64,000 nucleotides of DNA from Caballeronia concitans (GTDB lineage: Bacteria; Pseudomonadota; Gammaproteobacteria; Burkholderiales; Burkholderiaceae), in assembly GCF_001544615.1 (NCBI RefSeq), contig NZ_FCNV02000005.1:124001-188000 (forward strand), given 5' to 3'. The position numbers were made by a program, and so were the translations under genes. Below, piece by piece: positions 1 to 64,000 of the stretch. Each line of letters begins with the position of its first letter. The stretch's first letter is position 1. The notes under the pieces are model-generated. The model was given only the letters and a program-made list of their open reading frames with translations, made no database searches and was not told the DNA's origin.

Positions 1-25
1 GTGTAGTGAATGCTGCAGAACGCGC

Positions 26-307
26 TCAAAGATTCTCGACCGATTCGCCTTCGATCTCGTTGTCGATGATCTTTCTTCCATATTCGATGCCCGCGCGCGT
101 CGCATCGATCGGGCTTTCGAACGGCTCCTGATCGGGCACGCCGAACATCGCCTCGCGGCCGCTCTCGCCCGCCGCGCTGCGCGAAATGGTGACGAAGATA
201 TCGAAGTGGCGCGGGCCGTCGTCGGGTTCGTCGCGCTCTTTCGCGCGGCGCATGGCCTGCACGCGGATTTCGAAGCCCTTGTAGTGATCGGCAAGCGGTG
301 TGGACAT
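26..307 (-). CDS. Hypothetical protein, 93 aa
   Basis: Small acidic protein whose family I do not recognise. It has no signal peptide or membrane segment, so it is probably cytosolic. The start is placed at the ATG giving MSTPLADHYKGFEIRV because a GAGGAA ribosome-binding site lies about seven bases upstream. The frame stays open further upstream, to a 127-residue version, but without a ribosome site. The fold appears to begin with a short beta strand (HYKGFEIRVQAM) followed by a charged loop and a second strand (HFDIFVTISRS), typical of small conserved proteobacterial hypotheticals. It is divergent from the psiF-like gene. No function is assigned. Confidence 0.6.
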   Translation of the reverse strand: MSTPLADHYKGFEIRVQAMRRAKERDEPDDGPRHFDIFVTISRSAAGESGREAMFGVPDQEPFESPIDATRAGIEYGRKIIDNEIEGESVENL

Positions 308-464
308 GAGGTTCCTCGTTGAAAAGACGGCGCACGATGCGCCCGGAATCGATGTGTCGAGCTTAAAAACCCCTGCTCGCTTATTCCCGCGAAAGCACGA
401 TGCAAGCACGGCGTTGCGTCGGCGAGCAATGTGACCTTATCGCACACTTCGTGCTGACCCGGTT

Positions 465-473
465 TGCCATAAT
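465..473 (+). promoter_or_regulatory. Candidate extended -10 promoter of the psiF-like gene
   Basis: TGCCATAAT (TG-n-CATAAT) lies about 60 bases upstream of the psiF-like start. No convincing -35 hexamer is visible 17 bases upstream, so this is a weak extended -10 call. No clear Pho box was found by eye. Confidence 0.35.
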
Positions 474-535
474 GCGCGGGCGAGTCATCGATACTCGCTC
501 TCCACACAAAACGTCACTTACTCAGGGAGCGTCCC

Positions 536-976
536 ATGAACATGCGAGCTACTGTCCTCGTCGCCGTGCTGAGTTTCACCTTCGGCGCGAATGCGGCTTT
601 CGCGGCCAACACCCAGCAGTCGAAGATGACCGAATGCAACAAGCAGGCAGCCGATAAAAAAGGCGACGACCGCAAGGCCTTCATGAAGAGCTGCTTGTCG
701 GCATCGTCGGCTGCGTCGGCGCCGGCAGCGGCTTCCACGCCGATGACCCAGCAGCAGCGCATGACCGCGTGCAACGCGCAGGCATCCGGCAAGAAGGGCG
801 ACGACCGCAAGGCGTTCATGAAGAGCTGCCTCTCGACGTCCGCCGCTCCGGCTGCCGCCGCTTCCGCACCGATGACGCAGCAGGAGCGCATGACGGCGTG
901 CAATACGCAAGCGACCGGCAAGACCGGCGACGACCGCAAGGCGTTCATGAAGAGCTGCTTGAGCAACAAGGGCTGA
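536..976 (+). CDS. psiF: PsiF-repeat periplasmic protein with three repeat units
   Basis: Exported protein of 146 residues, family named after the phosphate-starvation-inducible PsiF; molecular role unknown. A signal peptide spans residues 1-24, with cleavage probably after AFA. Three near-identical 24-residue units follow at about 31-54, 76-99 and 119-142. Each has the pattern M-T-x-C-N...GDDRKAFMKSCL, with two cysteines per unit. The units are separated by Ala/Ser/Pro-rich linkers. The canonical enterobacterial PsiF has two units, so this is an expanded version. The start has AGGGAG six bases upstream. A GC-rich hairpin follows the stop. Confidence 0.88.
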   Translation: MNMRATVLVAVLSFTFGANAAFAANTQQSKMTECNKQAADKKGDDRKAFMKSCLSASSAASAPAAASTPMTQQQRMTACNAQASGKKGDDRKAFMKSCLSTSAAPAAAASAPMTQQERMTACNTQATGKTGDDRKAFMKSCLSNKG

Positions 977-995
977 CGTCGCATCGTTGTAAAAG

Positions 996-1023
996 CGCGC
1001 CGCGTGCCCGCGCGGCGCGTTCT
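996..1023 (+). terminator. Possible intrinsic terminator after psiF
   Basis: A 9-bp perfect GC-rich stem (996-1004 with 1011-1019, 6-base loop) follows the psiF stop. The T tract is short (TTCT), so termination strength is uncertain. Confidence 0.5.
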
Positions 1024-1188
1024 GCATCGCCCCTTTCCCGCCGATATTGCACTGCACCCAAGCAATTGATTCGCGCCGCTGCCTTTTTCTCCTAAGATGG
1101 CGCGAAGGCGGCCTTCCGACAATACAAGAAACACGCCATCGGCCGCCGCTCATGTAGCGGGGCGTCATGCTTCGCAAGGAGGCATCGG

Positions 1189-1671
1189 ATGGCATGGAGA
1201 CACAAGAACCGCTGGTTCCGCCGGTGGCTCGTCACGATCACGTTCTGGGCCGTGCCCGTGATGATCGTCGCCGTGAACGAGGCGCGCGAGGAAATGGCCT
1301 ACAACACGGTCGATCTCCAGAAGTCGCTCTCCACCTGGGAGCTGACCGACGCGCAGCGCGCGGGCGGCGCGGCCGAACGCTGTCACGGCGTCCCCGACGA
1401 GGCGCGCGCGGCCGGGTGTCCCACGGAAATCCTTCTCGCCAACGCCGCGAAACATCAGGAAGCGCTCGACGAATACGCGCATCGCAAGGCGACGCTCGCA
1501 GATTATCTCTGGCATGCGTTCGTCGGCTACTGGATCGCGCCGGCGGCTTTTCTGCTCGTCGTCGGCATGACGATTGGCGGCATCAGGCGTGCGCTAAGAC
1601 GGCCGCAGCCAGCCGCGCACAAGAGCGAACGCACTCATCCGACGGAAGTAAAAACGACGAGCCACCCGTGA
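1189..1671 (+). CDS. Hypothetical two-TM membrane protein
   Basis: Protein of 160 residues with a basic N-terminus, one hydrophobic segment at about 13-29 and another at about 113-131. This suggests two membrane spans flanking a periplasmic loop of about 80 residues. The loop contains two cysteines (about residues 65 and 77) that could form a disulfide. The C-terminal tail is basic and probably cytoplasmic. The start is well supported by AAGGAGG eight bases upstream. I recognise no domain and the neighbours give no functional hint. Confidence 0.7.
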   Translation: MAWRHKNRWFRRWLVTITFWAVPVMIVAVNEAREEMAYNTVDLQKSLSTWELTDAQRAGGAAERCHGVPDEARAAGCPTEILLANAAKHQEALDEYAHRKATLADYLWHAFVGYWIAPAAFLLVVGMTIGGIRRALRRPQPAAHKSERTHPTEVKTTSHP

Positions 1672-1991
1672 GCGAACCCCGGGTACGGTCGTTGCTACTG
1701 CGTTTCGCGGCAGTACCGCAACATGCGCCACGGGTGCGGCGCAATTACTGCACGGCGTCACGCGACACGCGGGTTGAAATGGCCAGGCGGCTCTCGAGCT
1801 TTCAAACAGCGTTCGGAAAACTTGACGTTTCAGCGCTGTCGGCATGCAATGAATGGATGCTTCGATGTCCTGGCTTGCGTGTTGTTTTGCCGAATGGCCG
1901 AGTCTCGCGTTTCGTTGTCGCTGTGCTATAACTTGGCGTGCCTCACCCTCCCGCTCTATGGGGTTTCCCAATTCCACGATGGAGAACAATG
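1672..1991 (+). other. Gap upstream of the YSC84 lipoprotein gene, with extended -10 candidate
   Basis: No convincing gene. Near the right end, TGCTATAAC (1924-1932) is a good extended -10 box that would drive the lipoprotein gene with a leader of about 55 bases; a -35 match is poor. The rest shows only short frames that look like noise. Confidence 0.45.
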
Positions 1992-2582
1992 ATGCAAAGA
2001 CGAAACTTCATGCTCAAGTCGACGGCTGTGTTGGCGCTGGGAGGCCTCGCGCTTGCCGGTTGCACGACCAACTCGAACACGGGCGCTGAAAAAGCCGCCG
2101 GCACCGCCGACGACCGCCGGTCCATCGACGCCGACGTCGACGGCACCATCCAGCGGCTCTACGCCACCGTTCCTGGCTCCCGCGAACTGGTCGCGAAGTC
2201 GCGCGGCATTCTCGTCTTCCCGTCTGTGATTCAGGCAGGCTTCATTGTCGGCGCCCAATACGGCAAGGGTTCGCTGCGCGTGGGCGGCAGCACGGTCGGC
2301 TACTACAGCACGACGTCCGGCTCGTTCGGCCTGCAGGCCGGCGCGCAATCGAAGGCGATCATCTTCCTGTTCATGACACAGGACGCGCTCGACAAATTCC
2401 GCAATTCCGACGGCTGGTCCGCCGGCGCGGATGCGTCCGTCGCACTCGTGAAGATGGGCGCGAACGGCGCGGTCGATACGACCACCGCCACCGCGCCGGT
2501 CGAAGCGTTCGTGCTGACCAACGCAGGGCTGATGGCCGACGTGTCGCTCCAGGGCACGAAGGTATCGCGCCTCAAGATGTAA
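1992..2582 (+). CDS. YSC84/SYLF-domain lipoprotein
   Basis: Predicted exported lipoprotein of 196 residues. The N-terminus carries RRNFMLK followed by a hydrophobic stretch and a lipobox LAGC at Cys24. The twin-arginine pattern raises the possibility of Tat export. The mature part matches the YSC84/SYLF-type domain, with features such as AKSRGILVFPSVIQAGFIVG and a Gly/Ser-rich YSTTSGSFGLQAGAQS segment. In eukaryotes this domain binds lipids; in bacteria the role is unclear. Two consecutive ATG codons are possible starts. The second is chosen because GGAG then has seven bases of spacing rather than four. A strong terminator follows. Confidence 0.85.
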   Translation: MQRRNFMLKSTAVLALGGLALAGCTTNSNTGAEKAAGTADDRRSIDADVDGTIQRLYATVPGSRELVAKSRGILVFPSVIQAGFIVGAQYGKGSLRVGGSTVGYYSTTSGSFGLQAGAQSKAIIFLFMTQDALDKFRNSDGWSAGADASVALVKMGANGAVDTTTATAPVEAFVLTNAGLMADVSLQGTKVSRLKM

Positions 2583-2615
2583 CACGCGTTCGATCTGTTT
2601 CGAGCGGGAAACAGG

Positions 2616-2661
2616 CCGCCGTGCGACGCGACTCGAGGATCGCGCCACACGGCGGTTTTTT
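2616..2661 (+). terminator. Intrinsic terminator after YSC84 lipoprotein gene
   Basis: The 8-bp arms CCGCCGTG and CACGGCGG enclose a long, partly paired loop and are followed directly by six T residues. It faces the convergent glycosyltransferase gene, which may share it weakly. Confidence 0.8.
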
Positions 2662-2686
2662 ATTGCTCAGGCGACCGCGCGACGGC

Positions 2687-3754
2687 TTAGGTCGCGGCGC
2701 TGTCGATCAGCTTGAAACGCGAGCGCTTTTGCGCACGCACGACGGCGCGATACGCTTCGAGATATTGACGCGCCATGCGATGCGACGTGAAGCGATCTTC
2801 GAAGCGCCGCCGCACGCCTTCGCGCGACAGCGTGTGCAGGCGATTCACCGCCGCGACCGCGCCAATCTCGTCCTCGACGATGAAGCCCGACACGCCCTCG
2901 TCCACCACTTCCGGCACCGCGCCGCGATTAAACGCGATGACGGGCGTGCCGCAGGCCATCGCCTCGATCATCGCGAGGCCGAAGGGCTCCGGCCAGTCGA
3001 TCGGGAATAGCAAGGCCCGCGCGCCGGACAGGAAATCGGCCTTCTGACTGTCGTTGATCTCGCCGATGAATTCGACATACGGCAGTTCGAGCAGCGGCGC
3101 GATCTCGCGCTCGAAATATTCATGATCGGCGGCATCGACCTTGGCGGCGATCTTGATCGGCAGGCCGCAACGCCCGGCAATGCGAATGGCCGTATCGACG
3201 CGCTTTTCCGGCGAAATGCGCCCCAGAAACGCGAGATATTTGTGCTCGACGGGCTGCGGCATGTACAGCTTTTCCGGCAAGCCGTGATAGACCGTCGATA
3301 CCCACTTCGCCTGCGGCAACGGATGCCGCTGCGAATCCGAAATGGATACGACCGGCGCCGTGTTGAACGTATCGAACACCGGCTGCTGCTCGGGCAAGTC
3401 GAGCCGGCCGTGCAGCGTCGTGACGAACGGCGTGTCCTGCCGGTTGAACAGCGAGAACGAATAGTAGTCCATGTGGAAATGCAGGACGTCGAACTCTTCG
3501 GCGCGGCGTCGCACGAGTTCCATCAGCAGCATGTGCGGCGCGATGCGGTCGCGGATCGCGGGATCGAGCCGCAGCGCGCGCGGCCAGACGGCTTCGAGCC
3601 TGGCCGTGGTTTGCGAATCGCCGGTTGCGAAGAGCGTGACTTCGTGTCCGAGCTCGACGAGCGCCTCGGTCAGATACGACACGACGCGCTCGGTGCCGCC
3701 GTACAGTTTCGGCGGCACGGATTCCGTGAGCGGGGCAATCTGGGCAATTCTCAT
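2687..3754 (-). CDS. GT4-family glycosyltransferase
   Basis: Retaining glycosyltransferase of GT-B fold, 355 residues, probably cytosolic or membrane-peripheral; acceptor unknown. The N-terminal domain starts MRIAQIAPL and has the donor-loop motif PPKLYGGTERVV. The C-terminal domain has FLGRISPEKRVD and the family signature EPFGLAMIEAMACGTPVIA, containing the E-x7-E pair that binds the nucleotide sugar. The start is the ATG before RIAQIAPL, preceded by GGAGA; 23 upstream in-frame residues are probably untranslated. It follows otsA on the same strand with a gap of about 220 bases, so a link to trehalose or other glycoside synthesis is possible but unproved. Confidence 0.88.
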   Translation of the reverse strand: MRIAQIAPLTESVPPKLYGGTERVVSYLTEALVELGHEVTLFATGDSQTTARLEAVWPRALRLDPAIRDRIAPHMLLMELVRRRAEEFDVLHFHMDYYSFSLFNRQDTPFVTTLHGRLDLPEQQPVFDTFNTAPVVSISDSQRHPLPQAKWVSTVYHGLPEKLYMPQPVEHKYLAFLGRISPEKRVDTAIRIAGRCGLPIKIAAKVDAADHEYFEREIAPLLELPYVEFIGEINDSQKADFLSGARALLFPIDWPEPFGLAMIEAMACGTPVIAFNRGAVPEVVDEGVSGFIVEDEIGAVAAVNRLHTLSREGVRRRFEDRFTSHRMARQYLEAYRAVVRAQKRSRFKLIDSAAT

Positions 3755-3977
3755 CGTTCGTCTCCATGCGTATTCAACGTGTGCGACGTGGGCGACGTGT
3801 GCGCGCGTCGAGTATGACAGCACGCTGTAAGCGGGCTAACGAGGTTTTGCCCTAGTGCCTCGCCCGGCGCGGAATTCACGCGATGAGCCATTATCGGCGG
3901 CGATCGATGCCGAATCGCCGCTTCCTTGCACTTTCACGGCTCTGTTACACGCAGGAAACAGTCGTTTCGCGCGGCGG

Positions 3978-5363
3978 TTACTTGCGCCGCACGTTGCGAA
4001 GGTCCGCGAGAAAGTTGTCGCGCCATACGCCGAGATCGTACTTGCGCAGCGCGGCCATGTTCGCTTCGTAGCGCTGACGCCGCTCGGCGACGGGCATCGC
4101 GAGCGAGCGCGCCAGGGCGTCGCTCATGCCGACGACATCGTGTGGATTCACCATCACCGCGCCCGACAACTCACCCGCCGCGCCCGCGAATTGCGAGAGG
4201 ACGAGCACGCCGGGATCTTCCGGATTCTGCGCGGCGACGTATTCCTTCGCGACGAGGTTCATGCCGTCGCGCAACGGCGTCACGAGCCCGATCTGCGATT
4301 CGCGGAACAGCGACATCAGCTTCCAGCGGTCGTATCGCTGGTTCAGATAGCGGATCGGCGTGTAGTCGAGGCCGGAGAAGCGCCCGTTGATGCGCCCCGC
4401 TTCGTATTCCAGGTTCTGGCGGATCTGCTGATATGTCTCGACGTCCGAGCGCGTCGGCGGCGCGATCTGGACGAGCGTGACATTGCCGCGCCATTCCGGC
4501 GACTTCTCGAGAAAGTGCTCGAATGCGCGAAAACGCTCGACGAGTCCCTTCGAATAATCGAGCCGGTCCACGCTCATGATGAGCTTGCGGCCTTCGAGGC
4601 TTTGCTTCAGGTCCATCACGTCCTGGCGCGCCTCGCCGCGCTCGGCCTGTTCCGCGATCTCGTCCGGAAACACGCCGATCCGATACACGCCCGTCTTCAG
4701 CTTGCGTCCGAACGCTTCGACCTGGCCGTCGTCGGTCGCGGTGCCGTGCGCGTGCCGCTTGATGTAGTCGTGGAACGCGATCTGATCGCCTTCGGTCTGG
4801 AAACCGACGACGTCGTAGCAACACAGCGACCGCACGAGTTCCTCATGCGGCGGAATGTTCAACAGGATCTGCGGCGACGGAAACGGAATGTGCAGAAAGA
4901 AGCCGATGCGGTTCGTGATGCCCGCGCTGCGCAATGCTTCCGCGAACGGGATGAGGTGATAGTCGTGGACCCAGATGACGTCGTCGGGTTCGAGCAGCTT
5001 GATGAGCTTGTGCGCGAGCCACGAATTCACGCGCCGGTAGCCCGCATACTCTTCGCGATCGTAGACGGCGAGATCGTTGCGATAGTGGAAGACGGGCCAC
5101 AGCATCGCGTTGGAAAAGCCGCGGTAGTACTGGTCGTAGTCCTTCTTCGGCAGGCCGACGGTAGCGAAGGTGACGGCGCCGTCCTGCTCGAGCGACGGCC
5201 CCTGATTCGCGACGCTCTCGGTCACCACGTCCCCGCTCCAGCCGAACCAGACGCCGCCGCTGTCCTTCAGCGCGCCGAACACGCCGACGGCAAGCCCGCC
5301 AGCGGAGCCTTTGGTTTCGGTCGGCGTGGCGACCCGGTTGGATACGACGACGAGACGGCTCAT
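3978..5363 (-). CDS. otsA: Trehalose-6-phosphate synthase (GT20)
   Basis: Cytosolic enzyme of 461 residues that joins UDP-glucose and glucose-6-phosphate to give trehalose-6-phosphate, for osmotic and desiccation protection. Family features in order: a Gly-rich N-terminal loop (GGLAVGVFGALKDSGGVWFGWSGD), the substrate motif WVHDYHLIPFAEALR, SVDRLDYSKGLVERFRAFE, and the C-terminal nucleotide-binding segment LRDGMNLVAKEYVAAQ. The start MSRLVVVSNR is preferred because AGAGGA is six bases upstream of it; an ATG two codons earlier abuts that site. No otsB phosphatase gene lies in this window, although the pathway needs one. Confidence 0.95.
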   Translation of the reverse strand: MSRLVVVSNRVATPTETKGSAGGLAVGVFGALKDSGGVWFGWSGDVVTESVANQGPSLEQDGAVTFATVGLPKKDYDQYYRGFSNAMLWPVFHYRNDLAVYDREEYAGYRRVNSWLAHKLIKLLEPDDVIWVHDYHLIPFAEALRSAGITNRIGFFLHIPFPSPQILLNIPPHEELVRSLCCYDVVGFQTEGDQIAFHDYIKRHAHGTATDDGQVEAFGRKLKTGVYRIGVFPDEIAEQAERGEARQDVMDLKQSLEGRKLIMSVDRLDYSKGLVERFRAFEHFLEKSPEWRGNVTLVQIAPPTRSDVETYQQIRQNLEYEAGRINGRFSGLDYTPIRYLNQRYDRWKLMSLFRESQIGLVTPLRDGMNLVAKEYVAAQNPEDPGVLVLSQFAGAAGELSGAVMVNPHDVVGMSDALARSLAMPVAERRQRYEANMAALRKYDLGVWRDNFLADLRNVRRK

Positions 5364-5539
5364 ATGCATTCCTCTTGCGTTTTATTGTCTGATTCCGGAT
5401 ACCGTTGCAGTCCCGGTTCTCGATTTTCGACTAGGAAATGCGGTTCGGGTTTCAATGCGATGAGCAACGCGCGCGAGGAATCGCGACGAATTGCGAGGAA
5501 TCGCGGGGAGACGCCCGCAAGAGCGGGCACGCTGTGGAA

Positions 5540-5576
5540 GAAAGTAAAGAACGGCGCGGCGATCCTGAACGCCGCC
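5540..5576 (-). terminator. Possible terminator after the Rap1a-like gene
   Basis: On the minus strand a GC-rich stem (arms 5570-5575 and 5556-5561) is followed by a T-rich stretch broken by other bases. It lies just beyond the stop of the Rap1a-like gene. Confidence 0.4.
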
Positions 5577-5597
5577 AAGCCGCCCGCTATTTGAACC

Positions 5598-5954
5598 TCA
5601 ACGCTCCGCCTTGCACGGAAACGCCTTGCCGAGCCCGAGCGATACCATCGTGGTCGCGTTGAAGCTCGCCTTGTCCGGGTTATCGGCGATGTACTTGCGC
5701 ACTGCATCGGTCAATTGCTGCGGCTTCACGTCCGCCGGCAGGCAGAAGTACTGGCCGACCTGCGGGCCGGTGGTGCCGCCGATCGCTTCGATCGTGTTGT
5801 AGACGCCGTCCGCCGCGCCTTCGATATAAGCGGCGCAGGCCGTGCGCGAGTTGGGATCGGTTTTGGTACAGAGCGTGTTGAGATCGTTGCCGGTGAATGC
5901 AAACGCGCAAACCGGCGTTGCAAGTACACAGGCGATGACGAATTCCCGCAGCAT
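5598..5954 (-). CDS. Rap1a/Tai-like periplasmic protein
   Basis: Secreted protein of 118 residues with a signal peptide (MLREFVIACVLATPVCAFA). The mature part has the pattern LC...CAAYIEGAADG, then YFCLP and a C-terminal PCK, that is four cysteines likely to form two disulfides. This arrangement matches the Rap1a/Tai family, whose founding members are immunity proteins against type VI peptidoglycan amidases. No effector or secretion gene is nearby, so an immunity role here is only a possibility. Homologues are often found as orphans. It lies downstream of the ankyrin gene on the same strand, separated by a perfect palindrome. Confidence 0.75.
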   Translation of the reverse strand: MLREFVIACVLATPVCAFAFTGNDLNTLCTKTDPNSRTACAAYIEGAADGVYNTIEAIGGTTGPQVGQYFCLPADVKPQQLTDAVRKYIADNPDKASFNATTMVSLGLGKAFPCKAER

Positions 5955-5990
5955 GATCTTCCTTTTGTGTAAAGCGGCGGCTTGATGGAC

Positions 5991-6016
5991 GAAGGCGGTC
6001 AGGCCTGACCGCCTTC
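5991..6016. repeat. Perfect 26-bp palindrome
   Basis: The 13-base half GAAGGCGGTCAGG is followed directly by its exact reverse complement, with no loop. It sits between the ankyrin and Rap1a-like genes. There is no T run on either side, so it could be a processed or attenuator hairpin, or a dyad bound by a protein, rather than a classical terminator. Confidence 0.7.
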
Positions 6017-6060
6017 GCCCGGATTAATGTCGGCGTGACGTTGCGGTGTGTCGATCCGCG

Positions 6061-6825
6061 TTATTTTGACCCATTTGCGCCGCTTTGCGGAGCGCCGCCT
6101 TGCATCGCGTCGAGGCGCGCCTGAAGCCCTTCCGCGACGTCGCGCTCGTTGTACTTGCGCGCGAAATCCACCGCCGTCATGCCGAGCTGATTCTTCACGC
6201 GCAGGTCCGCGCCTTCGTCGAGCAGCAGCTTGCAGGTCGACAGATGCCCGCCGCGCGCAGCCATCATCAGCGGCGTCGTGCCGTTCGGCGATCCGGCGTC
6301 GATATACGCCGAATGATCGAGCAGAATCTTGACGATGTCGTCATGGCCGTTGGTCGCCGCGTAATGCAGCGGCGTCCAGCCCTTCTTGTTCACTTCCGCC
6401 TCTTTCGCGATCAGCAGATTCACGAACGTGGCGTCGCCGTTGAGCGCGGCGAGCATCATCGCGTTTTCGCCGGCGGGGTCGACTTTTTCAAGGTCGATAT
6501 TCGGGTTATCGGCAAGTAACTGGCCGACTTTATCCGACTTTTCGCGAGCCGCGATCACGAGGATCGGCGCGCCGGTGTTGTCGACGGTATTCGGGTCCGC
6601 GCCCTGCGCCAGCTGCTTCTTGACGGAGGATACGTCGTCGAACTTCACGGCCTTGATGAGCGAATCCACGGAAGCCGCCCACACCGGCTGCGCGAACGCG
6701 CACGCCGCGACGAGCGCGCCCGCGAAAAGCCCGCGCATGGCCGCGCGTTTGCGGCTGCCGGACGCGCGTGCGCCGTTGTGTTCGCTTGCCGTGGACTGAG
6801 TGAAAACGGTGGTGGATGTGTTCAT
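6061..6825 (-). CDS. Exported ankyrin-repeat protein
   Basis: Protein of 254 residues with an Ala-rich hydrophobic export segment at about 28-50 (GLFAGALVAACAFAQPVWAA) preceded by a basic stretch, so the repeats should lie in the periplasm. About five ankyrin repeats follow; recognisable units include GADPNTVDNTGAPILVIAAR, GWTPLHYAATNGHDDIVKIL, GTTPLMMAARGGHLSTCKLL and LGMTAVDFARKYNERDV. It is a protein-binding scaffold of unknown partner. The ATG at MNTSTTVF is chosen, with AAGG seven bases upstream; the longer frame lacks a ribosome site. It lies downstream of tatD on the same strand. Confidence 0.85.
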   Translation of the reverse strand: MNTSTTVFTQSTASEHNGARASGSRKRAAMRGLFAGALVAACAFAQPVWAASVDSLIKAVKFDDVSSVKKQLAQGADPNTVDNTGAPILVIAAREKSDKVGQLLADNPNIDLEKVDPAGENAMMLAALNGDATFVNLLIAKEAEVNKKGWTPLHYAATNGHDDIVKILLDHSAYIDAGSPNGTTPLMMAARGGHLSTCKLLLDEGADLRVKNQLGMTAVDFARKYNERDVAEGLQARLDAMQGGAPQSGANGSK

Positions 6826-6895
6826 GATGGACCTTCGAATTGCCTTTGAAACAGGGGTTCGCCGGGCGGCTTTCGTGCGCTCGTTGAAACGAAGC

Positions 6896-7690
6896 TCAGG
6901 CCGAAGCCGCAGGCCGCGCGATCTTGAAAAGCCGGAAGAAGTTGTCGGTGGTGGCTCGTGCGACCGCTTCGTCCGTCTGCTCGCGCAACTGCGCGATGAA
7001 ACGTCCGACATAACTCACGTAAGCAGGTTCATTCGGCTTGCCGCGATACGGCACCGGCGCGAGATAAGGCGAGTCGGTTTCGATCAAGAGCCGGTCGAGC
7101 GGCACGCGCCGCGCGACGTCCTGCACGTCCGTCGCCTTCTTGAACGTGACGATGCCCGACAGCGAGATATGAAAGTTCTGCGCGAGCGCGGCTTCGGCCA
7201 CGTCCCACGGCTCGGTGAAGCAATGCATGACGCCGCCCGGCACGCTCGCGCGTTCCTCTTCCATGATGCGCAGCGTATCTTCCGACGACGACCGCGTATG
7301 GATGATGAGCGGCTTGCCCGTCGCGTGCGCGGCGCGGATGTGCGTGCGGAATCGCTCGCGCTGCCATTCCATCTCCGCGATGCTGCGCCCGTCCAGCCGA
7401 TAGTAATCGAGCCCGGTTTCGCCGATGGCGCACACTTTGGGATGCGCGGCCAGTTCGACCAGTTCCGCGACGCTCGGCTCTCTCGCGTCCTCGTGATCGG
7501 GATGCACGCCGACCGACGCGTACACGTTCTCGCATTGTTCGGCGATGGCGAGCACCGAGGGCAGCGTTTCGAGATCGACGGATACGCACAGCGCATGCGT
7601 CACGTCATGCGCGCGCATCTTGTCGAGCACGTCGGGCAGACGGTCGGCCAGGCCTTCGAAATTGATGTGACAGTGGGAATCGACGAACAT
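6896..7690 (-). CDS. tatD: TatD-family metal-dependent hydrolase
   Basis: Cytosolic metal-dependent nuclease-type hydrolase of 264 residues, amidohydrolase-like TIM barrel. Metal ligands are visible: DSHCHINF (His6, His8), GETGLDYY (Glu), IIHTRSS (His), MHCFTE (His) and the C-terminal IETDSPYLAP (Asp). The family includes YcfH/TatD DNases. AAGGAG lies six bases upstream of the ATG. In many proteobacteria tatD/ycfH follows tmk-holB as here, so it belongs to the mltG-tmk-holB cluster, with a GNAT gene between. Confidence 0.93.
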   Translation of the reverse strand: MFVDSHCHINFEGLADRLPDVLDKMRAHDVTHALCVSVDLETLPSVLAIAEQCENVYASVGVHPDHEDAREPSVAELVELAAHPKVCAIGETGLDYYRLDGRSIAEMEWQRERFRTHIRAAHATGKPLIIHTRSSSEDTLRIMEEERASVPGGVMHCFTEPWDVAEAALAQNFHISLSGIVTFKKATDVQDVARRVPLDRLLIETDSPYLAPVPYRGKPNEPAYVSYVGRFIAQLREQTDEAVARATTDNFFRLFKIARPAASA

Positions 7691-7716
7691 CGGTGCTCCT
7701 TTCCTGCGAGTGCGTG

Positions 7717-8247
7717 TCAGGCTGCGGCGGCCATGCCGGGCTTCGCCGCGCCGTCGAGCCGCAAGCCGAGAATGACGAGATCGCGCTCGACGCCGTCCAG
7801 CATCGCGACGCGCGGCAGCGTGCCCCACGCCGTGAAGCCGAAGCTCGCGAAGAGCCGCATGCTCGGCTCGTTGTGGCCGAAGACGAAGCCGAGCACGGTA
7901 TCCACGTTCAGCGACGGCGCCTTGTCGAGCGCCTCCTGCAGCAGTTTCTTGCCGAGGCCCTTGCCGCGCGCACGCTCGTCCAGATAGATGCTGACTTCGA
8001 CGGTGCGCGCATACGCGGGCCGGCCGTAGAAATCTGAAAAACTCAGCCACGCGATCACTTCGCCGCCTTCTTCGACCACCCACAGCGGCCGCGCGTGCGG
8101 ACCGTGCGAGTGAAACCACGCGAGACGGCTTTCGATGCTGACCGGATCCAGATCGGCCGTCACCTGGCGCGAGGCGACCGTCGAATTGTAGATGGCGACG
8201 ATGGCGGGCAAGTCGTCGAGCGTGGCGTCGCGGTACGTGAGGCTCAT
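7717..8247 (-). CDS. GNAT-family N-acetyltransferase (phosphinothricin acetyltransferase-like)
   Basis: Acetyl-CoA-dependent N-acetyltransferase of 176 residues. It begins YRDATLDDLPAIVAIYN, the usual start of the Pat/YwnH-like branch. The acetyl-CoA pyrophosphate loop is ERARGKGLGKKLL (R/Q-x-x-G-x-G/A), followed by GHNEPSMRLFASFGF in motif B. These enzymes acetylate amino-acid analogues such as phosphinothricin or methionine sulfoximine; the true substrate is not evident. The ribosome site is weak and the gene lies 26 bases downstream of holB, consistent with translation from a shared transcript. Confidence 0.88.
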   Translation of the reverse strand: MSLTYRDATLDDLPAIVAIYNSTVASRQVTADLDPVSIESRLAWFHSHGPHARPLWVVEEGGEVIAWLSFSDFYGRPAYARTVEVSIYLDERARGKGLGKKLLQEALDKAPSLNVDTVLGFVFGHNEPSMRLFASFGFTAWGTLPRVAMLDGVERDLVILGLRLDGAAKPGMAAAA

Positions 8248-8273
8248 GGGCGTGCGGGTCGGTGAAGGCAAGG

Positions 8274-9299
8274 TCAGGCGGCGAAAATGCCGCGATAAGC
8301 GAGGAACAGCTCCTCGAACACGAGCCGCGCGTTCAGCGGATGGTTCTCCACCGCGCGCTGGCGCGTGACCGTCTTGATGTAACGGGCGAGCGCGGCCGGA
8401 TCGGCGGTTTGCGCGCAGCGCGCGAGCGCCTTGCCCGCGCCGGGGAAATAACGCGGCCGCCCGGCGGTGCGCTCTGCGAGCAGGTCGTACAGCCAGCGCT
8501 GCAGCCAGCCGAGCACGAGCGGCACCGGCAGTTTCTGCAGATTTTCGCCGCACGCGAAGGCATCGCAATTGGGGCCGGCGGCCAGTTGCGCGAGCGTGAA
8601 GTCGCGAAGCGGGCGATTTTCGTCCTTCGCCAGCGCAAGCGCGGCAAGCGGTGCGCCGCCCGCTTCGGCGAGCAGACCGGCGGCATCGTCGATGCCCTGC
8701 GCGGCGAGCCAGGCGCGCGCGTCGCCGGCGTTGGGGACGCTCATCGGCCATTGACGGCAGCGGCTGATGATCGTCGGCAGCAGTCGGTCGATGCGCGCCG
8801 ACACCAGCAGGAACACGACGCCCGACGGCGGTTCTTCGAGCGTCTTGAGCAGCGCGTTCGCCGCCGCGACGTTGAGCGCCTCGGCGGGATAAAGCAGCAC
8901 CACGCGCAAGCCGCCGCGATGCGAGCCGACGCCGCAGAAGTCGAGCAGCGCACGCACCTGCTCGATCTTGATTTCCTTGCTCGGCGCGCGCGATTTCTTG
9001 CTGTCGCCGTCGTCGGCTTTATCGGCGGAGGCGTCGTCGGCGGCGAGGCCCGCGAGCGCTTCGGGCAGCACGGCGCGGTAATCCGGGTGATTGCCCTGCG
9101 AGAACCACAGGCACGCGGGGCACGTTCCGCACGGCTCGCCGTTCGCGGCCGGCGTCTCGCACAAGAGGCCCTGCGCGAGATGCTGCGCGAAATGCAGCTT
9201 GCCGATGCCCGCTTCTCCGTGCAGCAAGAGCGCATGCGGCCAGTGCGCGCGCAGTTGCTGAAGGCGTTGCCAGTCGTCGGTTTGCCAGGGGTAGATCAT
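8274..9299 (-). CDS. holB: DNA polymerase III delta-prime subunit
   Basis: Clamp-loader subunit of 341 residues. The N-terminal AAA+ domain has GEAGIGKLHFAQ as a Walker-A-like loop (degenerate, as usual for delta-prime), a zinc site around CGTCPAC with an upstream Cys, LLYPAEALNVAAANALLKTLEEPP and the sensor/arginine motif SRCRQW. The C-terminal part forms the helical collar. An Asp/Lys/Ser-rich insert at about 85-107 (DDASADKADDGDSKKS) is typical of Burkholderiaceae versions. It follows tmk with a gap of about 20 bases and completes the mltG-tmk-holB operon. Confidence 0.95.
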   Translation of the reverse strand: MIYPWQTDDWQRLQQLRAHWPHALLLHGEAGIGKLHFAQHLAQGLLCETPAANGEPCGTCPACLWFSQGNHPDYRAVLPEALAGLAADDASADKADDGDSKKSRAPSKEIKIEQVRALLDFCGVGSHRGGLRVVLLYPAEALNVAAANALLKTLEEPPSGVVFLLVSARIDRLLPTIISRCRQWPMSVPNAGDARAWLAAQGIDDAAGLLAEAGGAPLAALALAKDENRPLRDFTLAQLAAGPNCDAFACGENLQKLPVPLVLGWLQRWLYDLLAERTAGRPRYFPGAGKALARCAQTADPAALARYIKTVTRQRAVENHPLNARLVFEELFLAYRGIFAA

Positions 9300-9319
9300 C
9301 GTTGAATCGGAATAAGGAA

Positions 9320-9940
9320 TCAGAGCGCCGCGACGACGTCTTCGAGCCGCTTGCGGATGGTGTCGATGGGCTGTGTCGAATCGACGATCACGAAGCGCTC
9401 CGGCGATTCCGCCGCGCGCCGCAGATATTCGGCGCGCGTGCGCTCGAAAAACGCCTCGGATTCGCTCTCGAACTTGTCCGGTGCGCGCGCAGCCGAGCGG
9501 CGTTCGCTCGCGGTCTCAGTCGGAACGTCGAAAAGCACGGTCAGATCCGGATGGAAACCGCCCTGCACCCAGCGCTCGAGCGCTTCGAGCTTGTCTCGCG
9601 GCAGGCCGCGCCCGCCGCCCTGATACGCGAAGGTGGCATCGGAAAATCGGTCGGACAGCACCCAGTCGCCGCGTGCCAGCGCCGGTTCGATCACTTGCGC
9701 GAGGTGCTCGCGGCGCGACGCGAACATCAGAAGCGCCTCGGTTTCGAGGTCCATCGGCTGATTCAGCAAAATGCCGCGCAGCGTTTCGCCGAGCGCGGTG
9801 CCGCCGGGTTCGCGCGTCATCACGACATGACGGCCGCTCGCGGCGATCTTGTCGTAGAGCTGCTGGCGAAACCAGTCGAGATGCGTGGTCTTGCCCGCGC
9901 CGTCGATGCCTTCGAATGTGATGAACTTGCCCCGCGCCAT
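9320..9940 (-). CDS. tmk: Thymidylate kinase
   Basis: Phosphorylates dTMP to dTDP; 206 residues. The P-loop is [12 protein letters not shown], the dTMP-binding motif is [18 protein letters not shown], and the lid region contains [15 protein letters not shown]. Two tandem ATG codons are possible. The first (one codon upstream) overlaps the mltG stop as ATGA, the second as TGATG, so translational coupling to mltG is likely with either. The second is used because the family usually starts [10 protein letters not shown]. Confidence 0.95.
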
Positions 9941-10950
9941 CATTGACCCCGGATGTACTTGTCGACGGCCTTGTTGTGGTCGCCCAGATTGTCGGAAAAG
10001 AAGCTGCTGCCGTCGCCGCGCGAGACGAAATACAGCGCGTTGCTCGCGGCGGGGTTCAGCGTGGCGGTCAGCGCGGCCACGCCCGGCAGCGCAATCGGCG
10101 TCGGCGGCAGGCCCATGCGCGTGTAGGTATTGTACGGAGTGTCCGTCTGCAGGTCTTTTTTCTTCAGATGACCGCCGTAGGCCGGGCCGAGCCCGTAGAT
10201 CACGGTCGGGTCCGTCTGCAGCGGCATGCCGATGCGCAGCCGGTTCGCGAATACCGCCGCGACGAGCGGCCGGTCCGCCGCGCGACCCGTCTCCTTCTCG
10301 ACGATCGACGCCATGATCAGCGCGTCATACGGCGTCTTGTACGGCAGATTCGGCGCGCGCGTGCTCCACGCTTCTTCGAGACGGCGCTGCATCGTGCGAT
10401 ATGCGCGCTTGTAGACGGCGAGATCGCTCGTGCCCTTGTCGAAGAGATAGGTGTCGGGGAAAAACAGCCCTTCGGCGGAAGTCTTGTCGGTTTCGGCCGC
10501 GCCGATCGCCTTCAGGATGTCGATGTCGCTCATGCCGGCGGTGTCGTGCGCGAGCGCCGGATTGCCGTCCAGCTCGCTGCGCATTTTCTGCAGCGTCCAG
10601 CCTTCGATGACGGTCGCCACGTACTCGTTGACATCGCCACGGGCGATTTTCTGCAGCACTTCGTAAGGCGTCACGCCGCTCTTGAACGCGTAGTTGCCGG
10701 ATTTGAGCTGCGCGGACAGGCCGAGCGCGCGCGTCATCAGCACGAAAAGCTCGGGTTCCACGGGCACGCCGCCACGGTTCAGTTGCGCGCTCACGCTGCG
10801 CAGGCTGCTGTGCGGCTTGATCGTGACGTCGAGTTCGGCGGGCGTAAGCGTCATCGGCCGGTTGGCCCAGAAATAGACGCCGCCTGCGAGGGCCGCTGCG
10901 AGCATCGCGACGAACACCGCCGCCACGATGCATTTCTTCAAAAAAGTCAT
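9940..10950 (-). CDS. mltG: Endolytic murein transglycosylase MltG (YceG)
   Basis: Inner-membrane lytic transglycosylase of 336 residues that cuts nascent glycan strands. One N-terminal transmembrane helix spans about residues 4-26, followed by a LysM-like region ([23 protein letters not shown]). The catalytic domain contains [11 protein letters not shown], with the catalytic Glu, and [11 protein letters not shown] and [14 protein letters not shown]. An ATG start is used; a GTG three codons upstream is possible. The Shine-Dalgarno site is weak. A TATTAT element lies just upstream, so the leader is very short. It is divergent from ygfZ, as in many beta-proteobacteria. Confidence 0.94.
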
Positions 10951-11048
10951 GCGAAACACGCTTGGAGTAAGACCAATATAATAACTTGCCCGCCTGCGCG
11001 GAGGCCGGATCGACCGGCCGCACCGCCGGCATCGACTCTTCCCGACAC

Positions 11049-12035
11049 ATGAATCTTCAGACCCCTTCCCTCGCCGCCGCCGATTTCGAAGCCGTCCGGA
11101 CCGCGGGCGTCTACATTCCGCTCACGCAATTCGGCGTGATCGACGTCAGAGGCGAAGACGCCGCCACGTTCCTGCACAGCCAGTTGACGAACGACGTGCA
11201 GCACCTCGACGCATCGACCGCGCGGCTCGCGGGCTACTGCTCGGCCAAGGGCCGGCTGCTCGGCTCGTTCCTGATGTGGCGCACGTCCGACGCGTTCCGC
11301 ATGCTGATTTCGAGCGATATCCAGCCGCCCGTGCAGAAGCGTCTGTCCATGTTCGTGCTGCGCGCGAAGGCGAAACTCTCCGACGCGACCGCCGAAGTCG
11401 CCGCCGTCGGCTTCGCGGGCGATGTACGCGCCGCATTGTCCGGCATCTTCGACGCGCTGCCCGATGGCGTCCACGTGAAGGTCGAAGGTCCGCATGGCGC
11501 GCTTATCCGCGTGCCGGACGCGGCGAATCGACCGCGTTTTCTGTGGGTCGGCCCGAAAGCGGATGTCGAAGCGCGGCTCGCGAGCCTCGGCAACACGCTG
11601 CATCGCGCGCCCGCGCAGTTGTGGGACTGGCTCGATATCCACGCGGGCGAGCCGCGCATCACGCAGGCGACGGTCGAGCAGTTCGTCCCGCAGATGGTCA
11701 ATTTCGACGTGCTCGGCGGCGTTAATTTCAAGAAAGGCTGCTATCCGGGTCAGGAAGTGGTCGCGCGCAGCCAGTATCGCGGCACGATCAAGCGGCGCAC
11801 GGCGCTCGCGCGCGCCGAAGCCGCGACGGCCGGCGCGGAGCTGTTCCATTCCGCCGATCCGGGGCAGCCGTGCGGACTCGTCGTGAACGCGGCGCCGTCG
11901 GAACGAGGCGGCGTGGATTGTCTCGTCGAGATCAAGCTCGCCGCGCTCGATGACGGCTCGGTGCACGTCGGTTCCGCCGATGGGCCCGCGCTCGAATTCC
12001 TGCCGCTGCCCTACGCTTTCCCGTCGGACGCTTGA
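11049..12035 (+). CDS. ygfZ: YgfZ-type folate-binding iron-sulfur protein
   Basis: Tetrahydrofolate-binding protein of 328 residues, GcvT/IBA57-like, needed for maturation or repair of certain iron-sulfur proteins. The diagnostic motif KGCYPGQEVVARSQYRG, with the conserved cysteine, is at about residues 230-247, and the N-terminal domain has LHSQLTNDV. The start MNLQTPSLAA is chosen where similarity should begin; 21 upstream codons are open but look non-coding. The NRDE-family gene starts four bases after its stop, so the two form an operon. Confidence 0.93.
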   Translation: MNLQTPSLAAADFEAVRTAGVYIPLTQFGVIDVRGEDAATFLHSQLTNDVQHLDASTARLAGYCSAKGRLLGSFLMWRTSDAFRMLISSDIQPPVQKRLSMFVLRAKAKLSDATAEVAAVGFAGDVRAALSGIFDALPDGVHVKVEGPHGALIRVPDAANRPRFLWVGPKADVEARLASLGNTLHRAPAQLWDWLDIHAGEPRITQATVEQFVPQMVNFDVLGGVNFKKGCYPGQEVVARSQYRGTIKRRTALARAEAATAGAELFHSADPGQPCGLVVNAAPSERGGVDCLVEIKLAALDDGSVHVGSADGPALEFLPLPYAFPSDA

Positions 12036-12039
12036 GCGC

Positions 12040-12867
12040 ATGTGCCTGATCGTCTTCGACTGGCAACCGGACGCCGCGCCGCACGGCGAACGCGCGTTGC
12101 TGACGCTCGCAGCGAACCGCGACGAATTCTTCCGCCGCGACGCCGAACCGATGCACTGGTGGACCGACGCCCCCGGCGTGCTCGCGGGCCGCGATCTGAC
12201 GGGCGGCGGTACGTGGCTCGGCGTGAGCCGCGATGGCCGCTTCGCCGCGCTGACGAACTATCGCTCGCCCGCCGAGCTACGCGCCGATGCGCCCACGCGC
12301 GGCACGCTCGTGAGCGCGTTTCTGGCGGGCGAACGCATGGCGCCGCTCGACTATCTGACGCGCGTGGCGGAGCAAGGGCATCGCTATAATGGTTTCAATC
12401 TGCTTTGCGGCGATTTCACGCGGCGCGAACTCGGCTGGTACGGCAATCGCGCCGACACGCCGCCCGCGCTGCTCGAAGCGGGCGTGCACGGTCTTTCCAA
12501 CAGCCTGCTGAACACGCCGTGGCCGAAGCTCGTCGCGCAACGCGAGGCGCTCGCCGATCTGATCCACGCCGACGAACAACCCGCGCTCGATGTGCTGATC
12601 GACACGCTGCGCGATCCGCGCATCGCCAACGACGACGTGCTGCCGTCGACGGGCATTTCGATCGAGCGTGAGCGCGTGCTGTCGGCGGCGTTCATAGAGA
12701 CGCCCGAGTACGGCACGCGCAGCACGACGGCGTTGCGCGTCGCGCCGACTTCACGCGGGCTTGCGCTGGAAATCAAGGAACGCAGCGACGATGACGGCTC
12801 GCATCGCATCGTGCGGCCCGGACACTTCGAGCGGGCGTTCGATTTCGTGATCGAGCGATCAGCCTGA
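12040..12867 (+). CDS. NRDE-family protein (TANGO2-like)
   Basis: Protein of 275 residues of the NRDE/TANGO2 family, thought to belong to the Ntn-hydrolase-like superfamily; biochemical role not settled (heme trafficking has been proposed for eukaryotic TANGO2). The N-terminal Cys2 (MCLIVFDW) would be exposed if Met1 is removed, and the naming motif AANRDEFFRRDAEP follows at about 25-38. TGGGTWLGVSRDGRFAALTNYR is the central strand region. The stop overlaps the convergent esterase gene by nine bases. Confidence 0.88.
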   Translation: MCLIVFDWQPDAAPHGERALLTLAANRDEFFRRDAEPMHWWTDAPGVLAGRDLTGGGTWLGVSRDGRFAALTNYRSPAELRADAPTRGTLVSAFLAGERMAPLDYLTRVAEQGHRYNGFNLLCGDFTRRELGWYGNRADTPPALLEAGVHGLSNSLLNTPWPKLVAQREALADLIHADEQPALDVLIDTLRDPRIANDDVLPSTGISIERERVLSAAFIETPEYGTRSTTALRVAPTSRGLALEIKERSDDDGSHRIVRPGHFERAFDFVIERSA

Positions 12868-13821
12868 AACGCCGAACGCTTCCTTGAGCGCCCGCACCGC
12901 GTCCGCATGCGCGCGGGCCACTTCGGGCACGAAGCCGCCCATCTTGAAGAACTCGTGGATCATGCCTTCGTAGCGCGCGAGCGTCACGCGCACGCCGGCG
13001 GCTTCGAGCTTCGCGGCATAGGCCAGGTCTTCGTCGTAGAGCGGGTCGTGGTCCGCCGCCGCGATCCACGCCGGCGCGACGCCCGCGAAATCCGGCTGGC
13101 CGATGGCGCCATCGAGCGGTGCGAAGCGCCAGTCGTCGCGATCGCGTTCATCGCGCAGATATTGGGCGAAGAACCATTGGATCGTCTCGCCCGACAACAA
13201 GTAGCCCTCCGCGAGCCGCGCATGCGATGCGCTCTCCTGACGCGCGCTCGTGCCGGGATAAATTAGCAATTGCAGCCGTAAGTCGATGCCCGCATCGCGC
13301 GCGAGCACGGCGCAGACGGTCGCGAGCGTGCCGCCCGCGCTGTCGCCGCCGATCGCAAGCCGCGCCGGGTCGATGCCCAGAAGCGGCGCTTCGCGCGCGA
13401 GCCATTGGAGCGCGTCGAAGGCATCGTGGACGGCGACGGGAAACTTGTGCTCGGGCGCGAGCCGGTAATCGACCGATACGAGCGCGCAGCCCGCATCGTG
13501 CGCGAGCTTGCGGCACAGCGCGTCATGCGTCGCGATGCTGCCCACCGTGAAGCCGCCGCCGTGCAGATACAAGAGCGCCGCCGCCGGCTCCGCCCAGCTC
13601 GGCGCGGCCGGATGATAGACGCACACGCCGATCTCGCCGCCATCGCGCGTCGCGATGCGCATGGGCTCGACGCTGTGCATCGGCAGCGGCGCGATATCGA
13701 GAATCGGCGCGCTCATCGCATAGGCGGCGCGCGCCTGTTGCGGCGTCAGCGTGTGATACGGCGGACGATTGGCGCGCGCGACCATCTCGAGGATTTGCGC
13801 GATTTTCGGATTGAGCGGCAT
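12859..13821 (-). CDS. Alpha/beta hydrolase, hormone-sensitive-lipase family
   Basis: Carboxylesterase of 320 residues. The oxyanion motif YLHGGGFTVGS lies at about 88-98 and the nucleophile elbow GGDSAGGTLA at about 158-167. The probable acid is in ADHDPLYDED and the catalytic His in GMIHEFFKMGG. This is the bacterial HSL (family IV) layout with full length and no signal peptide. The natural substrate is unknown. It lies downstream of the SDR gene on the same strand with a gap of about 50 bases, so the two may be co-transcribed. Confidence 0.9.
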   Translation of the reverse strand: MPLNPKIAQILEMVARANRPPYHTLTPQQARAAYAMSAPILDIAPLPMHSVEPMRIATRDGGEIGVCVYHPAAPSWAEPAAALLYLHGGGFTVGSIATHDALCRKLAHDAGCALVSVDYRLAPEHKFPVAVHDAFDALQWLAREAPLLGIDPARLAIGGDSAGGTLATVCAVLARDAGIDLRLQLLIYPGTSARQESASHARLAEGYLLSGETIQWFFAQYLRDERDRDDWRFAPLDGAIGQPDFAGVAPAWIAAADHDPLYDEDLAYAAKLEAAGVRVTLARYEGMIHEFFKMGGFVPEVARAHADAVRALKEAFGVSG

Positions 13822-13874
13822 CGGTGAAAGAAGTCATGTAAGCGCACAAGGCGCACGATGATGCCACGTACACG

Positions 13875-14744
13875 CTAGTCCGGCCGTTTCGTCTCGCGCC
13901 TGAGCGACATCGGATCGGTCGGATTGCGCAATTGCGCGATGTCGTCGAGCCGCAGTTGGATCGACGGCATGATGTTCGGATGCGTGATGACGTAAAAGCG
14001 CCCTTCCCGCACGGCATCGAACGTGAGCAAGGCGACGTCGCGCGCCGAAAGCCGGCCGCCTTCCACCGCGCGCGTCAGTTGCCGCGCCGCCATTTTCTGC
14101 GATGCGGTCAGCGGCGCGTCGTTGGCGAGCGCGTCGGGGCGGTTGCGTTCGGCATCGGCGATGCCGGTCGGCACGAACGCCGGACACAGGAGCGAGACGC
14201 CGATCGGCGCGCCCGTGAGCCGCAGGTCGTGATAGAGCGTTTCCGTCAGCCCGACGACCGCGTGCTTCGATGCGTTGTAGACGCCCATCGCGGGCGCGGC
14301 GAGCAGGCCCGCCACCGACGCCGTGTTGACGATATGCGCGGGCTCGCCCTGCGCGAGCATGATCGGCGTGAAGGCGCGCAGGCCGTTGGCCACGCCCATC
14401 ACGTTGACGCCGAACACCCATTGCCAGTCCTTCGCGCTGTTCTCCCACACGAAGCCGCCCGCGCCGACGCCCGCGTTGTTGAAGAGCAGATGCACGCCGC
14501 CATGGGCATCGAGCGCTGCGCGGGCGAGCGCATCGACCTGGCTCGCGTCCGATACGTCCGTCTGCACGCCGATCGCTTGCCCGCCCTGTGCGCGCACGGC
14601 GTCGACGGTGGCGGCGAGCGCGGCGGCGTCGATATCGGCGAGCACGAGCTTCATGCCGCGCGACGCGCCCTCGAACGCGAATTCACGGCCAAAGCCGCTG
14701 CCGGCGCCGGTGATGACGGCGACCTTGTTGTCGAAGCGATCCAA
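13875..14744 (-). CDS. SDR-family oxidoreductase, TTG start
   Basis: NAD(P)-dependent short-chain dehydrogenase of 289 residues. The cofactor motif is VITGAGSGFGREFA near the N-terminus, then NNAGVG, a catalytic Ser in ASVAGLL, and YNASK (catalytic Tyr and Lys). A TTG start is favoured: CAGGAG lies six bases upstream, and the protein then begins (M)DRFDNKVAVITGAG as is normal for the family. The upstream ATG adds 13 unlike residues (HQYAHSRRQENPL). The substrate is unknown; a C-terminal extension after the Rossmann fold is typical of the larger SDRs that accompany esterases or flavin monooxygenases. Confidence 0.88.
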   Translation of the reverse strand: MDRFDNKVAVITGAGSGFGREFAFEGASRGMKLVLADIDAAALAATVDAVRAQGGQAIGVQTDVSDASQVDALARAALDAHGGVHLLFNNAGVGAGGFVWENSAKDWQWVFGVNVMGVANGLRAFTPIMLAQGEPAHIVNTASVAGLLAAPAMGVYNASKHAVVGLTETLYHDLRLTGAPIGVSLLCPAFVPTGIADAERNRPDALANDAPLTASQKMAARQLTRAVEGGRLSARDVALLTFDAVREGRFYVITHPNIMPSIQLRLDDIAQLRNPTDPMSLRRETKRPD

Positions 14745-14857
14745 CGGATTCTCCTGTCGGCGAGAGTGGGCGTACTGATGCAACCGCAGCGATGACTCTC
14801 CTGCGATGCATCGGCGGTCTAGCAGTGTACGCGACAGGGCGCGCGCGGGAGCGTCCG

Positions 14858-15844
14858 TTACGACGTGGCGCCGATAGCCGCGCGCAGCAGTTCGACGAGC
14901 TTTTCGTTTTCTTCGATGCGGGTCTGCTCGATCGCGATGTCGTCGGTGCTTCCGGCGTGTTCGGCCCAGCGCCGCCGTTGCTGCGCGAGGATGATGCGCT
15001 CGTGCACGGCGCGGATGGCGCTCCAGATGGCGTCCTCGGTGCGCTTCTCGTTGCCTTCTTCGAGCGACAGGCTCGTGAACGCGTGACCGGTATGGCAGCG
15101 AAAGCGCAGCGGACGCTCGTCCCGCATGCGCCAGAGCGCGCCGGAACAGTTGGGACAGGTGAGCGCGGAACGTTCGCCGATGCGGTCCAGTTCTTCGGGC
15201 GTGACCACGCCCCGGTTGCCGATCTGCGCTTCCTGGTCGAGGTCGGGGCGGATACTCACGGTAGCCTCCTCACTGCGTCTTGCGCCTTTCACGGCAGCGT
15301 CGATGGCGTGCGCGAGCCGGTCCGCGGACACGACGGCATCGGCGGACGTGGCGGCGAGCGCGCTGCGCGGCATCGATGGCGCTTCGCAATCGAGCGGGTC
15401 CTGCACGACGCAGTAGCCGCCGCGTGCGCGGACGGCGGCGAGTCCGGCGGCGCCATCGTCGAGATCGCCGCTCAGCACGACGCCGACGACGCGCGGTCCG
15501 TACTCCATGGCAGCGGAGCGGAACAGCGGATCGGCGGCGGGCCGTGCGAAGTTTTCGGCGGCGGTGTCGAGTAGACATATTTCGCCGTGCAGCAGTACCA
15601 TGTGCCGATCCGGCGGCGCGACATAGACTTCGTGGCGCGCGAGTGCCTCCCCTGATGCGGGATGCCGGGCCGGCAAGGCGCCCCATTGGGACAACATGTC
15701 GGGCAAGACGCTTTTGTGCCGGCCTACGTGCAGGACGATGAAGATGGCCGCGGGAAAGTCACGGGGAAGCGCCGATACCAGTCGTTTAAGCACTGGAATG
15801 GCGCCACGGGATGCCGCGATGACCACAATGTCTCGATGATCCAT
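14858..15844 (-). CDS. Stand-alone CheB-type methylesterase with C-terminal zinc-ribbon region
   Basis: Protein of 328 residues with a CheB methylesterase domain (about 5-190) but no receiver domain. The triad seems kept: Ser12 in AASRGA, His in FIVLHVGRHKS, Asp in SGDLDDGAAGL. The usual GxSxGG turn has become A-A-S-R-G-A. The C-terminal part has CPNCSG and RCHTGHAF, resembling a zinc ribbon, followed by a helical segment (RTEDAIWSAIRAVHERIILAQQ). Such orphan CheB proteins probably act outside flagellar chemotaxis. GGAGGG precedes the ATG. It is divergent from a small coiled-coil gene and one locus away from the large CheB/CheR kinase. Confidence 0.87.
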   Translation of the reverse strand: MDHRDIVVIAASRGAIPVLKRLVSALPRDFPAAIFIVLHVGRHKSVLPDMLSQWGALPARHPASGEALARHEVYVAPPDRHMVLLHGEICLLDTAAENFARPAADPLFRSAAMEYGPRVVGVVLSGDLDDGAAGLAAVRARGGYCVVQDPLDCEAPSMPRSALAATSADAVVSADRLAHAIDAAVKGARRSEEATVSIRPDLDQEAQIGNRGVVTPEELDRIGERSALTCPNCSGALWRMRDERPLRFRCHTGHAFTSLSLEEGNEKRTEDAIWSAIRAVHERIILAQQRRRWAEHAGSTDDIAIEQTRIEENEKLVELLRAAIGATS

Positions 15845-15906
15845 ACGCCCTCCTTCTTGGCTCTGCAGCAATCGCCGCGCCGCGGCCGCGGATCCTGGAG
15901 AAGTCT

Positions 15907-16158
15907 ATGGTGAGCTTGCAGGAAGAACTCGCGAGGCTCGAGCAGGCGGACCGGCATATCGCGGAGGCGACGGTGCGGATTGCCACGCACGAGGCGCTGA
16001 TCGGGTCCGGCGATCTGCCGGATGCTGAGAAGCGACGCGCCGAAGATTTGCTCGCCGCCATGCAGGCAACGCTTGCACAGTTTTTATTGCATCGCGAGGC
16101 TATTGTTGAGGTCGTCGGGCAGTTGATGAAGCAGTCGCACGAGGAGAAACGTGAATAG
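15907..16158 (+). CDS. Small coiled-coil hypothetical protein, 83 aa
   Basis: Unknown cytosolic protein made almost wholly of charged amphipathic helix (LQEELARLEQADRHIAEAT...). Heptad-like spacing suggests a helical hairpin or coiled coil. A short loop (IGSGDLPDAEKR) at about 32-43 separates the two helices. GGAGAAG precedes the ATG. It is divergent from the stand-alone cheB-like gene and may serve the same pathway, but I see no direct evidence. Downstream lies the large inverted repeat. Confidence 0.65.
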   Translation: MVSLQEELARLEQADRHIAEATVRIATHEALIGSGDLPDAEKRRAEDLLAAMQATLAQFLLHREAIVEVVGQLMKQSHEEKRE

Positions 16159-16881
16159 GGTTCTTTTCTAGGGTGTCCCTAGCGACCCTTTTTCCTTTTC
16201 TTATTTTCGTGTCGGTCTATTAGGTCGCCCCTCCCCGGGGCGGGGGTCACTTTCTTTGCTGCTGCAAAGAAAGTAACCAAAGAAAGCAGCTTTTCTGGCC
16301 CGAAGCACTGACTGTGTAATCACTCCGTAGAACCAGATTGGCACTCAGCTTGAAACAGCCTTGAATCACCTTCCACGCCCGCTGAGCGCCACCCCATGCG
16401 AGCCCCCGGGCTCGTCAACACCAGCGGTGTGCAACGCGCCACGCGACAGCCCAACTTCTAGAAAAGCCACCCGCCACCGCTAACGTATGCAAACCTAACT
16501 TGTTTGTCGACGGTTTGCTGCGCACGGTTCATAGTTCGTGGTTTTCAGTATGTGCTTTGTGATTGTCGTGGGGCGTCTTTTATTCACTGCGTGGGCGGTA
16601 GTGCCCGACGGTGTTGACGAGCCCGAGGGCTCGCATGGGGTGGTGCTCAGCGGGCGTGGAAGGTGATTCAAGGTTGATTCAAGCTGAGTGCCAACGTGGT
16701 TCTACGGAGTGCTCCGTTATCCAGAACAGCGGGCGAAAAAGCTGCTTTCTTTGGTTACTTTCTTTGCAGCAGCAAAGAAAGTGACCCCCGCCCCGGGGAG
16801 GGGCAACGCAGATAGACCGACGCGAATACAAGCTTCCCGAAACAAGAAGAGCCAGATAACCCCCACGCGGGTACCGCAAAA
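16159..16881. other. 723-base non-coding gap occupied by a long inverted repeat
   Basis: No gene is supported here. Nearly all of it is the inverted-repeat element annotated separately, preceded by a short hairpin-like AGGGTGTCCCTAGCGACCCT stretch. Short frames of 68-69 codons run through the right arm but consist of repeat sequence. Confidence 0.8.
16203..16828. repeat. Long imperfect inverted repeat (arms about 218 bp, loop about 189 bp)
   Basis: The left arm (16203-16421) and right arm (16611-16828) are reverse complements with scattered mismatches and small gaps. Examples: CTCCCCGGGGCGGGGGTCAC at 16231 pairs with its complement ending at 16800; GCATGGGG at 16633 pairs with CCCCATGC at 16392. 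Each arm also holds its own hairpin (ACTTTCTTTGC, 4-base loop, GCAAAGAAAGT) at 16249-16274 and 16757-16782. The central 16422-16610 has no frame. Elements with the CTTTCTTTGC core recur in many Burkholderiaceae intergenic regions, from general knowledge. It could be a MITE-like remnant, a double terminator, or a structured RNA source. Confidence 0.85.
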
Positions 16882-19800
16882 TCACCGTGCGCTTTGAGAA
16901 CGCTGATCATCCCGTGTAACGAACGAACACAACGTCTCGAGCAACTGATCGAAATCGAGCGGCTTGGCGAGATGCGCATCGAACCCCGCGTCCATCGCGG
17001 CCTTGACGTCTTCCTCACGGCTATGTCCCGTGAACGCCACCGCCGACACTGCCGCCCATCGGCGATCCGCCCGCATGCGACGCATCAGCTCATACCCGTC
17101 CATGCCGGGCAACGCAATATCCGACAGCACGACATCGATCGATTGCTCCACCTCCAGCCCGAGCGCCTCCGCCGCGTTCGTCACGCCCGTCACCGACGCG
17201 CCTTCGAGTTCTAGCAACGTAGTCAGTGAAGCAGCCGCTTCACGATCATCGTCGACGAGCAAGATCTGCAAGCCCGCAATCGACTCCCTGCCGGAATCGC
17301 GGCGCTCCGTATCCGCACCTTCTTCCTCGGCCCTCGGCAGCCACACGGTCATCGTCGCGCCGAGATTGGCGCCGCCCGAACGCGCCTGCACACGCCCGCC
17401 CTGCATCTCCGCCAGTTGCTTCACGAGCGCAAGACCAATCCCCAGACCATTGCGCGACCGGTCGCGCGTGCCCTGACGGAACATGTCGAAGATAAACGGC
17501 AAGGTATCCGCCTCGATGCCCTGCCCGCTATCGGTCACGTCGATACGATGCATGCGCCCCTCGCGGCTCAGACGCAAATCGATTCGCCCGCCGTGGTCGG
17601 TGAACTTGATCGCGTTCGAAACGAGGTTCCAGATGATCTGCTCGCAGCGCGTCGGATCGGCGATGGTCGTGGCAGGACGCGCCGGGATGTCCGTATTCAA
17701 CGTGATGCCGCGCGCGTGAGCGTCCTGTTCCACGGTATCCGCCACGCTCACGAGTATCGCGGCCAGATCCACGCGGCTGAAGTTCAGCGCCAGCTTGCCC
17801 GTCTGGATGCGCGACCAGTCGAGCAGATCGTCGATGATCTGCGCCTGGCTGCGCACCGCCTGACGTATCCACCACGCGGCGTCGCGCACGGCCTCGATAT
17901 TGCGCGTCTGCGGCAGCCGCGGCAGCATCTCCGCCTTCACGCCGATCAGATTGAGCGGATGCTTCAGCTCATGCGACAACACCGCGATGAATTCATCCTT
18001 CAACTGATTCGAATTCGACGCCTGTTCGCGCGCTGCCTGTTCCTGCATCAACGCTTCGCGGTTCGCGTCCTCGCTCAGCTTGCGTTCGGTCAGATCGCGG
18101 ATGATCTTCGCGAAGCCGGTGAACGACGCATCGACGATCGGCGTCACCACGCCGCTGCAATAGATGCGGCGGCCGTCCTTCGTCTGATGCCAGCGTTCGT
18201 CGTCGGCGCGGCCTTCCCTCGCGGCGGTCTCGCGCTCGCGCGCGGGCATCATCGACTGGCGGTCGTTCGGCTCGTAAATGAGCGCGATGTCCTGGCCCGT
18301 CACCTCGCTTTCGCTGTAGCCGAAGATGCGTTCCGCGCCCGCGTTCCAGCTCACGATCACGCCGTTGCTGTCCTGCACGATGATCGCGTAGTCCTTCGTC
18401 GATTGCGCCACGAGCCGCAGGCGCTGCTCGTTCGCGCGTGCGGCTTCCTCGGCCTGATGGCGCGCGGTGACGTCGATCAGCGTGATCACCGCGCCGTCGA
18501 TATGATCGTCCGCCGTTCGATACGGCAAGAGCCGCATCAGATACCAGCGGCCCGTCTCGCTCTGGATTTCGCGCTCGGTCAACTGCAGCGACTGGAACGA
18601 CTGCCTGACATCGTCGGCGAGCGTCGGATAGCGCAGCGAATGCGTGATGTCGAAAAGCGAGCGGCCGAGGTCGCTGTCGATCAGCTTGAAAATAGCGGTC
18701 GCGTTCGGCGTGAAGCGCTTCACGCGAATTTCCTTGTCGACGAAAACCGTCGCGATCTCGCTCGACGCGATGATGTTGTGCAGGTCGTCGTTGGCCTTGG
18801 CCGTGTCCTCCATGCGCGCCTGCATTTCGGCGTTGGCGGTCGTGAGTTCCTCGTTGACCGATTGCAGCTCTTCCTTGCTGCTCTCCAGTTCCTCGGACGT
18901 CGATCTCAGTTCCTCGTTGATCGCCTGCAATTCTTCGTTCGACGCCTTCAGTTCCTCCACCGACGTTTCATACTGCTCGATGACCGTCGCCAGTTGCTCG
19001 CGGCTGTGCTGCAACTCGTGCTCGAGTTGCAGCAGGACGGGGTCCTGACCGGCTTCGGTCTGCTCGTCGTCGGTCATGTGGCCGGCGACTTCATCGAAGA
19101 CGACGAGCAGGAATTCCGCGCCGGCGACCTGATCGAAGAACGGCCGCACCGCCATGCTGAGCCACGACACGCGCGAGTCGCGAACCCATTTCACCCGCCG
19201 CGCTTCGACGCTCGTACCGGTCTGAAGCGCGCGGAAAATCGCGGTGCGCAACTCGAGGCGCAAATCCGGCAGCACCAGCGCGATGATGTTGCTCGTCAAC
19301 TCGCCGCCCGTATGCCGCAGGAACGCGCCCGCGTTGTCGGAGAGATGGACGAGGTTCGAATCGCGATCGATGACCACGCTCGGCGGCGCGTATTGCTCCA
19401 GCGCGCGCTGATGCAGTTCGGCGTACGAAAAGCTGCGCTGCGCGGGGCTCGGCGGCGGCTGCAGCAGCGTCGCGGCGCCGGCACGGTCTTCCGTGCGGAC
19501 CGCTCCCGCCTGAAGCGGCGGGAAACTGACAGCCGGCTTCGCGCGGTTCGCGACGGCCTTCGCGCGATAGATCCGGTTCTTCTTGTCGACGACGGTGAAG
19601 AGGTCGTCGGCTGCATCGGCGGATTCGGCCGTGCCGAGAAACAGGAAGCCGTTCGGACGCAGCGCGAAGTGAAACAGTTCGAGAATCTGCCGCTGCACGG
19701 CGCGATCCAGATAAATCAGCACGTTGCGGCAGGAAATCAGGTCGAGATGCGAGAACGGCGGATCGCGCATGAGACTGTGCGCGGCGAACAGAATGCGCTC

Positions 19801-21051
19801 GCGCACCGCCTTGACGATCTGATAGTGGCTGCCCTCTCGCGTGAAATAGCGCTGCAGCAGATCGGGCGGGACGTCGCTCGCAATCGACGCCGGATAGGTC
19901 CCGGTGCGCGCCCGCACGATCGCGACGTCGTCGATATCGGTGGCGAACACCTGGATCGTCCGGCTCGACGAAGCGGCATCGCGCGCACGCGCCAGCTGCA
20001 GCGAGACCGAGTACGCCTCCTCGCCCGTGGAGCAGCCCGCCACCCACACGCGGACCTGCGTTTCGCCGGACTGCTCGTTGAAGAGCGTGCTGATGACATC
20101 GCGTTCGAGCGAATCGAATGCTTCGCGGTCGCGGAAGAACTGCGTCACGCCGATCAGCATGTCGGCGAGCAACGCGGTGGCTTCGTCGGAATTCGAGCGC
20201 AGGAAGTCGCGATACGCGAGCAGGTCGCGCTGGCCGTTGACCTGCATGCGCCGCTCGATACGCCTCAACACGGTCGCGCGTTTGTAAGGCCGGAAATCGT
20301 GGCCGGTGCGCACGCGCAGATGCATCAGGATGTCGGCGAGCGCGCGCTCCGGGCCTTCGATGATCGAACGGCGCGCGTCGGCCGGCGCGTCGAGCGCTTC
20401 CATCTGCTGCGAGCGGATGAGCTGGGCGTCGCTCCAGAGATCGAGCAGGCGTTGCGGCAATTCGGCGGCGGGCAATGCAATATCGACATGATTCGTCGCG
20501 ATCGCGTTGCGCGGCATTTCCGGGTACTCGGCGTCGTTCGGCGTCTGGGCGAGCGTGATGCCGCCTGCTTCCTTCACGCGGCTCAGGCCCGAAGCGCCAT
20601 CGGCTCCCGAACCCGACAGCACCACGCCGATCGCGTGCGCGCCGTGCGCGTTGGCCAGCGTGCGGAAAAAGTGATCGATGGTGAGCGGCGGCTTGTCCGA
20701 TGCGTCGCGTTCGCTGACGCGCAGGCAGCCGTCGGACATCTCGAGCTGCTTGCCGGGCGCGATCACGTAAACGTGATTGTTTTCGATCGCCATCGTCGCG
20801 TCGACCTGATGCACCGGCATGCCGGTCGTGCGTTGCAGGATGTCGTGCAGATGGCTGACTCTTCGCGATGCCAGATGCACGATCACCACGAACGCCATGT
20901 TCATGGTGCTCGGCGCGTTCTCGAAGAAGGTCTGCAAAGCCTCGACACCGCCGGCGGACGCCCCGAGTCCGACCACCGGAAACGGCAGATCGCTCGTGAC
21001 AACCTTCGGCTCGGCTTCGGTCCCTCGACCCGTCGGATTCTGACGTGCCAT
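16882..21051 (-). CDS. CheB-CheR-PAS hybrid histidine kinase/receiver fusion
   Basis: Signalling protein of 1389 residues with no membrane segment. Domains in order: CheB methylesterase, about 24-205 (GASAGG Ser32, His59, Asp151 in SGADGASG); CheR methyltransferase, about 235-500 (WVAGCSTGEEAYS for AdoMet, ATDID, FSHLDLISCRNVLIYL); PAS, about 545-660; a coiled coil at about 670-760 with the NEELQ/NEELRSTSEELE repeat pattern; two further PAS domains to about 990; HisKA with His1027 in SHELKHPL; HATPase with N box NLVSNAIKF and G boxes DSGQGIE and GLGIGLAL; and a receiver with Asp1311 in SDIALPGMDG and Lys in LAKPL. ATG at MARQNP has GAGGAG eight bases upstream; a GTG ten codons earlier is possible. 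The target of methylation is unknown. Confidence 0.92.
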   Translation of the reverse strand: MARQNPTGRGTEAEPKVVTSDLPFPVVGLGASAGGVEALQTFFENAPSTMNMAFVVIVHLASRRVSHLHDILQRTTGMPVHQVDATMAIENNHVYVIAPGKQLEMSDGCLRVSERDASDKPPLTIDHFFRTLANAHGAHAIGVVLSGSGADGASGLSRVKEAGGITLAQTPNDAEYPEMPRNAIATNHVDIALPAAELPQRLLDLWSDAQLIRSQQMEALDAPADARRSIIEGPERALADILMHLRVRTGHDFRPYKRATVLRRIERRMQVNGQRDLLAYRDFLRSNSDEATALLADMLIGVTQFFRDREAFDSLERDVISTLFNEQSGETQVRVWVAGCSTGEEAYSVSLQLARARDAASSSRTIQVFATDIDDVAIVRARTGTYPASIASDVPPDLLQRYFTREGSHYQIVKAVRERILFAAHSLMRDPPFSHLDLISCRNVLIYLDRAVQRQILELFHFALRPNGFLFLGTAESADAADDLFTVVDKKNRIYRAKAVANRAKPAVSFPPLQAGAVRTEDRAGAATLLQPPPSPAQRSFSYAELHQRALEQYAPPSVVIDRDSNLVHLSDNAGAFLRHTGGELTSNIIALVLPDLRLELRTAIFRALQTGTSVEARRVKWVRDSRVSWLSMAVRPFFDQVAGAEFLLVVFDEVAGHMTDDEQTEAGQDPVLLQLEHELQHSREQLATVIEQYETSVEELKASNEELQAINEELRSTSEELESSKEELQSVNEELTTANAEMQARMEDTAKANDDLHNIIASSEIATVFVDKEIRVKRFTPNATAIFKLIDSDLGRSLFDITHSLRYPTLADDVRQSFQSLQLTEREIQSETGRWYLMRLLPYRTADDHIDGAVITLIDVTARHQAEEAARANEQRLRLVAQSTKDYAIIVQDSNGVIVSWNAGAERIFGYSESEVTGQDIALIYEPNDRQSMMPARERETAAREGRADDERWHQTKDGRRIYCSGVVTPIVDASFTGFAKIIRDLTERKLSEDANREALMQEQAAREQASNSNQLKDEFIAVLSHELKHPLNLIGVKAEMLPRLPQTRNIEAVRDAAWWIRQAVRSQAQIIDDLLDWSRIQTGKLALNFSRVDLAAILVSVADTVEQDAHARGITLNTDIPARPATTIADPTRCEQIIWNLVSNAIKFTDHGGRIDLRLSREGRMHRIDVTDSGQGIEADTLPFIFDMFRQGTRDRSRNGLGIGLALVKQLAEMQGGRVQARSGGANLGATMTVWLPRAEEEGADTERRDSGRESIAGLQILLVDDDREAAASLTTLLELEGASVTGVTNAAEALGLEVEQSIDVVLSDIALPGMDGYELMRRMRADRRWAAVSAVAFTGHSREEDVKAAMDAGFDAHLAKPLDFDQLLETLCSFVTRDDQRSQSAR

Positions 21052-21442
21052 CCCTGCATCTCCTCGTTCGTATTCGTGCACCGCGCCGTGATCGCCTTAA
21101 GGCCGCGCCAAACGTTCGGCATCGGCGTCGCGCCGCCAACGTCCTGTATAAAGACGCGTGATCTTACCCCCTGGAACGGCGCGTTTCGGAAGTGCCCGTT
21201 TTCGCAGGAATTCTTTTCGTTATACGACTATGTTAGTTGGCGCAGGAATAACGTTGTCACCTTTCTGACGGGGGCGCGCGAATCGCCCGCGCAGCCTTTC
21301 AATGCCTTGCGCGGGCGGCAAGGCATTAAAAACCATACGATCGGTCGATGTCGTACGCGCGCGATGAAAAGTCGGCTTACTGTACGAAAGGTGTCCATCG
21401 GAATCGGCGCGTCATTCTGCGCGGTTCCGGCGTGCAGGAAGG
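21052..21442. other. 391-base gap upstream of the CheB/CheR kinase gene
   Basis: No gene. On the minus strand a TATAAC element (complement of 21219-21224) could be a -10 box for the kinase gene, without a good -35. A 10-bp perfect hairpin lies at 21301-21327. The stretch is locally less GC-rich than its surroundings. Confidence 0.5.
21301..21327. repeat. Hairpin downstream of the thioesterase gene
   Basis: Arms AATGCCTTGC and GCAAGGCATT around a 7-base loop. It lies about 115 bases beyond the stop of the minus-strand thioesterase gene. In that direction no T run follows the stem, so termination is uncertain. Confidence 0.5.
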
Positions 21443-21919
21443 TCAGGCGTCGCTCGGTCCGGGCGTCGCTTCAGGATCGGAACGCAGCTTCTGCCTGACG
21501 ACATCCCGCCCGACCGCCAGCCGCTTCATGTACTTGAACGTTCCGAGCGCCTTCGCGACGAAATGCCCTTCGCTGTCGCGGATTTCGCCTTCGCAATAGG
21601 CCATCGTCGTCGAGCGATGCAGCACGCGTCCGTAACCGCGCAGCTCGCCGCGTCCCGGCTGCATGAAGTTGACCTTCATTTCGACGGTGACGACGCCGAT
21701 GCCATCGCCCGCCAGACTGCGCGCCGCAATGGCGAGCGCGGCGTCGAGCAGCGTCATGGTCACGCCGCCGTGCGCAATGCCCCAGGTGTTCAGATGCGCG
21801 TTGCCGAGCGGCAGGCGCACTTCGCTTTCGCCATCGACGGCTTTCACGAGCTCCACGCCGAGCATGTCGATGAACGGGCTTTCGAGCGCCAGGCTGTGAG
21901 TTTTCGAGGGTTCGGTCAT
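21443..21919 (-). CDS. PaaI-type hotdog-fold thioesterase
   Basis: Acyl-CoA thioesterase of 158 residues. The hotdog signature N-x-x-G-x-x-HGG appears as LNTWGIAHGGVTMTLLDAALAIAAR. Strand segments VTVEMKVNFMQPGRGELRGYGRVLHR follow, as in PaaI/YbgC-like enzymes that release CoA from aryl- or acyl-CoA esters. It is the last gene of the minus-strand acyl-CoA cluster, five bases after the Dabb gene, with a weak ribosome site that suggests coupling. The C-terminal tail (about 20 residues, ending TPGPSDA) is extra to the fold. Confidence 0.88.
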   Translation of the reverse strand: MTEPSKTHSLALESPFIDMLGVELVKAVDGESEVRLPLGNAHLNTWGIAHGGVTMTLLDAALAIAARSLAGDGIGVVTVEMKVNFMQPGRGELRGYGRVLHRSTTMAYCEGEIRDSEGHFVAKALGTFKYMKRLAVGRDVVRQKLRSDPEATPGPSDA

Positions 21920-21924
21920 GGCGG

Positions 21925-22227
21925 TCACACCTCGTAGTCGACGCACTGGCGCGCTTCGCGGATCGCCGCGACGAAGTCCTTCAGGGCGACATGCTTCGGA
22001 TGGTTCTGGTAAGCATCGAGCGAGGCTTTGTCGTCGAAATCCGAGACGAGCACCACGTCGTACGTGCAATCGAAGCCCGGTTGCGCCGTGCCGACTTCGA
22101 AGTGCCCTTGCCCTTTCACGATGCTCCGGCAGGTTTCGAGCTTCGCCTTGAGCTTCTGCGCGTTTTCCGCGCGGTCGGCGCCCTCGGCGAAGTCTTTCAG
22201 TTTCCACATGACGATGTGACGCAGCAC
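21925..22227 (-). CDS. Dabb (stress-responsive alpha/beta barrel) family protein, GTG start
   Basis: Dimeric alpha/beta-barrel domain protein of 100 residues; function unknown in most members. The typical start VLRHIVMWKLKDFAEG and end VVLVSDFDDKASLDAYQNHPKHVALKDFV are present. A GTG start is preferred because AGGAG lies five bases upstream and similarity begins there; the longer ATG version adds 13 residues without a ribosome site. It sits between the nicotinamidase and thioesterase genes on one strand. Confidence 0.88.
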   Translation of the reverse strand: MLRHIVMWKLKDFAEGADRAENAQKLKAKLETCRSIVKGQGHFEVGTAQPGFDCTYDVVLVSDFDDKASLDAYQNHPKHVALKDFVAAIREARQCVDYEV

Positions 22228-22288
22228 GGCGACTCCTGTTCTTGAACGAAGCTGCAAGCGTAACAAATCCCCGGCGGCTATCGATGCG

Positions 22289-22918
22289 TCACGCCGCTTC
22301 GATCTGCGCCGACTGCACGCGTGCGACCCCCGCCGCGCGCATGTCGTTCCAGGCTTTTTCGAGCGAGCCGTTCAGATCGATCGCGCGGCAGGCGTCTTCG
22401 ATCACGTTTGCCTCGAAGCCCGCGGCGCGCGCATCGAGCGCGGACCACGCGACGCAATAATCGGTGGCGAGGCCCGCGAGCCAGATGCGTTTCGCGCCCA
22501 CTTCGCGCAAGTAGCCGGCGAGTCCGGTGGGCGTCGCGCGGTCCGCTTCGACGAACGCGGAATAGCTGTCCACGTGTTCGTGATGCCCCTTGCGCACGAG
22601 CAGGCGCGCGTGCGGCGCATCCAGATCGCGATGCAGCGCTGCGCCTTCGGTGCCCTGCACGCAATGAACCGGCCACAGCACCTGTTCGCCATAGGGCAGC
22701 GTGAGCGTTTCGAACGGCGCGCGGCCTTCGTGATTCGCCGCGAACGACACGTGCGACGCCGGATGCCAGTCCTGCGTCAGCACCACGTGCGAGAACGCGC
22801 GCGCGAGCCGGTTGATGACCGGCACGACTTCATCGCCATGCGCGACGGCAAGCGCGCCGCCGGGCATGAAGTCATATTGCACATCGACGATGAGGAGCAC
22901 ATCTTCCACGGGTTTCAT
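22289..22918 (-). CDS. pncA: Nicotinamidase (isochorismatase-like cysteine hydrolase)
   Basis: Hydrolyses nicotinamide to nicotinate in NAD salvage; 209 residues, cytosolic. The catalytic Asp is in LLIVDVQYDFMPGGAL (Asp near residue 10). Metal-site residues are in TQDWHPASHVSF (Asp and two His). The Lys is in VRKGHHEHVDSYSAF and the nucleophilic Cys in LAGLATDYCVAWSALDA. The start MKPVEDV is chosen where similarity begins; 52 upstream codons overlap the preceding gene. The gap to the fatty-acid gene is 22 bases. Confidence 0.93.
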   Translation of the reverse strand: MKPVEDVLLIVDVQYDFMPGGALAVAHGDEVVPVINRLARAFSHVVLTQDWHPASHVSFAANHEGRAPFETLTLPYGEQVLWPVHCVQGTEGAALHRDLDAPHARLLVRKGHHEHVDSYSAFVEADRATPTGLAGYLREVGAKRIWLAGLATDYCVAWSALDARAAGFEANVIEDACRAIDLNGSLEKAWNDMRAAGVARVQSAQIEAA

Positions 22919-22940
22919 ATCGGCGGAAATCAGGCGTTGA

Positions 22941-25025
22941 TCAGGCGTTGAAGCGGCCGTTGGAAGCCGCGAGTCGGGTGAGGCGCGCGGCCGGTTGCCA
23001 TGCGTCGCCGTTGGCTTGGCCCGCGTAGTGGCGCACCGCGCGTTCGACGTTCGGCAGGCCGACGGCATCGGCATGGAACATCGGGCCGCCGCGCCAGAGC
23101 GGAAAGCCGTAGCCGGTCAGATAAACCATGTCGATATCCGACGCCTTGCTCGCGATGCCTTCGTCGAGAATCTTCGCGCCTTCGTTCACGAGCGCATACA
23201 CGAGCCGCTCGACGATCTCGTCATCGCCGATACTGCGCCGCTCGATGCCCCGCTCCTTCGAATACGCGACGATCATGTCGTCGACCGCGCGCGAGGGCGT
23301 GGCGTCGCGCGAGCCGTCGCGATAGTCGTACCATCCCGCGCCGGTCTTCTGCCCGAAGCGGCCCGCTTCGCAGAGCCGGTCCGCGATGCCCGAGTAACGC
23401 ATCTGCGGCTCGTCGCGATAACGCCGCTTGCGAATGGCCCAGCCGATGTCGTTGCCCGCGAGATCGCTCATGCGAAACGGCCCCATCGCGAAGCCGAACT
23501 GCTCGATCGCGCGATCGATCTGCGCGGGCAGCGCGCCTTCTTCGAGCATGAAAAGCGCCTGCCGCACGTATTGCTCGATCATCCGGTTGCCGATGAAGCC
23601 GTCGCACACGCCCGCGACCACCGCCGTCTTGCGTATCTTTTTCGCGAGTTGCATGACGGTCGCGAGCACGTCTTTTTCCGTCTTCGCGCCGCGCACCACT
23701 TCGAGCAGCTTCATGACGTGTGCGGGACTGAAGAAGTGCATGCCGATGACATCGCCCTGCCGCTTCGTGAATGCGGCGATGGCGTCGACATCGAGCGTCG
23801 ATGTGTTCGTGGCGAGAATCGCGCCGGGTTTGGCGATGTCATCGAGTTGACGGAACACTTGCGCTTTCACGTCGAGCTCTTCGAAGACCGCTTCGACGAT
23901 GAGATCGGCCTGCGCGAGATCGCCGTACGCGAGCGTCGGCGTGATGAGGCGCATGCGCGCATCGACTTGCTCGTGCGAGAGCTTGCCCTTGTTCGCTTGC
24001 GCTTCGTAGTGGCGGCGAATGTTGGCGAGGCCGCGATCGAGCGCGTCCTGCTTCGTTTCGAGCAGCACGACCGGCAAGCCCGCGTTGAGGAAGTTCATCG
24101 CGATGCCGCCGCCCATCGTTCCCGCGCCGATCACGCCGACGCGCTGAATGTTTCTCGTCGGCGTGTTCGATGGCACGTCGGCGATCTTGCCCGCCGCGCG
24201 CTCCGCGAAGAACGCGTGCCGCAGCGCGCGGCTCTCGGGCGTCTGCACGAGCGCCAGAAAACACTCGCGCTCGAACGCGAGACCGCGCTCGAAGCCTTCC
24301 TTCACGCCGCGCTCGATGGCATCGATGCACTTGTGCGGCGCGGGGAAATGCTTCGCCGTCCGCGCGATGTGTTCGCGCGCCGAGCGGATGAAGCCATCGG
24401 CATCGGCATGATCGATTTCGCGGTCACGCACTTTCGGATGCGGCCCATTGTGCGACGCGACGCGCGCGGCGAAGCGCACGGCGGCGTCGAGCAGATCGCC
24501 TTCGGCCATTTTGTCGAAGAGCGCGGTGTGCGCGAGCTTCTCGGACTTGACCGGCGTGCCCGACACGATCATCTCGAGCGCGGTTTCCAGCCCGACCGCG
24601 CGCGGCAGACGCTGTGTGCCGCCCGCGCCCGGCAAAAGCCCGAGCTTCACTTCGGGCAGCGCGATCTGCGCGCCGGGCGCGGCCACGCGGTAATGCGCGC
24701 CGAGCGCGAGTTCGAGACCGCCGCCCATCGCGATGGCGTGGATCGCCGCGACGACCGGCTTCCCGCTGCCCTCGACGGCCTTGATGACGGTCGCGAGCGT
24801 CGGTTCCTGCGTGGCTTTGGGCGTGTTGAATTCGGTGATGTCCGCGCCGCCCGAGAACGCCTTGCCCGCGCCGATCATGACGATGGCGGCGACGCCCGCA
24901 TCGTCGCGCGCGCGCTCGATGCCTTCGACGATGCCCGCGCGCGTCGAATGTCCGAGCCCGTTCACGGGCGGGTTGTCGAGCGTGATGACGGCGACGTTGT
25001 CGCGGATGGTGTACTGCACGGCCAT
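22941..25025 (-). CDS. Bifunctional enoyl-CoA hydratase/3-hydroxyacyl-CoA dehydrogenase
   Basis: Beta-oxidation multifunctional enzyme of 694 residues. The N-terminal crotonase domain (about 1-190) has NPPVNGLG, the oxyanion segment [16 protein letters not shown], and [13 protein letters not shown] and [20 protein letters not shown], with Glu in the catalytic positions. The NAD-binding domain starts [29 protein letters not shown] at about 295. The dehydrogenase signature [20 protein letters not shown] and two C-terminal HCDH helical domains follow. Length and order match the FadB/FadJ or peroxisomal MFE type. AGAGGAG precedes the ATG. No thiolase gene is adjacent. Confidence 0.93.
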
Positions 25026-25136
25026 GAATGGCTCCTCTGTGTCTCGCACCGATGGCCCATTGTGGGCGATCGGTCGAGAATACACAAAGGAAAACGGGCG
25101 TTCAATTCGCGTCCGGGCGATTCCACTTCGATGCCG

Positions 25137-26795
25137 CTAGACCGCCTTTTCCGCGACGTCCGGCAGCACGTGCCCGCGATACAGCTCCCGCAAGCGCACC
25201 TTCTGCAGCTTGCCCGTCGCGGTGTGCGGCAACTCGTCGGCGAACACGACGTCGTCGGGAATCCACCACTTCGCGACCTTGCCTTCGTAGAACGCGATCA
25301 GCTCTTCGCGCGTGAGCGTTGCGCCGGGCTTGAGCACCGCGACGATCATCGGCCGCTCCGTCCACTTCGGATGCGAACACGCGATGCACGCTGCTTCCGC
25401 CACCTGCGGATGCGATACCGCGATGTTCTCCAGATCGATCGAGCTGATCCATTCGCCGCCCGACTTGATCACGTCCTTGCTGCGATCGGTGATGTTCATG
25501 AAGCCGTCGGCATCGATGGTCGCAACATCGCCGGTCGGGAACCAGCCGTCCACGAGCGGGGAATCGTCGCGGCGGAAATAACGGTCGATGACACACGGAC
25601 CGCGCACATGGAGATCGCCGAACGACTGGCCATCCCACGGCAGTTCGCGGCCGTCGTCGCCGACCACTTTCATATCGACGCCGAAGAGCACGTGTCCCTG
25701 CTTCTCGCGTGAAACACGCTGCTCTTCGGGCGTGCGCTGCTTCTGCCGGAAACTCAGGCGCGCGAGCGTGCCGAGCGGCGACATCTCCGTCATGCCCCAC
25801 GCGTGAATCACTTCGACGCCGTATTCGTCTTCGAACGTGCGCAGCATCGCGGGCGGACAGGCCGAGCCGCCGATCACCGTGCGCTTGAGCGTCGAAAAGC
25901 GCTTGCCCGCCTGCTTCACGTAAGCGAGCAAGCCGAGCCAGACCGTCGGCACGCCCGCCGAATACGTGACGCCTTCCGCTTCCATCAATTCATAGAGCGA
26001 CTTGCCGTCGAGGTCCTTGCCGGGAAACACGAGCTTCGCGCCGACGAGCGGCCCCGCGTGCGGAATGCCCCACGCGTTGACATGGAACATCGGCACGACG
26101 GGGAGAATCGAATCGCTCGACGATGCGCCCATCGCGTCCGGCAGCGCGGCGCTATATGCATGCAGCACCGTCGATCGATGCGAGTACAGCGCGCCCTTCG
26201 GATTGCCGGTCGTGCCAGACGTGTAGCACAGAAACGAAGCCTGGCGCTCGTCGAGCAGCGGCCAGTCATAGACGCCGTCGTGCGGCGCGATGAGACTTTC
26301 GTAGCTCATCACCGGCACGCTCATGTCGCCGAGATGTTCGGCGATGCACGACGCGTCGCCGAGCGCGATCCAGCCTTTCACGTTCGGACATTGCGGCGCG
26401 ATGGTTTCGACGAGCGGCCCGAAGGTCATGTCGAAGAACACGTAGGCGTCGTCGGCGTGATCGACGATGAACGCAATCTGATCCGGGAACAGGCGCGGGT
26501 TGATCGTGTGGCACACCGCGCCCATGCCGCTCACGCCGTAATAACACTCGAGATGCCGATAGCCGTTCCATGCCAGCGTGCCGATGCGCTCGCCCTGTTC
26601 GACGCCCAGCGCGACGAGCGCCTGCGCGAGCTGCTTCGCGCGTTTTTCGCAATCGCGGTAGGTGTAGCGATGAATATCGCCTTCGATGCGGCGCGACACG
26701 ATCTCGGTGTCGCCGAAGTGGCGTGATGCGTGAGACAGGAGGGACGACGCGAGCAGCGGAACTTCCATCATCTGACCGTAAAGCGGTGCCGCCAT
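25137..26795 (-). CDS. AMP-forming fatty-acyl-CoA ligase
   Basis: ANL-superfamily acyl-CoA synthetase of 552 residues that activates a fatty acid with ATP and CoA. The P-loop motif is [20 protein letters not shown]5 is [12 protein letters not shown], the adenylate-binding motif is [36 protein letters not shown], and the catalytic Lys is in [16 protein letters not shown]. This pattern is that of the medium/long-chain ligases often labelled AlkK/FadD-like. The start [14 protein letters not shown] is chosen (GAGGA just upstream); 42 upstream in-frame codons overlap the divergent selO region. It is first in the minus-strand cluster. Confidence 0.93.
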
Positions 26796-26901
26796 AGGTG
26801 AATCCTCGACGAGTGGAATGCTGTTGGCTACCTGATCGGGGGCCGTCCTGCAGGCCCGCGGGCGCGGAATTACAATATCGTTTAACTCTGAGGCGCTCAA
26901 T

Positions 26902-28503
26902 ATGTCGTTTTCCCCAAGCAATGCGGTGCGCGTAACGACCGACGAAGCCGATGAACTTCAGCCGCGCGCCGCGTCCATGCAGGCAATCGCCGACGCGATC
27001 CAAAGCGGTCGCCCCGGCTCCTTCGCCGCGCTCGGCGACGCCTTCCTGACGCGCCTTCCGGCCACGCCGGTTCCCTCGCCGTATGTCGTCGCCGTGTCGC
27101 GCGAAGCGGCCGATTCGCTCGGCTTCGATGCGGACGTCGCGACCGGGCCTGAGCAGGCCGCGTTCGCCGCCTACTTCGCGGGCAATCCGACGCCCGACTG
27201 GCCGCGCGACGCCCTGCCCTATGCGGCCGTCTACTCGGGACACCAGTTCGGCGTATGGGCGGGTCAACTGGGCGACGGCCGCGCGATCACGTTAGGCGAA
27301 GTCGAACACGCGAAGGCGCGTCTCGAAGTGCAGCTGAAGGGCGCGGGCCGCACGCCGTATTCGCGCATGGGCGATGGCCGCGCCGTGCTGCGATCGTCGA
27401 TCCGCGAATTTCTCTGCTCCGAGGCGATGCATCACCTCGGCATTCCGACGACGCGCGCGCTCGCCGTCATCGGCTCCGACTTGCCGGTGCGTCGCGAGAC
27501 TATCGAGACCGCCGCGATCGCGACGCGTATCGCGCCGAGCTTCGTGCGCTTCGGCCACTTCGAGCATTTCTATTCGAACGATCGCGTCGTCGAACTGAAG
27601 GCGCTGGCCGATCACGTGATCGACCGCTTCTATCCACAGTGCCGCGACGCGGACGATCCCTACCTCGCGCTGCTCGACGAAGCCGTGCGCCGCACCGCCG
27701 AACTGATGGCGCAGTGGCAGGGCGTCGGCTTCTGTCACGGCGTGATGAACACCGACAACATGTCGATCTTGGGGCTCACCATCGACTATGGTCCGTTCGG
27801 TTTCATGGACGGCTTCAACGCGCATCACATCTGCAATCACTCGGACACGCAGGGCCGCTATTCGTATAGCCGTCAGCCGCAGGTCGGCTACTGGAACCTC
27901 TTCTGTCTCGCGCAGGCGCTCGTGCCGCTCTTCGGCGAAAACCTGCCGGAAGAAGGCCGCGCCGAGCGCGTGGTGGAGGAAGCGCAGAAGGTGCTCGAAC
28001 ACTACAAGACGGCGTTCGCGCCCGCGCTCGAAGCGAAGATGCGCGCGAAGCTCGGCCTCGAAACCGCGCGCGACGGCGACGACAAGCTCGCCAACGGCCT
28101 CTTCGAAATCATGCACGCGAACCGCGCGGATTTCACGCTGACGTTCCGCAATCTGTCGAAGGTATCGAAGACGGATGCATCGAACGATGCACCCGTGCGC
28201 GACCTCTTCCTCGATCGCGCCGCGTTCGATGCGTGGGCGGTGCAGTATCGCGAGCGTCTTGCGCATGAATCGCGCGATGACGCGTCGCGCGCGGCGGCGA
28301 TGAATCGCGTGAATCCGAAGTACGTGCTGCGCAATCACCTGGCCGAACAGGCCATCCGCCAGGCGAACGAGAAAGACTTCACGGAAGTCGCGCGTCTTCT
28401 GGACGTGCTGCGCCGCCCTTACGACGAGCAACCGGAATACGAGGCCTACGCCGGCCTTCCGCCTGACTGGGCGAGCGATCTCGAAGTGAGTTGTTCTTCG
28501 TAG
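26902..28503 (+). CDS. selO: Protein adenylyltransferase SelO (YdiU)
   Basis: Pseudokinase-fold enzyme of 533 residues that transfers AMP from ATP to protein hydroxyls, linked to redox stress. Characteristic segments: [23 protein letters not shown] (Gly-rich loop), [68 protein letters not shown] (metal-binding Asn and Asp) and the C-terminal SCSS. Some homologues carry selenocysteine near the end; here Cys-Ser-Ser is encoded. It is followed 65 bases later by msrB, which fits a shared oxidative-stress role. Confidence 0.95.
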
Positions 28504-28568
28504 AAACGCCCCCACTTTCGCTGTCCAAGAGACGCACCGATCGACCACGGATCGACAAAGGAAACGAT

Positions 28569-28991
28569 ATGAACAGAGACGACACTCCCGGCACCACCGA
28601 CTATCCGCTGAAGAAAGACGACGACGCCTACCGCAGCGAACTCAACGAAACGCAGTACCGCGTGACGCGCCACGCCGCGACGGAACGGCCGTTCACCGGC
28701 GAATACTGGGACCATTTCGAGCGCGGCGTCTACGACTGCGTATGCTGCGGCACGCCGCTGTTCGAGTCGGATACCAAGTTCGATGCAGGCTGTGGCTGGC
28801 CGAGCTATTTCAAGCCGATCAACGGCGAAGTCATCCAGGAAAAGACCGATCGCTCGCACGGCATGCTGCGCATCGAAGTGGTGTGCAAGAACTGCGGCGC
28901 GCACCTGGGACACGTCTTCGAGGACGGCCCCGCGCCGACCGGCCTGCGGTATTGCATCAACTCGGCTGCGCTACAATTCGAACCCAAGTAA
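28569..28991 (+). CDS. msrB: Peptide-methionine (R)-S-oxide reductase
   Basis: Reduces methionine-R-sulfoxide in proteins; 140 residues, cytosolic. Two zinc-binding pairs (CVCC and CKNC) and the catalytic cysteine in [11 protein letters not shown] are present. The substrate pocket motif [10 protein letters not shown] is intact. AAGGAAA precedes the ATG chosen; 26 further upstream codons overlap the selO tail and have no ribosome site. A strong terminator lies about 60 bases downstream, so selO-msrB probably forms one unit. Confidence 0.95.
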
Positions 28992-29050
28992 AGGGCGCGC
29001 AGGCACCGATTTGCAACGCACACGCTCACGCGTGCATGCCGTTCCATACG

Positions 29051-29080
29051 ACGCCCGCTTTCCGAGCGGGCGTTCGTTTT
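29051..29080 (+). terminator. Intrinsic terminator after msrB
   Basis: Arms ACGCCCGCT and AGCGGGCGT with a 5-base loop, followed by TCGTTTT. It separates msrB from yciB. Confidence 0.75.
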
Positions 29081-29136
29081 GATTGCCGGGTTCCCGCCTG
29101 CGCCCGCCCCTCCGATGCCATCACTTCCGGACGCCA

Positions 29137-29673
29137 ATGAAATTTCTGTTCGATCTGTTTCCGATCATCCTTTTCTTCGTCGCATTCAAGATCTGGGGCA
29201 TCTACACGGCGACGGCCGTCGCCATCGCGGCGACGCTCGTGCAGATCGCATGGGTTGCGTTCCGTCACCGCAAGGTCGATCCGATGCTGTGGGTCAGCCT
29301 GGGCGTGGTCATCGTGTTCGGCGGCGCGACGCTCGTCCTGCACAACGACACCTTCATCAAATGGAAGCCGACCGCGCTCTACTGGCTGTTCGCGTTCGCG
29401 CTGATCGTCGCGCAGATCGGCTTCAGGAAGAACCTCATCGAAGCGATGATGGGCAAGCAGATCGTGCTGCCGCATCGCGTTTGGGGACAATTGAACGTCG
29501 CGTGGGCGGTGTTCTTCGCGCTGCTGGGCGTCGTGAATCTGTTCGTCGCGTACAACTTCACCACGGATCAGTGGGTCAACTTCAAGCTCTTCGGCGCGAC
29601 CGGGTGTCTCGTGCTGTTCATCGTCGCGCAGAGCTTCTGGCTTGCGAAATACATGAAGGAGGACAACCAGTGA
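29137..29673 (+). CDS. yciB: YciB/IspZ-type inner-membrane septation protein
   Basis: Integral inner-membrane protein of 178 residues with about five hydrophobic helices. It is required for proper septation and envelope integrity in enterobacteria and Shigella. The family start [30 protein letters not shown] is clear, as are [36 protein letters not shown] and the C-terminal [10 protein letters not shown]. The bolA-like gene begins within its stop codon (GTGA overlap), so the two are translationally coupled. Confidence 0.95.
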
Positions 29674-29984
29674 CCGACACCTTCGACTTCATGAGCGCGG
29701 GTGCGCAGGAAAAAATCGCGCATCTGGAAGCGCGTCTTTCGGCGGCGCTCGACCCGCAAGCGGTGCATATCGAAGACGACAGCGCGGCGCACGCGGGCCA
29801 TGCGGGCGCGGCATCCGGTAGCCATTACACGGTGACGATCGTTTCGGAACGCTTTGCCGGCAAGGCGCGCGTGGCGCGGCATCGGCTGGTGTATGATGCG
29901 CTGGCCGATGAAATGCGGCGCGGCGTGCATGCGCTCGCCATCCGCGCCTTTACGCCGCAAGAGTTCGCAGAACAATTCGAATGA
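29670..29984 (+). CDS. BolA-family protein, GTG start
   Basis: BolA-like protein of 104 residues; such proteins pair with monothiol glutaredoxins in iron-sulfur handling or act as regulators. The C-terminal segment [21 protein letters not shown] is the typical R-H-R-x-V-Y region, and [11 protein letters not shown] is the preceding strand. A His/Ala-rich insert ([12 protein letters not shown]) lies in the loop. The GTG start overlaps the yciB stop and has GAAGGAGG ten bases upstream. yciB-bolA-PPIase is a common order in Burkholderia. Confidence 0.92.
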
Positions 29985-30079
29985 ATTCGCGGCCTGCCGG
30001 TCCGCTCGGACCGGCGCCTGGTTTATCTTCGCTAATCTCGCCTTTTGAAGGCGTCAGTTTGCTCAGTTAGGAACCTCCG

Positions 30080-30862
30080 ATGACTTTGAAAAAAACCCGC
30101 GTCTGGGTGTTGCTGGCTGCATTCGCGGCGGCTCCCGCGTTTGCGCAAAACATCGCCGTGGTCAACGGCACGCCGATTCCCACGTCGCGCGCCGATGCGC
30201 TCGTGAAGCAACTCGTCCAGCAGGGTCAGCAGGATTCGCCGCAATTGCAGCAGGCCGTGCGCGAGGAACTCATCAATCGCGAAATCCTGATGCAGGAAGC
30301 CGCGCGCGAAGGCATCGCGACGCGCCCCGACGTGAAGGCGCAGATCGCCGTCGCGCAGCAGACCGTGGTGCTGCGCGCGCTGATCGAGGACTACGTCAAC
30401 AAGAACAAGCCGAGCGATGCCGAGATCAAGGCGCGCTATGACCAGCTCGTGAAGCAGACGGGCGGCGGCAAGGAACTGCATCTGCATCACATTCTCGTGG
30501 AAGACGAGGCTCAGGCGAAGGACCTGATCGCGAAGATCAAGGGCGGCGCGAGCTTCGAAGACCTCGCGAAGCAATATTCGAAGGACCCGGGATCGGGCAA
30601 GAATGGCGGCGATCTCGACTGGTCGTCGCCGTCGGCGTACGTGCCGGAATTCGGCGCGGCGGCGGAGAAGCTGCACAAGGGCGAAGTCACCGCGACGCCG
30701 GTGAAGACGCAGTTCGGCTGGCACATCATTCGTCTGGACGACAGCCGCGAGGTCGCCCCGCCGCCGTACGATCAGGTGAAGGCGCAGATCGCGCAGCAGA
30801 TGCAGCAGCAAAAGCTGCAGGACTTCGAGGAGCAGTTGCGGAAGAAGGCGGTGGTGAAGTAA
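30080..30862 (+). CDS. Periplasmic parvulin-type peptidyl-prolyl isomerase (SurA/PpiC-like)
   Basis: Exported chaperone and PPIase of 260 residues. Signal peptide MTLKKTRVWVLLAAFAAAPAFA is followed by a SurA-N-like helical domain (NIAVVNGTPIPTSRADALVKQL). The parvulin domain is at about 133-225: LHLHHILVEDEAQAKDLI, FEDLAKQYSKDPGSGKNGGDLDW and TQFGWHIIRLDD. A Gln-rich helix ends the protein. It may assist outer-membrane protein folding. A strong terminator follows, beyond which the accessory pair begins. Confidence 0.93.
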   Translation: MTLKKTRVWVLLAAFAAAPAFAQNIAVVNGTPIPTSRADALVKQLVQQGQQDSPQLQQAVREELINREILMQEAAREGIATRPDVKAQIAVAQQTVVLRALIEDYVNKNKPSDAEIKARYDQLVKQTGGGKELHLHHILVEDEAQAKDLIAKIKGGASFEDLAKQYSKDPGSGKNGGDLDWSSPSAYVPEFGAAAEKLHKGEVTATPVKTQFGWHIIRLDDSREVAPPPYDQVKAQIAQQMQQQKLQDFEEQLRKKAVVK

Positions 30863-30900
30863 GGGCTGAACAGCTCCGCTTTAATTTCGCTCCTTCGACG

Positions 30901-30935
30901 CGCCCCAGATCGCGAGTTCTGGGGCGTTTCTTTTT
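30901..30935 (+). terminator. Intrinsic terminator after the PPIase gene
   Basis: Arms CGCCCCAGA and TCTGGGGCG, 8-base loop, then TTTCTTTTT. It marks the left limit of the accessory insert. Confidence 0.85.
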
Positions 30936-30952
30936 GATGGTCTCATCTGCCG

Positions 30953-30982
30953 TTCGGCTAACCAAGCTTCTTTTCGGATAAT
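30953..30982 (+). promoter_or_regulatory. Candidate promoter of the tcmP-DUF5131 pair
   Basis: A weak -35 (TTCGGC), 18-base spacer and -10 GATAAT, giving a leader of about 60 bases. The sequence here is AT-richer than the neighbouring chromosome. Confidence 0.35.
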
Positions 30983-31048
30983 TCGACTATCGCAGTTCCT
31001 GCGTCGTCCTGAAGATTGTTCCGTTAGCGTTGATGGGGTGCAAACGGT

Positions 31049-31876
31049 ATGACAGACGAAAAATTCAAGATTGACCAGGAAGACGGCATGGATGCGATGG
31101 TCGTCGGCAGTTGGTCCGGCCACAAGCACGATATGCTGGTCGACTATGTTGGCGCATCTCGCGGAGCCAGGATGAGGTGGCCTCATGCGTCATACATCGA
31201 TCTATTCTGCGGCCCGGGCAGAGTCGTTGAGCGGCAAACGAATGCATTTCGCGATGGCGGCGCGTTGGCAGCGTGGAAGGCGTCGTGCGCCAACGGTGGT
31301 CCGTCCTTCTCGGACGTATTCATTGGCGATCTGGACCAGCGGTCCGTGGAATTTTGCCGGAAACGGCTGGAGACGTTCGGCGCTTGCGTGCATGCCTATG
31401 TGGGTGCGGCGTCGGAGACGGTGCACCGGGTCATTTGCGATTTGCCTCGCGGATTGAACCTTGCTTTTCTCGATCCGTTTAGCGCGGAGCATCTCGACTT
31501 CGAGATCATCCTTGCGCTTTCCCGCCTTAATCGAATCGATATTCTGGTTCATTTCAGCGTCATGGACATTCAGCGGAACATCGAACGGGAAGCGGTCGCA
31601 TCTGGCGCGCGACTCGAACGCATTGCCCCCGGTTGGCGGGAGGCGATCGAACTCAGTCACTTGCCGAAGAGCGCCTTCATCAACGCCTTCCTTGACTATT
31701 GGAAGGCTCTCGTTGAACGGACGGCGAATATGACTGCTGCAGACATGATGCCGTTGATAAAAAATAGTAAGAATGGTCCCTTGTATCGCCTGATCATGTT
31801 GAAACGTCATCCTCTTGCGGAGAAGTTATGGAACGACGTAGGACGAGACGACAAGGCGCAAAAGGACTTGTTCTAG
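31049..31876 (+). CDS. tcmP: Three-Cys-motif partner protein, TcmP-like
   Basis: Protein of 275 residues recognised as the partner that regularly accompanies DUF5131 'three-Cys-motif' proteins; function unknown. The fold looks like a class I methyltransferase: YIDLFCGPGR (about 49-58) resembles the AdoMet-binding loop, VFIGDLDQRSVEFCRKRL (about 90-107) resembles the acidic strand, and NLAFLDPFS (137-145) resembles the catalytic (D/N)PP(Y/F) strand. These are readings by eye, not proof of activity. Codon use is AT-richer than the neighbours, especially near the 3' end. The DUF5131 gene follows after 49 bases. The N-terminus (KFKIDQEDGMDAMVVGSWSGHKHDMLVDYV) fits the family. Confidence 0.85.
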   Translation: MTDEKFKIDQEDGMDAMVVGSWSGHKHDMLVDYVGASRGARMRWPHASYIDLFCGPGRVVERQTNAFRDGGALAAWKASCANGGPSFSDVFIGDLDQRSVEFCRKRLETFGACVHAYVGAASETVHRVICDLPRGLNLAFLDPFSAEHLDFEIILALSRLNRIDILVHFSVMDIQRNIEREAVASGARLERIAPGWREAIELSHLPKSAFINAFLDYWKALVERTANMTAADMMPLIKNSKNGPLYRLIMLKRHPLAEKLWNDVGRDDKAQKDLF

Positions 31877-31925
31877 GAGGGACAGGCTCCTACACTCCGT
31901 CGAACTAACCTAGGCAGGCAATCCG

Positions 31926-32663
31926 ATGGCGACCAAGACAGGAATCGAGTGGACAGAGATGACGTGGAATCCCGTTACGGGATGTGTGAAGATCAGTCAG
32001 GGCTGCAAGCATTGTTATGCTGAGCGGATGGCCAAGCGGCTGAAAGCGATGGGCAGCGCGCGCTATGAGTTCGAGTTCGCCCCGACGCTGCATGAAGACT
32101 TGATCGGTTTGCCTCTGAAATGGAAGAAGCCGCGCACCGTGTTCGTTAACTCGATGAGCGATCTCTTCCAAGATGCCGTTCCACTCGATTTCATTCAGCG
32201 CGTCTTCGAGACGATGGTGGCGACACCGCAGCACACCTATCAAGTGCTGACGAAGCGCTCCCGTCGTCTATTTGAGCTTGCCCCTCTTCTTCCATGGCCT
32301 TCGAACGTCTGGATGGGGGTTAGCGTGGAAAATGAGCGGGTGGTCGAGCGTGTCGATCACCTGGCAGCCACCCCTGCAATGGTCAAGTTCTTGTCGTGTG
32401 AGCCGCTGATAGGACCTCTTGATAACCTGCCGCTTGCTGGCATCGACTGGGTAATCGTCGGGGGCGAATCAGGCCCCGGAGCGAGACCTATCAACGAAAA
32501 ATGGGTCCAATCCATTCGTCGACAGTGCCATACGCAGCGCGCAGCATTCTTCTTCAAGCAGTGGGGGGGCGTACGAAAGGACAGAACCGGGCGGCTGCTC
32601 AACGGGCGCACGTACGACGCGATGCCTCAGAACAAGGGCATTTTGCTTACGCTCGTGACCTGA
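31926..32663 (+). CDS. DUF5131 (phage Gp37/Gp68-like) three-Cys-motif protein
   Basis: Protein of 245 residues. The N-terminal motif WNPVTGCVKISQGCKHCYA holds Cys20, Cys27 and Cys30 (C-x6-C-x2-C), resembling the iron-sulfur site of radical-SAM enzymes but with altered spacing. Barrel-like segments follow: TVFVNSMSDLFQDAVP, TYQVLTKRSRRL, NVWMGVSVEN, KFLSCEPLIGPL, DWVIVGGESGPGARP and the C-terminal FFFKQWGG. These match the family found in phages and in bacterial mobile cassettes. The reaction is unknown. It is downstream of tcmP and probably co-transcribed. No other phage gene is nearby. Confidence 0.88.
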   Translation: MATKTGIEWTEMTWNPVTGCVKISQGCKHCYAERMAKRLKAMGSARYEFEFAPTLHEDLIGLPLKWKKPRTVFVNSMSDLFQDAVPLDFIQRVFETMVATPQHTYQVLTKRSRRLFELAPLLPWPSNVWMGVSVENERVVERVDHLAATPAMVKFLSCEPLIGPLDNLPLAGIDWVIVGGESGPGARPINEKWVQSIRRQCHTQRAAFFFKQWGGVRKDRTGRLLNGRTYDAMPQNKGILLTLVT

Positions 32664-32717
32664 TTGCTTCGGTGGTGGAATGCTGGGGCGAATAGCAGCA
32701 GCGTCGCCCCGCACCAG

Positions 32718-32750
32718 CAAAAACACCCCGAAGCGCAAGCTCCGGGGTGT
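32718..32750 (-). terminator. Intrinsic terminator of purL
   Basis: On the minus strand, arms ACACCCCG and CGGGGTGT enclose 12 bases and are followed by five T. It marks the right limit of the accessory insert. Confidence 0.8.
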
Positions 32751-32780
32751 CTTCGATCTACTTCACGTCAGCGCCCGACA

Positions 32781-35700
32781 TTACCCCAGGAACCGCCGCG
32801 CATTCTGGAATACGCGCAGCCACGGGCTCGCGTCGGTGGCCCAGTCATCCGGCGTCCAGCTCATCTGCACATTGCGATGCACGCGCTCCATATGCGGCAT
32901 CAGCACGGTGAAGCGGCCATCGGGCGTCGTCACCGACGTAATGCCCTGCGGCGAGCCGTTCGGGTTGAACGGATAGCTTTCCGTCGCGTTCCCGCGATGA
33001 TCGACGTAACGCATCGCCACGAGCGCGTGGTTTGCATCGCCCTGTTGCGAGAAGTCCGCGAAACCTTCGCCGTGCGCGACCGCGACCGGAATGCGCGAAC
33101 CTTCCATGCCCGCGAAGAAGATCGACGGCGAGTTCTGCACTTCGACGAGTGAGAAGCGCGCCTCGAACTGCTCCGACTTGTTGCGCGTGAACTTCGGCCA
33201 CGCTTCCGCGCCCGGAATGATCGACGCCAGGCTCGACATCATCTGGCAGCCATTGCAGATGCCCAGCGCGAAGGTGTCCGGGCGGCCGAAGAACGCCGCG
33301 AACATGTCCGCGAGACGCGGATTGAAGCGGATGGTCTTCGCCCAGCCCTCGCCCGCGCCGAGCACGTCGCCGTACGAGAAGCCGCCGCACGCCACCGCGC
33401 CCGCGAAATCCGCGAGCGTCGCGCGGCCTTCGAGCAGATCGCTCATGTGGACGTCGTGCGCGTCGAAGCCGGCGCGATCAAACGCGTACGCCGTTTCCAG
33501 ATGCGAGTTGACGCCCTGCTCGCGCAGGATCGCCACGCGCGGGCGCTTGTTCGTCGCGATGAAAGGAGCCGCGACGTCATCCGCCGGATCGAAGGTCAGC
33601 ACCGGCGAGAGGCCCGGATCGGCCGCATCGAGCAGCGCGTCGTATTCGGCGTCGGCGCACGCAGGGTTGTCACGCAGACGCGCGATGCGCCAGCTCACCT
33701 CGCTCCACGCGCGATACAGCTCCACGCGCGGCGCACCGTAGATCTTCTTCGCGTCGCGATAGATTTCGATCGCGTCGTTCTCGTTCGGCTTGCCGATCAC
33801 ATGCGAGCACGCCGACAGCCCATGCGCGCGCAACGCGCCGAGCACCGCGTCGCGGTCCGATGCGCGCACCTGCACCACCGCGCCCAGTTCCTCGCTGAAG
33901 AGCGCGCGCAGCGTGCGATCGTCGCGGCGGCCGCTCGTCTGCTTGGCCCAGTCCTTCGCGTCGCCGTAATCGGATTCGTGGTTCGCGTCGAGCGTCAGCA
34001 TGTCGACGTTCAGCGACACGCCCACGTGCCCCGCGAACGCCATTTCGCAGACCGTCGCCCACAGGCCGCCGTCGGAGCGGTCGTGGTACGCGAGCAGCTT
34101 GCCATCGGCGTTGAGCGACTGGATCGCGGCGAAAAAGCGCTTCAGGTCTTCGGGATCGTCGACGTCGGGCGTCGCGTCGCCGACTTGCTGCGTCACCTGC
34201 GCGAGAATGCTGCCGCCCAGGCGATTGCGCCCGCGGCCTAGATCGATCGCGATCAGCACGGTGTTCGTATCGGCGGCCAGTTGCGGCGTCAGGTGGCGGC
34301 GCACGTCCTCGACCGGCGCGAACGCCGAGATGATCAGCGACACCGGCGACACCACTTCCTTCTGCGCGCCGCGCGCGTCCTGCCACTTCGTGCGCATCGA
34401 CAGCGAATCCTTGCCGACCGGAATGCTGATGCCGAGCGCCGGGCACAGTTCCATGCCGATGGCCTTCACCGTGTCGTAGAGCGCGGCGTCCTCGCCCGCG
34501 CTGCCGCACGCGGCCATCCAGTTCGCTGACAGCTTGAGCTTGCCCAGCGACTCGATCGGTGCCGACGCGATGTTCGTCACCGCTTCGCCGACCGCCATGC
34601 GGCCGGACGCGGGCGCGTCGATGACGGCGAGCGGCGTGCGCTCGGCCATCGTCATCGCTTCGCCGCGGAAGCCCGCGTAGTCCATCGTCGTGATCGCGCA
34701 ATCGGCGACCGGCACTTGCCACGGACCGACGAACTGATCGCGCGCGGTCGTGCCGCCCACCGAGCGATCGCCGATGGTGATGAGGAACGACTTGCTCGCG
34801 ACGCTCGGATGCTTGAGCACATCGACCGCGACTTCCGACAGCATCAGGCCGGTCACATCGACGGGCTCGAAGCGCGCCGTTTCGCGCGTCACGTCGCGAT
34901 GCATCTTGGGCGGCTTGCCGAGCAGCACGTCCATCGGCATGTCGACGGGTTCCTGGCCTTCGTTTTCATCGTCGATGAGCTTGAGCTGACGCTCGTCGGT
35001 CGCGACGCCGACGACCGCCACCGGGCAGCGCTCGCGCTCGCAGATCGCCTCGAACGCGGGCAGATCGGCCGGCGCGATGGCCAGCACGTAGCGCTCTTGC
35101 GCTTCGTTCGACCAGATTTCGCGCGGCGACAGACCGGTTTCCTCGAGCTGAACCTTGCGCAACTCGAAGCGCGCGCCCTTGCCCGCGCCATCGACGAGTT
35201 CCGGGAACGCGTTCGAAATGCCGCCCGCGCCGACGTCGTGGATCGAGAGAATGGGGTTGCGCTCGCCTTGCTGCCAGCACGCGTTGATCACTTCCTGCGC
35301 GCGGCGCTGAATTTCAGGATTGCCGCGCTGGACCGAATCGAAATCGAGTTCGGCGGTGTTCGCGCCGGTCGCCATCGACGATGCCGCGCCCCCGCCCATG
35401 CCGATGCGCATGCCCGGCCCGCCGATCTGGATCAGGAGCGTGCCGGCCGGCAGATCGTGCTTGTGAGTGTGCTGGTCCGAGATATTGCCGATGCCGCCCG
35501 CGATCATGATCGGCTTGTGATAGCCGCGCACGCGGCCCGCCACGTTCTGCTCGTAAGTGCGGAAGTAGCCGCCGAGGTTCGGGCGGCCGAATTCGTTGTT
35601 GAAAGCGGCCGCGCCGATCGGGCCGTCGATCATGATCTGCAACGGCGACGCGATGCGCTCCGGGCGGCCATACGGCTCGTGCTGATCGGCGGGATTGCGC

Positions 35701-36818
35701 GACGGCAGCGGCGTGGCGCTGTCGCGGGCGTTTTCCCACTTCTGACGCGCGTCGGGCAGATCGAGGTTCGACACAGTGAAGCCCGCGAGACCGGCCTTCG
35801 GACGCGCGCCGCGTCCCGTCGCGCCTTCGTCGCGGATTTCGCCGCCCGAGCCCGTCGCCGCGCCCGCGAACGGCGAAATGGCGGTCGGGTGGTTGTGCGT
35901 CTCGACCTTCATCAGCGTGTGCGTCAGTTCGACGTGACGCTCGTAGTGCTCACTGTCGCCGCGCGGGAACCAGCGCTCCGCGATGCCGCCCTGCATGATC
36001 GCCGAGTTGTCCGAATAAGCGACGATCGTCCCTTCGTGATTCAGCTTCTCGGTGTTGCGGATCATCTGGAACAGCGACATGTCCTGCTTGTCGCCGTCGA
36101 TGGTCCATTCGCCGTTGAAAATCTTGTGGCGGCAGTGCTCGCTGTTGGCCTGCGCGAACATCATCAGCTCGACATCGGTCGGATTGCGCTTCAGGCTTTC
36201 GAACGCATTCACCAGATAGTCGATCTCGTCTTCGGCCAGCGCGAGCCCGAGTTCCGTGTTCGCGGCTTCGAGCGCCTTGCGCCCCGTGCCGATGATATCG
36301 ACCGTCTGCAACGGCTTCGCGGGCAGTTCATCGAAGAGATGCAGCGCCTGATCGCGCGAGGCGACGACGTTTTCCGTCATGCGGTCGTGCAGCGCGGCGG
36401 CCACGCGGGCGCGCGCTTCGTCGGTCAGCACCTTCTTGCCGCCGAGCAGACCGCTCTTCACGATGACCGAGTACTCGACGCCACGCTCGATGCGCCGCAC
36501 CGTCGCAAGCCCGCAATGATGCGCGATGTCGGTCGCCTTGCTCGCCCACGGCGACACCGTGCCGAAGCGCGGCACGACCATGAACGTCTCGACATGGCCG
36601 CGTTCCTTCGGCTCCTCGAACGGTGCGCCGTAGTGCATCAGCGCGTGGATGCGGTTCGTTTCCTCGTCGGCGAGCGGCTCGGACGAGTTGACGAAATGCA
36701 GGAATTGCCCGCGCACGCCGACGATATTCGCGTCGATCTTGACGAGCGTTTCGAGAAGACGGGTCTGACGGAAATCGGAGAGGGCCGAAGCGCCGGGGAA
36801 ACACGAGAAGTGGGCCAT
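32781..36818 (-). CDS. purL: Phosphoribosylformylglycinamidine synthase (large PurL)
   Basis: Fourth step of purine synthesis: FGAR plus glutamine and ATP to FGAM. The protein is the single-chain form, 1345 residues. The N-terminal region and first AIRS-like half contain [45 protein letters not shown] and [11 protein letters not shown]. The second half has [22 protein letters not shown] and [17 protein letters not shown]. The C-terminal glutaminase has [20 protein letters not shown], the nucleophile in [14 protein letters not shown] and His in AHGEGF. The start MAHFSCFPG is chosen; 21 upstream codons lack a ribosome site. Confidence 0.97.
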
Positions 36819-37209
36819 TGTGACGATGCGTCGATGACGTCTGTGAGCCGCTCGACGGCACTCGGAGCGCCGAGTGTGCAAAGCGGCGTGAGGCGAAAAG
36901 GAAGACCGCGATTATAACCCGGATACGTCTCGAAATCGGACGGGGCCGGTGCGGCCGGCCCGTCGCGTCCGCGCGCCGCGCGTAGCGCTTCTTTCATGCC
37001 TTATCCTGAAATGCCGGTGGGCCGGGAAAGCGTGCGCGCGGCGTCCCGGCCGGCGGTCCCTTTGCGGCGAATTTGGCGCTATCATGGCGCGCTTTCTTCG
37101 GGCGCGGCACGCCGCCGCGCCTGCCGTTTTACCGTGAGAACATGCGGCTCTCCGGCGCCTTTTGCGTCGTTCCGCCGTGCAATGTCCCGCCTTCGGGCAC
37201 GAAAAAGTC
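36819..37209. other. 391-base divergent gap between purL and the DadA-like gene
   Basis: No gene is supported. It holds the purL promoter candidate and, on the right, the leader of the oxidoreductase gene. Open frames here are run-ons of the neighbouring genes in GC-rich DNA. Confidence 0.6.
36911..36939 (-). promoter_or_regulatory. Candidate purL promoter
   Basis: On the minus strand a perfect -10 TATAAT lies 17 bases from a poor -35 (CCGATT). Transcription would start about 85 bases before the purL ATG. I did not find a convincing PurR-type operator by eye. Confidence 0.5.
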
Positions 37210-38502
37210 ATGGATGTCATCGTCATCGGCGGAGGAATCGCCGGCATCGCCACTGCCTATCAGTTACACGCGGCCGGGCATCGCGTCTGCGTGATCGAAC
37301 GTCACGCGACCGTTGCCCAGGGCGCGACCTATGGCCAGGGCGGCGCCTTGCTGCCCTCGCCGCTCGACGTCTGGTTCGGTCCGACGTTCATGGCGTCGAA
37401 TCGCGCCAAGCAGAGCGGGATGCTCGTCAAGACCGGTTTCGACGGCACCGCGCGCGCTTTCCTGAAGCAGCTCGGCCGGCTGCGCGACAAGGACGCGTTC
37501 GCCGCGCAATGTGGGCTGTTGCGGCCGCTCGTCGAAGTTTCGCATCGTGCGATCGTCGAGATGGAAACGACGCACCAGCTCGATTGCGAGCAGCGCGCCG
37601 GCATGCTGCACGTGTTCCGCCATGCGCGGGAACTGGAAGAGGCGCAGCCGGCCATCGACCTGCTCAAGAGCTTCGGCGTGCCATACCGGCTGTTGTCGCC
37701 GGAGGAATGCGTCGCGGCGGAGCCTTCCGTGCCCGACGATCCCGCGTTCGCCGGCGGCGTGCTGCTGCCCGAGGCGCGCACGGCCAACTGCCCGCTATTC
37801 ACGAAGCAGATCAAGCAGATTCTCGACGACGGCGGCGTGCAGTTCCACATGAATCGCGAAGTGGCGTCGGTGCGGCTGGAGGAACGGCGCGCGGTGATCC
37901 AGCTGTCGGGCGCGAAGGACGACAAGAAGCGCGCGAGCGACGTCGAAACCATCGCCGCCGACGCGATCGTCGTTGCCGCAGGCGCCGACACGCCCGCGCT
38001 GCTGAACGGCTCGAAATCGATGTCCGCGCTGTATCCGCTGCGCTTGCACACGCTCACCGCGCCCGTCGCGTACGAGGAGCGCGCGCCGCACACGACGGTC
38101 GTGGATTCGGTGAAGCGCATCACGATGACGCGTGTGAACCAGCGCCTGCGCGTGGGCGGCGCGGGCGTCTTTCAGAGCGTGTCCAAGGCCGACAAGCCGA
38201 TCGACGCCGCCCTCGCCCGCCGCGCGCTCGACGTGCTCAGCCAGGGCACGCACGACTGGATTCCGGGCGCGGCGCGCGTATCGGCCGCGCGCGCGTGGGA
38301 CGGCTTGCGGCTGCTTTCCGTCGATGGCCTGCCGGTCGTCGGCGCGACGCGGCATCCGCGTCTTTTCGTGAACGCCGCGCACGGCCCGGCCGGCTGGGGC
38401 CTCGCGTGCGGGTCTGCTAAAGTGGTCGCGGATCTCGTCTCCGGTCTCACGCCCGATATTCCCGCCGATGCGCTCGCGGCGCTCAGCATCGAACGCTTCT
38501 GA
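37210..38502 (+). CDS. FAD-dependent D-amino-acid dehydrogenase-like oxidoreductase
   Basis: DadA/DAO-family flavoenzyme of 430 residues. The N-terminal FAD dinucleotide-binding motif is VIVIGGGIAGIATAYQLHAAGHRVCVIER. YGQGGALLPSPL follows as in DadA, and the C-terminal FAD segment is HGPAGWGLACGSAKVVADLVSG. The likely role is oxidative deamination of D-amino acids at the membrane, passing electrons to quinone, but substrate range cannot be read. The ATG at MDVIVIGGG is used. No alanine racemase gene is adjacent. The NAD(P)HX repair gene follows after about 80 bases. Confidence 0.88.
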   Translation: MDVIVIGGGIAGIATAYQLHAAGHRVCVIERHATVAQGATYGQGGALLPSPLDVWFGPTFMASNRAKQSGMLVKTGFDGTARAFLKQLGRLRDKDAFAAQCGLLRPLVEVSHRAIVEMETTHQLDCEQRAGMLHVFRHARELEEAQPAIDLLKSFGVPYRLLSPEECVAAEPSVPDDPAFAGGVLLPEARTANCPLFTKQIKQILDDGGVQFHMNREVASVRLEERRAVIQLSGAKDDKKRASDVETIAADAIVVAAGADTPALLNGSKSMSALYPLRLHTLTAPVAYEERAPHTTVVDSVKRITMTRVNQRLRVGGAGVFQSVSKADKPIDAALARRALDVLSQGTHDWIPGAARVSAARAWDGLRLLSVDGLPVVGATRHPRLFVNAAHGPAGWGLACGSAKVVADLVSGLTPDIPADALAALSIERF

Positions 38503-38579
38503 CGCGCGGGGTGGCACGAATGGTGCGGGCCGGAGCGCTCGCCGATTCGTCGATCATTGACCCACGCCCCCGCGCCAAC

Positions 38580-40127
38580 ATGACCGCTCCCTACTTAACG
38601 CCCGACGACGACGCCATCGCGCTCTTCACGCTCGCCGAACTGCGCACGATCGAGGCGCGCGCCGCTTCCGCGCTGCCGCCGCATACGCTGATGGGGCGCG
38701 CGGGCGCGGCGGCGGCGCACTATCTGCTCGACGCCATCGCGCGAGATCCCGATTCGCCCGCGCTGCCCGTCTGGATCGCGGCGGGCCCCGGCAATAATGG
38801 CGGCGATGCGCTCGTCGTCGCGGAGCAACTGCATCGCGCGGGCGTGGCGGTGCGCGTGTGCATGCCCATCGAAGTCAAACCCGACGACGCGCGCTGGGCG
38901 CTCGAAGCGGCGCGCGCGGCGGGCGTGAGCATCGAAGGACAGCCGCCCGCATCGTTCGATGAATACGGCTGGCTCGTCGACGGCATGTTCGGCATCGGCC
39001 TCACGCGCGCGCTCGACGGCGTGTTCGCGACTATCGCGGCCCGCATGGCACGTCGCGCCCGCGGCTCGGGCCGCGTGCTCGCGCTCGACATTCCGAGCGG
39101 CCTCGACAGCGATACCGGCGCGCGCGTCGGCGGCGGCGAAGCGGTGCGCGCGAACGTCACGGTGACGTTCATCGGCGCGAAGCCGGGCCTGATGACCGCC
39201 GAGGGGCGCGATCTGTGCGGCGAACTGAAAGTCGCGACGCTCGATGTCGAACCGCTCGCCGCGCCGTCCGTCGTGCTAAACGCGACGTCGCTGTTTCGCG
39301 GGCACATGCCGCCGCGCGACTACGCGACCAACAAGGGCACGTTCGGCACGCTGGCGGTCGTCGGCGGCGATACGGGCATGTGCGGCGCGCCGATTCTCGC
39401 CGCGCGCATGGCGCTCTACGGCGGCGCGGGCAAGGTGCACGTCGCGTTTCTCGGCGAAGGCGGCCCGCCCTACGATCCGCCGCATCCGGAACTCATGCTG
39501 CATCACGTCGACGGCTTCGCGCTCGACAAGATGGATGCGCTCGCCATCGGCTGCGGAATGGGCAAAAGCGATCGCGCGAAGAAAATCCTCGCGGACGTGC
39601 TCAAGCTCGACATGCCGAAGCTTCTCGATGCCGACGCGCTCAATCTCGTCGCCGAGGACGACGCGCTCGCCGCCGAAGTCGCCGCGCGCGGCCAGGCGGG
39701 CGATCCGTGCATTCTGACGCCGCATCCGCTCGAAGCCGCACGCCTCCTGGAGACGGACGCCAAGGCCGTGCAAAGCGATCGCATCGATGCCGCGCGACGG
39801 CTTTCGGCGCGCTTTGCCGCCGTCGCCGTGCTGAAAGGCTCGGGTACGGTGATCGCATCGCCGGACGGCCGCGTCGCCGTGAATCCGACGGGCAATGCCG
39901 GGCTCGCGACCGGCGGCACCGGCGACGTGCTCGGCGGATTGATCGGAGCATTGCTGGCCCAGAAACTTCCCGCGTACGAAGCCGCACTCGCGGGCGTCTA
40001 TCTCCACGGGCTGGCGGCACAGACGCTGACCGCGCAAGGCATCGGTCCCGCGGGTCTGACTGCGGGCGAGCTTGCGCCCGAAGTGCGCAGTCTCATCAAT
40101 CGCCGTTTTTATGCGGACCGCGCGTGA
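38580..40127 (+). CDS. nnrDE: Bifunctional NAD(P)HX epimerase/dehydratase
   Basis: Metabolite-repair enzyme of 515 residues that re-forms NAD(P)H from its damaged hydrates. The N-terminal YjeF_N epimerase half (about 15-220) has AGPGNNGGDALVVAEQLHRAG and LALDIPSGLDSDTGA. The C-terminal ribokinase-like ADP-dependent dehydratase half (about 240-510) has LAVVGGDTGMCGAPILAARMALYGGAGKV, CILTPHPLEAARLL, VAVLKGSGTVIASPDGRVAVNPTGNAGLATGGTGDVLGGLIGALLAQ. The ATG at TAPYLTPDD is used; the longer frame begins within the preceding gap. Full length, no defects seen. Confidence 0.94.
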   Translation: MTAPYLTPDDDAIALFTLAELRTIEARAASALPPHTLMGRAGAAAAHYLLDAIARDPDSPALPVWIAAGPGNNGGDALVVAEQLHRAGVAVRVCMPIEVKPDDARWALEAARAAGVSIEGQPPASFDEYGWLVDGMFGIGLTRALDGVFATIAARMARRARGSGRVLALDIPSGLDSDTGARVGGGEAVRANVTVTFIGAKPGLMTAEGRDLCGELKVATLDVEPLAAPSVVLNATSLFRGHMPPRDYATNKGTFGTLAVVGGDTGMCGAPILAARMALYGGAGKVHVAFLGEGGPPYDPPHPELMLHHVDGFALDKMDALAIGCGMGKSDRAKKILADVLKLDMPKLLDADALNLVAEDDALAAEVAARGQAGDPCILTPHPLEAARLLETDAKAVQSDRIDAARRLSARFAAVAVLKGSGTVIASPDGRVAVNPTGNAGLATGGTGDVLGGLIGALLAQKLPAYEAALAGVYLHGLAAQTLTAQGIGPAGLTAGELAPEVRSLINRRFYADRA

Positions 40128-40159
40128 CGCGTTGCAAGCATCCGTTCACGCATCGTCGC

Positions 40160-40165
40160 TATACT
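40160..40165 (+). promoter_or_regulatory. Candidate -10 box upstream of pgi
   Basis: TATACT in the 168-base gap between nnrDE and pgi would give a leader of about 125 bases. The nearest -35-like TTGCAA is 22 bases upstream, longer than ideal, so the call is weak. Confidence 0.3.
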
Positions 40166-40295
40166 CCCTTTTGATTCGGGCAACCGCAGCGGCGCCGGCT
40201 GCATTCGACGAACATCCGATGATCGTCGCACGCCGCCGCGCCGAACCGCATTCGCACGGACGTTTTCTCCTGTCACTCTCGACTATCAGACCGCT

Positions 40296-41918
40296 ATGAC
40301 GCTCAATTCGCTTCCTGCCTGGTCGGCGCTCCAATCGCATTACGATGCCATCTCCGGCGAGCGCCTGCGCGACTGGTTCGCGCCGCAAAACGACACCGCG
40401 CCGACGCGCGCCGAGCGCCTGACGTTCGAAGGCGGCGGACTCACGATCGATTTCTCGAAGAACCGCATCACCGACGCCACGCTCGAGCTATTAATCCAGC
40501 TCGCCGAAGAAGCCGGCGTCACGAAGCGCCGCGACGCGATGTTCAATGGCGATATCGTCAACATCACGGAAGGACGCGCGGTGCTGCATACCGCGTTGCG
40601 CGCGCAGTCGCCTGACGCGCCCTTCCACGAACAGGTGCAGAAAGAAAAGGCGAAGATGGCCGCGTTCGCCGACAAGGTGCGCGACGGCGCGTGGACCGGC
40701 TATACCGGCAAGCGCATTCGTCACGTGGTGAACATCGGCATCGGCGGATCGGATCTCGGGCCGAAGATGGTCGTGCACGCGCTGCATCATCTCGCGTCGA
40801 AGGAACTGGATACGCATTTCGTTTCCAACGTCGATGGCGCCGATCTTTACAACGTGCTCGAGCAGATCGACGCCGAAGAGACGCTCGCGATCGTCGTCTC
40901 GAAGACCTTCACCACGCTCGAAACCATGACCAACGCGCACTCGATGCGCAACTGGTTCATCCAGCAAGGCTGCCCGGAAGATCAACTGTCGAAGCATTTC
41001 GTCGGGGTGTCGGCGAATCCGGCGGAAGTCGTGAAGTTCGGCATCGCGAAGGAGAATGTCTTCGAGATGTGGGACTGGGTCGGCGGGCGTTACTCGCTGT
41101 GGTCGGCGGTCGGTCTGTCGATCATGCTGTCCGTCGGTCCGAAGAACTTCGATGCGCTGCTCGAAGGCGCGGACCAGATGGACCGCCATTTCCGCGAAGC
41201 GCCGCTCGCCGAGAACCTGCCCGTGCTGATGGGCATGATCGGCATCTGGTATCGCAATTTCTTCGGCTCGCAAAGCGATCTGATCGCGCCGTATTCGCAG
41301 GCGCTGCACTATCTGCCGTCGTATCTCCAGCAGCTTGAGATGGAAAGCAACGGCAAGTCCGCGACGCTCGACGGCGGCATGGTCGACTACCCCACCGCCG
41401 CCGTGATCTGGGGCGAGCCGGGCACGAACGGCCAGCACGCGTTCTTCCAGATGCTGCATCAGGGACCGACGCTCATCCCGATCGACTTTATCGCCGTGCT
41501 GACGCCGGAGCATCCGCTCGTCGATCATCATGCGAAGCTGCTCGCCAACTGCTTCGCGCAAAGCGAAGCGCTGATGCTCGGCCGCACGCTCGAAGAAGCG
41601 AAGAAGGTCGCGGGTCCGGGCAAGGAAGAACTCGCGACGCATCAGAGCTTTCCCGGCAACCGGCCGACCACGACCATCATGCTCGACGCGCTCACGCCGC
41701 AAACGCTGGGCGCGCTGATCGCGCTCTACGAACACAAGGTGCTCGTGCAGGGCACGGTCTGGAACGTCAACTCGTTCGATCAGTGGGGCGTGGAGCTGGG
41801 CAAGATTCTCGGCAAGGTCGTCGAAGCGGATATCACCGCGGCGAGCGTCGATGCATCGAAGCACGATTCGTCGACGTCCGCGTTGATCGAGCGCGCGCGC
41901 AAGGCGCTCAAGCGCTGA
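40296..41918 (+). CDS. pgi: Glucose-6-phosphate isomerase
   Basis: Interconverts glucose-6-phosphate and fructose-6-phosphate; 540 residues, cytosolic. Family segments: [41 protein letters not shown], the signature [18 protein letters not shown] with the sugar-binding residues, [18 protein letters not shown] with the catalytic Glu and His, and the C-terminal [20 protein letters not shown] with the catalytic Lys. Length is normal. It is convergent with the ABC ATPase gene, with 22 bases between. Confidence 0.97.
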
Positions 41919-41940
41919 ATTGGGAACGGTTCGTTGATGG

Positions 41941-42642
41941 CTAGACGCTCAGGCCGTTGACGAGCCGCCCTGCTTCGATCGTCACCGTCGCATCGCAGCG
42001 TTCGGCGAGTTCGGGATCGTGCGTGACGAGGACGAGCGTCGCACCGTTGCGCTTGTTCATCTCGAACATCAGATCGATGATCGCGTAACCCGTGGCGGCG
42101 TCGAGGCTGCCGGTGGGTTCGTCGGCGAACAGCACCGCCGGATGCGTGACGAACGCGCGCGCGAGCGCCACGCGCTGCTGCTCGCCGCCCGACAGCAGCT
42201 TCGGATAATGCCGCGTCCGCGCGGCAAGGCCGACTTGGTCGAGCAGCGACCGCGCGCGCTCGGCAATCTGATCGTGCGGCATCTCGGCGCGCAATTCGAG
42301 CGGCAGCATCACGTTCTCGAGCGCGGTCAGATGCGGCATCAACTGGAACGACTGAAACACGAAGCCAACCGCGCCGCTCCTGAGCGCGGCGCGCTGGTCT
42401 TCATCGAGCGTCGATAGCTCCTTGCCCAGCAGGCGAACCGAGCCCTCGCTCGCGCTGTCCAATCCCGCGAGCAGGCCGAGCAGAGTCGACTTGCCCGAGC
42501 CCGATGCGCCGACGATCGCCACGCTGCTGCCCTTCGCGATGGAAAGATCGATCTGGTCGAGAATCGTGAGCTCGCCCGTTGCGTCCTTCACCCGCTTGCT
42601 TAATCCCCGTACTTCGATGACCGGCTCGATATTGTTTTGCAT
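41941..42642 (-). CDS. ABC transporter ATP-binding protein (YbbA/LolD-like)
   Basis: ATPase of 233 residues of the MacB/LolD/YbbA type. Walker A is [13 protein letters not shown], the Q-loop is [10 protein letters not shown], the signature is [14 protein letters not shown], Walker B is AVLFADEP and the H-loop is LVTHD. In enterobacteria ybbA lies divergent from tesA and is followed by the permease gene ybbP. Here it lies divergent from a TesA-like gene but no permease gene follows (the next gene is pgi), so the partner is elsewhere or lost. AAGG lies upstream. Its ATG overlaps the divergent ATG of the esterase gene by two bases. Confidence 0.92.
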
Positions 42643-43333
42643 GGACACCTTGAAAAAGAACTGGAGCGCGCGCGGTTTCATCCGGGCCGCCATGACGAGC
42701 GCGATGCTCGCGGCGGCGGCGTCGAACGTCGATGCAGCCGAGGCGCAGGCGGCGCTTGCGCCTCAAACGAAGCCCGCGATCGTCGTGCTGGGCGACAGCC
42801 TCTCGGCCGAATATGGCTTGCCGCGCGATACGGGCTGGGTCAATCTGCTGCGCGAGCGGCTGGCAAAAGAGCGCTTCGATTATAGCGTCGCCAATTCGAG
42901 CATCAGCGGCGACACCACGAGCGGTGGACGCGCGAGGCTCACTGCCGTGCTGACGCGCATCAAGCCGGCGGTCGTGATCGTCGAACTCGGCGCGAACGAT
43001 GCATTGCGCGGTGTGCCGCTCGCGACCACCGAGACGAACCTTCGCGGCATCGTCGATGCGTCGCTCGCCGCGCACGCCAAGGTTCTGCTCATCGGCATGT
43101 ACGTTCCTTCCAATTACGGCCCGGACTATTCGCAGAAGTTCCACGCGGTGTATGAGCGCATCGCAAAAGACAAGAAGGTGGCGCTCGTGCCTTTTCTGCT
43201 GGCGGGCATCGCGGACAAGCCCACGATGTTCCAGTCCGACCAAATTCATCCGACGGTGCAGGCTCAGCCTTTGCTATTGAACAATGTCTGGCCAACGTTG
43301 AAACCTTTGCTGGGCGCCGGCGCGTCCCAATAA
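42641..43333 (+). CDS. Arylesterase / acyl-CoA thioesterase I-like SGNH hydrolase
   Basis: Secreted or periplasmic lipase-like enzyme of 230 residues, TesA family. The SGNH blocks are visible: IVVLGDSLSAEYGL with the catalytic Ser, SSISGDTTSGGR with the oxyanion Gly, VIVELGANDALRG with Asn, and FQSDQIHPTVQAQ with the catalytic Asp and His. The N-terminus has a basic stretch and a hydrophobic Ala-rich segment (AAMTSAMLAAAASNVDA) as a probable signal peptide. The ATG used has no clear ribosome site and overlaps the divergent ABC gene start; the internal ATG at MTSAML is an alternative. Confidence 0.88.
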   Translation: MDTLKKNWSARGFIRAAMTSAMLAAAASNVDAAEAQAALAPQTKPAIVVLGDSLSAEYGLPRDTGWVNLLRERLAKERFDYSVANSSISGDTTSGGRARLTAVLTRIKPAVVIVELGANDALRGVPLATTETNLRGIVDASLAAHAKVLLIGMYVPSNYGPDYSQKFHAVYERIAKDKKVALVPFLLAGIADKPTMFQSDQIHPTVQAQPLLLNNVWPTLKPLLGAGASQ

Positions 43334-43458
43334 CCAGGACGCCGGCCGCGTCAGCGCTTCGACTAAACGCGGAAAGACGGCCACGATTCAGTTATCTGAG
43401 ACTTTCGCGTCACTCTAATAACCCCGCTCACCAGAGAGCGAATCATTAAGGAGGTCAC

Positions 43459-43800
43459 GTGAAATACTTCTCCCTGCTCGCATTGACCGTCGCGATTTCG
43501 GCTTGTGCGGCCCAGCCGCCTGCGGGCGTGCAGCAAGTCGGCACGAGCCAGAAAGCGCCGAAGGCGGTCGCGCAATGCATTTCCGAGAAATGGGCGCAGA
43601 AGTCGCAACAGCAGGTCATTTCGCAGGACACGCTCGCGAACGATCAGGCGCTCGACGTGTTCGTGCCCGGCCAGCAGCCGCCGAACGGCGCAGCGGCCGT
43701 GGTGCGTCCGTCGTGGTCGGGTCCGGGCACGTGGGTCGGCTTCCGCGCGGCGGGTGCAGCCGGCAGCGACGCCACCGGCGATATCCAGGGCTGCCTGTAA
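43459..43800 (+). CDS. Small hypothetical lipoprotein, GTG start
   Basis: Predicted lipoprotein of 113 residues. Lipobox ISAC at Cys16 follows a short hydrophobic signal (MKYFSLLALTVAISAC). Two further cysteines (CISEKW and the penultimate Cys of IQGCL) may pair. The mature part is Ala/Gln-rich with no domain I recognise. The GTG start is firmly set by AAGGAGG five bases upstream. A strong terminator shared with ppiD follows. Confidence 0.75.
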   Translation: MKYFSLLALTVAISACAAQPPAGVQQVGTSQKAPKAVAQCISEKWAQKSQQQVISQDTLANDQALDVFVPGQQPPNGAAAVVRPSWSGPGTWVGFRAAGAAGSDATGDIQGCL

Positions 43801-43867
43801 GCACAGCGATACCCGCGCGCCGGTGTTCCGAGACATCGGCGTGCGCGGTTCAGGCGTGCTGCAAAAC

Positions 43868-43902
43868 AAAAACCCCGCTTCGTTTCCGAAGCGGGGTTTT
43901 TT
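43868..43902. terminator. Bidirectional intrinsic terminator
   Basis: The arms AAACCCCGCTTCG and CGAAGCGGGGTTT have A runs on the left and T runs on the right, so the structure can end both the plus-strand lipoprotein transcript and the minus-strand ppiD transcript. Confidence 0.9.
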
Positions 43903-43921
43903 ACGCTGATGCGATCACGCC

Positions 43922-45844
43922 TTAGTTTGTCGACGCCACGGACGCGTGACTCAGCTTCACCTTCGAACGCGCCTTGAGCGCATCGAGATACGCGTCCATC
44001 TCGGCTTCCGCGTAGCGCTGCGCGATCTGCTGCTGCGCGCCCGCGAGACGGTCCGCCGCGACGGGCGCCGCCTTTTCGATACCGTTCACGCGATAGATCG
44101 CGTAACCGTCCGCGCCGAGATCGACGCCCACGTAAGTCGGCAGCTTCGATGCGTCGGCCTTGAAGACGGCGCTCAGCGCCGCGGGCGGCAGGCCTTGCGC
44201 GTCGTTGCGCGAAACCGTGATCGGCGACGTAAAGCCTTCCGTCGACTTCGACTTCTGCAGGTCGGCCAGCTTCGCCTCGCCTTCCTTGCGCGCCTGGGCG
44301 CTCGCCATTTCGGCGACGACCTTGCCGCGCACCGCGTCCTTCACCGCGTCGAACGCGGGCACGGTGGACGCCTTGTAGTCGGTCACGCGCGCCGCGATCA
44401 ACGTGTTGTTGCCGACGTCGATGGCTTGCGTGTTGTTGTGCTCCTTCACCGAATCCGGCGCGAAGACGGCGGCGAGGAACTTCCCGTTGTTGAGCGGGTT
44501 GTCCTGCGGCAGTTGCGGATTCGCTTTCGGCGTGACAGTCGCGGTCTGGATCGTCAGCTTGTACTTGTCGGCGGCGGGCTGCAGCGACTTCGCCTTCTCG
44601 TAGACGATATCGTTCAGGCCTGTCGCGGCGGCTGCGAACGCGTTCGAGCCTTCCTGCGCGGCGTAGTCCTTGGCGATCGAATCCTTCACTTCGTCGAACG
44701 GCTTGGTGACGGCCGGCTTTACGTCCGTCGCCTGGATGATGTGATAGCCGAAATCGGATTCGACGATGTTGCTGACCTCGCCCTTCTTGAGGCCGAACGC
44801 GGCGTCGTCGAACGCCTTGCCGCCCGCGATCTGCCCGCGCGCGAAGTAGCCCAGATCGCCGCCCTTGCTCGCCGAGCCGGGATCGTCCGAATTCTTCTGC
44901 GCGATTTCCGCGAACTGGTCCGGATGCGCCTTCACTTGCGCGAGCAGCGACTCGGCCTTCTGCTTGGCCTTCGCCTTGTCGGCGGCGCTGGCGTCCTTCG
45001 GCGCGTTCACGAGAATATGGCTTGCGCGCACCTGGCCTTCCGTGCGATAGCGCTGGATGTTGTCGTCGTAGAACTTCTTGAGATCGGCGTCGCTCGGCTT
45101 GGATGCCGCCGCGAGCGTCGCCGGCGACAGCACCAGATACTGGATCGTGGCCGTCTCGGGCGTCGCGAATTCGTTGCGATGCGCGTCGTAATAGGCGTGC
45201 AACTGCGCGTCGGTCGGCTGCACCTTGGCGGCGTAATCGGCGGTGCGCAGCAACATGCCCTGCACGGCGCGGCGCTGCTCGGCAAGCTCGGTCAGGCTCT
45301 GCGCCAGCGACTTGGACGTGAACGAACTCTGCTGAATGCTCGCCGGAATCTGCTGATTCGCGATGGTGTAGCGCATGCGCTCGTCGTACTGCGCGGGCGT
45401 CATGCCCTGCATCGCGAGGAGCTGCTTGTAGCGATCGACGTCGATGGTGCCGTCCGGCTTGCGCAGCGACGCGATGCCGGGGTCGGCCAGGAGCGCGCGG
45501 CGCACGGCGTCGTCCGAAGCGGTGAGATGCAGCCGCTGCGTCTCGTCCGACATGGCGCGCTGCTGCACGAGGCTGTCGACCATCGCGCTACGCGTTTCGG
45601 GCGTATCGAACATTTTGGGATCGAACTGCGCGCCGAGCATGGAGCGGGCGCGGTCTACTTGCTGCCTGAAGGCGCTGTCGTATTCGGCGCGCGTGATCTT
45701 GTGACCGTTCACGCTGGCGACGTAAGCGCGTTCGTCGAAGAAGTTGCTGAAGCCCTGAATCCCGACGATACCCAGTCCGGGCACGATCAGGAGGATCAGC
45801 AAGGCCATCATCAGGCGCTGGTGATTGCGGAAAAAGTCGAGCAT
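43922..45844 (-). CDS. ppiD: Inner-membrane-anchored periplasmic chaperone/PPIase PpiD
   Basis: Protein of 640 residues with one N-terminal membrane anchor (about 12-32, MMALLILLIVPGLGIVGIQGF), a SurA-N-like chaperone domain (VASVNGHKITRAEYDSAFRQQV), a parvulin domain at about 265-365 (VRASHILVNAPK, KNSDDPGSASKGGDLGYFARGQ, ESDFGYHIIQATD), then a large C-terminal region. It acts on proteins emerging from the Sec translocon. It is the last gene of the lon-region series on the minus strand, downstream of two tRNA genes, matching the usual lon-(hupB)-ppiD neighbourhood but without hupB. Confidence 0.94.
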   Translation of the reverse strand: MLDFFRNHQRLMMALLILLIVPGLGIVGIQGFSNFFDERAYVASVNGHKITRAEYDSAFRQQVDRARSMLGAQFDPKMFDTPETRSAMVDSLVQQRAMSDETQRLHLTASDDAVRRALLADPGIASLRKPDGTIDVDRYKQLLAMQGMTPAQYDERMRYTIANQQIPASIQQSSFTSKSLAQSLTELAEQRRAVQGMLLRTADYAAKVQPTDAQLHAYYDAHRNEFATPETATIQYLVLSPATLAAASKPSDADLKKFYDDNIQRYRTEGQVRASHILVNAPKDASAADKAKAKQKAESLLAQVKAHPDQFAEIAQKNSDDPGSASKGGDLGYFARGQIAGGKAFDDAAFGLKKGEVSNIVESDFGYHIIQATDVKPAVTKPFDEVKDSIAKDYAAQEGSNAFAAAATGLNDIVYEKAKSLQPAADKYKLTIQTATVTPKANPQLPQDNPLNNGKFLAAVFAPDSVKEHNNTQAIDVGNNTLIAARVTDYKASTVPAFDAVKDAVRGKVVAEMASAQARKEGEAKLADLQKSKSTEGFTSPITVSRNDAQGLPPAALSAVFKADASKLPTYVGVDLGADGYAIYRVNGIEKAAPVAADRLAGAQQQIAQRYAEAEMDAYLDALKARSKVKLSHASVASTN

Positions 45845-46065
45845 GCTGAGCGCTGCGTGTAGACAAAACGCTCGATATTACAACAGTGGGCGAGGAAAAG
45901 GCGAAAGGCGGGGTGGAATTGCGTCTGTGTCGCTTCGAGGAGGCTCGCTGGCGGCATCGGTCGCTTGCGTTTTCAGAGACTTGCTGATCGATTGACGGAC
46001 GATTTACGCAGCGTTCTTGCGAACGGAATAAGCGCATTCGTTAGGACATTTAACGATGCGCTCGC

Positions 46066-46103
46066 AAAACAAAAATCCCGCGAGCCGCGAGGCCAACGGG
46101 ATT
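46066..46103 (-). terminator. Intrinsic terminator after tRNA-Asp
   Basis: On the minus strand the 7-bp arms (AATCCCG and CGGGATT) enclose a small inner GCC/GGC stem and are followed by TTTTTGTTTT. It ends the two-tRNA transcript before ppiD. Confidence 0.8.
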
Positions 46104-46115
46104 TCTGATTGATTC

Positions 46116-46192
46116 TGGCGGAGCGGACGGGACTCGAACCCGCGACCCCCGGCGTGACAGGCCGGTATTCTAACCGACTGAACTACCGCTCC
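46116..46192 (-). tRNA. tRNA-Asp (anticodon GTC)
   Basis: A 77-base cloverleaf with encoded CCA. The acceptor GGAGCGG pairs with CCGCTCC, the anticodon loop is CTGTCAC with GTC, and the T arm contains GGTTCGAGTCC. It lies 35 bases after tRNA-Val in the same transcript. Confidence 0.97.
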
Positions 46193-46227
46193 TGAACTGA
46201 CGCGCAGCGAAACGATGAATGGGAAAC

Positions 46228-46303
46228 TGGTGGGTGCTGAGAGGCTCGAACTCCCGACCTACGCCTTGTAAGGGCGCCGCTCTACCAACTGAGCTAAGCA
46301 CCC
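46228..46303 (-). tRNA. tRNA-Val (anticodon TAC)
   Basis: A 76-base cloverleaf with encoded CCA. The acceptor GGGTGCT pairs with AGCACCC, the D arm is TTAGCTCAGTTGGTAGAGC, the anticodon loop contains TAC, and the T arm has GAGTTCGAGCC. It is first in the Val-Asp pair. Confidence 0.97.
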
Positions 46304-46395
46304 GTTCCGCCATTCTTTCGGCTTGCGCCTGCTGCCTTCGCTTGCTGCTCTCGCTGACGGACTCGGTTAGAAGTTCCGTATCCAGCGAGTCAGCT

Positions 46396-46424
46396 AGTTT
46401 AGCGCATCGTTCAGCGCTTTGCCA
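46396..46424 (-). promoter_or_regulatory. Promoter of the tRNA-Val/tRNA-Asp unit
   Basis: On the minus strand TGGCAA, a 17-base spacer and TAAACT lie about 90 bases before tRNA-Val. It is the only good hexamer pair between the lon terminator and the tRNA genes. Confidence 0.5.
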
Positions 46425-46492
46425 GCGCGTCATGGGAATTTTTGCTGCCTTCGTAGCAAGCGAGCCGTCACGCGATTGCACATGCCCTTGAA

Positions 46493-46526
46493 ATAAAAAA
46501 ACCCGCGGACGATGCCGCGGGTTTTC
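46493..46526 (-). terminator. Intrinsic terminator of lon
   Basis: Arms ACCCGCGG and CCGCGGGT with a 6-base loop, then a run of T on the minus strand, about 50 bases past the lon stop. Confidence 0.85.
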
Positions 46527-46576
46527 ATCCCTGCTCTTTCCGCAACGCGGCGTTCAACCGCGCTGCCGACGATGCC

Positions 46577-49000
46577 TCAGTGCTTCACGACATCGCCCGA
46601 AGCGGGCTGGTCCTTCTGCGTTTCCGCAGCGACCGGCGTCGCCTTCGCTTCCTCTTCCGGCAGCGGCTCCGGCGAGCGCTCGAGCGCAAGCTCCAGCACA
46701 CGGTCGATCCACCGCACCGGCACGATCTCGATGGCGTTCTTCACGTTGTCGGGAATGTCGGCCAGATCCTTCGTGTTTTCCTCAGGGATCAGCACGAGCT
46801 TGATGCCGCCGCGATGCGCTGCCAGCAGCTTCTCCTTCAACCCGCCGATCGGCAGCACTTCGCCGCGCAGCGTGATTTCGCCCGTCATCGCGACATCCGC
46901 GCGGACCGGAATACCGGTCAGCACCGACACCAGCGCCGTGGTCATCGCGATACCGGCGGACGGACCGTCCTTCGGCGTCGCGCCTTCAGGCACGTGGATG
47001 TGAATGTCCTTCTTCTCGAACGACTCGTCCGTGATGCCGAGACGACGCGAACGCGAACGCACCACCGAGCGCGCCGCTTCGACGGATTCCTTCATCACGT
47101 CCCCGAGCGAACCGGTGCGGATCACGCCGCCCTTGCCGGGCATCACCGCCGCTTCGATCGTCAACAGATCGCCGCCGACTTCCGTCCACGCGAGACCCGT
47201 GACCTGACCGATCTGGTTCTCCTTCGCGGCCAGACCGAAGTCGTACTTGCGCACGCCGAGGAAGGTGTCGAGATTCGAGCCGTCGACCTTCACCGCGCCT
47301 TCGGCCTTCTTCAACAGCAGCATCTTCACGACCTTGCGGCAGATCTTCGACACTTCACGCTCGAGCGAACGCACGCCCGCTTCACGCGTATAGTAGCGAA
47401 TGATGTCGCGGATGGCTTGTTCCGTGACGTCGATCTCGCCTTCTTTCAGGCCGTTGTTGCGCTTCTGCTTCGGCAACAAATAACGCTGCGCGATGCTGAC
47501 CTTCTCGTCTTCCGTATAACCCGAGAGACGGATGACTTCCATCCGGTCGAGCAGCGGCGGCGGAATGTTCAGCGAGTTCGACGTCGCGACGAACATCACG
47601 TCCGACAGGTCGAAGTCCACTTCGATGTAATGGTCCGCGAACGTGTGGTTCTGTTCCGGATCGAGCACTTCGAGCAGCGCGGATGCCGGATCGCCACGGA
47701 AATCCATGCCCATCTTGTCGACTTCGTCGAGCAGGAAAAGCGGATTGCGTACGCCGACCTTGGCCAGGCTTTGCAGAATCTTGCCCGGCATGGAGCCGAT
47801 ATACGTGCGGCGGTGACCGCGAATTTCCGACTCGTCATGCACGCCGCCGAGCGCCATGCGCACGAACTTGCGGTTCGTCGCGCGCGCGATGGACTGCCCG
47901 AGCGACGTCTTGCCGACGCCCGGAGGCCCGACAAGGCACAGAATCGGCGCCTTCACCTTCTCGACGCGTTGCTGAACCGCGAGATATTCGAGAATGCGTT
48001 CCTTGACCTTTTCGAGACCGAAGTGGTCTTCGTCCAGCACGCGTTCCGCATTCGAGAGGTCGTTGTTGACCTTGCTCTTCTTGCGCCACGGCAAGCCGAT
48101 CAGCGTGTCGATGTAATTGCGCACGACGGTCGCTTCAGCGGACATCGGCGACATCAGCTTGAGCTTCTTCAGCTCGGCATCGGCCTTCTTCTTGGCTTCC
48201 TTGGGCATGCGCGCGGCGGTGATGCGCTTCTCGAGTTCTTCGAGATCCGCGCCCTCTTCGCCTTCGCCCAGTTCCTTCTGGATGGCCTTGACCTGCTCGT
48301 TCAGGTAGTACTCGCGCTGGCTCTTCTCCATCTGACGCTTCACGCGCCCACGGATGCGCTTCTCGACCTGGAGGATGTCGATTTCGGCTTCGAGCTGCGC
48401 GAGCAGATGCTCGAGACGCTCGATGACCGGGAACATCTCGAGGATGTGCTGCTTCTGATCGAGCTTGAGCGGCAGATGCGCGGCGATGGTGTCCGCCAGA
48501 CGACCCGCCTCGTCGATACCCGACAGCGACGTCAGGATCTCGGGCGGAATCTTCTTGTTGAGCTTCACGTACTGATCGAACTGCGAGACGATCGCGCGGC
48601 GCAGCGCTTCGGTTTCGGCGCTGTCGGCGTGGTCCGGTTCGAGCGGCATCACATCGCAGGAAAACTGCGTTTCCTGTTCTTCGATGGACAGCGTCTTCGC
48701 GCGCTGCAAGCCTTCGACGAGCACCTTGACCGTGCCGTCGGGCAGCTTCAGCATTTGCAGGATGTTGGCGACACATCCCACTTCGTACATGTCTTTTTCG
48801 GTTGGCTCATCCTTCGCCGCGGTTTTCTGGGCGACGAGCATGATGTGCTTGCCGCCTTCCATCGCGGCTTCGAGAGCCTTGATCGACTTGGGCCGCCCAA
48901 CGAAGAGCGGAATCACCATGTGCGGGAACACGACTACGTCGCGCAGCGGGAGCAGCGGCAGCGTGATGCGTTCCTGCGGGAGGAGTTGGGTTCCTGACAT
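46577..49000 (-). CDS. lon: ATP-dependent Lon protease
   Basis: Cytosolic AAA+ serine protease of 807 residues that removes misfolded and regulatory proteins. The N-terminal LAN substrate domain ([23 protein letters not shown]) and a coiled coil are followed by the AAA+ module with Walker [14 protein letters not shown] and Walker [12 protein letters not shown]. The protease domain has the catalytic Ser in [12 protein letters not shown] and Lys in [15 protein letters not shown]. Full length. A perfect terminator separates it from upstream clpX, so it has its own promoter in the gap of about 190 bases; a heat-shock type promoter is expected there but I could not identify it with confidence. Confidence 0.97.
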
Positions 49001-49119
49001 TTCATTTCCCCATGAATGGAATCGGTTCGTTCGTAAGTAAGGCCGTTAAGAGCTATTGCAAGCCTTTATCGGAAGTGAAAAGTCGGTAGTCCAAGATCGT
49101 CAGCAAACGTCCACAAGAT

Positions 49120-49168
49120 AAACCGAAAAAATAAACAAAGGCCGTTCACGTCGCCATGAACGGCCTTT
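49120..49168 (-). terminator. Intrinsic terminator of clpX
   Basis: A 12-bp perfect stem (AAAGGCCGTTCA with TGAACGGCCTTT, 8-base loop) is followed on the minus strand by a T-rich tract (TGTTTATTTTTT). Confidence 0.9.
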
Positions 49169-49187
49169 CGCCGACACACAGCCCGAG

Positions 49188-50459
49188 TTAGTTCGACCCT
49201 GCTACTTTCGGCGCATCTTCGTAGATGAGCAACGGCTTGCCGTCGCCGTCGATGGTATTGTCATCGACGATCACCTTCGAAACGCCTTTCATTGTCGGCA
49301 GTTCGTACATAACGTCGAGCAACGCCTGTTCCAGAATCGAACGCAGCCCGCGCGCGCCGGTCTTGCGGCGAATCGCCTTCTGCGCGATGGCCTGCAACGC
49401 AGCCGGACGAATCTCCAGTTCCACGCGCTCCATGGCGAAGAGCTTGTGATACTGCTTCACCAGCGCGTTCTTCGGCTCGATCAGGATCTTGACGAGCGCG
49501 GCTTCGTCCAGTTTGCCGAGCGTCGCCACGACGGGCAGACGGCCGATCAGTTCCGGAATCAGGCCGAACTTGATCAGATCTTCCGGCTCGACTTCGCGCA
49601 GCACTTCGCCTGCGTCGCGGTCCTGCTTGCTCTTCACGCTCGCGCCGAACCCGATCCCGGTCTTCTCGGTGCGATCCGTGATGACCTTCTCGAGCCCGTC
49701 GAACGCGCCGCCGCAGACGAACAGGATGTTGGTCGTATCGACCTGGATGAAATCCTGGTTCGGATGCTTGCGACCGCCTTGCGGCGGCACCGACGCCATC
49801 GTGCCCTCGATCAGCTTCAGGAGCGCCTGCTGCACGCCCTCACCGGACACGTCGCGCGTGATCGACGGGTTGTCCGACTTGCGGCTGATCTTGTCGATTT
49901 CATCGATATAGACGATGCCGCGCTGCGCCTTGTCGACTTCGTAGTTGCAGTTCTGCAGCAGCTTCTGAATGATGTTCTCGACGTCTTCGCCGACATAACC
50001 CGCTTCGGTGAGCGTGGTCGCGTCCGCGATGACGAACGGCACGTTCAGCATGCGCGCGAGCGTCTGCGCGAGCAGCGTCTTGCCGGAGCCGGTCGGCCCG
50101 ATCAGCAGAATGTTGCTCTTCGACAGCTCGATGTCGTCCTTCTTGTCGAGATGCTTGAGCCGCTTGTAGTGGTTGTACACGGCCACCGCGAGAATCTTCT
50201 TCGCGCGTTCCTGGCCGATCACGTACTGATTCAGGATATCGCTGATTTCCTGCGGGCTCGGCAGGTCGGACTTGGTCAGCCCGGCCTCTTCCGCCGCGCC
50301 GGCCGCCTCATCGCGAATGATCTCGTTGCACAGGTCGATACATTCATCGCAGATGAATACCGACGGCCCAGCGATGAGTTTTTTCACCTCATGCTGGCTC
50401 TTTCCGCAAAACGAGCAATACAGCAGCTTTTCGCTGCTGGAACCTTTTTTGTCCGCCAT
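49188..50459 (-). CDS. clpX: ClpXP protease ATP-binding subunit ClpX
   Basis: AAA+ unfoldase of 423 residues. The N-terminal zinc-binding domain has CSFCGKSQ and CDECIDLC. The AAA+ module has Walker [14 protein letters not shown], Walker [12 protein letters not shown] and the pore loop GYVGEDV. The IGF loop that docks on ClpP is in [10 protein letters not shown]. The C-terminal helical domain with [11 protein letters not shown] completes it. It follows clpP by 170 bases on the same strand, with no strong terminator between, so clpP-clpX is probably one transcript. Confidence 0.97.
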
Positions 50460-50629
50460 AAAAGTGTAAGCCTCCGGACACTGTCATTACATGATACGCC
50501 CTTCGATCCGGCCACGCAGATTAGCCCGCGTGGCCCGGCCGAAGCACGTTTTGGCGTTGCGCCGCATGCGCCATCCGCATTTGACCGGCCCTGTTTCACA
50601 GGCCCGGTGCGGCGCCGCTCCGGACGCCT

Positions 50630-51283
50630 TCAGGGACGCTTGTGCAGCACCTGGTCGACGATGCCATAGGCTTGCGCGTCGTCGCCGGACATGAAGTTGT
50701 CGCGATCCGTGTCGCGCGCAATGCGCTCGACCGGCTGACCGGTGTGATGCGACAGCAACTGGTTGAGACGTTCCTTCAGGTACAGGATTTCCCGCGCCTG
50801 AATTTCGATATCCGACGCCTGGCCGCGCGCGCCGCCGAGCGGCTGGTGGATCATCACGCGGGCATTGGGCAGCGCGACGCGCTTGCCCTTCGCACCCGAC
50901 GCCAGCAGGAAAGCGCCCATGCTGGCAGCAAGTCCCATGCACAGCGTGGAGACATCCGGCTTCACGAACTGCATCGTGTCGTAGATGGCCATGCCGGCCG
51001 AAACCGAGCCGCCCGGGCTGTTGATGTACAGGCTGATGTCCTTGTCCGGATTCTCGCTTTCGAGGAACAGCAACTGCGCGACAACGAGATTCGCCGACTG
51101 GTCATTGACTTCGCCAACGAGGAACACCACGCGCTCCTTCAGGAGGCGGGAGTAGATGTCATAGGCACGCTCGCCGCGGCCGCTCGTTTCCACGACCATC
51201 GGAACGAGGCCGAGCGCCTGGGCTTCGAAGTCCCGCGGAGCATGGGACGCCAGCGTGTCGAGCAATTCAGCGCGAAAGGTCAT
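50630..51283 (-). CDS. clpP: ATP-dependent Clp protease proteolytic subunit ClpP
   Basis: Serine peptidase of 217 residues forming the tetradecameric chamber used by ClpX. The catalytic Ser is in [19 protein letters not shown], His in [11 protein letters not shown], and Asp in [10 protein letters not shown]. The upstream [32 protein letters not shown] is the usual N-terminal strand set, with a short processed propeptide likely. The start MTFRAELLD is used; 18 upstream codons are open but not supported. It is preceded by the tig terminator. Confidence 0.97.
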
Positions 51284-51366
51284 GCAATTTCCTTGTTCGG
51301 AATAGGGGTACTGAACGACGAAGGAACAGCCATTCAAACGGCATGGGCAAGCTCAAACTTTAATGC

Positions 51367-51406
51367 AAAAAAGGCGTGCGGGCCGCCATCGACGACACCG
51401 CACGCC
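51367..51406 (-). terminator. Intrinsic terminator of tig
   Basis: Arms GGCGTGCGG and CCGCACGCC on the minus strand, then six T. It lies between tig and clpP, so ClpP needs its own promoter or read-through. Confidence 0.85.
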
Positions 51407-51421
51407 CCTCGGCCATTCGCG

Positions 51422-52768
51422 TCAGGCTTGCGCCGTTGCGCTGGCCAGTTCCTCGAAGCTGACTTCCTTGTCGGTCACCTTGGCCTTGCCGAGCACGAAT
51501 TCGACGACGTTGCTTTCCACGACGTACGCTTCCATTTCGGCGAGGCGCTGCTGGTTCGAATAATACCAGCGGACGACTTCCTTCGGGTCTTCGTAGCTTT
51601 TCGCGAATTCGTCGACTTCAGCGCGAATCTGCTCGGGCTTTGCCTGCAGTTCGTTGGCCTTCACCAGCTCGGCGAGAACGAGGCCCAGCTTCACGCGACG
51701 CTCGGCTTGCTCGGCGAACATTTCGGCCGGGATCGGGGCGTCGGCCGCGTTCGGCACGCCGCGCTGTTGCAGGTCCTGACGAGCCATGTCGACGAGACGC
51801 TGCTGGTCCTGCTCGACGAGCGCCTTCGGCACGTCCAGCTCGGAAATCTTCAGCAGCGCGTCCATCACCTGGTTCTTCACGATCTGCTGCGTGCGGCGCT
51901 TGGCTTCGCGCTCGAGGTTGTCCTTGATTTCGGCGCGCATCTTCGTGAGATCGCCGTCTTCGATACCGAGCGACTTCGCGAAATCGGCGTCGACTTCCGG
52001 CAGATGGGGCCATTCGATCTTTTTCACAGTGATCGTGAATTGCGCCGTCTTTCCGGCGACATCCTTGCCGTGATAGTCGTCCGGGAACTTGAGGTCGAAT
52101 TCGCGCGTTTCGCCGACCTTCAGGCCCGTCGCGGCTTGTTCGAATTCCGGCAGCATGCGGCCTTCGCCGAGCACGAACGCGAAGTCTTGTGCGCTGCCGC
52201 CTTCGAATTCGACGCCATCCAGCTTGCCGACGAAGTCCAGCGTGACGCGGTCGCCGTCCTTGGCTGCCGTGTCCGCGCCGCCGTCGCCGTGCTCGCCGCT
52301 TTCGCCGCGTGCGTGGAAATGGACGCGCTGCTTGCGCAGGATGTCCAGCGTGCGATCCACTTCCGCTTCGGAGATGGTCGTCACGGTGCGCTCGATTTCA
52401 GCGGTCGCTACATCGCCCAGCTTCACTTCCGGATAGATTTCGAAGGTCGCGTCGAAAGCGTAGGCGTCGGCCGCGGCTTCGGTCTTCGGGGCAAAGCTCG
52501 GCTGGCCCGCGACGCGCAGGTTTTCAGCGCGCGTGACATCGAAGAACTCCTTGCCGACCTTGTCGCTCAGCACTTCGGCCTCGACCTGGCCGCCGTACTG
52601 CTGCGTGACCATCTTGAGCGGCACCTTGCCCGGGCGGAAACCCGGCATGCGCACGTTCTTGGCCAACTGGCGGATGCGCGAATCCACTTCCTTCTGCACC
52701 GTGTCTTTCGGCAGGGAAATGGTCAGGCGGCGTTCGAGCTTGCCGAGGTTTTCAACTACGTTAGCCAT
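51422..52768 (-). CDS. tig: Trigger factor
   Basis: Ribosome-bound chaperone and PPIase of 448 residues. The N-terminal ribosome-docking domain contains the signature as [19 protein letters not shown]. The FKBP-type PPIase domain (about 160-260) includes [44 protein letters not shown]. The helical C-terminal domain follows. The zone [24 protein letters not shown] carries a His/Asp/Gly-rich insert just before the PPIase domain. It is first in the tig-clpP-clpX-lon series. Confidence 0.97.
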
Positions 52769-52953
52769 GGCTTCAATCGTCCTAGAGTAAATCGATGTTC
52801 GGTGTTCGGTTCTTCCGCGGTTCTAAAGGCGCGGGTCCGTTGGGGGCCGCTGGCGCTCCGCCGAGCGAAGCCCGATGTTCAGGAGAGCGCTGCAGCGCGC
52901 CTTCCGAAGAACGCCCGGACCGTCGCCGAGCGAGTCAGCCAACAGAGCCAGCC

Positions 52954-52962
52954 ATTCTAGCA
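52954..52962 (-). promoter_or_regulatory. Candidate extended -10 promoter of tig
   Basis: TGC followed by TAGAAT on the minus strand (TG-n-TAGAAT). No good -35 is seen 17 bases upstream. Confidence 0.4.
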
Positions 52963-53200
52963 AACAAATCAGACGGCCCTCGCTTTACAGGACGTGCATG
53001 CTGCGTTTCACGCCGTTTGCCCGCGATTTTGGCCGTTTTAGGGCCGGGTTTTGGCGTAAATCCGCGTTTTCGCGATGAACGCCGCGGACGCACAATTCCC
53101 GCTATCGAAGCGCGGCTATTTTGCCGCGCGCGGGGCGCTGATAAGCTGGACCGTTCAGCTTGATCGCGCAAGCCGCGTGCATTGCCTCGATGAATTGCCG

Positions 53201-53219
53201 GTATGCCGGAATGGCATAC
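53201..53219 (+). promoter_or_regulatory. Inverted-repeat operator candidate upstream of glycerate kinase
   Basis: GTATGCC-GGAAT-GGCATAC, perfect 7-base arms with 5-base centre, about 65 bases before the kinase start. The size and symmetry suit a GntR- or LysR-like regulator site. No regulator gene is adjacent. Confidence 0.4.
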
Positions 53220-53283
53220 ATGAGGCGTCGCCGCGGCTTTTCAACCATCGTTTTTCGTCCACTATCAGAACATTCGAGACACC

Positions 53284-54438
53284 ATGCCTAACGTCATGCC
53301 AGCCGCGCCCGCTCCCGTAGTCGTCATCGCTCCCGATTCGTTCAAGGGATCGCTCTCCGCCGAAGGTGTCGCGAATGCGATCGCGGAAGGCATCAGACGC
53401 GCGCGGCCGGACGCCGAAATCCGCATTCGCCCGATGGCCGATGGCGGCGAAGGCACCCTCGACGCGATGCTCGCCGCGGGCGGCGAACGGCGCCTCCTGA
53501 ATGTGCGCGGCGCGGGGTCGGCGCGTCGCGACGCCGCGACGGGCCTGCTCGCCGACGGCAGCGCGATCATCGAAACGGCGGAAGTGGTCGGCATCACCGA
53601 TCCAGACGGTATGGCCGTGCCGGTCACCGAACGCAGCACGCTCGGCATGGGCGAAGCGATCCGCGCGCTGCTCGATTCGGGCGCGCGGCGCTTTTTCGTC
53701 GCGCTCGGCGGCAGCAGTACGAACGATGGCGGCGCGGGCCTGCTCGTCGGCCTCGGACTCAAGCTCTTCGACGCGGACGGACAGGAGCTTGCGCCGGTGC
53801 CGTCGTCGCTCCCGAAGATCGAGCGGATCGACGCTTCGGGGCTGGATCCGCGCCTGAAAGAAGTGGAATTCGTCGGCATGTCCGATGTCGATAATCCGCT
53901 CAACGGCGAGCACGGCGCGACGGCCATTTTCGGGCCGCAAAAAGGCGTGACGCCCGAACAGATCGAGGTCATCGACGCCGCCCTCGCCCACTTCGCGGAT
54001 CGGCTCGAACCGGCGATGGGCGTCGCCAAGCGAAACGAACCGGGCGCGGGCGCGGCGGGCGGCCTCGGCTTCGCGCTGCACATGCTCGGCGCGCGGTTCG
54101 AAACGGGCGCGGAAGTGGTGGCGCGCGAGATCGGTCTAGACGCTGCGCTCGAAGGCGGGAACTGGATGATCACGGGTGAAGGACGCTCCGATGTGCAGAC
54201 GCTTCACGGCAAGGCGCCGTTCATCGCCTGCAAGCATGCACGCGCGGCGGGCGTGCCGGCGTCGCTGCTCTCCGGCGCGGTGGATGCGGCCGCGCTGCCG
54301 CGTCTGTCCGAATATTTCAGCGGATGCTTCTCGCCCGCGCCGGGTCCCATTTCGCTCGATGTCGCCATCCGCGACGCCGCGCGGCTGCTCGCGAACGAAG
54401 CGGAACAGCTCACGCGGCTGCGGTTCGGGACGGTCTAA
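53284..54438 (+). CDS. Glycerate kinase (type II, GarK/GlxK family)
   Basis: Phosphorylates D-glycerate, usually to 2-phosphoglycerate, linking glyoxylate or sugar-acid breakdown to glycolysis; 384 residues. Typical segments: VVIAPDSFKGSLSAEGVANAIAEGIRR, RIRPMADGGEGTLDAML, FFVALGGSSTNDGGAGLLVGLGLKLFD, AKRNEPGAGAAGGLGFALHMLGARF and WMITGEGRSDVQTLHGKAPF. Full length. It stands alone without hydroxypyruvate or tartronate semialdehyde enzymes nearby. It ends 28 bases before the convergent PepSY gene. Confidence 0.94.
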   Translation: MPNVMPAAPAPVVVIAPDSFKGSLSAEGVANAIAEGIRRARPDAEIRIRPMADGGEGTLDAMLAAGGERRLLNVRGAGSARRDAATGLLADGSAIIETAEVVGITDPDGMAVPVTERSTLGMGEAIRALLDSGARRFFVALGGSSTNDGGAGLLVGLGLKLFDADGQELAPVPSSLPKIERIDASGLDPRLKEVEFVGMSDVDNPLNGEHGATAIFGPQKGVTPEQIEVIDAALAHFADRLEPAMGVAKRNEPGAGAAGGLGFALHMLGARFETGAEVVAREIGLDAALEGGNWMITGEGRSDVQTLHGKAPFIACKHARAAGVPASLLSGAVDAAALPRLSEYFSGCFSPAPGPISLDVAIRDAARLLANEAEQLTRLRFGTV

Positions 54439-54466
54439 GCGGCTTGGTGGGCGCGTGCGCGGTGCT

Positions 54467-55924
54467 TCAGGCCTGCGCCTGCGCGCCCGACTGCCTTCCG
54501 AACGTGATCCGATCCAGACACCACACCGCGAGCATCGTCATGCCCATCAGCGGAAAAGCGATGCCGACGAGCGCCAGCCCGCTGCGCCAGGCGCGCATCG
54601 GCGGGCGCTTTGCCGGACGCGACGGCGCGCCGAGCTTGCGCGAGGGGCGGCGCTTGAGCCACATCACGAAGCCCGTCACGGATAGCGCCGCCAGCCCGAG
54701 CGAGATCGCGGAACAGACGATCTGATTCGCCATTCCGAAGTAGCGTCCCATGTGCAGCGACGTGCCATACGAGATGGCTTGCGCCACCGCGCCGTAGCTC
54801 CCGTACGAGATGTCCGAGAGCACGCGGCCGCTGTACTGGTCGATATGCAGCGTGCGCTCGTCGCGCGGATCGGCGGGGAAAGAGGACACCGTGTACACGC
54901 CCGTCGGCGATGCCGGCAGCGCGATGCCGTAGTCATCGGCGACACCTTGCTTCGCCGCGAGCGCGACGACGTCATCGAGCGATACGCGCGACGCCGCCGC
55001 GCTGTCCGCGCTACTCGGCACGGCGGTCGCGCCCACGGCCCACGGCGTTTGATGCAGCGGCAAGTCGTCCAACTTCATCGCCGGATCGTTCCCGTGCATT
55101 GCGTGCATCGCGTGTTCGCCGCCTTCTTGCGATGCGTTGCCCGGCGCGGTCGAATGCACATGCGCCTCGCCCCACGCGCCTTTCGGATATCCGAGCGATG
55201 CCGTCGTCGCGAGCGCCTTGAACTGCTTGCCCCACGATCCCGACCACGGCAGTCCGCTCAGCACGAAAAACAGCGCGCCGATGGCTAGCCATGCGCCGCC
55301 CACCGCGTGCAGGTCGCGCCACCACGCGCGCCCTTTCAACGACACACGCGGCAGCCACACCCCGCTCGCGCGCCGGTTCTTCCCGCCCCACGGCCACCAC
55401 AGCGCGATGCCCGTGCCGATCATCACGAGCGTCCAGCATCCGGCGAGTTCCATGAGCAGTTCGCCGGTCTTGCCGAGCATCAGCCCGCGATGCAGATTGC
55501 GAATCTGCTTCATCAACCGATGCTCGACGCTCAGCGTCCCGAGCACGGTCCCGTCGTAGGGATTGATGTAGACGCTCTCGCTCTCGCCGGATCGCAGGCG
55601 GAACACGAATTCGGCGCTGCGCGTGCGGTCGGTTTCGATCTGCGCGAGCGTCGGCTTTGCATCGCGCGGCTCGGCGGCGATCGCCTTCGCGAGCAGCGCG
55701 TCCTGCGAAAGACGCGGGCCGTGCGTATCGGCGACGATCATGCGATCGCGATACAGCATCGGCTCGATCTGCGGCTGGAAGCAGTACAGCGTGCCGGTGA
55801 TCGCCAGCACGATCAGAAGCGGCATCACGAAGAGCCCGGCGTAGAAATGCCAGCGCCAGAGCGTGCGGCGTTCGGCGATCACGTCGCCATCCGGCGATGC
55901 GGGCGTGGATTGAGGTGCGTACAT
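54467..55924 (-). CDS. PepSY-associated membrane protein with His/Met-rich loop
   Basis: Inner-membrane protein of 485 residues. Membrane spans are at about 26-48, 158-177, 207-226, 400-425 and 445-470. PepSY-like domains lie in the periplasmic loops (PYDGTVLGTLSVEHRLMKQIRNLHRGLMLG and IDQYSGRVLSDISYG). A loop at about 255-291 is rich in His and Met (HVH, HAMHAMH, DPAM, H291), suggesting metal binding. Such proteins often sit beside TonB receptors for iron or copper and may act as ferric or cupric reductases, which is inferred. It is last in the operon with the receptor 39 bases upstream. Confidence 0.88.
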   Translation of the reverse strand: MYAPQSTPASPDGDVIAERRTLWRWHFYAGLFVMPLLIVLAITGTLYCFQPQIEPMLYRDRMIVADTHGPRLSQDALLAKAIAAEPRDAKPTLAQIETDRTRSAEFVFRLRSGESESVYINPYDGTVLGTLSVEHRLMKQIRNLHRGLMLGKTGELLMELAGCWTLVMIGTGIALWWPWGGKNRRASGVWLPRVSLKGRAWWRDLHAVGGAWLAIGALFFVLSGLPWSGSWGKQFKALATTASLGYPKGAWGEAHVHSTAPGNASQEGGEHAMHAMHGNDPAMKLDDLPLHQTPWAVGATAVPSSADSAAASRVSLDDVVALAAKQGVADDYGIALPASPTGVYTVSSFPADPRDERTLHIDQYSGRVLSDISYGSYGAVAQAISYGTSLHMGRYFGMANQIVCSAISLGLAALSVTGFVMWLKRRPSRKLGAPSRPAKRPPMRAWRSGLALVGIAFPLMGMTMLAVWCLDRITFGRQSGAQAQA

Positions 55925-55963
55925 GGCGTGTCCTGTCGAAAGTGAATGGAGAACCGCCCGGCA

Positions 55964-58327
55964 TCAGATGCCGATGCGCCCTTCCACGTAAAACGTGCGT
56001 CCCGGATACGGATGGAACACGTAGTAGCGCCGGTCGAACAGGTTGTCCACGCCCACGCCCAGTTCCGTTTTCTTCGACGGCTTGTAGGTGAACTTGGCAT
56101 CGACGACGGCATACGTGCTCGTGCCGCCATACGTGTTCGGATTGACGTCGGTGTTGGTGAGCGTGTTGTACTGGCGCCCCGAATAACGCAGCGCAAGCGT
56201 GCCGGCCATCTTCGCCGTCGCGCGATACGTCGCCACCGCATTCACGCGCCACAGCGGAATGCGATAAAAGTACTTGCCCACCGACGCCGGATTGTTGCTG
56301 TTCTCGATGATCTTCGACTGCGTGTACGCGACGTTCGCGGCGAGATCGAGTCCGCGAATGAGCACGTCTTCGCCCTCATAACTCGCTTCCGCGCCGCGCG
56401 ATCGCACCTTGCCGATGTTCTGGAAGTTCGTCACGTTCGGAATGACGGTCGTGTTCGTCTGGCTCAGGATCGTGTTCTTTACGTCATCCTGAAAGAGCGT
56501 GAAGCGATAGACGCCGTTCCCATGCATCCATTCGGCGGTGAGCTCTTTCGACAGATCGTCTTCCGGCTGCAGATTTGGATTGCTGTTGACGATCGACACC
56601 CCGTTGATCTGCCCTTGAAACAGTTCGCCGACGGTCGGAAAGCGATACGCGCGACCGATCGATGCACGCAGCGTCAGCTCGTTGGTGGCATCGAACGAAA
56701 GCGATGCCTTCGGCGACCAGTGGCTCTGGCTCACATCGCCATAGGCAAGCGATGTCCCGCCGAGCGCGCGCGAGCCGTCATACGCGTTCCAGTTCTCGTA
56801 ACGCACGCCGTACGTGAAAGCCCAGCGCGGCAGGAAGCGCCACGCGTCCTGCGCGTAGACGGCCTGCGTGCGCGTGCGCCCGGTGAACGCATTCGCGAAG
56901 GAAGCGCCCGCGCCATCGCGCCATGCGTCCGTGTTCGACGTGACGTTGTCGAGGAAATAGTTGTCGTAGTGATAGCCGAACGACAGCGCGTGCGCCGCGA
57001 GGCCGGCGCTTTGCGTCGGCGTCCAGCTCGTGCGCAGATCGAGCGACTTCCATCCCGAGCCGGAACCGTCCGTGAGCGTGCCGGGGCCGTCGCCGGGCAC
57101 GCCGGACTTCGCCGTGCGCGCGATGCTCTGCGTGATGTCGAAGTACGACGCGACCGCCTCGGCGTTCCACCCGCTGTCGTTATGCGTGCGCAGCGACAGG
57201 CCGTAGAGGAAATTTTCGCTCGACCCCATGCTCGGCGCGAACGTCGCGGCCGGAATGTTGTATTCGAAGCCTTCGATGTTCACGCGTCCGCTGTACACCG
57301 GATTGCCGGCGGCGTCGCGCAGGAAGCTTGTGGTGTCGCTGTTGTACTTCTGATGCCAGTAGCCGAGCGCGAAGCCGGCCTGCAGCGTGTTCGTGAGATC
57401 GTAGGCGAGCTTCACGCGCAACTGGTCCTGAAACGTGCGCTCGATGCCCTCCGCCTGCGTGCCGAGCACCGCCGTGCGCGCGTTGAACTGATCGTTGTAG
57501 AAGCGCGCGCCGGTGACGGGCGTATCGGCGGCGGTCGCGGGCGTCCTCGATTGCGCGAAGGTCGCGAATTGCAGCGGCTGGCCGGTGTTTTCCAGATGAT
57601 CGAAGCCGATCAGAAACGAGAACTTGCCGATGCGGTCGCCGACGGTCGCGGTCGTGTTCGTGCCGTTGAAGTTGCGGTCGATGCCGAAGAGATCGAAGTG
57701 CTGCGTGTAGGCCTGCACCTTCGCGTCGGCTTCGAATTGCGTCGGCATGCGTGTCGTGATGGCGACGGTCGCGCCGATCGAGTTGCCTGGATAGAGCGCG
57801 GAATACGGGCCGTAGAACACGTCCGTGCGGGCGATGTCGTCGGCGAAGACCATCGACCAGCGCGGCGCGAACGTCCACGTATTGCCGAGAAAGTTGCTGA
57901 GCAAGAGGCCGTCCGCGTACACGAGACCGCGCGCGGTCTGCGCGTTGCTCGTGCCGCGCACGGCGATGGTCGCGTTCGGATCGCCGATGAAGCGCTTGCG
58001 CACGGCCAGGTTCGGCGCGTACTTCAGCACGTCTTCAGGCGTCGTGACGTTCCAGTACTGGGACTGGTCGGGGGTCACGGTCGTGACGGTGGCGGGCAGG
58101 TTCGGATCGAGCGGCGAGCGCACGGGCGCCACCGACTGCGCCGTCACCACGACGGGCGCGAGCGCGGTTTCGGTTTCGGACGCGGGTGAATCGGCGGCGG
58201 CGGCCGCGGCGACGGGCGTGGCGGACCAGGCCGCATGCGCCATCAGCGACAACGGCAAGGCTGCGCGCAAAGGCGTGACGGCGCGACGGCGCGGATGCCG
58301 GCGCGCTCGCTTGAGGAGCGTGAACAT
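55964..58327 (-). CDS. TonB-dependent outer-membrane receptor
   Basis: Outer-membrane active transporter of 787 residues. A long basic signal peptide (about 1-36) is followed by a short linker and the plug domain (about 75-185: YWNVTTPEDVLKYAPNLAVRKR, IAVRGTSNAQTARGLVYADGL, DVFYGPYSALYPGNSIGATVAITTR). The 22-strand barrel contains RASIGRAYRFPTVGELFQG and ends GRTFYVEGRIGI. I see no cysteine, so it lacks a Cys-based copper site like that of OprC. The ligand is unknown; its DUF2946 and PepSY neighbours suggest a metal or metal chelate. Confidence 0.9.
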   Translation of the reverse strand: MFTLLKRARRHPRRRAVTPLRAALPLSLMAHAAWSATPVAAAAAADSPASETETALAPVVVTAQSVAPVRSPLDPNLPATVTTVTPDQSQYWNVTTPEDVLKYAPNLAVRKRFIGDPNATIAVRGTSNAQTARGLVYADGLLLSNFLGNTWTFAPRWSMVFADDIARTDVFYGPYSALYPGNSIGATVAITTRMPTQFEADAKVQAYTQHFDLFGIDRNFNGTNTTATVGDRIGKFSFLIGFDHLENTGQPLQFATFAQSRTPATAADTPVTGARFYNDQFNARTAVLGTQAEGIERTFQDQLRVKLAYDLTNTLQAGFALGYWHQKYNSDTTSFLRDAAGNPVYSGRVNIEGFEYNIPAATFAPSMGSSENFLYGLSLRTHNDSGWNAEAVASYFDITQSIARTAKSGVPGDGPGTLTDGSGSGWKSLDLRTSWTPTQSAGLAAHALSFGYHYDNYFLDNVTSNTDAWRDGAGASFANAFTGRTRTQAVYAQDAWRFLPRWAFTYGVRYENWNAYDGSRALGGTSLAYGDVSQSHWSPKASLSFDATNELTLRASIGRAYRFPTVGELFQGQINGVSIVNSNPNLQPEDDLSKELTAEWMHGNGVYRFTLFQDDVKNTILSQTNTTVIPNVTNFQNIGKVRSRGAEASYEGEDVLIRGLDLAANVAYTQSKIIENSNNPASVGKYFYRIPLWRVNAVATYRATAKMAGTLALRYSGRQYNTLTNTDVNPNTYGGTSTYAVVDAKFTYKPSKKTELGVGVDNLFDRRYYVFHPYPGRTFYVEGRIGI

Positions 58328-58417
58328 CGTGGATTCCTGAATGAACTGACGAGCGAGCGCATCGCCCGCGCGCTCATGCGCCGGACGAACGACTATGCGA
58401 TCGGACGGGAAGCGGCT

Positions 58418-58846
58418 TCAGGAAAGGACGGGAGGCGCGCGGGCAGACGCGGCGTTGAACGACTTCGTGACGACGACGTCGTCGGATGCGACCGGCGCGA
58501 CGCGCGACACGCGCTCGACGCTCGCGGCAGCATGCGAAGTTGCGAGAACCACCGGCAGATGATGCGCGAGCAGCCCGCAATACGAGCAGGCGTCGAAGTG
58601 GCCGCCGGCGCTGTGACTACCGGCGTGCTCGTCGGCGTCTGCGTGAACGTTTGCTTCCGTGCCGGCATCGTCGTGGTGATGGGCGTGCGCGTTGGGAAGC
58701 GCTTCCACGTCGCACAGCGCGGCTTGCGGATCGAGCGCGGCGTTGTGTGCGGCGATGCTCTGGCTGATGACCGGCGCGACAATGGCAAGCCACATGGCGG
58801 CGATGCCGAGCCATGCGACGAAGCGATTGCGCGCGTTACGAGTCAT
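58418..58846 (-). CDS. DUF2946-family protein, His-rich
   Basis: Protein of 142 residues with one N-terminal hydrophobic segment (about 10-30) and an exposed His-rich stretch at about 54-83 (HAHHHDD, VHADADEHAGSHSAGGH). CSYCGLLAHH follows (Cys87, Cys90, His95, His96), the usual DUF2946 Cys/His cluster. Metal binding is likely; the metal is not known. The ATG at MTRNARN is preferred because a good promoter lies upstream of it and the longer frame would start before the transcript. First gene of the DUF2946-receptor-PepSY operon. Confidence 0.82.
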   Translation of the reverse strand: MTRNARNRFVAWLGIAAMWLAIVAPVISQSIAAHNAALDPQAALCDVEALPNAHAHHHDDAGTEANVHADADEHAGSHSAGGHFDACSYCGLLAHHLPVVLATSHAAASVERVSRVAPVASDDVVVTKSFNAASARAPPVLS

Positions 58847-58884
58847 GAGAGCGTGATGTCTGCCGAAGCACAGGATTGACGTGA

Positions 58885-58913
58885 TTCTAGGCAGACCTCG
58901 GTCGAGTCGCAAT
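58885..58913 (-). promoter_or_regulatory. Promoter of the DUF2946-TonB receptor-PepSY operon
   Basis: On the minus strand TTGCGA, exactly 17 bases, TAGAAT. Transcription would start about 30 bases before the DUF2946 ATG. No clear Fur or Zur dyad is visible over it. Confidence 0.6.
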
Positions 58914-58995
58914 CGTAAAGCGCATATGGGGGAAATCGGCTGCTATTTTGTCCTTTCGCGACCTATGCAGCCGATGGATGCGCGCGACGCAAATT

Positions 58996-59024
58996 CGCAG
59001 ACATCGTGAGACGAATGGGTTAGA
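58996..59024 (+). promoter_or_regulatory. Promoter of tRNA-Leu
   Basis: CAGACA, 17-base spacer, TAGAAT, about 60 bases upstream of the tRNA gene. Confidence 0.55.
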
Positions 59025-59082
59025 ATGCGCGGCTTGGCACAGTGGACCGGTGCCGACACGGCGCTCGCAAAGCCGCCGTGCT

Positions 59083-59169
59083 GCGAGGATGGCGAAATTG
59101 GTAGACGCACCAGGTTTAGGTCCTGACGCCAGCAATGGTGTGGGGGTTCGAGTCCCCCTCCTCGCACCA
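59083..59169 (+). tRNA. tRNA-Leu (anticodon TAG)
   Basis: An 87-base class II tRNA with encoded CCA. The acceptor GCGAGGA pairs with TCCTCGC, the anticodon loop TTTAGGT contains TAG, and a long variable arm and the T arm GGGGGTTCGAGTCCCCC are present. Nothing suggests an element integrated at its 3' end. Confidence 0.97.
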
Positions 59170-59173
59170 AACG

Positions 59174-59210
59174 AAACCCCTTCGATTCCGCCAAGGGGTT
59201 TTTTCTTTTC
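59174..59210 (+). terminator. Intrinsic terminator after tRNA-Leu
   Basis: Arms AAACCCCTT and AAGGGGTTT with a 10-base loop, then TTTCTTTTC. Confidence 0.85.
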
Positions 59211-59226
59211 CGGCGTCTACGAACGG

Positions 59227-59613
59227 CTACAGCACCAGGTCGGCCAGTTCCACCATCATCACTTCGCCCTTCGCCTGCGACCGCCCCGCGAAGTCGACGC
59301 CCGTCTGTCCCATCAGCTTCCTGATTTCCTCCGGTATGCGTTCGCTCGCGCGCGCGGCGGCGATCGGTCTGTCGAGATGCGACAGAAACCGCCGTACGCT
59401 CGACGGCTCCCAGTACACGAACACGTTGAGCGGATACGACAGCTTCGCGTCCGCCTGACGCGCAGCCGTGATGTGCAGCCCGAGCGTCGGCGAGACGCTC
59501 ATCTGGCGCGGACACACCCGAAAGTCGAAGCCGAAGTCCGTCGCCACGCTTCGCACGAGCAATGGCACGCATTTGTCGCCGAACTGCCTGTTTTCCGTTT
59601 TGCTAAGGGGCAT
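59227..59613 (-). CDS. Hypothetical protein, 128 aa
   Basis: Cytosolic protein of unknown function. The start MPLSKTENRQFGDKCVPLLV is set by GGAGA about six bases upstream of the ATG; the longer frame is in a GC-rich gap. Visible pieces are two beta-like stretches (DFGFDFRVCPRQ, TLGLHITAARQ, YPLNVFVYW) and a helical C-terminus with ASERIPEEIRKLMGQ. I recognise no family. It is divergent from the squalene-synthase-like gene and faces the tRNA-Leu terminator. Confidence 0.6.
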   Translation of the reverse strand: MPLSKTENRQFGDKCVPLLVRSVATDFGFDFRVCPRQMSVSPTLGLHITAARQADAKLSYPLNVFVYWEPSSVRRFLSHLDRPIAAARASERIPEEIRKLMGQTGVDFAGRSQAKGEVMMVELADLVL

Positions 59614-59875
59614 CGCCGTCTCCGATGGTCTCGCGCATCTGCACGTTTCGCGCAGTGTTGCGCGCGGAAAACGCGTCGTCGGTGGGTCGGCGCACATGTC
59701 TTCGTGGCAATCGCACACGCGGAGCATCCGACGATGCGGCTGCGAAGCATCGCCCGGACGGATAAAATGAGCGGCTGCGTCGCCTCGTTGCGGCTTTATG
59801 CCTGAGCGCGGCCTGCACGCGAAGACACAAGACAAACTCGCTTCGCCACCCTTGCCCACCCCACACATCCCCTTC

Positions 59876-60712
59876 GTGAATTTCGACGACTACTGCCAGG
59901 AAAAGGCCGCCCCCGAAGGCTCCAGCACGTACTACGCGCTGCGACGCGCGCCGGCTGCGCGCCAGCCGCTCGTCACCGCGCTCTACGCGCTGTATCGCGA
60001 GCTGGAAGAGACCGTGAAGGAAACCAGCGATCCGACCATCGGCCGCACGAAGCATGCGTGGTGGCAAAACGAGCTCGGCAAGCTGGACGCCGGCGAGCCG
60101 ACGCATCCGGTCACGAAGGCGCTGCAGGCGCACAGCCCGCCCGGCACTTCACTCGATGCGACCGTGCGTGCATCGCTTCCGACGCTCGTCGATGGCTTCC
60201 GCATGGATCTGGAACAGGCGCGCTACCTCGACTGGCCGGGCCTGCGGCGTTATATCGATCAGACGGGCGGCGCGCTGGGAACGGCGGTCGCGCGAGCCAC
60301 GGCGCGCGATCCGGACGCGGCCGCGTCATGGGCCGAGCCGCTCGGTGCCGCGTTGCTGCTGGCGGAGCGCGTGCAGGACATCGGCGACGACGCGCGCAAT
60401 GGCCGCATCTACGTGCCGATCGACGAGTTGCAGCGCTTCGGCGTGACGGCGGCGGACATCATCAATCGCAAGTACAGCGATGCATTCACCGACCTGATGC
60501 GCTTTCAGACCGAACGCGCCCGCCGTTCGCTCGACGACGCGCTCGCCGCCATTCCCCCCGCCGAGCGCGCATCGCAACGCGTGTTGCGCGCGCAGGCGGC
60601 GCTGTCGCAGGCGCGTTTCGACGAGATCGAACGGGAAGGCTTCCAGGTGCTGCATCAGCGCATTTCGCTCACGCCGATCCGCAAGCTCTGGATCACCTGG
60701 AAAACGCGCTAG
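59876..60712 (+). CDS. Squalene/phytoene synthase-family protein with degenerate first Asp motif
   Basis: Prenyl-transferase-fold protein of 278 residues similar to HpnC/HpnD-type enzymes. The N-terminal DDYCQEKAAPEGSSTYYALR aligns with the family start, and a GTG is used as start there; an ATG 26 codons upstream is possible but adds a Pro-rich tail. The first Asp-rich motif, normally DDxxD, reads YRELEETVKE and lacks the aspartates. The second is kept (ERVQDIGDDARNGRIYVP). Activity as a head-to-head prenyl synthase is therefore doubtful. NDUFAF6-like members of the superfamily also depart from the catalytic motifs. No other hopanoid gene is nearby. Confidence 0.8.
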   Translation: MNFDDYCQEKAAPEGSSTYYALRRAPAARQPLVTALYALYRELEETVKETSDPTIGRTKHAWWQNELGKLDAGEPTHPVTKALQAHSPPGTSLDATVRASLPTLVDGFRMDLEQARYLDWPGLRRYIDQTGGALGTAVARATARDPDAAASWAEPLGAALLLAERVQDIGDDARNGRIYVPIDELQRFGVTAADIINRKYSDAFTDLMRFQTERARRSLDDALAAIPPAERASQRVLRAQAALSQARFDEIEREGFQVLHQRISLTPIRKLWITWKTR

Positions 60713-60718
60713 ACGACG

Positions 60719-61717
60719 CTACGCGCGCACGAAAGGCAGCGGTTCGAACGCCCGCCCGATGACCGGCGCCGATGCGACGTTCCAGCACGCATCGAGCACG
60801 GTCGCGCACAGCCTTCTGAAGTCGACGGAAGCCGGCACGCCGCCGTCGGCATCCAGCCGATCCAGCGCGGGCGCTTCGCCGAACAGCCCGCCACGCACCG
60901 CGCCGCCGAGCACGAAATGCGGCGCAGCCGCGCCGTGGTCCGTGCCGCGCGCGTCGTTCTCGCGTGCGGATCGTCCGAACTCCGAACGAGTCGTCACGAG
61001 CGTGCGGCGCCAGTCACCGCTTGCGATCAGCGCCTGGCGCAGGGATGCGATGCCATCGGCGAACTGCGCGAGCAGCGACGCGTGACGCGCCGCCTGAAGC
61101 TCGTGCGTATCGAAACCGTTGAGCGCGAGGCGAATCACCGTGACGCCCGCTTGCTTGCGGTTCGCCGCGATCACGCGCGCAGCCGCCTTGCACGATGCGG
61201 CAAACGATCGCAGGTCGAACGGCGAACTCAGTTGCGTGACGATGTCGCCGGCCGGAAACGGCCCCGCTTCCGCCGTGCCGAACGTGTGCGTGCGCGATGC
61301 GATCGACCGCGCGAGCCAGCCGTCGCGCCGATAATCGTCGGCATCCGACGCCGTGTTCCAGATCTGCTGCGACCGGTAATGCGAGCGGCTCGGCTGCGCG
61401 TAACCGACGCCCTGCACGATCGCCCATTCGCCCGCCTGCCACGCGGGCATCAACGGACGCAGCGACGGATGAAGCCCCGTGCGCTCGTCGATGTTCAAAG
61501 CCTGATCGCGGGGAATATGAAGCGTCGGCCTGAGCGCGCGATACCGCTCGTCCGCGATGGGCACCACCGTGTTGAGGCCATCGTTGCCGCCGGTGAAGTC
61601 GACGAGAATCAGCGTCTTGATCGCGCCGTCCGTGCGCACTGAAGCGTGCGCGCTGGCGAAGGGAATCGGCCCGGTAACCAGCGCGCCCGCGATCGACAGG
61701 AATCCACGTCGGTTCAT
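60719..61717 (-). CDS. DUF1501-family secreted protein
   Basis: Exported protein of 332 residues with a Tat-type signal (MNRRGFLSIAGALVTGPIPFASAHA). The family has a sulfatase/phosphatase-like fold: LILVDFTGGNDGLNTVVP near the N-terminus, RLALNGFDTHELQAARHASLLAQF, LVTTRSEFGRSARENDARGTDHGAAAPHFVLGG near the end. It is shorter than many DUF1501 proteins, which are usually nearer 400 residues, but the conserved blocks are present. DUF1501 genes are normally next to DUF1800 genes; here the partner is a small secreted protein 21 bases upstream. Function unknown. Confidence 0.85.
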   Translation of the reverse strand: MNRRGFLSIAGALVTGPIPFASAHASVRTDGAIKTLILVDFTGGNDGLNTVVPIADERYRALRPTLHIPRDQALNIDERTGLHPSLRPLMPAWQAGEWAIVQGVGYAQPSRSHYRSQQIWNTASDADDYRRDGWLARSIASRTHTFGTAEAGPFPAGDIVTQLSSPFDLRSFAASCKAAARVIAANRKQAGVTVIRLALNGFDTHELQAARHASLLAQFADGIASLRQALIASGDWRRTLVTTRSEFGRSARENDARGTDHGAAAPHFVLGGAVRGGLFGEAPALDRLDADGGVPASVDFRRLCATVLDACWNVASAPVIGRAFEPLPFVRA

Positions 61718-61738
61718 CGCGTTCGCCCCGGGTCCGGA

Positions 61739-62125
61739 TCAGCGTTTGTAGAGATCGCGCACGGCCTCTTCGATGTGCTGACGCAAGAGGCGGCGCTCAT
61801 CGGCGGTCATGACGGTGTGGCGCGGCGGACGCGCGGGCGGGGTGTCGTCGACTTGCTGGACGGGTTGGAGCGCAGGCGGCTTGGTGTCGCGGTCGCGCTT
61901 CGACGCGGCTTTGCCGCTGCGCTGCTGCGCGCGGATGATGTGTCCTTCGTACCGGCTATCGGACGTATGCACGGCACGGTCGAACCCATTGGAGGAACCG
62001 GAGAAGGCGGAAGGTTGCGCGTAGGCCTGCGGCGCGCTCAGTACAGCGTACAGCGCACTTGCGAGTAGCGTCTTTCTGTTGATGCGCCTGGTGAGCGCCG
62101 GTCCGCGCTGCCGCGCTCCCTTCAT
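61739..62125 (-). CDS. Small secreted hypothetical protein
   Basis: Protein of 128 residues with a signal peptide (about 1-36: basic start, then LLASALYAVLSAPQAYA). The mature part is polar and likely disordered, with basic Lys/Arg clusters and PPALQPVQQVDDTPPARPPRHTV. It ends in a helix RRLLRQHIEEAVRDLYKR. AAGGGA lies seven bases before the ATG used; the longer version with 53 more codons is unsupported. It forms an operon with the DUF1501 gene. No family recognised. Confidence 0.65.
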   Translation of the reverse strand: MKGARQRGPALTRRINRKTLLASALYAVLSAPQAYAQPSAFSGSSNGFDRAVHTSDSRYEGHIIRAQQRSGKAASKRDRDTKPPALQPVQQVDDTPPARPPRHTVMTADERRLLRQHIEEAVRDLYKR

Positions 62126-62294
62126 GTTGTTCCCTTCGTTGCTCGACAACCGGACAGCCTCATTCTTTTCACGCTTCGCGAAAGGCCGGACAAGCCGCGC
62201 GACGCATTGGTGTAATGGAGTATCTACCGAATGCCGGGCCAAGGTAAAGCAGTGTACGCACGGATGATAAGAGGCGTGCCACAAGCCCCGTAAA

Positions 62295-62332
62295 GTTTGT
62301 AACTAACTGTTACACTCGCTTTTGTTACAAAC
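62295..62332 (+). promoter_or_regulatory. Repeated GTTACA-type operator upstream of ompR
   Basis: GTTTGTAAC (62295-62303) and GTTACAAAC (62324-62332) are exact inverted copies. TGTAAC-TAACT-GTTACA (62298-62314) forms a second dyad. The half-site resembles the GTnACA-type sites used by OmpR-family regulators, so autoregulation is plausible. The gene start is 34 bases downstream. Confidence 0.5.
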
Positions 62333-62365
62333 TCGGTGTATGGACAAACGCGCTAAGATGCCCCT

Positions 62366-63091
62366 ATGGAAACCAAGAACCCTTCAAAAATCCTCGTAGT
62401 CGACGACGATCCTCGCCTGCGTGATCTTCTGCGGCGCTATCTCGGCGAACAGGGCTTCAATGTGTACGTCGCGGAAAACGCGCCGTCGATGAACAAGCTG
62501 TGGGTGCGCGAGCGTTTCGACCTGCTCGTGCTCGACCTGATGCTTCCTGGCGAAGATGGCCTCTCCATCTGCCGGCGTCTGCGCGGCAGCAATGACCGCA
62601 CGCCGATCATCATGCTCACCGCGAAGGGTGAGGACGTCGACCGCATCGTCGGGCTGGAAATGGGCGCCGACGACTACTTGCCGAAGCCGTTCAATCCGCG
62701 CGAACTCGTCGCGCGCATTCACGCGGTGCTGCGCCGTCAGACCCCGTCTGAATTGCCGGGCGCGCCGTCCGAAACCACTGAAGTCTTCGAATTCGGCGAA
62801 TTCGCGCTGAACCTCGCCACCCGCACGCTCACGAAGAACGGCCAGGAAATTCCGCTGACCACCGGCGAATTTTCGGTGCTGAAGGTGTTCGCGCGGCATC
62901 CGCGTCAGCCGCTTTCGCGCGAAAAGCTCATGGAGCTCGCGCGCGGCCGTGAATATGAAGTGTTCGACCGTAGCCTCGACGTGCAGATATCGCGTCTGCG
63001 CAAGCTGATCGAGCCGGACCCGAGCAGCCCGCGCTTCATCCAGACCGTGTGGGGTCTCGGCTACGTGTTCATCCCCGACGGCGCGGCCTAA
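62366..63091 (+). CDS. ompR: OmpR-family response regulator
   Basis: DNA-binding response regulator of 241 residues. The receiver has the acidic pocket VVDDDPRLRD, phospho-acceptor Asp57 in LLVLDLMLPGEDG, Thr in IIMLTAKGED and Lys in YLPKPFNPRE. The winged-helix domain (about 140-238) ends RLRKLIEPDPSSPRFIQTVWGLGYVFIPDG. It is paired with the EnvZ-type kinase 70 bases downstream. No clear Shine-Dalgarno lies before the ATG and a TAAGAT -10-like element ends seven bases upstream, so a very short or absent leader is possible. Target is probably osmotic/porin control, by family. Confidence 0.94.
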   Translation: METKNPSKILVVDDDPRLRDLLRRYLGEQGFNVYVAENAPSMNKLWVRERFDLLVLDLMLPGEDGLSICRRLRGSNDRTPIIMLTAKGEDVDRIVGLEMGADDYLPKPFNPRELVARIHAVLRRQTPSELPGAPSETTEVFEFGEFALNLATRTLTKNGQEIPLTTGEFSVLKVFARHPRQPLSREKLMELARGREYEVFDRSLDVQISRLRKLIEPDPSSPRFIQTVWGLGYVFIPDGAA

Positions 63092-63160
63092 ATATTCATA
63101 CGCTCTTCAAGCGAGTTCGATACGCTTTATCTCCTTCAACGAGCGGAACGCGATAGACCC

Positions 63161-64000
63161 ATGCGCATCGACAGGCGGCTACTGGCGCTTGCGTTCGGCG
63201 GCCTGTTCTGGCGAACCTTCGCGCTGATCGCGCTGCTGATCGCGGTCAGCCTCACCGCATGGTTCCAGAGCTTTCGGGTGATCGAGCGCGAGCCGCGCGC
63301 GCAGCGCGTGGCGCTTCAGCTCGTCGCCGTCGTCAAGCTGACGCGCACCGCCCTCCTCTATTCCGATCCCGATCTGCGCCGCGCGCTGCTTCAGGACCTC
63401 GAAAGCAACGAGGGCGTGCGCGTGTATCCGCGCGAGACGACCGACAAATACAAGCTCCAGCCGGACGAATCGCTCAATCGGCTGATCGAGCGGGACGTGC
63501 GCGGACGGCTCGGCAACGACACGATCATCGCGCAGTCGGTGAACGACATTCCCGGCGTGTGGATCAGCTTCAAGATCGACGACGACGATTACTGGGTCGC
63601 GCTCGACCGCGATCAGCTCGATACCGTCACCGGCCTGCAATGGGCCGGCTGGGGCGTGTTCGCGCTGGCGCTGTCGCTGTTCGGCGCGGCGTTCATCACG
63701 AGTCTCGTGAACCGGCCGTTCGCGCGCCTCGCGCTCGCGGCGCGCAAGGTCGGCTCGGGGCAGTCGCCCGAACCGCTGCCCGATCGCGGCATGGGCGTTG
63801 CTGCCGAAACGAATCGAAGTTTCAATCAGATGGTGCAGAACCTCGAGCAGCTGGAGGCGGATCGCGCGCTGATGCTCGCGGGCATTTCACACGATTTGCG
63901 CACGCCGCTCGCGCGCCTGCGGCTGGAAACGGAAATGAGCCCGTCGGACGAAGCGACGAAACTCGCGATGATCGACGACATCGAGCAGATGGACATGATC
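63161..64000 (+). CDS. envZ: EnvZ-type sensor histidine kinase, cut by the window end
   Basis: First 280 codons of a membrane sensor kinase; the ATP-binding domain lies beyond the window. It starts MRIDRRLLALAF. One membrane helix is at about 18-35 and another at about 162-180, enclosing a periplasmic domain of about 125 residues with VRVYPRETTDKYKLQPDESLN. A HAMP-like region (VNRPFARLALAARKVG) follows, then the HisKA box AGISHDLRTPLARLR with His244. It is co-directional with ompR and matches the ompR-envZ pair. No stop occurs before the window ends. Confidence 0.93.
   Translation, partial: MRIDRRLLALAFGGLFWRTFALIALLIAVSLTAWFQSFRVIEREPRAQRVALQLVAVVKLTRTALLYSDPDLRRALLQDLESNEGVRVYPRETTDKYKLQPDESLNRLIERDVRGRLGNDTIIAQSVNDIPGVWISFKIDDDDYWVALDRDQLDTVTGLQWAGWGVFALALSLFGAAFITSLVNRPFARLALAARKVGSGQSPEPLPDRGMGVAAETNRSFNQMVQNLEQLEADRALMLAGISHDLRTPLARLRLETEMSPSDEATKLAMIDDIEQMDMI

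Follow-up and report, generated by a model that had tools for sequence, protein, structure and literature searches.

A mobile TcmP-DUF5131 gene pair of Caballeronia concitans with a radical-SAM-like protein and a candidate sliding-clamp-type tail

The cassette downstream of a ppiC-type gene

The window, meaning the whole 64,000-nucleotide stretch of the Caballeronia concitans genome that was analysed, carries two adjacent genes on the plus strand, separated by a gap of 49 bp. The first, tcmP (31049..31876), encodes a three-Cys-motif partner protein of 275 aa (P0001) with a predicted class I methyltransferase fold, as assigned by TIGR04474, the PADLOC-DB profile PDC-M41A, an AF2 model and Foldseek. 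The second (31926..32663) encodes a DUF5131 protein of 245 aa (P0002) from the phage Gp37/Gp68 family, which was predicted to be a spore photoproduct lyase (SPL)-like radical-SAM protein from PF07505, PDC-M41B, an AF2 model and hhalign. P0001 scored 157.1 bits with TIGR04474, where the curated cut-off is 53, and matched no Pfam family, and P0002 scored 329.4 bits with PF07505 (gathering cut-off 28.9), covering positions 1-243 of the profile.

An earlier note on this DNA, made from the letters alone, had described two neighbouring ORFs with this spacing, a C-x6-C-x2-C motif near the N-terminus of the DUF5131 protein, and the motifs DLFCGPGR, GDLDQ and NLAFLDPF in its partner. Each of these was recovered, the cysteines being C20, C27 and C30 of the translation (codons at 31983..32015, plus strand), which form a candidate [4Fe-4S] site based on sequence, conservation and alignment, and the three other motifs being present in the TcmP translation. 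The note had also called their codon use AT-richer than both flanks, in agreement with a GC content of 0.555 in tcmP and 0.570 in the DUF5131 gene against 0.632 in the adjacent upstream ppiC-type gene, and with GC3 values of 0.66 and 0.69 against 0.850. Both genes are under purifying selection, with uncorrected pN/pS ratios of 0.10-0.15 for DUF5131 and 0.22-0.29 for TcmP among three copies at the same site. As the cut-offs of the curated family models were far exceeded, the pair recurs elsewhere and both genes are under purifying selection, the pair is not a chance arrangement.

Upstream of the cassette, a terminator-like hairpin was found by a pattern scan between the ppiC-type gene and tcmP (30900..30927, plus strand), the same scan giving 4 terminator-like sites in the region where 2.0 were expected. 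It is followed by the element TCTGCCGTTCGGCTAAC (30946..30962, plus strand), which includes an 11-bp core conserved at same-site cassettes. No RNA element was matched at E <= 0.5 in 30800-32900 and no sigma-70 promoter-like site was found in 30800-32850. There was no LexA box near the cassette; the window contained 7 one-mismatch matches to the box compared with 10 expected, and none of them was near 31 kb. The window's genome has a single DUF5131 gene.

Variation and probable exchange at the ppiC-purL site

The ppiC-type protein (P0003) was used to survey the site in 58 genomes of the genus, including the window's own; six whose ppiC match was weak or partial did not enter the comparison. The gap between ppiC and purL was shorter than 200 bp in 28/58 genomes, about 1.1 kb in 2/58 and 2.7-3.4 kb in 14/58; purL was not reached in a further 5/58. 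The tcmP-DUF5131 pair occupied the site in 3/58 genomes (the window's, G407 and G422), the latter two carrying a further 2.6-2.8 kb there, and in one of the five genomes where purL was not reached (G416), a truncated tcmP adjoins a transposase-like ORF. The big ORF in the large gaps of three loci (L092, L095 and L102) presumably resembles a beta-N-acetylhexosaminidase.

Synonymous differences per site among the three intact cassettes were 0.63-0.78, compared with 0.20-0.25 in the adjacent ppiC gene, a contrast to which the codon bias of ppiC could add. Cassettes far more diverged than their flank are expected for exchange rather than for descent with the chromosome. In all three intact same-site cassettes, and likewise in the decayed one, tcmP is preceded at a distance of approximately 100-105 bp by the 11-bp core CTGCCGTTCGG, which was absent from all compared sites without tcmP; the core also recurs at six unrelated places among the loci compared. 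The upstream element therefore probably belongs to the cassette.

Searching genome contigs with P0001 gave one locus, in Caballeronia fortuita, whose DUF5131 protein shares 84 percent identity with that of the window and whose TcmP shares 66 percent. Such a difference would fit a conserved catalyst with a fast-changing partner.

Predicted folds of the two proteins

The AF2 model of the DUF5131 protein had a pLDDT of 90.7. Foldseek returned no PDB match for it at E <= 0.001, and spore photoproduct lyase accounted for six of its seven best PDB matches (TM 0.50-0.56, E 1.1e-3 to 1.8e-2). No sequence relatives in the PDB were found for P0001 or P0002, with profile searches giving nothing convincing, and no SPL family model was among the family-model matches of P0002. 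C20, C27 and C30 were invariant in 54 aligned DUF5131 sequences, in which no other cysteine stood in an invariant or nearly invariant column. Spore photoproduct lyase has a conserved hydrogen-donating cysteine besides the cluster cysteines, and an additional conserved cysteine of this type was not found in the 54 DUF5131 sequences.

When seven rSAM_PA0069 proteins, which we take to be of COG1533 type, were compared with the 54 DUF5131 sequences by hhalign, the match had an E-value of 9e-4 and a probability of 22.6 percent. In this alignment, C20/C27/C30 fell on the CX3CX2C of rSAM_PA0069 with a 3-residue insertion, and the invariant LTKR of DUF5131 fell on a TKS motif. DUF5131 thus resembles spore photoproduct lyase and rSAM_PA0069 in its predicted fold, its cluster-loop alignment and its TKR/TKS motif, but differs from them in having CX6CX2C instead of the canonical radical-SAM CX3CX2C, in lacking any other invariant cysteine and in being often partnered by TcmP. 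Another relative is Radical SAM mobile pair protein A (TIGR04471), which by its name is also half of a mobile pair and was matched by P0002 with an E-value of 2.5e-20; however, the score of 72.9 bits compares with a cut-off of 355, and the partner here is TcmP. The radical-SAM-like character given to this protein in the earlier note was supported by the three invariant cysteines, the cluster-loop alignment and the best fold matches, and a radical-SAM enzyme resembling spore photoproduct lyase is the most likely identity of DUF5131.

For TcmP (model pLDDT 90.4), 111 PDB matches were obtained at E <= 0.001, and the 50 listed were all of the methyltransferase type, so that the partner is methyltransferase-like as had been proposed, with a class I fold in the model. 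K26, Y33, D51, G55 and D142 were invariant in 18 diverse TcmPs. Motif IV is DPF in the window, and DP[FY] or DQ across the family.

RlmJ, an rRNA adenine methyltransferase (DUF519), matched TcmP over its whole length with a TM of about 0.5, which raises the alternative that the two proteins are an RNA-modifying pair, in which rRNA or tRNA would be modified by TcmP in the manner of RlmJ, with DUF5131 completing the modification. The annotation of one prophage DUF5131 gene as an RNA methyltransferase is in line with this, but annotation names in phage records are putative. TcmP also differs from RlmJ in having DP[FY] or DQ at motif IV and a partner that is radical-SAM-like, and in the P0001 class by its clamp-type tail. 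As the substrate of spore photoproduct lyase is DNA, and as the tail and the SOS settings described below point towards DNA, an RNA-modifying role is improbable.

A clamp-type tail in P0001-class TcmPs

The last five residues of the window's TcmP are QKDLF (codons at 31859..31873, plus strand). According to the available part of one source (PMC12309361), clamp-binding peptides follow the consensus QL[S/D]LF, with QxxLF as its more general form. QKDLF fits QL[S/D]LF at four of the five positions. Residues 269-275 have a pLDDT below 50, yet were assigned as helix by DSSP. Judged from its sequence and its conservation in the class, the QKDLF tail is a candidate sliding-clamp motif in a flexible region.

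P0001-class TcmPs end in QxxLF or QxxPhixPhi after a linker of variable length. When one regular expression was applied to the last 12 residues, the motif was found in 25/32 dereplicated P0001-class proteins, the seven tails without a match being QGSWDF, NRSLF, TRSLF, NRGLFD, MQDLFGD, NREFDF and QQSFPGM. Shuffling the P0001-class tails gave a mean of 1.2 and a maximum of 5 matches out of 32. In the controls, the motif was present in 76/5266 stop-to-stop frames of at least 200 aa, many of which are not genes, and in 17/985 called ORFs of at least 200 aa, which form the stricter control. An earlier count with a different expression had given 25/28 against 19/3184. This clamp-type tail of P0001-class TcmPs is new in this analysis, no link between TcmP and the clamp having been found in the available portions of the literature naming TcmP.

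Among other TcmPs, the motif was found in 14/61 (shuffled mean 2.5, maximum 7) and was absent from the remaining 47. Twelve of the 14 were 417-479 aa long, out of 22 proteins sized 410-480 aa, and tail forms of the long TcmPs include QLRLPL and QLRLKF. The motif was also considered as a general feature of DUF5131 proteins and rejected, being present in 2/25 of those with TcmP and 2/53 of those without.

The closest parallels are known clients of the sliding clamp (Pol II, Pol IV and UmuC), which carry a short motif, either QxxLF or of six residues; Pol II and Pol IV have theirs at the extreme C-terminus, with six residues in the case of Pol IV, as the accessible text of a further source describes (PMC3716654). 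Unlike these clients, TcmP is not a polymerase, and its binding to the clamp is predicted.

Plasmids, phages and the linkage of the pair

In Burkholderiales, TcmP was found over the cut-off in 21/399 genomes and DUF5131 in 42/399, and DUF5131 was also over the cut-off in 40/398 genomes drawn across the phylum. Viral contigs encode DUF5131 as well, in no fewer than 592 stretches. With P0002, 161 phage records were matched; a tblastn search with P0001 gave 4 plasmid records and no match in phages, and a pattern search derived from an alignment gave 37 viral loci. The sporadic and mobile distribution expected in the earlier note was thus observed on plasmids, in phages and at the variable chromosomal ppiC-purL site.

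The two genes remain next to each other in different arrangements. DUF5131 adjoins 36 of the 37 viral P0001-class genes, which were not dereplicated, and in 29 of the 37 loci the frames are convergent, with 3 bp between their last codons; in the 37th locus (L246), the TcmP and DUF5131 matches lie within one frame. Starting from DUF5131 instead, TcmP was directly adjacent (upstream, downstream or convergent) in 26 of the 80 viral loci kept, and a TcmP match was present in 21/33 DUF5131 regions of the phylum survey, where the profile may miss distant TcmPs. Each of the three plasmids read carries DUF5131 together with two TcmPs, one long and one short. That the genes stay adjacent while their order is rearranged suggests that they function jointly. 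For the viral DUF5131 genes without TcmP, no clear second partner was seen among their shared neighbours. The largest neighbour clusters of these genes resemble spurious high-GC frames.

The immediate neighbours of the pair were tallied in 66 of 71 neighbourhood regions (127 proteins), the other 5 being excluded as the ORF caller had missed their core genes. Peptidase_S24 was the commonest Pfam family (6), followed by DNA_methylase (5). Neither was among the 25 commonest families listed for 120 control proteins, which were drawn as the six most central ORFs from each of 20 control regions, all from Burkholderiales; as the Pfam and PADLOC tallies comprise the 25 commonest families, single matches in the controls may be hidden. 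The S24 neighbours may be phage repressors.

Carriage by phages and plasmids could also mean that the pair is a DNA-modification module that marks its carrier's own DNA, often that of a phage or plasmid, against restriction. The 161 phage and 4 plasmid records, the methyltransferase fold of TcmP with DPF at motif IV, the DNA_methylase (5) and integrase (3) matches among the 127 immediate neighbours, and a Mycobacterium abscessus prophage in which the DUF5131 gene stands two genes after a DNA methyltransferase, would all be in keeping with this. However, no TcmP was found beside 54 of the 80 viral DUF5131 genes and motif IV is DQ instead of DP in some TcmPs, and we consider self-marking improbable.

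SOS-type neighbourhoods

In one genome (G073), the pair is part of a run on one strand, lexA-orf-tcmP-DUF5131-imuA-imuB-dnaE2, where lexA scored 229 bits with TIGR00498, imuA 219 bits with NF033429 and the error-prone DNA polymerase 1506 bits with NF004225; imuB gave a weak family match, but is similar to a Burkholderia glumae Y-polymerase. On a B. glumae plasmid, tcmP-DUF5131-tcmP stands beside an error-prone polymerase, a Y-family polymerase and imuA.

LexA blastp matches were found in 8/37 Burkholderiales regions (L256, L259, L262, L265, L269, L273, L274 and L276), compared with 0/20 control regions and 0/34 regions of the phylum survey. The match lies directly beside DUF5131 or TcmP in four of them (L262, L265, L273 and L274), one gene away in L276 and about 3.5 kb off in L259. 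Five of the matches besides that of L256 were tested, and their scores were near the cut-offs of the LexA and UmuD models. For imuA, a nearby gene was found in 3/71 regions (L256, L258 and L325) against 0/20 controls. Among the 49 DUF5131 matches listed in Burkholderiales, at least two have imuA within 10 kb (less than 100 bp away in G073 and approximately 8 kb away in G255), for which a hand estimate puts the chance at about 0.15. The link to the mutasome is therefore weaker than the single G073 operon suggests.

A further setting of this kind is the recA-recX region of mycobacteria, where we take Rv2734 to be a DUF5131 gene. In the text available to us, Rv2734, Rv2735c, recX and recA are given as one mitomycin C cluster (PMC5057432), and Rv2735c, the gene after recX in M. 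tuberculosis, is described as co-transcribed with recA and recX (PMC3062782). For BCG, the portion of the source at hand identifies BCG_2749c as recX and assigns a TcmP domain to BCG_2748c (PMC7387457), and Rv2735c corresponds to BCG_2748c because of its position. Rv2735c is listed as frameshifted in 16/27 isolates of one group in the accessible part of another report (PMC9846648), and is thus dispensable in that group.

The tail and an SOS setting seldom occur in the same locus. In eight SOS-type or LexA-bearing regions, the tail motif was found in the TcmP of L265 and in the long TcmP of L258, where one of two TcmPs has it. It was absent from the TcmP inside the lexA-imuABC run of G073 and from that of L262, and in L273, L274 and L276 DUF5131 was accompanied by no TcmP match. 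The short TcmPs of the three plasmids end in NRSLF, TRSLF and NREFDF, the B. glumae plasmid having a long TcmP that ends near QLKLF and a short one that ends in NRSLF.

A possible replication-coupled role on DNA

Our preferred reading, to which we give a probability of about 0.45, is that the window's genes encode a mobile, clamp-tethered pair of a radical-SAM and a methyltransferase-fold protein acting on DNA. In such a mechanism, C20, C27 and C30 would hold a [4Fe-4S] cluster in DUF5131, which would split SAM and generate a radical directed at a base or a lesion in DNA. TcmP would be the DNA-binding or base-modifying partner, and through its flexible QKDLF tail the pair would be tethered to DnaN, the bacterial sliding clamp, allowing it to work on newly copied or stalled DNA. 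SOS control of the pair could be expected for some relatives, and repair would be favoured over marking as its role. A more specific version, in which the system would be SOS-linked in places, an SPL-type radical enzyme would reverse or install a novel DNA base change at the replication fork and TcmP would give clamp docking and base recognition, is tentative and somewhat unlikely; if true, it would amount to a novel type of DNA repair or marking that is coupled to replication and carried between hosts by phages and plasmids.

Several observations were counted against the mechanism. The best whole-length relative of TcmP, RlmJ, modifies rRNA; LexA was seen in 0/34 phylum-survey regions and imuA in 3/71, with no LexA box near the cassette; the tail and the SOS settings rarely share a locus, and most other TcmPs lack the tail; and DUF5131 has a CX6CX2C spacing, weak fold matches and an hhalign probability of 22.6 percent.

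The earlier note had proposed a mobile modification or defence-type module acting on 'RNA, protein or nucleotide'. Its mobility held, and the substrate was shifted towards DNA, a narrowing that is based on the clamp-type tail of the P0001-class TcmPs and the lexA/recA/imuABC settings of some relatives. No function for TcmP was found in the available portions of the literature naming the family, and the clamp-type tail, combined with the SPL-like fold of DUF5131 and the SOS settings of some relatives, provides a testable hypothesis of DNA repair or marking for the pair.

Relation to phage-defence candidates

With PADLOC-DB, P0002 matched PDC-M41B (395 bits) and PDC-M30B (376 bits), and P0001 matched PDC-M41A distantly (36 bits, E 1.3e-9, a match for which no curated cut-off is shown). 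PDC-M41 and PDC-M30 comprise the same two families, so the pair as such is already catalogued, and that of the window is a new member of a known, long-unexplained gene pair, to which this analysis adds the clamp-type tail and the SOS settings.

The pair could therefore be a dedicated anti-phage defence, which would recognise or attack replicating phage DNA, with the tail bringing it to phage forks. The two PADLOC-DB matches of P0002 and the variability of the ppiC-purL site would suit such a role. PDC-M30 was predicted in 32/100 P. aeruginosa strains, of which 68.8 percent belonged to the resistant group; the PDC systems are, however, phage-defence candidates from 'guilt by embedding' without experimental validation, both as given in the part of the source available (PMC10855318). 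DUF5131 is also carried widely by phages themselves, as the viral-contig stretches indicate, and this, with the candidate status of the PDC systems, makes a defence role somewhat unlikely.

Among the immediate neighbours, matches of defence type included type II MTase, IIG, mads-type and HerA. Some restriction-modification neighbours are thus present, but control proteins also gave some restriction-modification or defence matches, so the enrichment is suggestive only. The accessible part of a further source lists a TcmP of Sinorhizobium meliloti next to Hna, a defence gene (PMC12445080).

The interval between the ppiC-type gene and purL (30863-32785 in the window) differs between members of the genus, in which it is occupied by a short gap, a large beta-hexosaminidase-like gene, the TcmP-DUF5131 cassette or other small inserts. 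A near-palindromic element, CTGCCGTTCGG, lies upstream of tcmP in the window (30946-30962) and at L102:865, L104:828 and L107:864; of these four cassettes, all at the same site, three are intact and one is decayed. It is possible that this element is an operator or a boundary of the cassette. The window's other near match, with two mismatches (56971-56987), falls within a gene whose product resembles a TonB receptor.

Elsewhere in the window, GC falls to 0.559 at 16001-17000, a dip equal in depth to the one at the cassette, in a stretch that is otherwise GC-richer.

In one Burkholderiales genome, the pair is located in an SOS-type setting, in the run lexA-orf-tcmP-DUF5131-imuA-imuB-dnaE2 (L256:5017-13183). 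In the window's own genome, the matches listed for imuA included three above the family cut-off, on contigs C7, C10 and C13, and none on C26, which carries the cassette.

Among viral relatives, a single frame with TcmP at its start and DUF5131 at its end (L246:5530-6507) probably arose as a deletion fusion. Two other viral loci, L150 and L160, lack a TcmP match, and their DUF5131 proteins have the C-termini KQVALFN and KQAALFN, respectively, as if DUF5131 itself carried a clamp-type tail, the candidate motif for sliding clamp (DnaN) binding.
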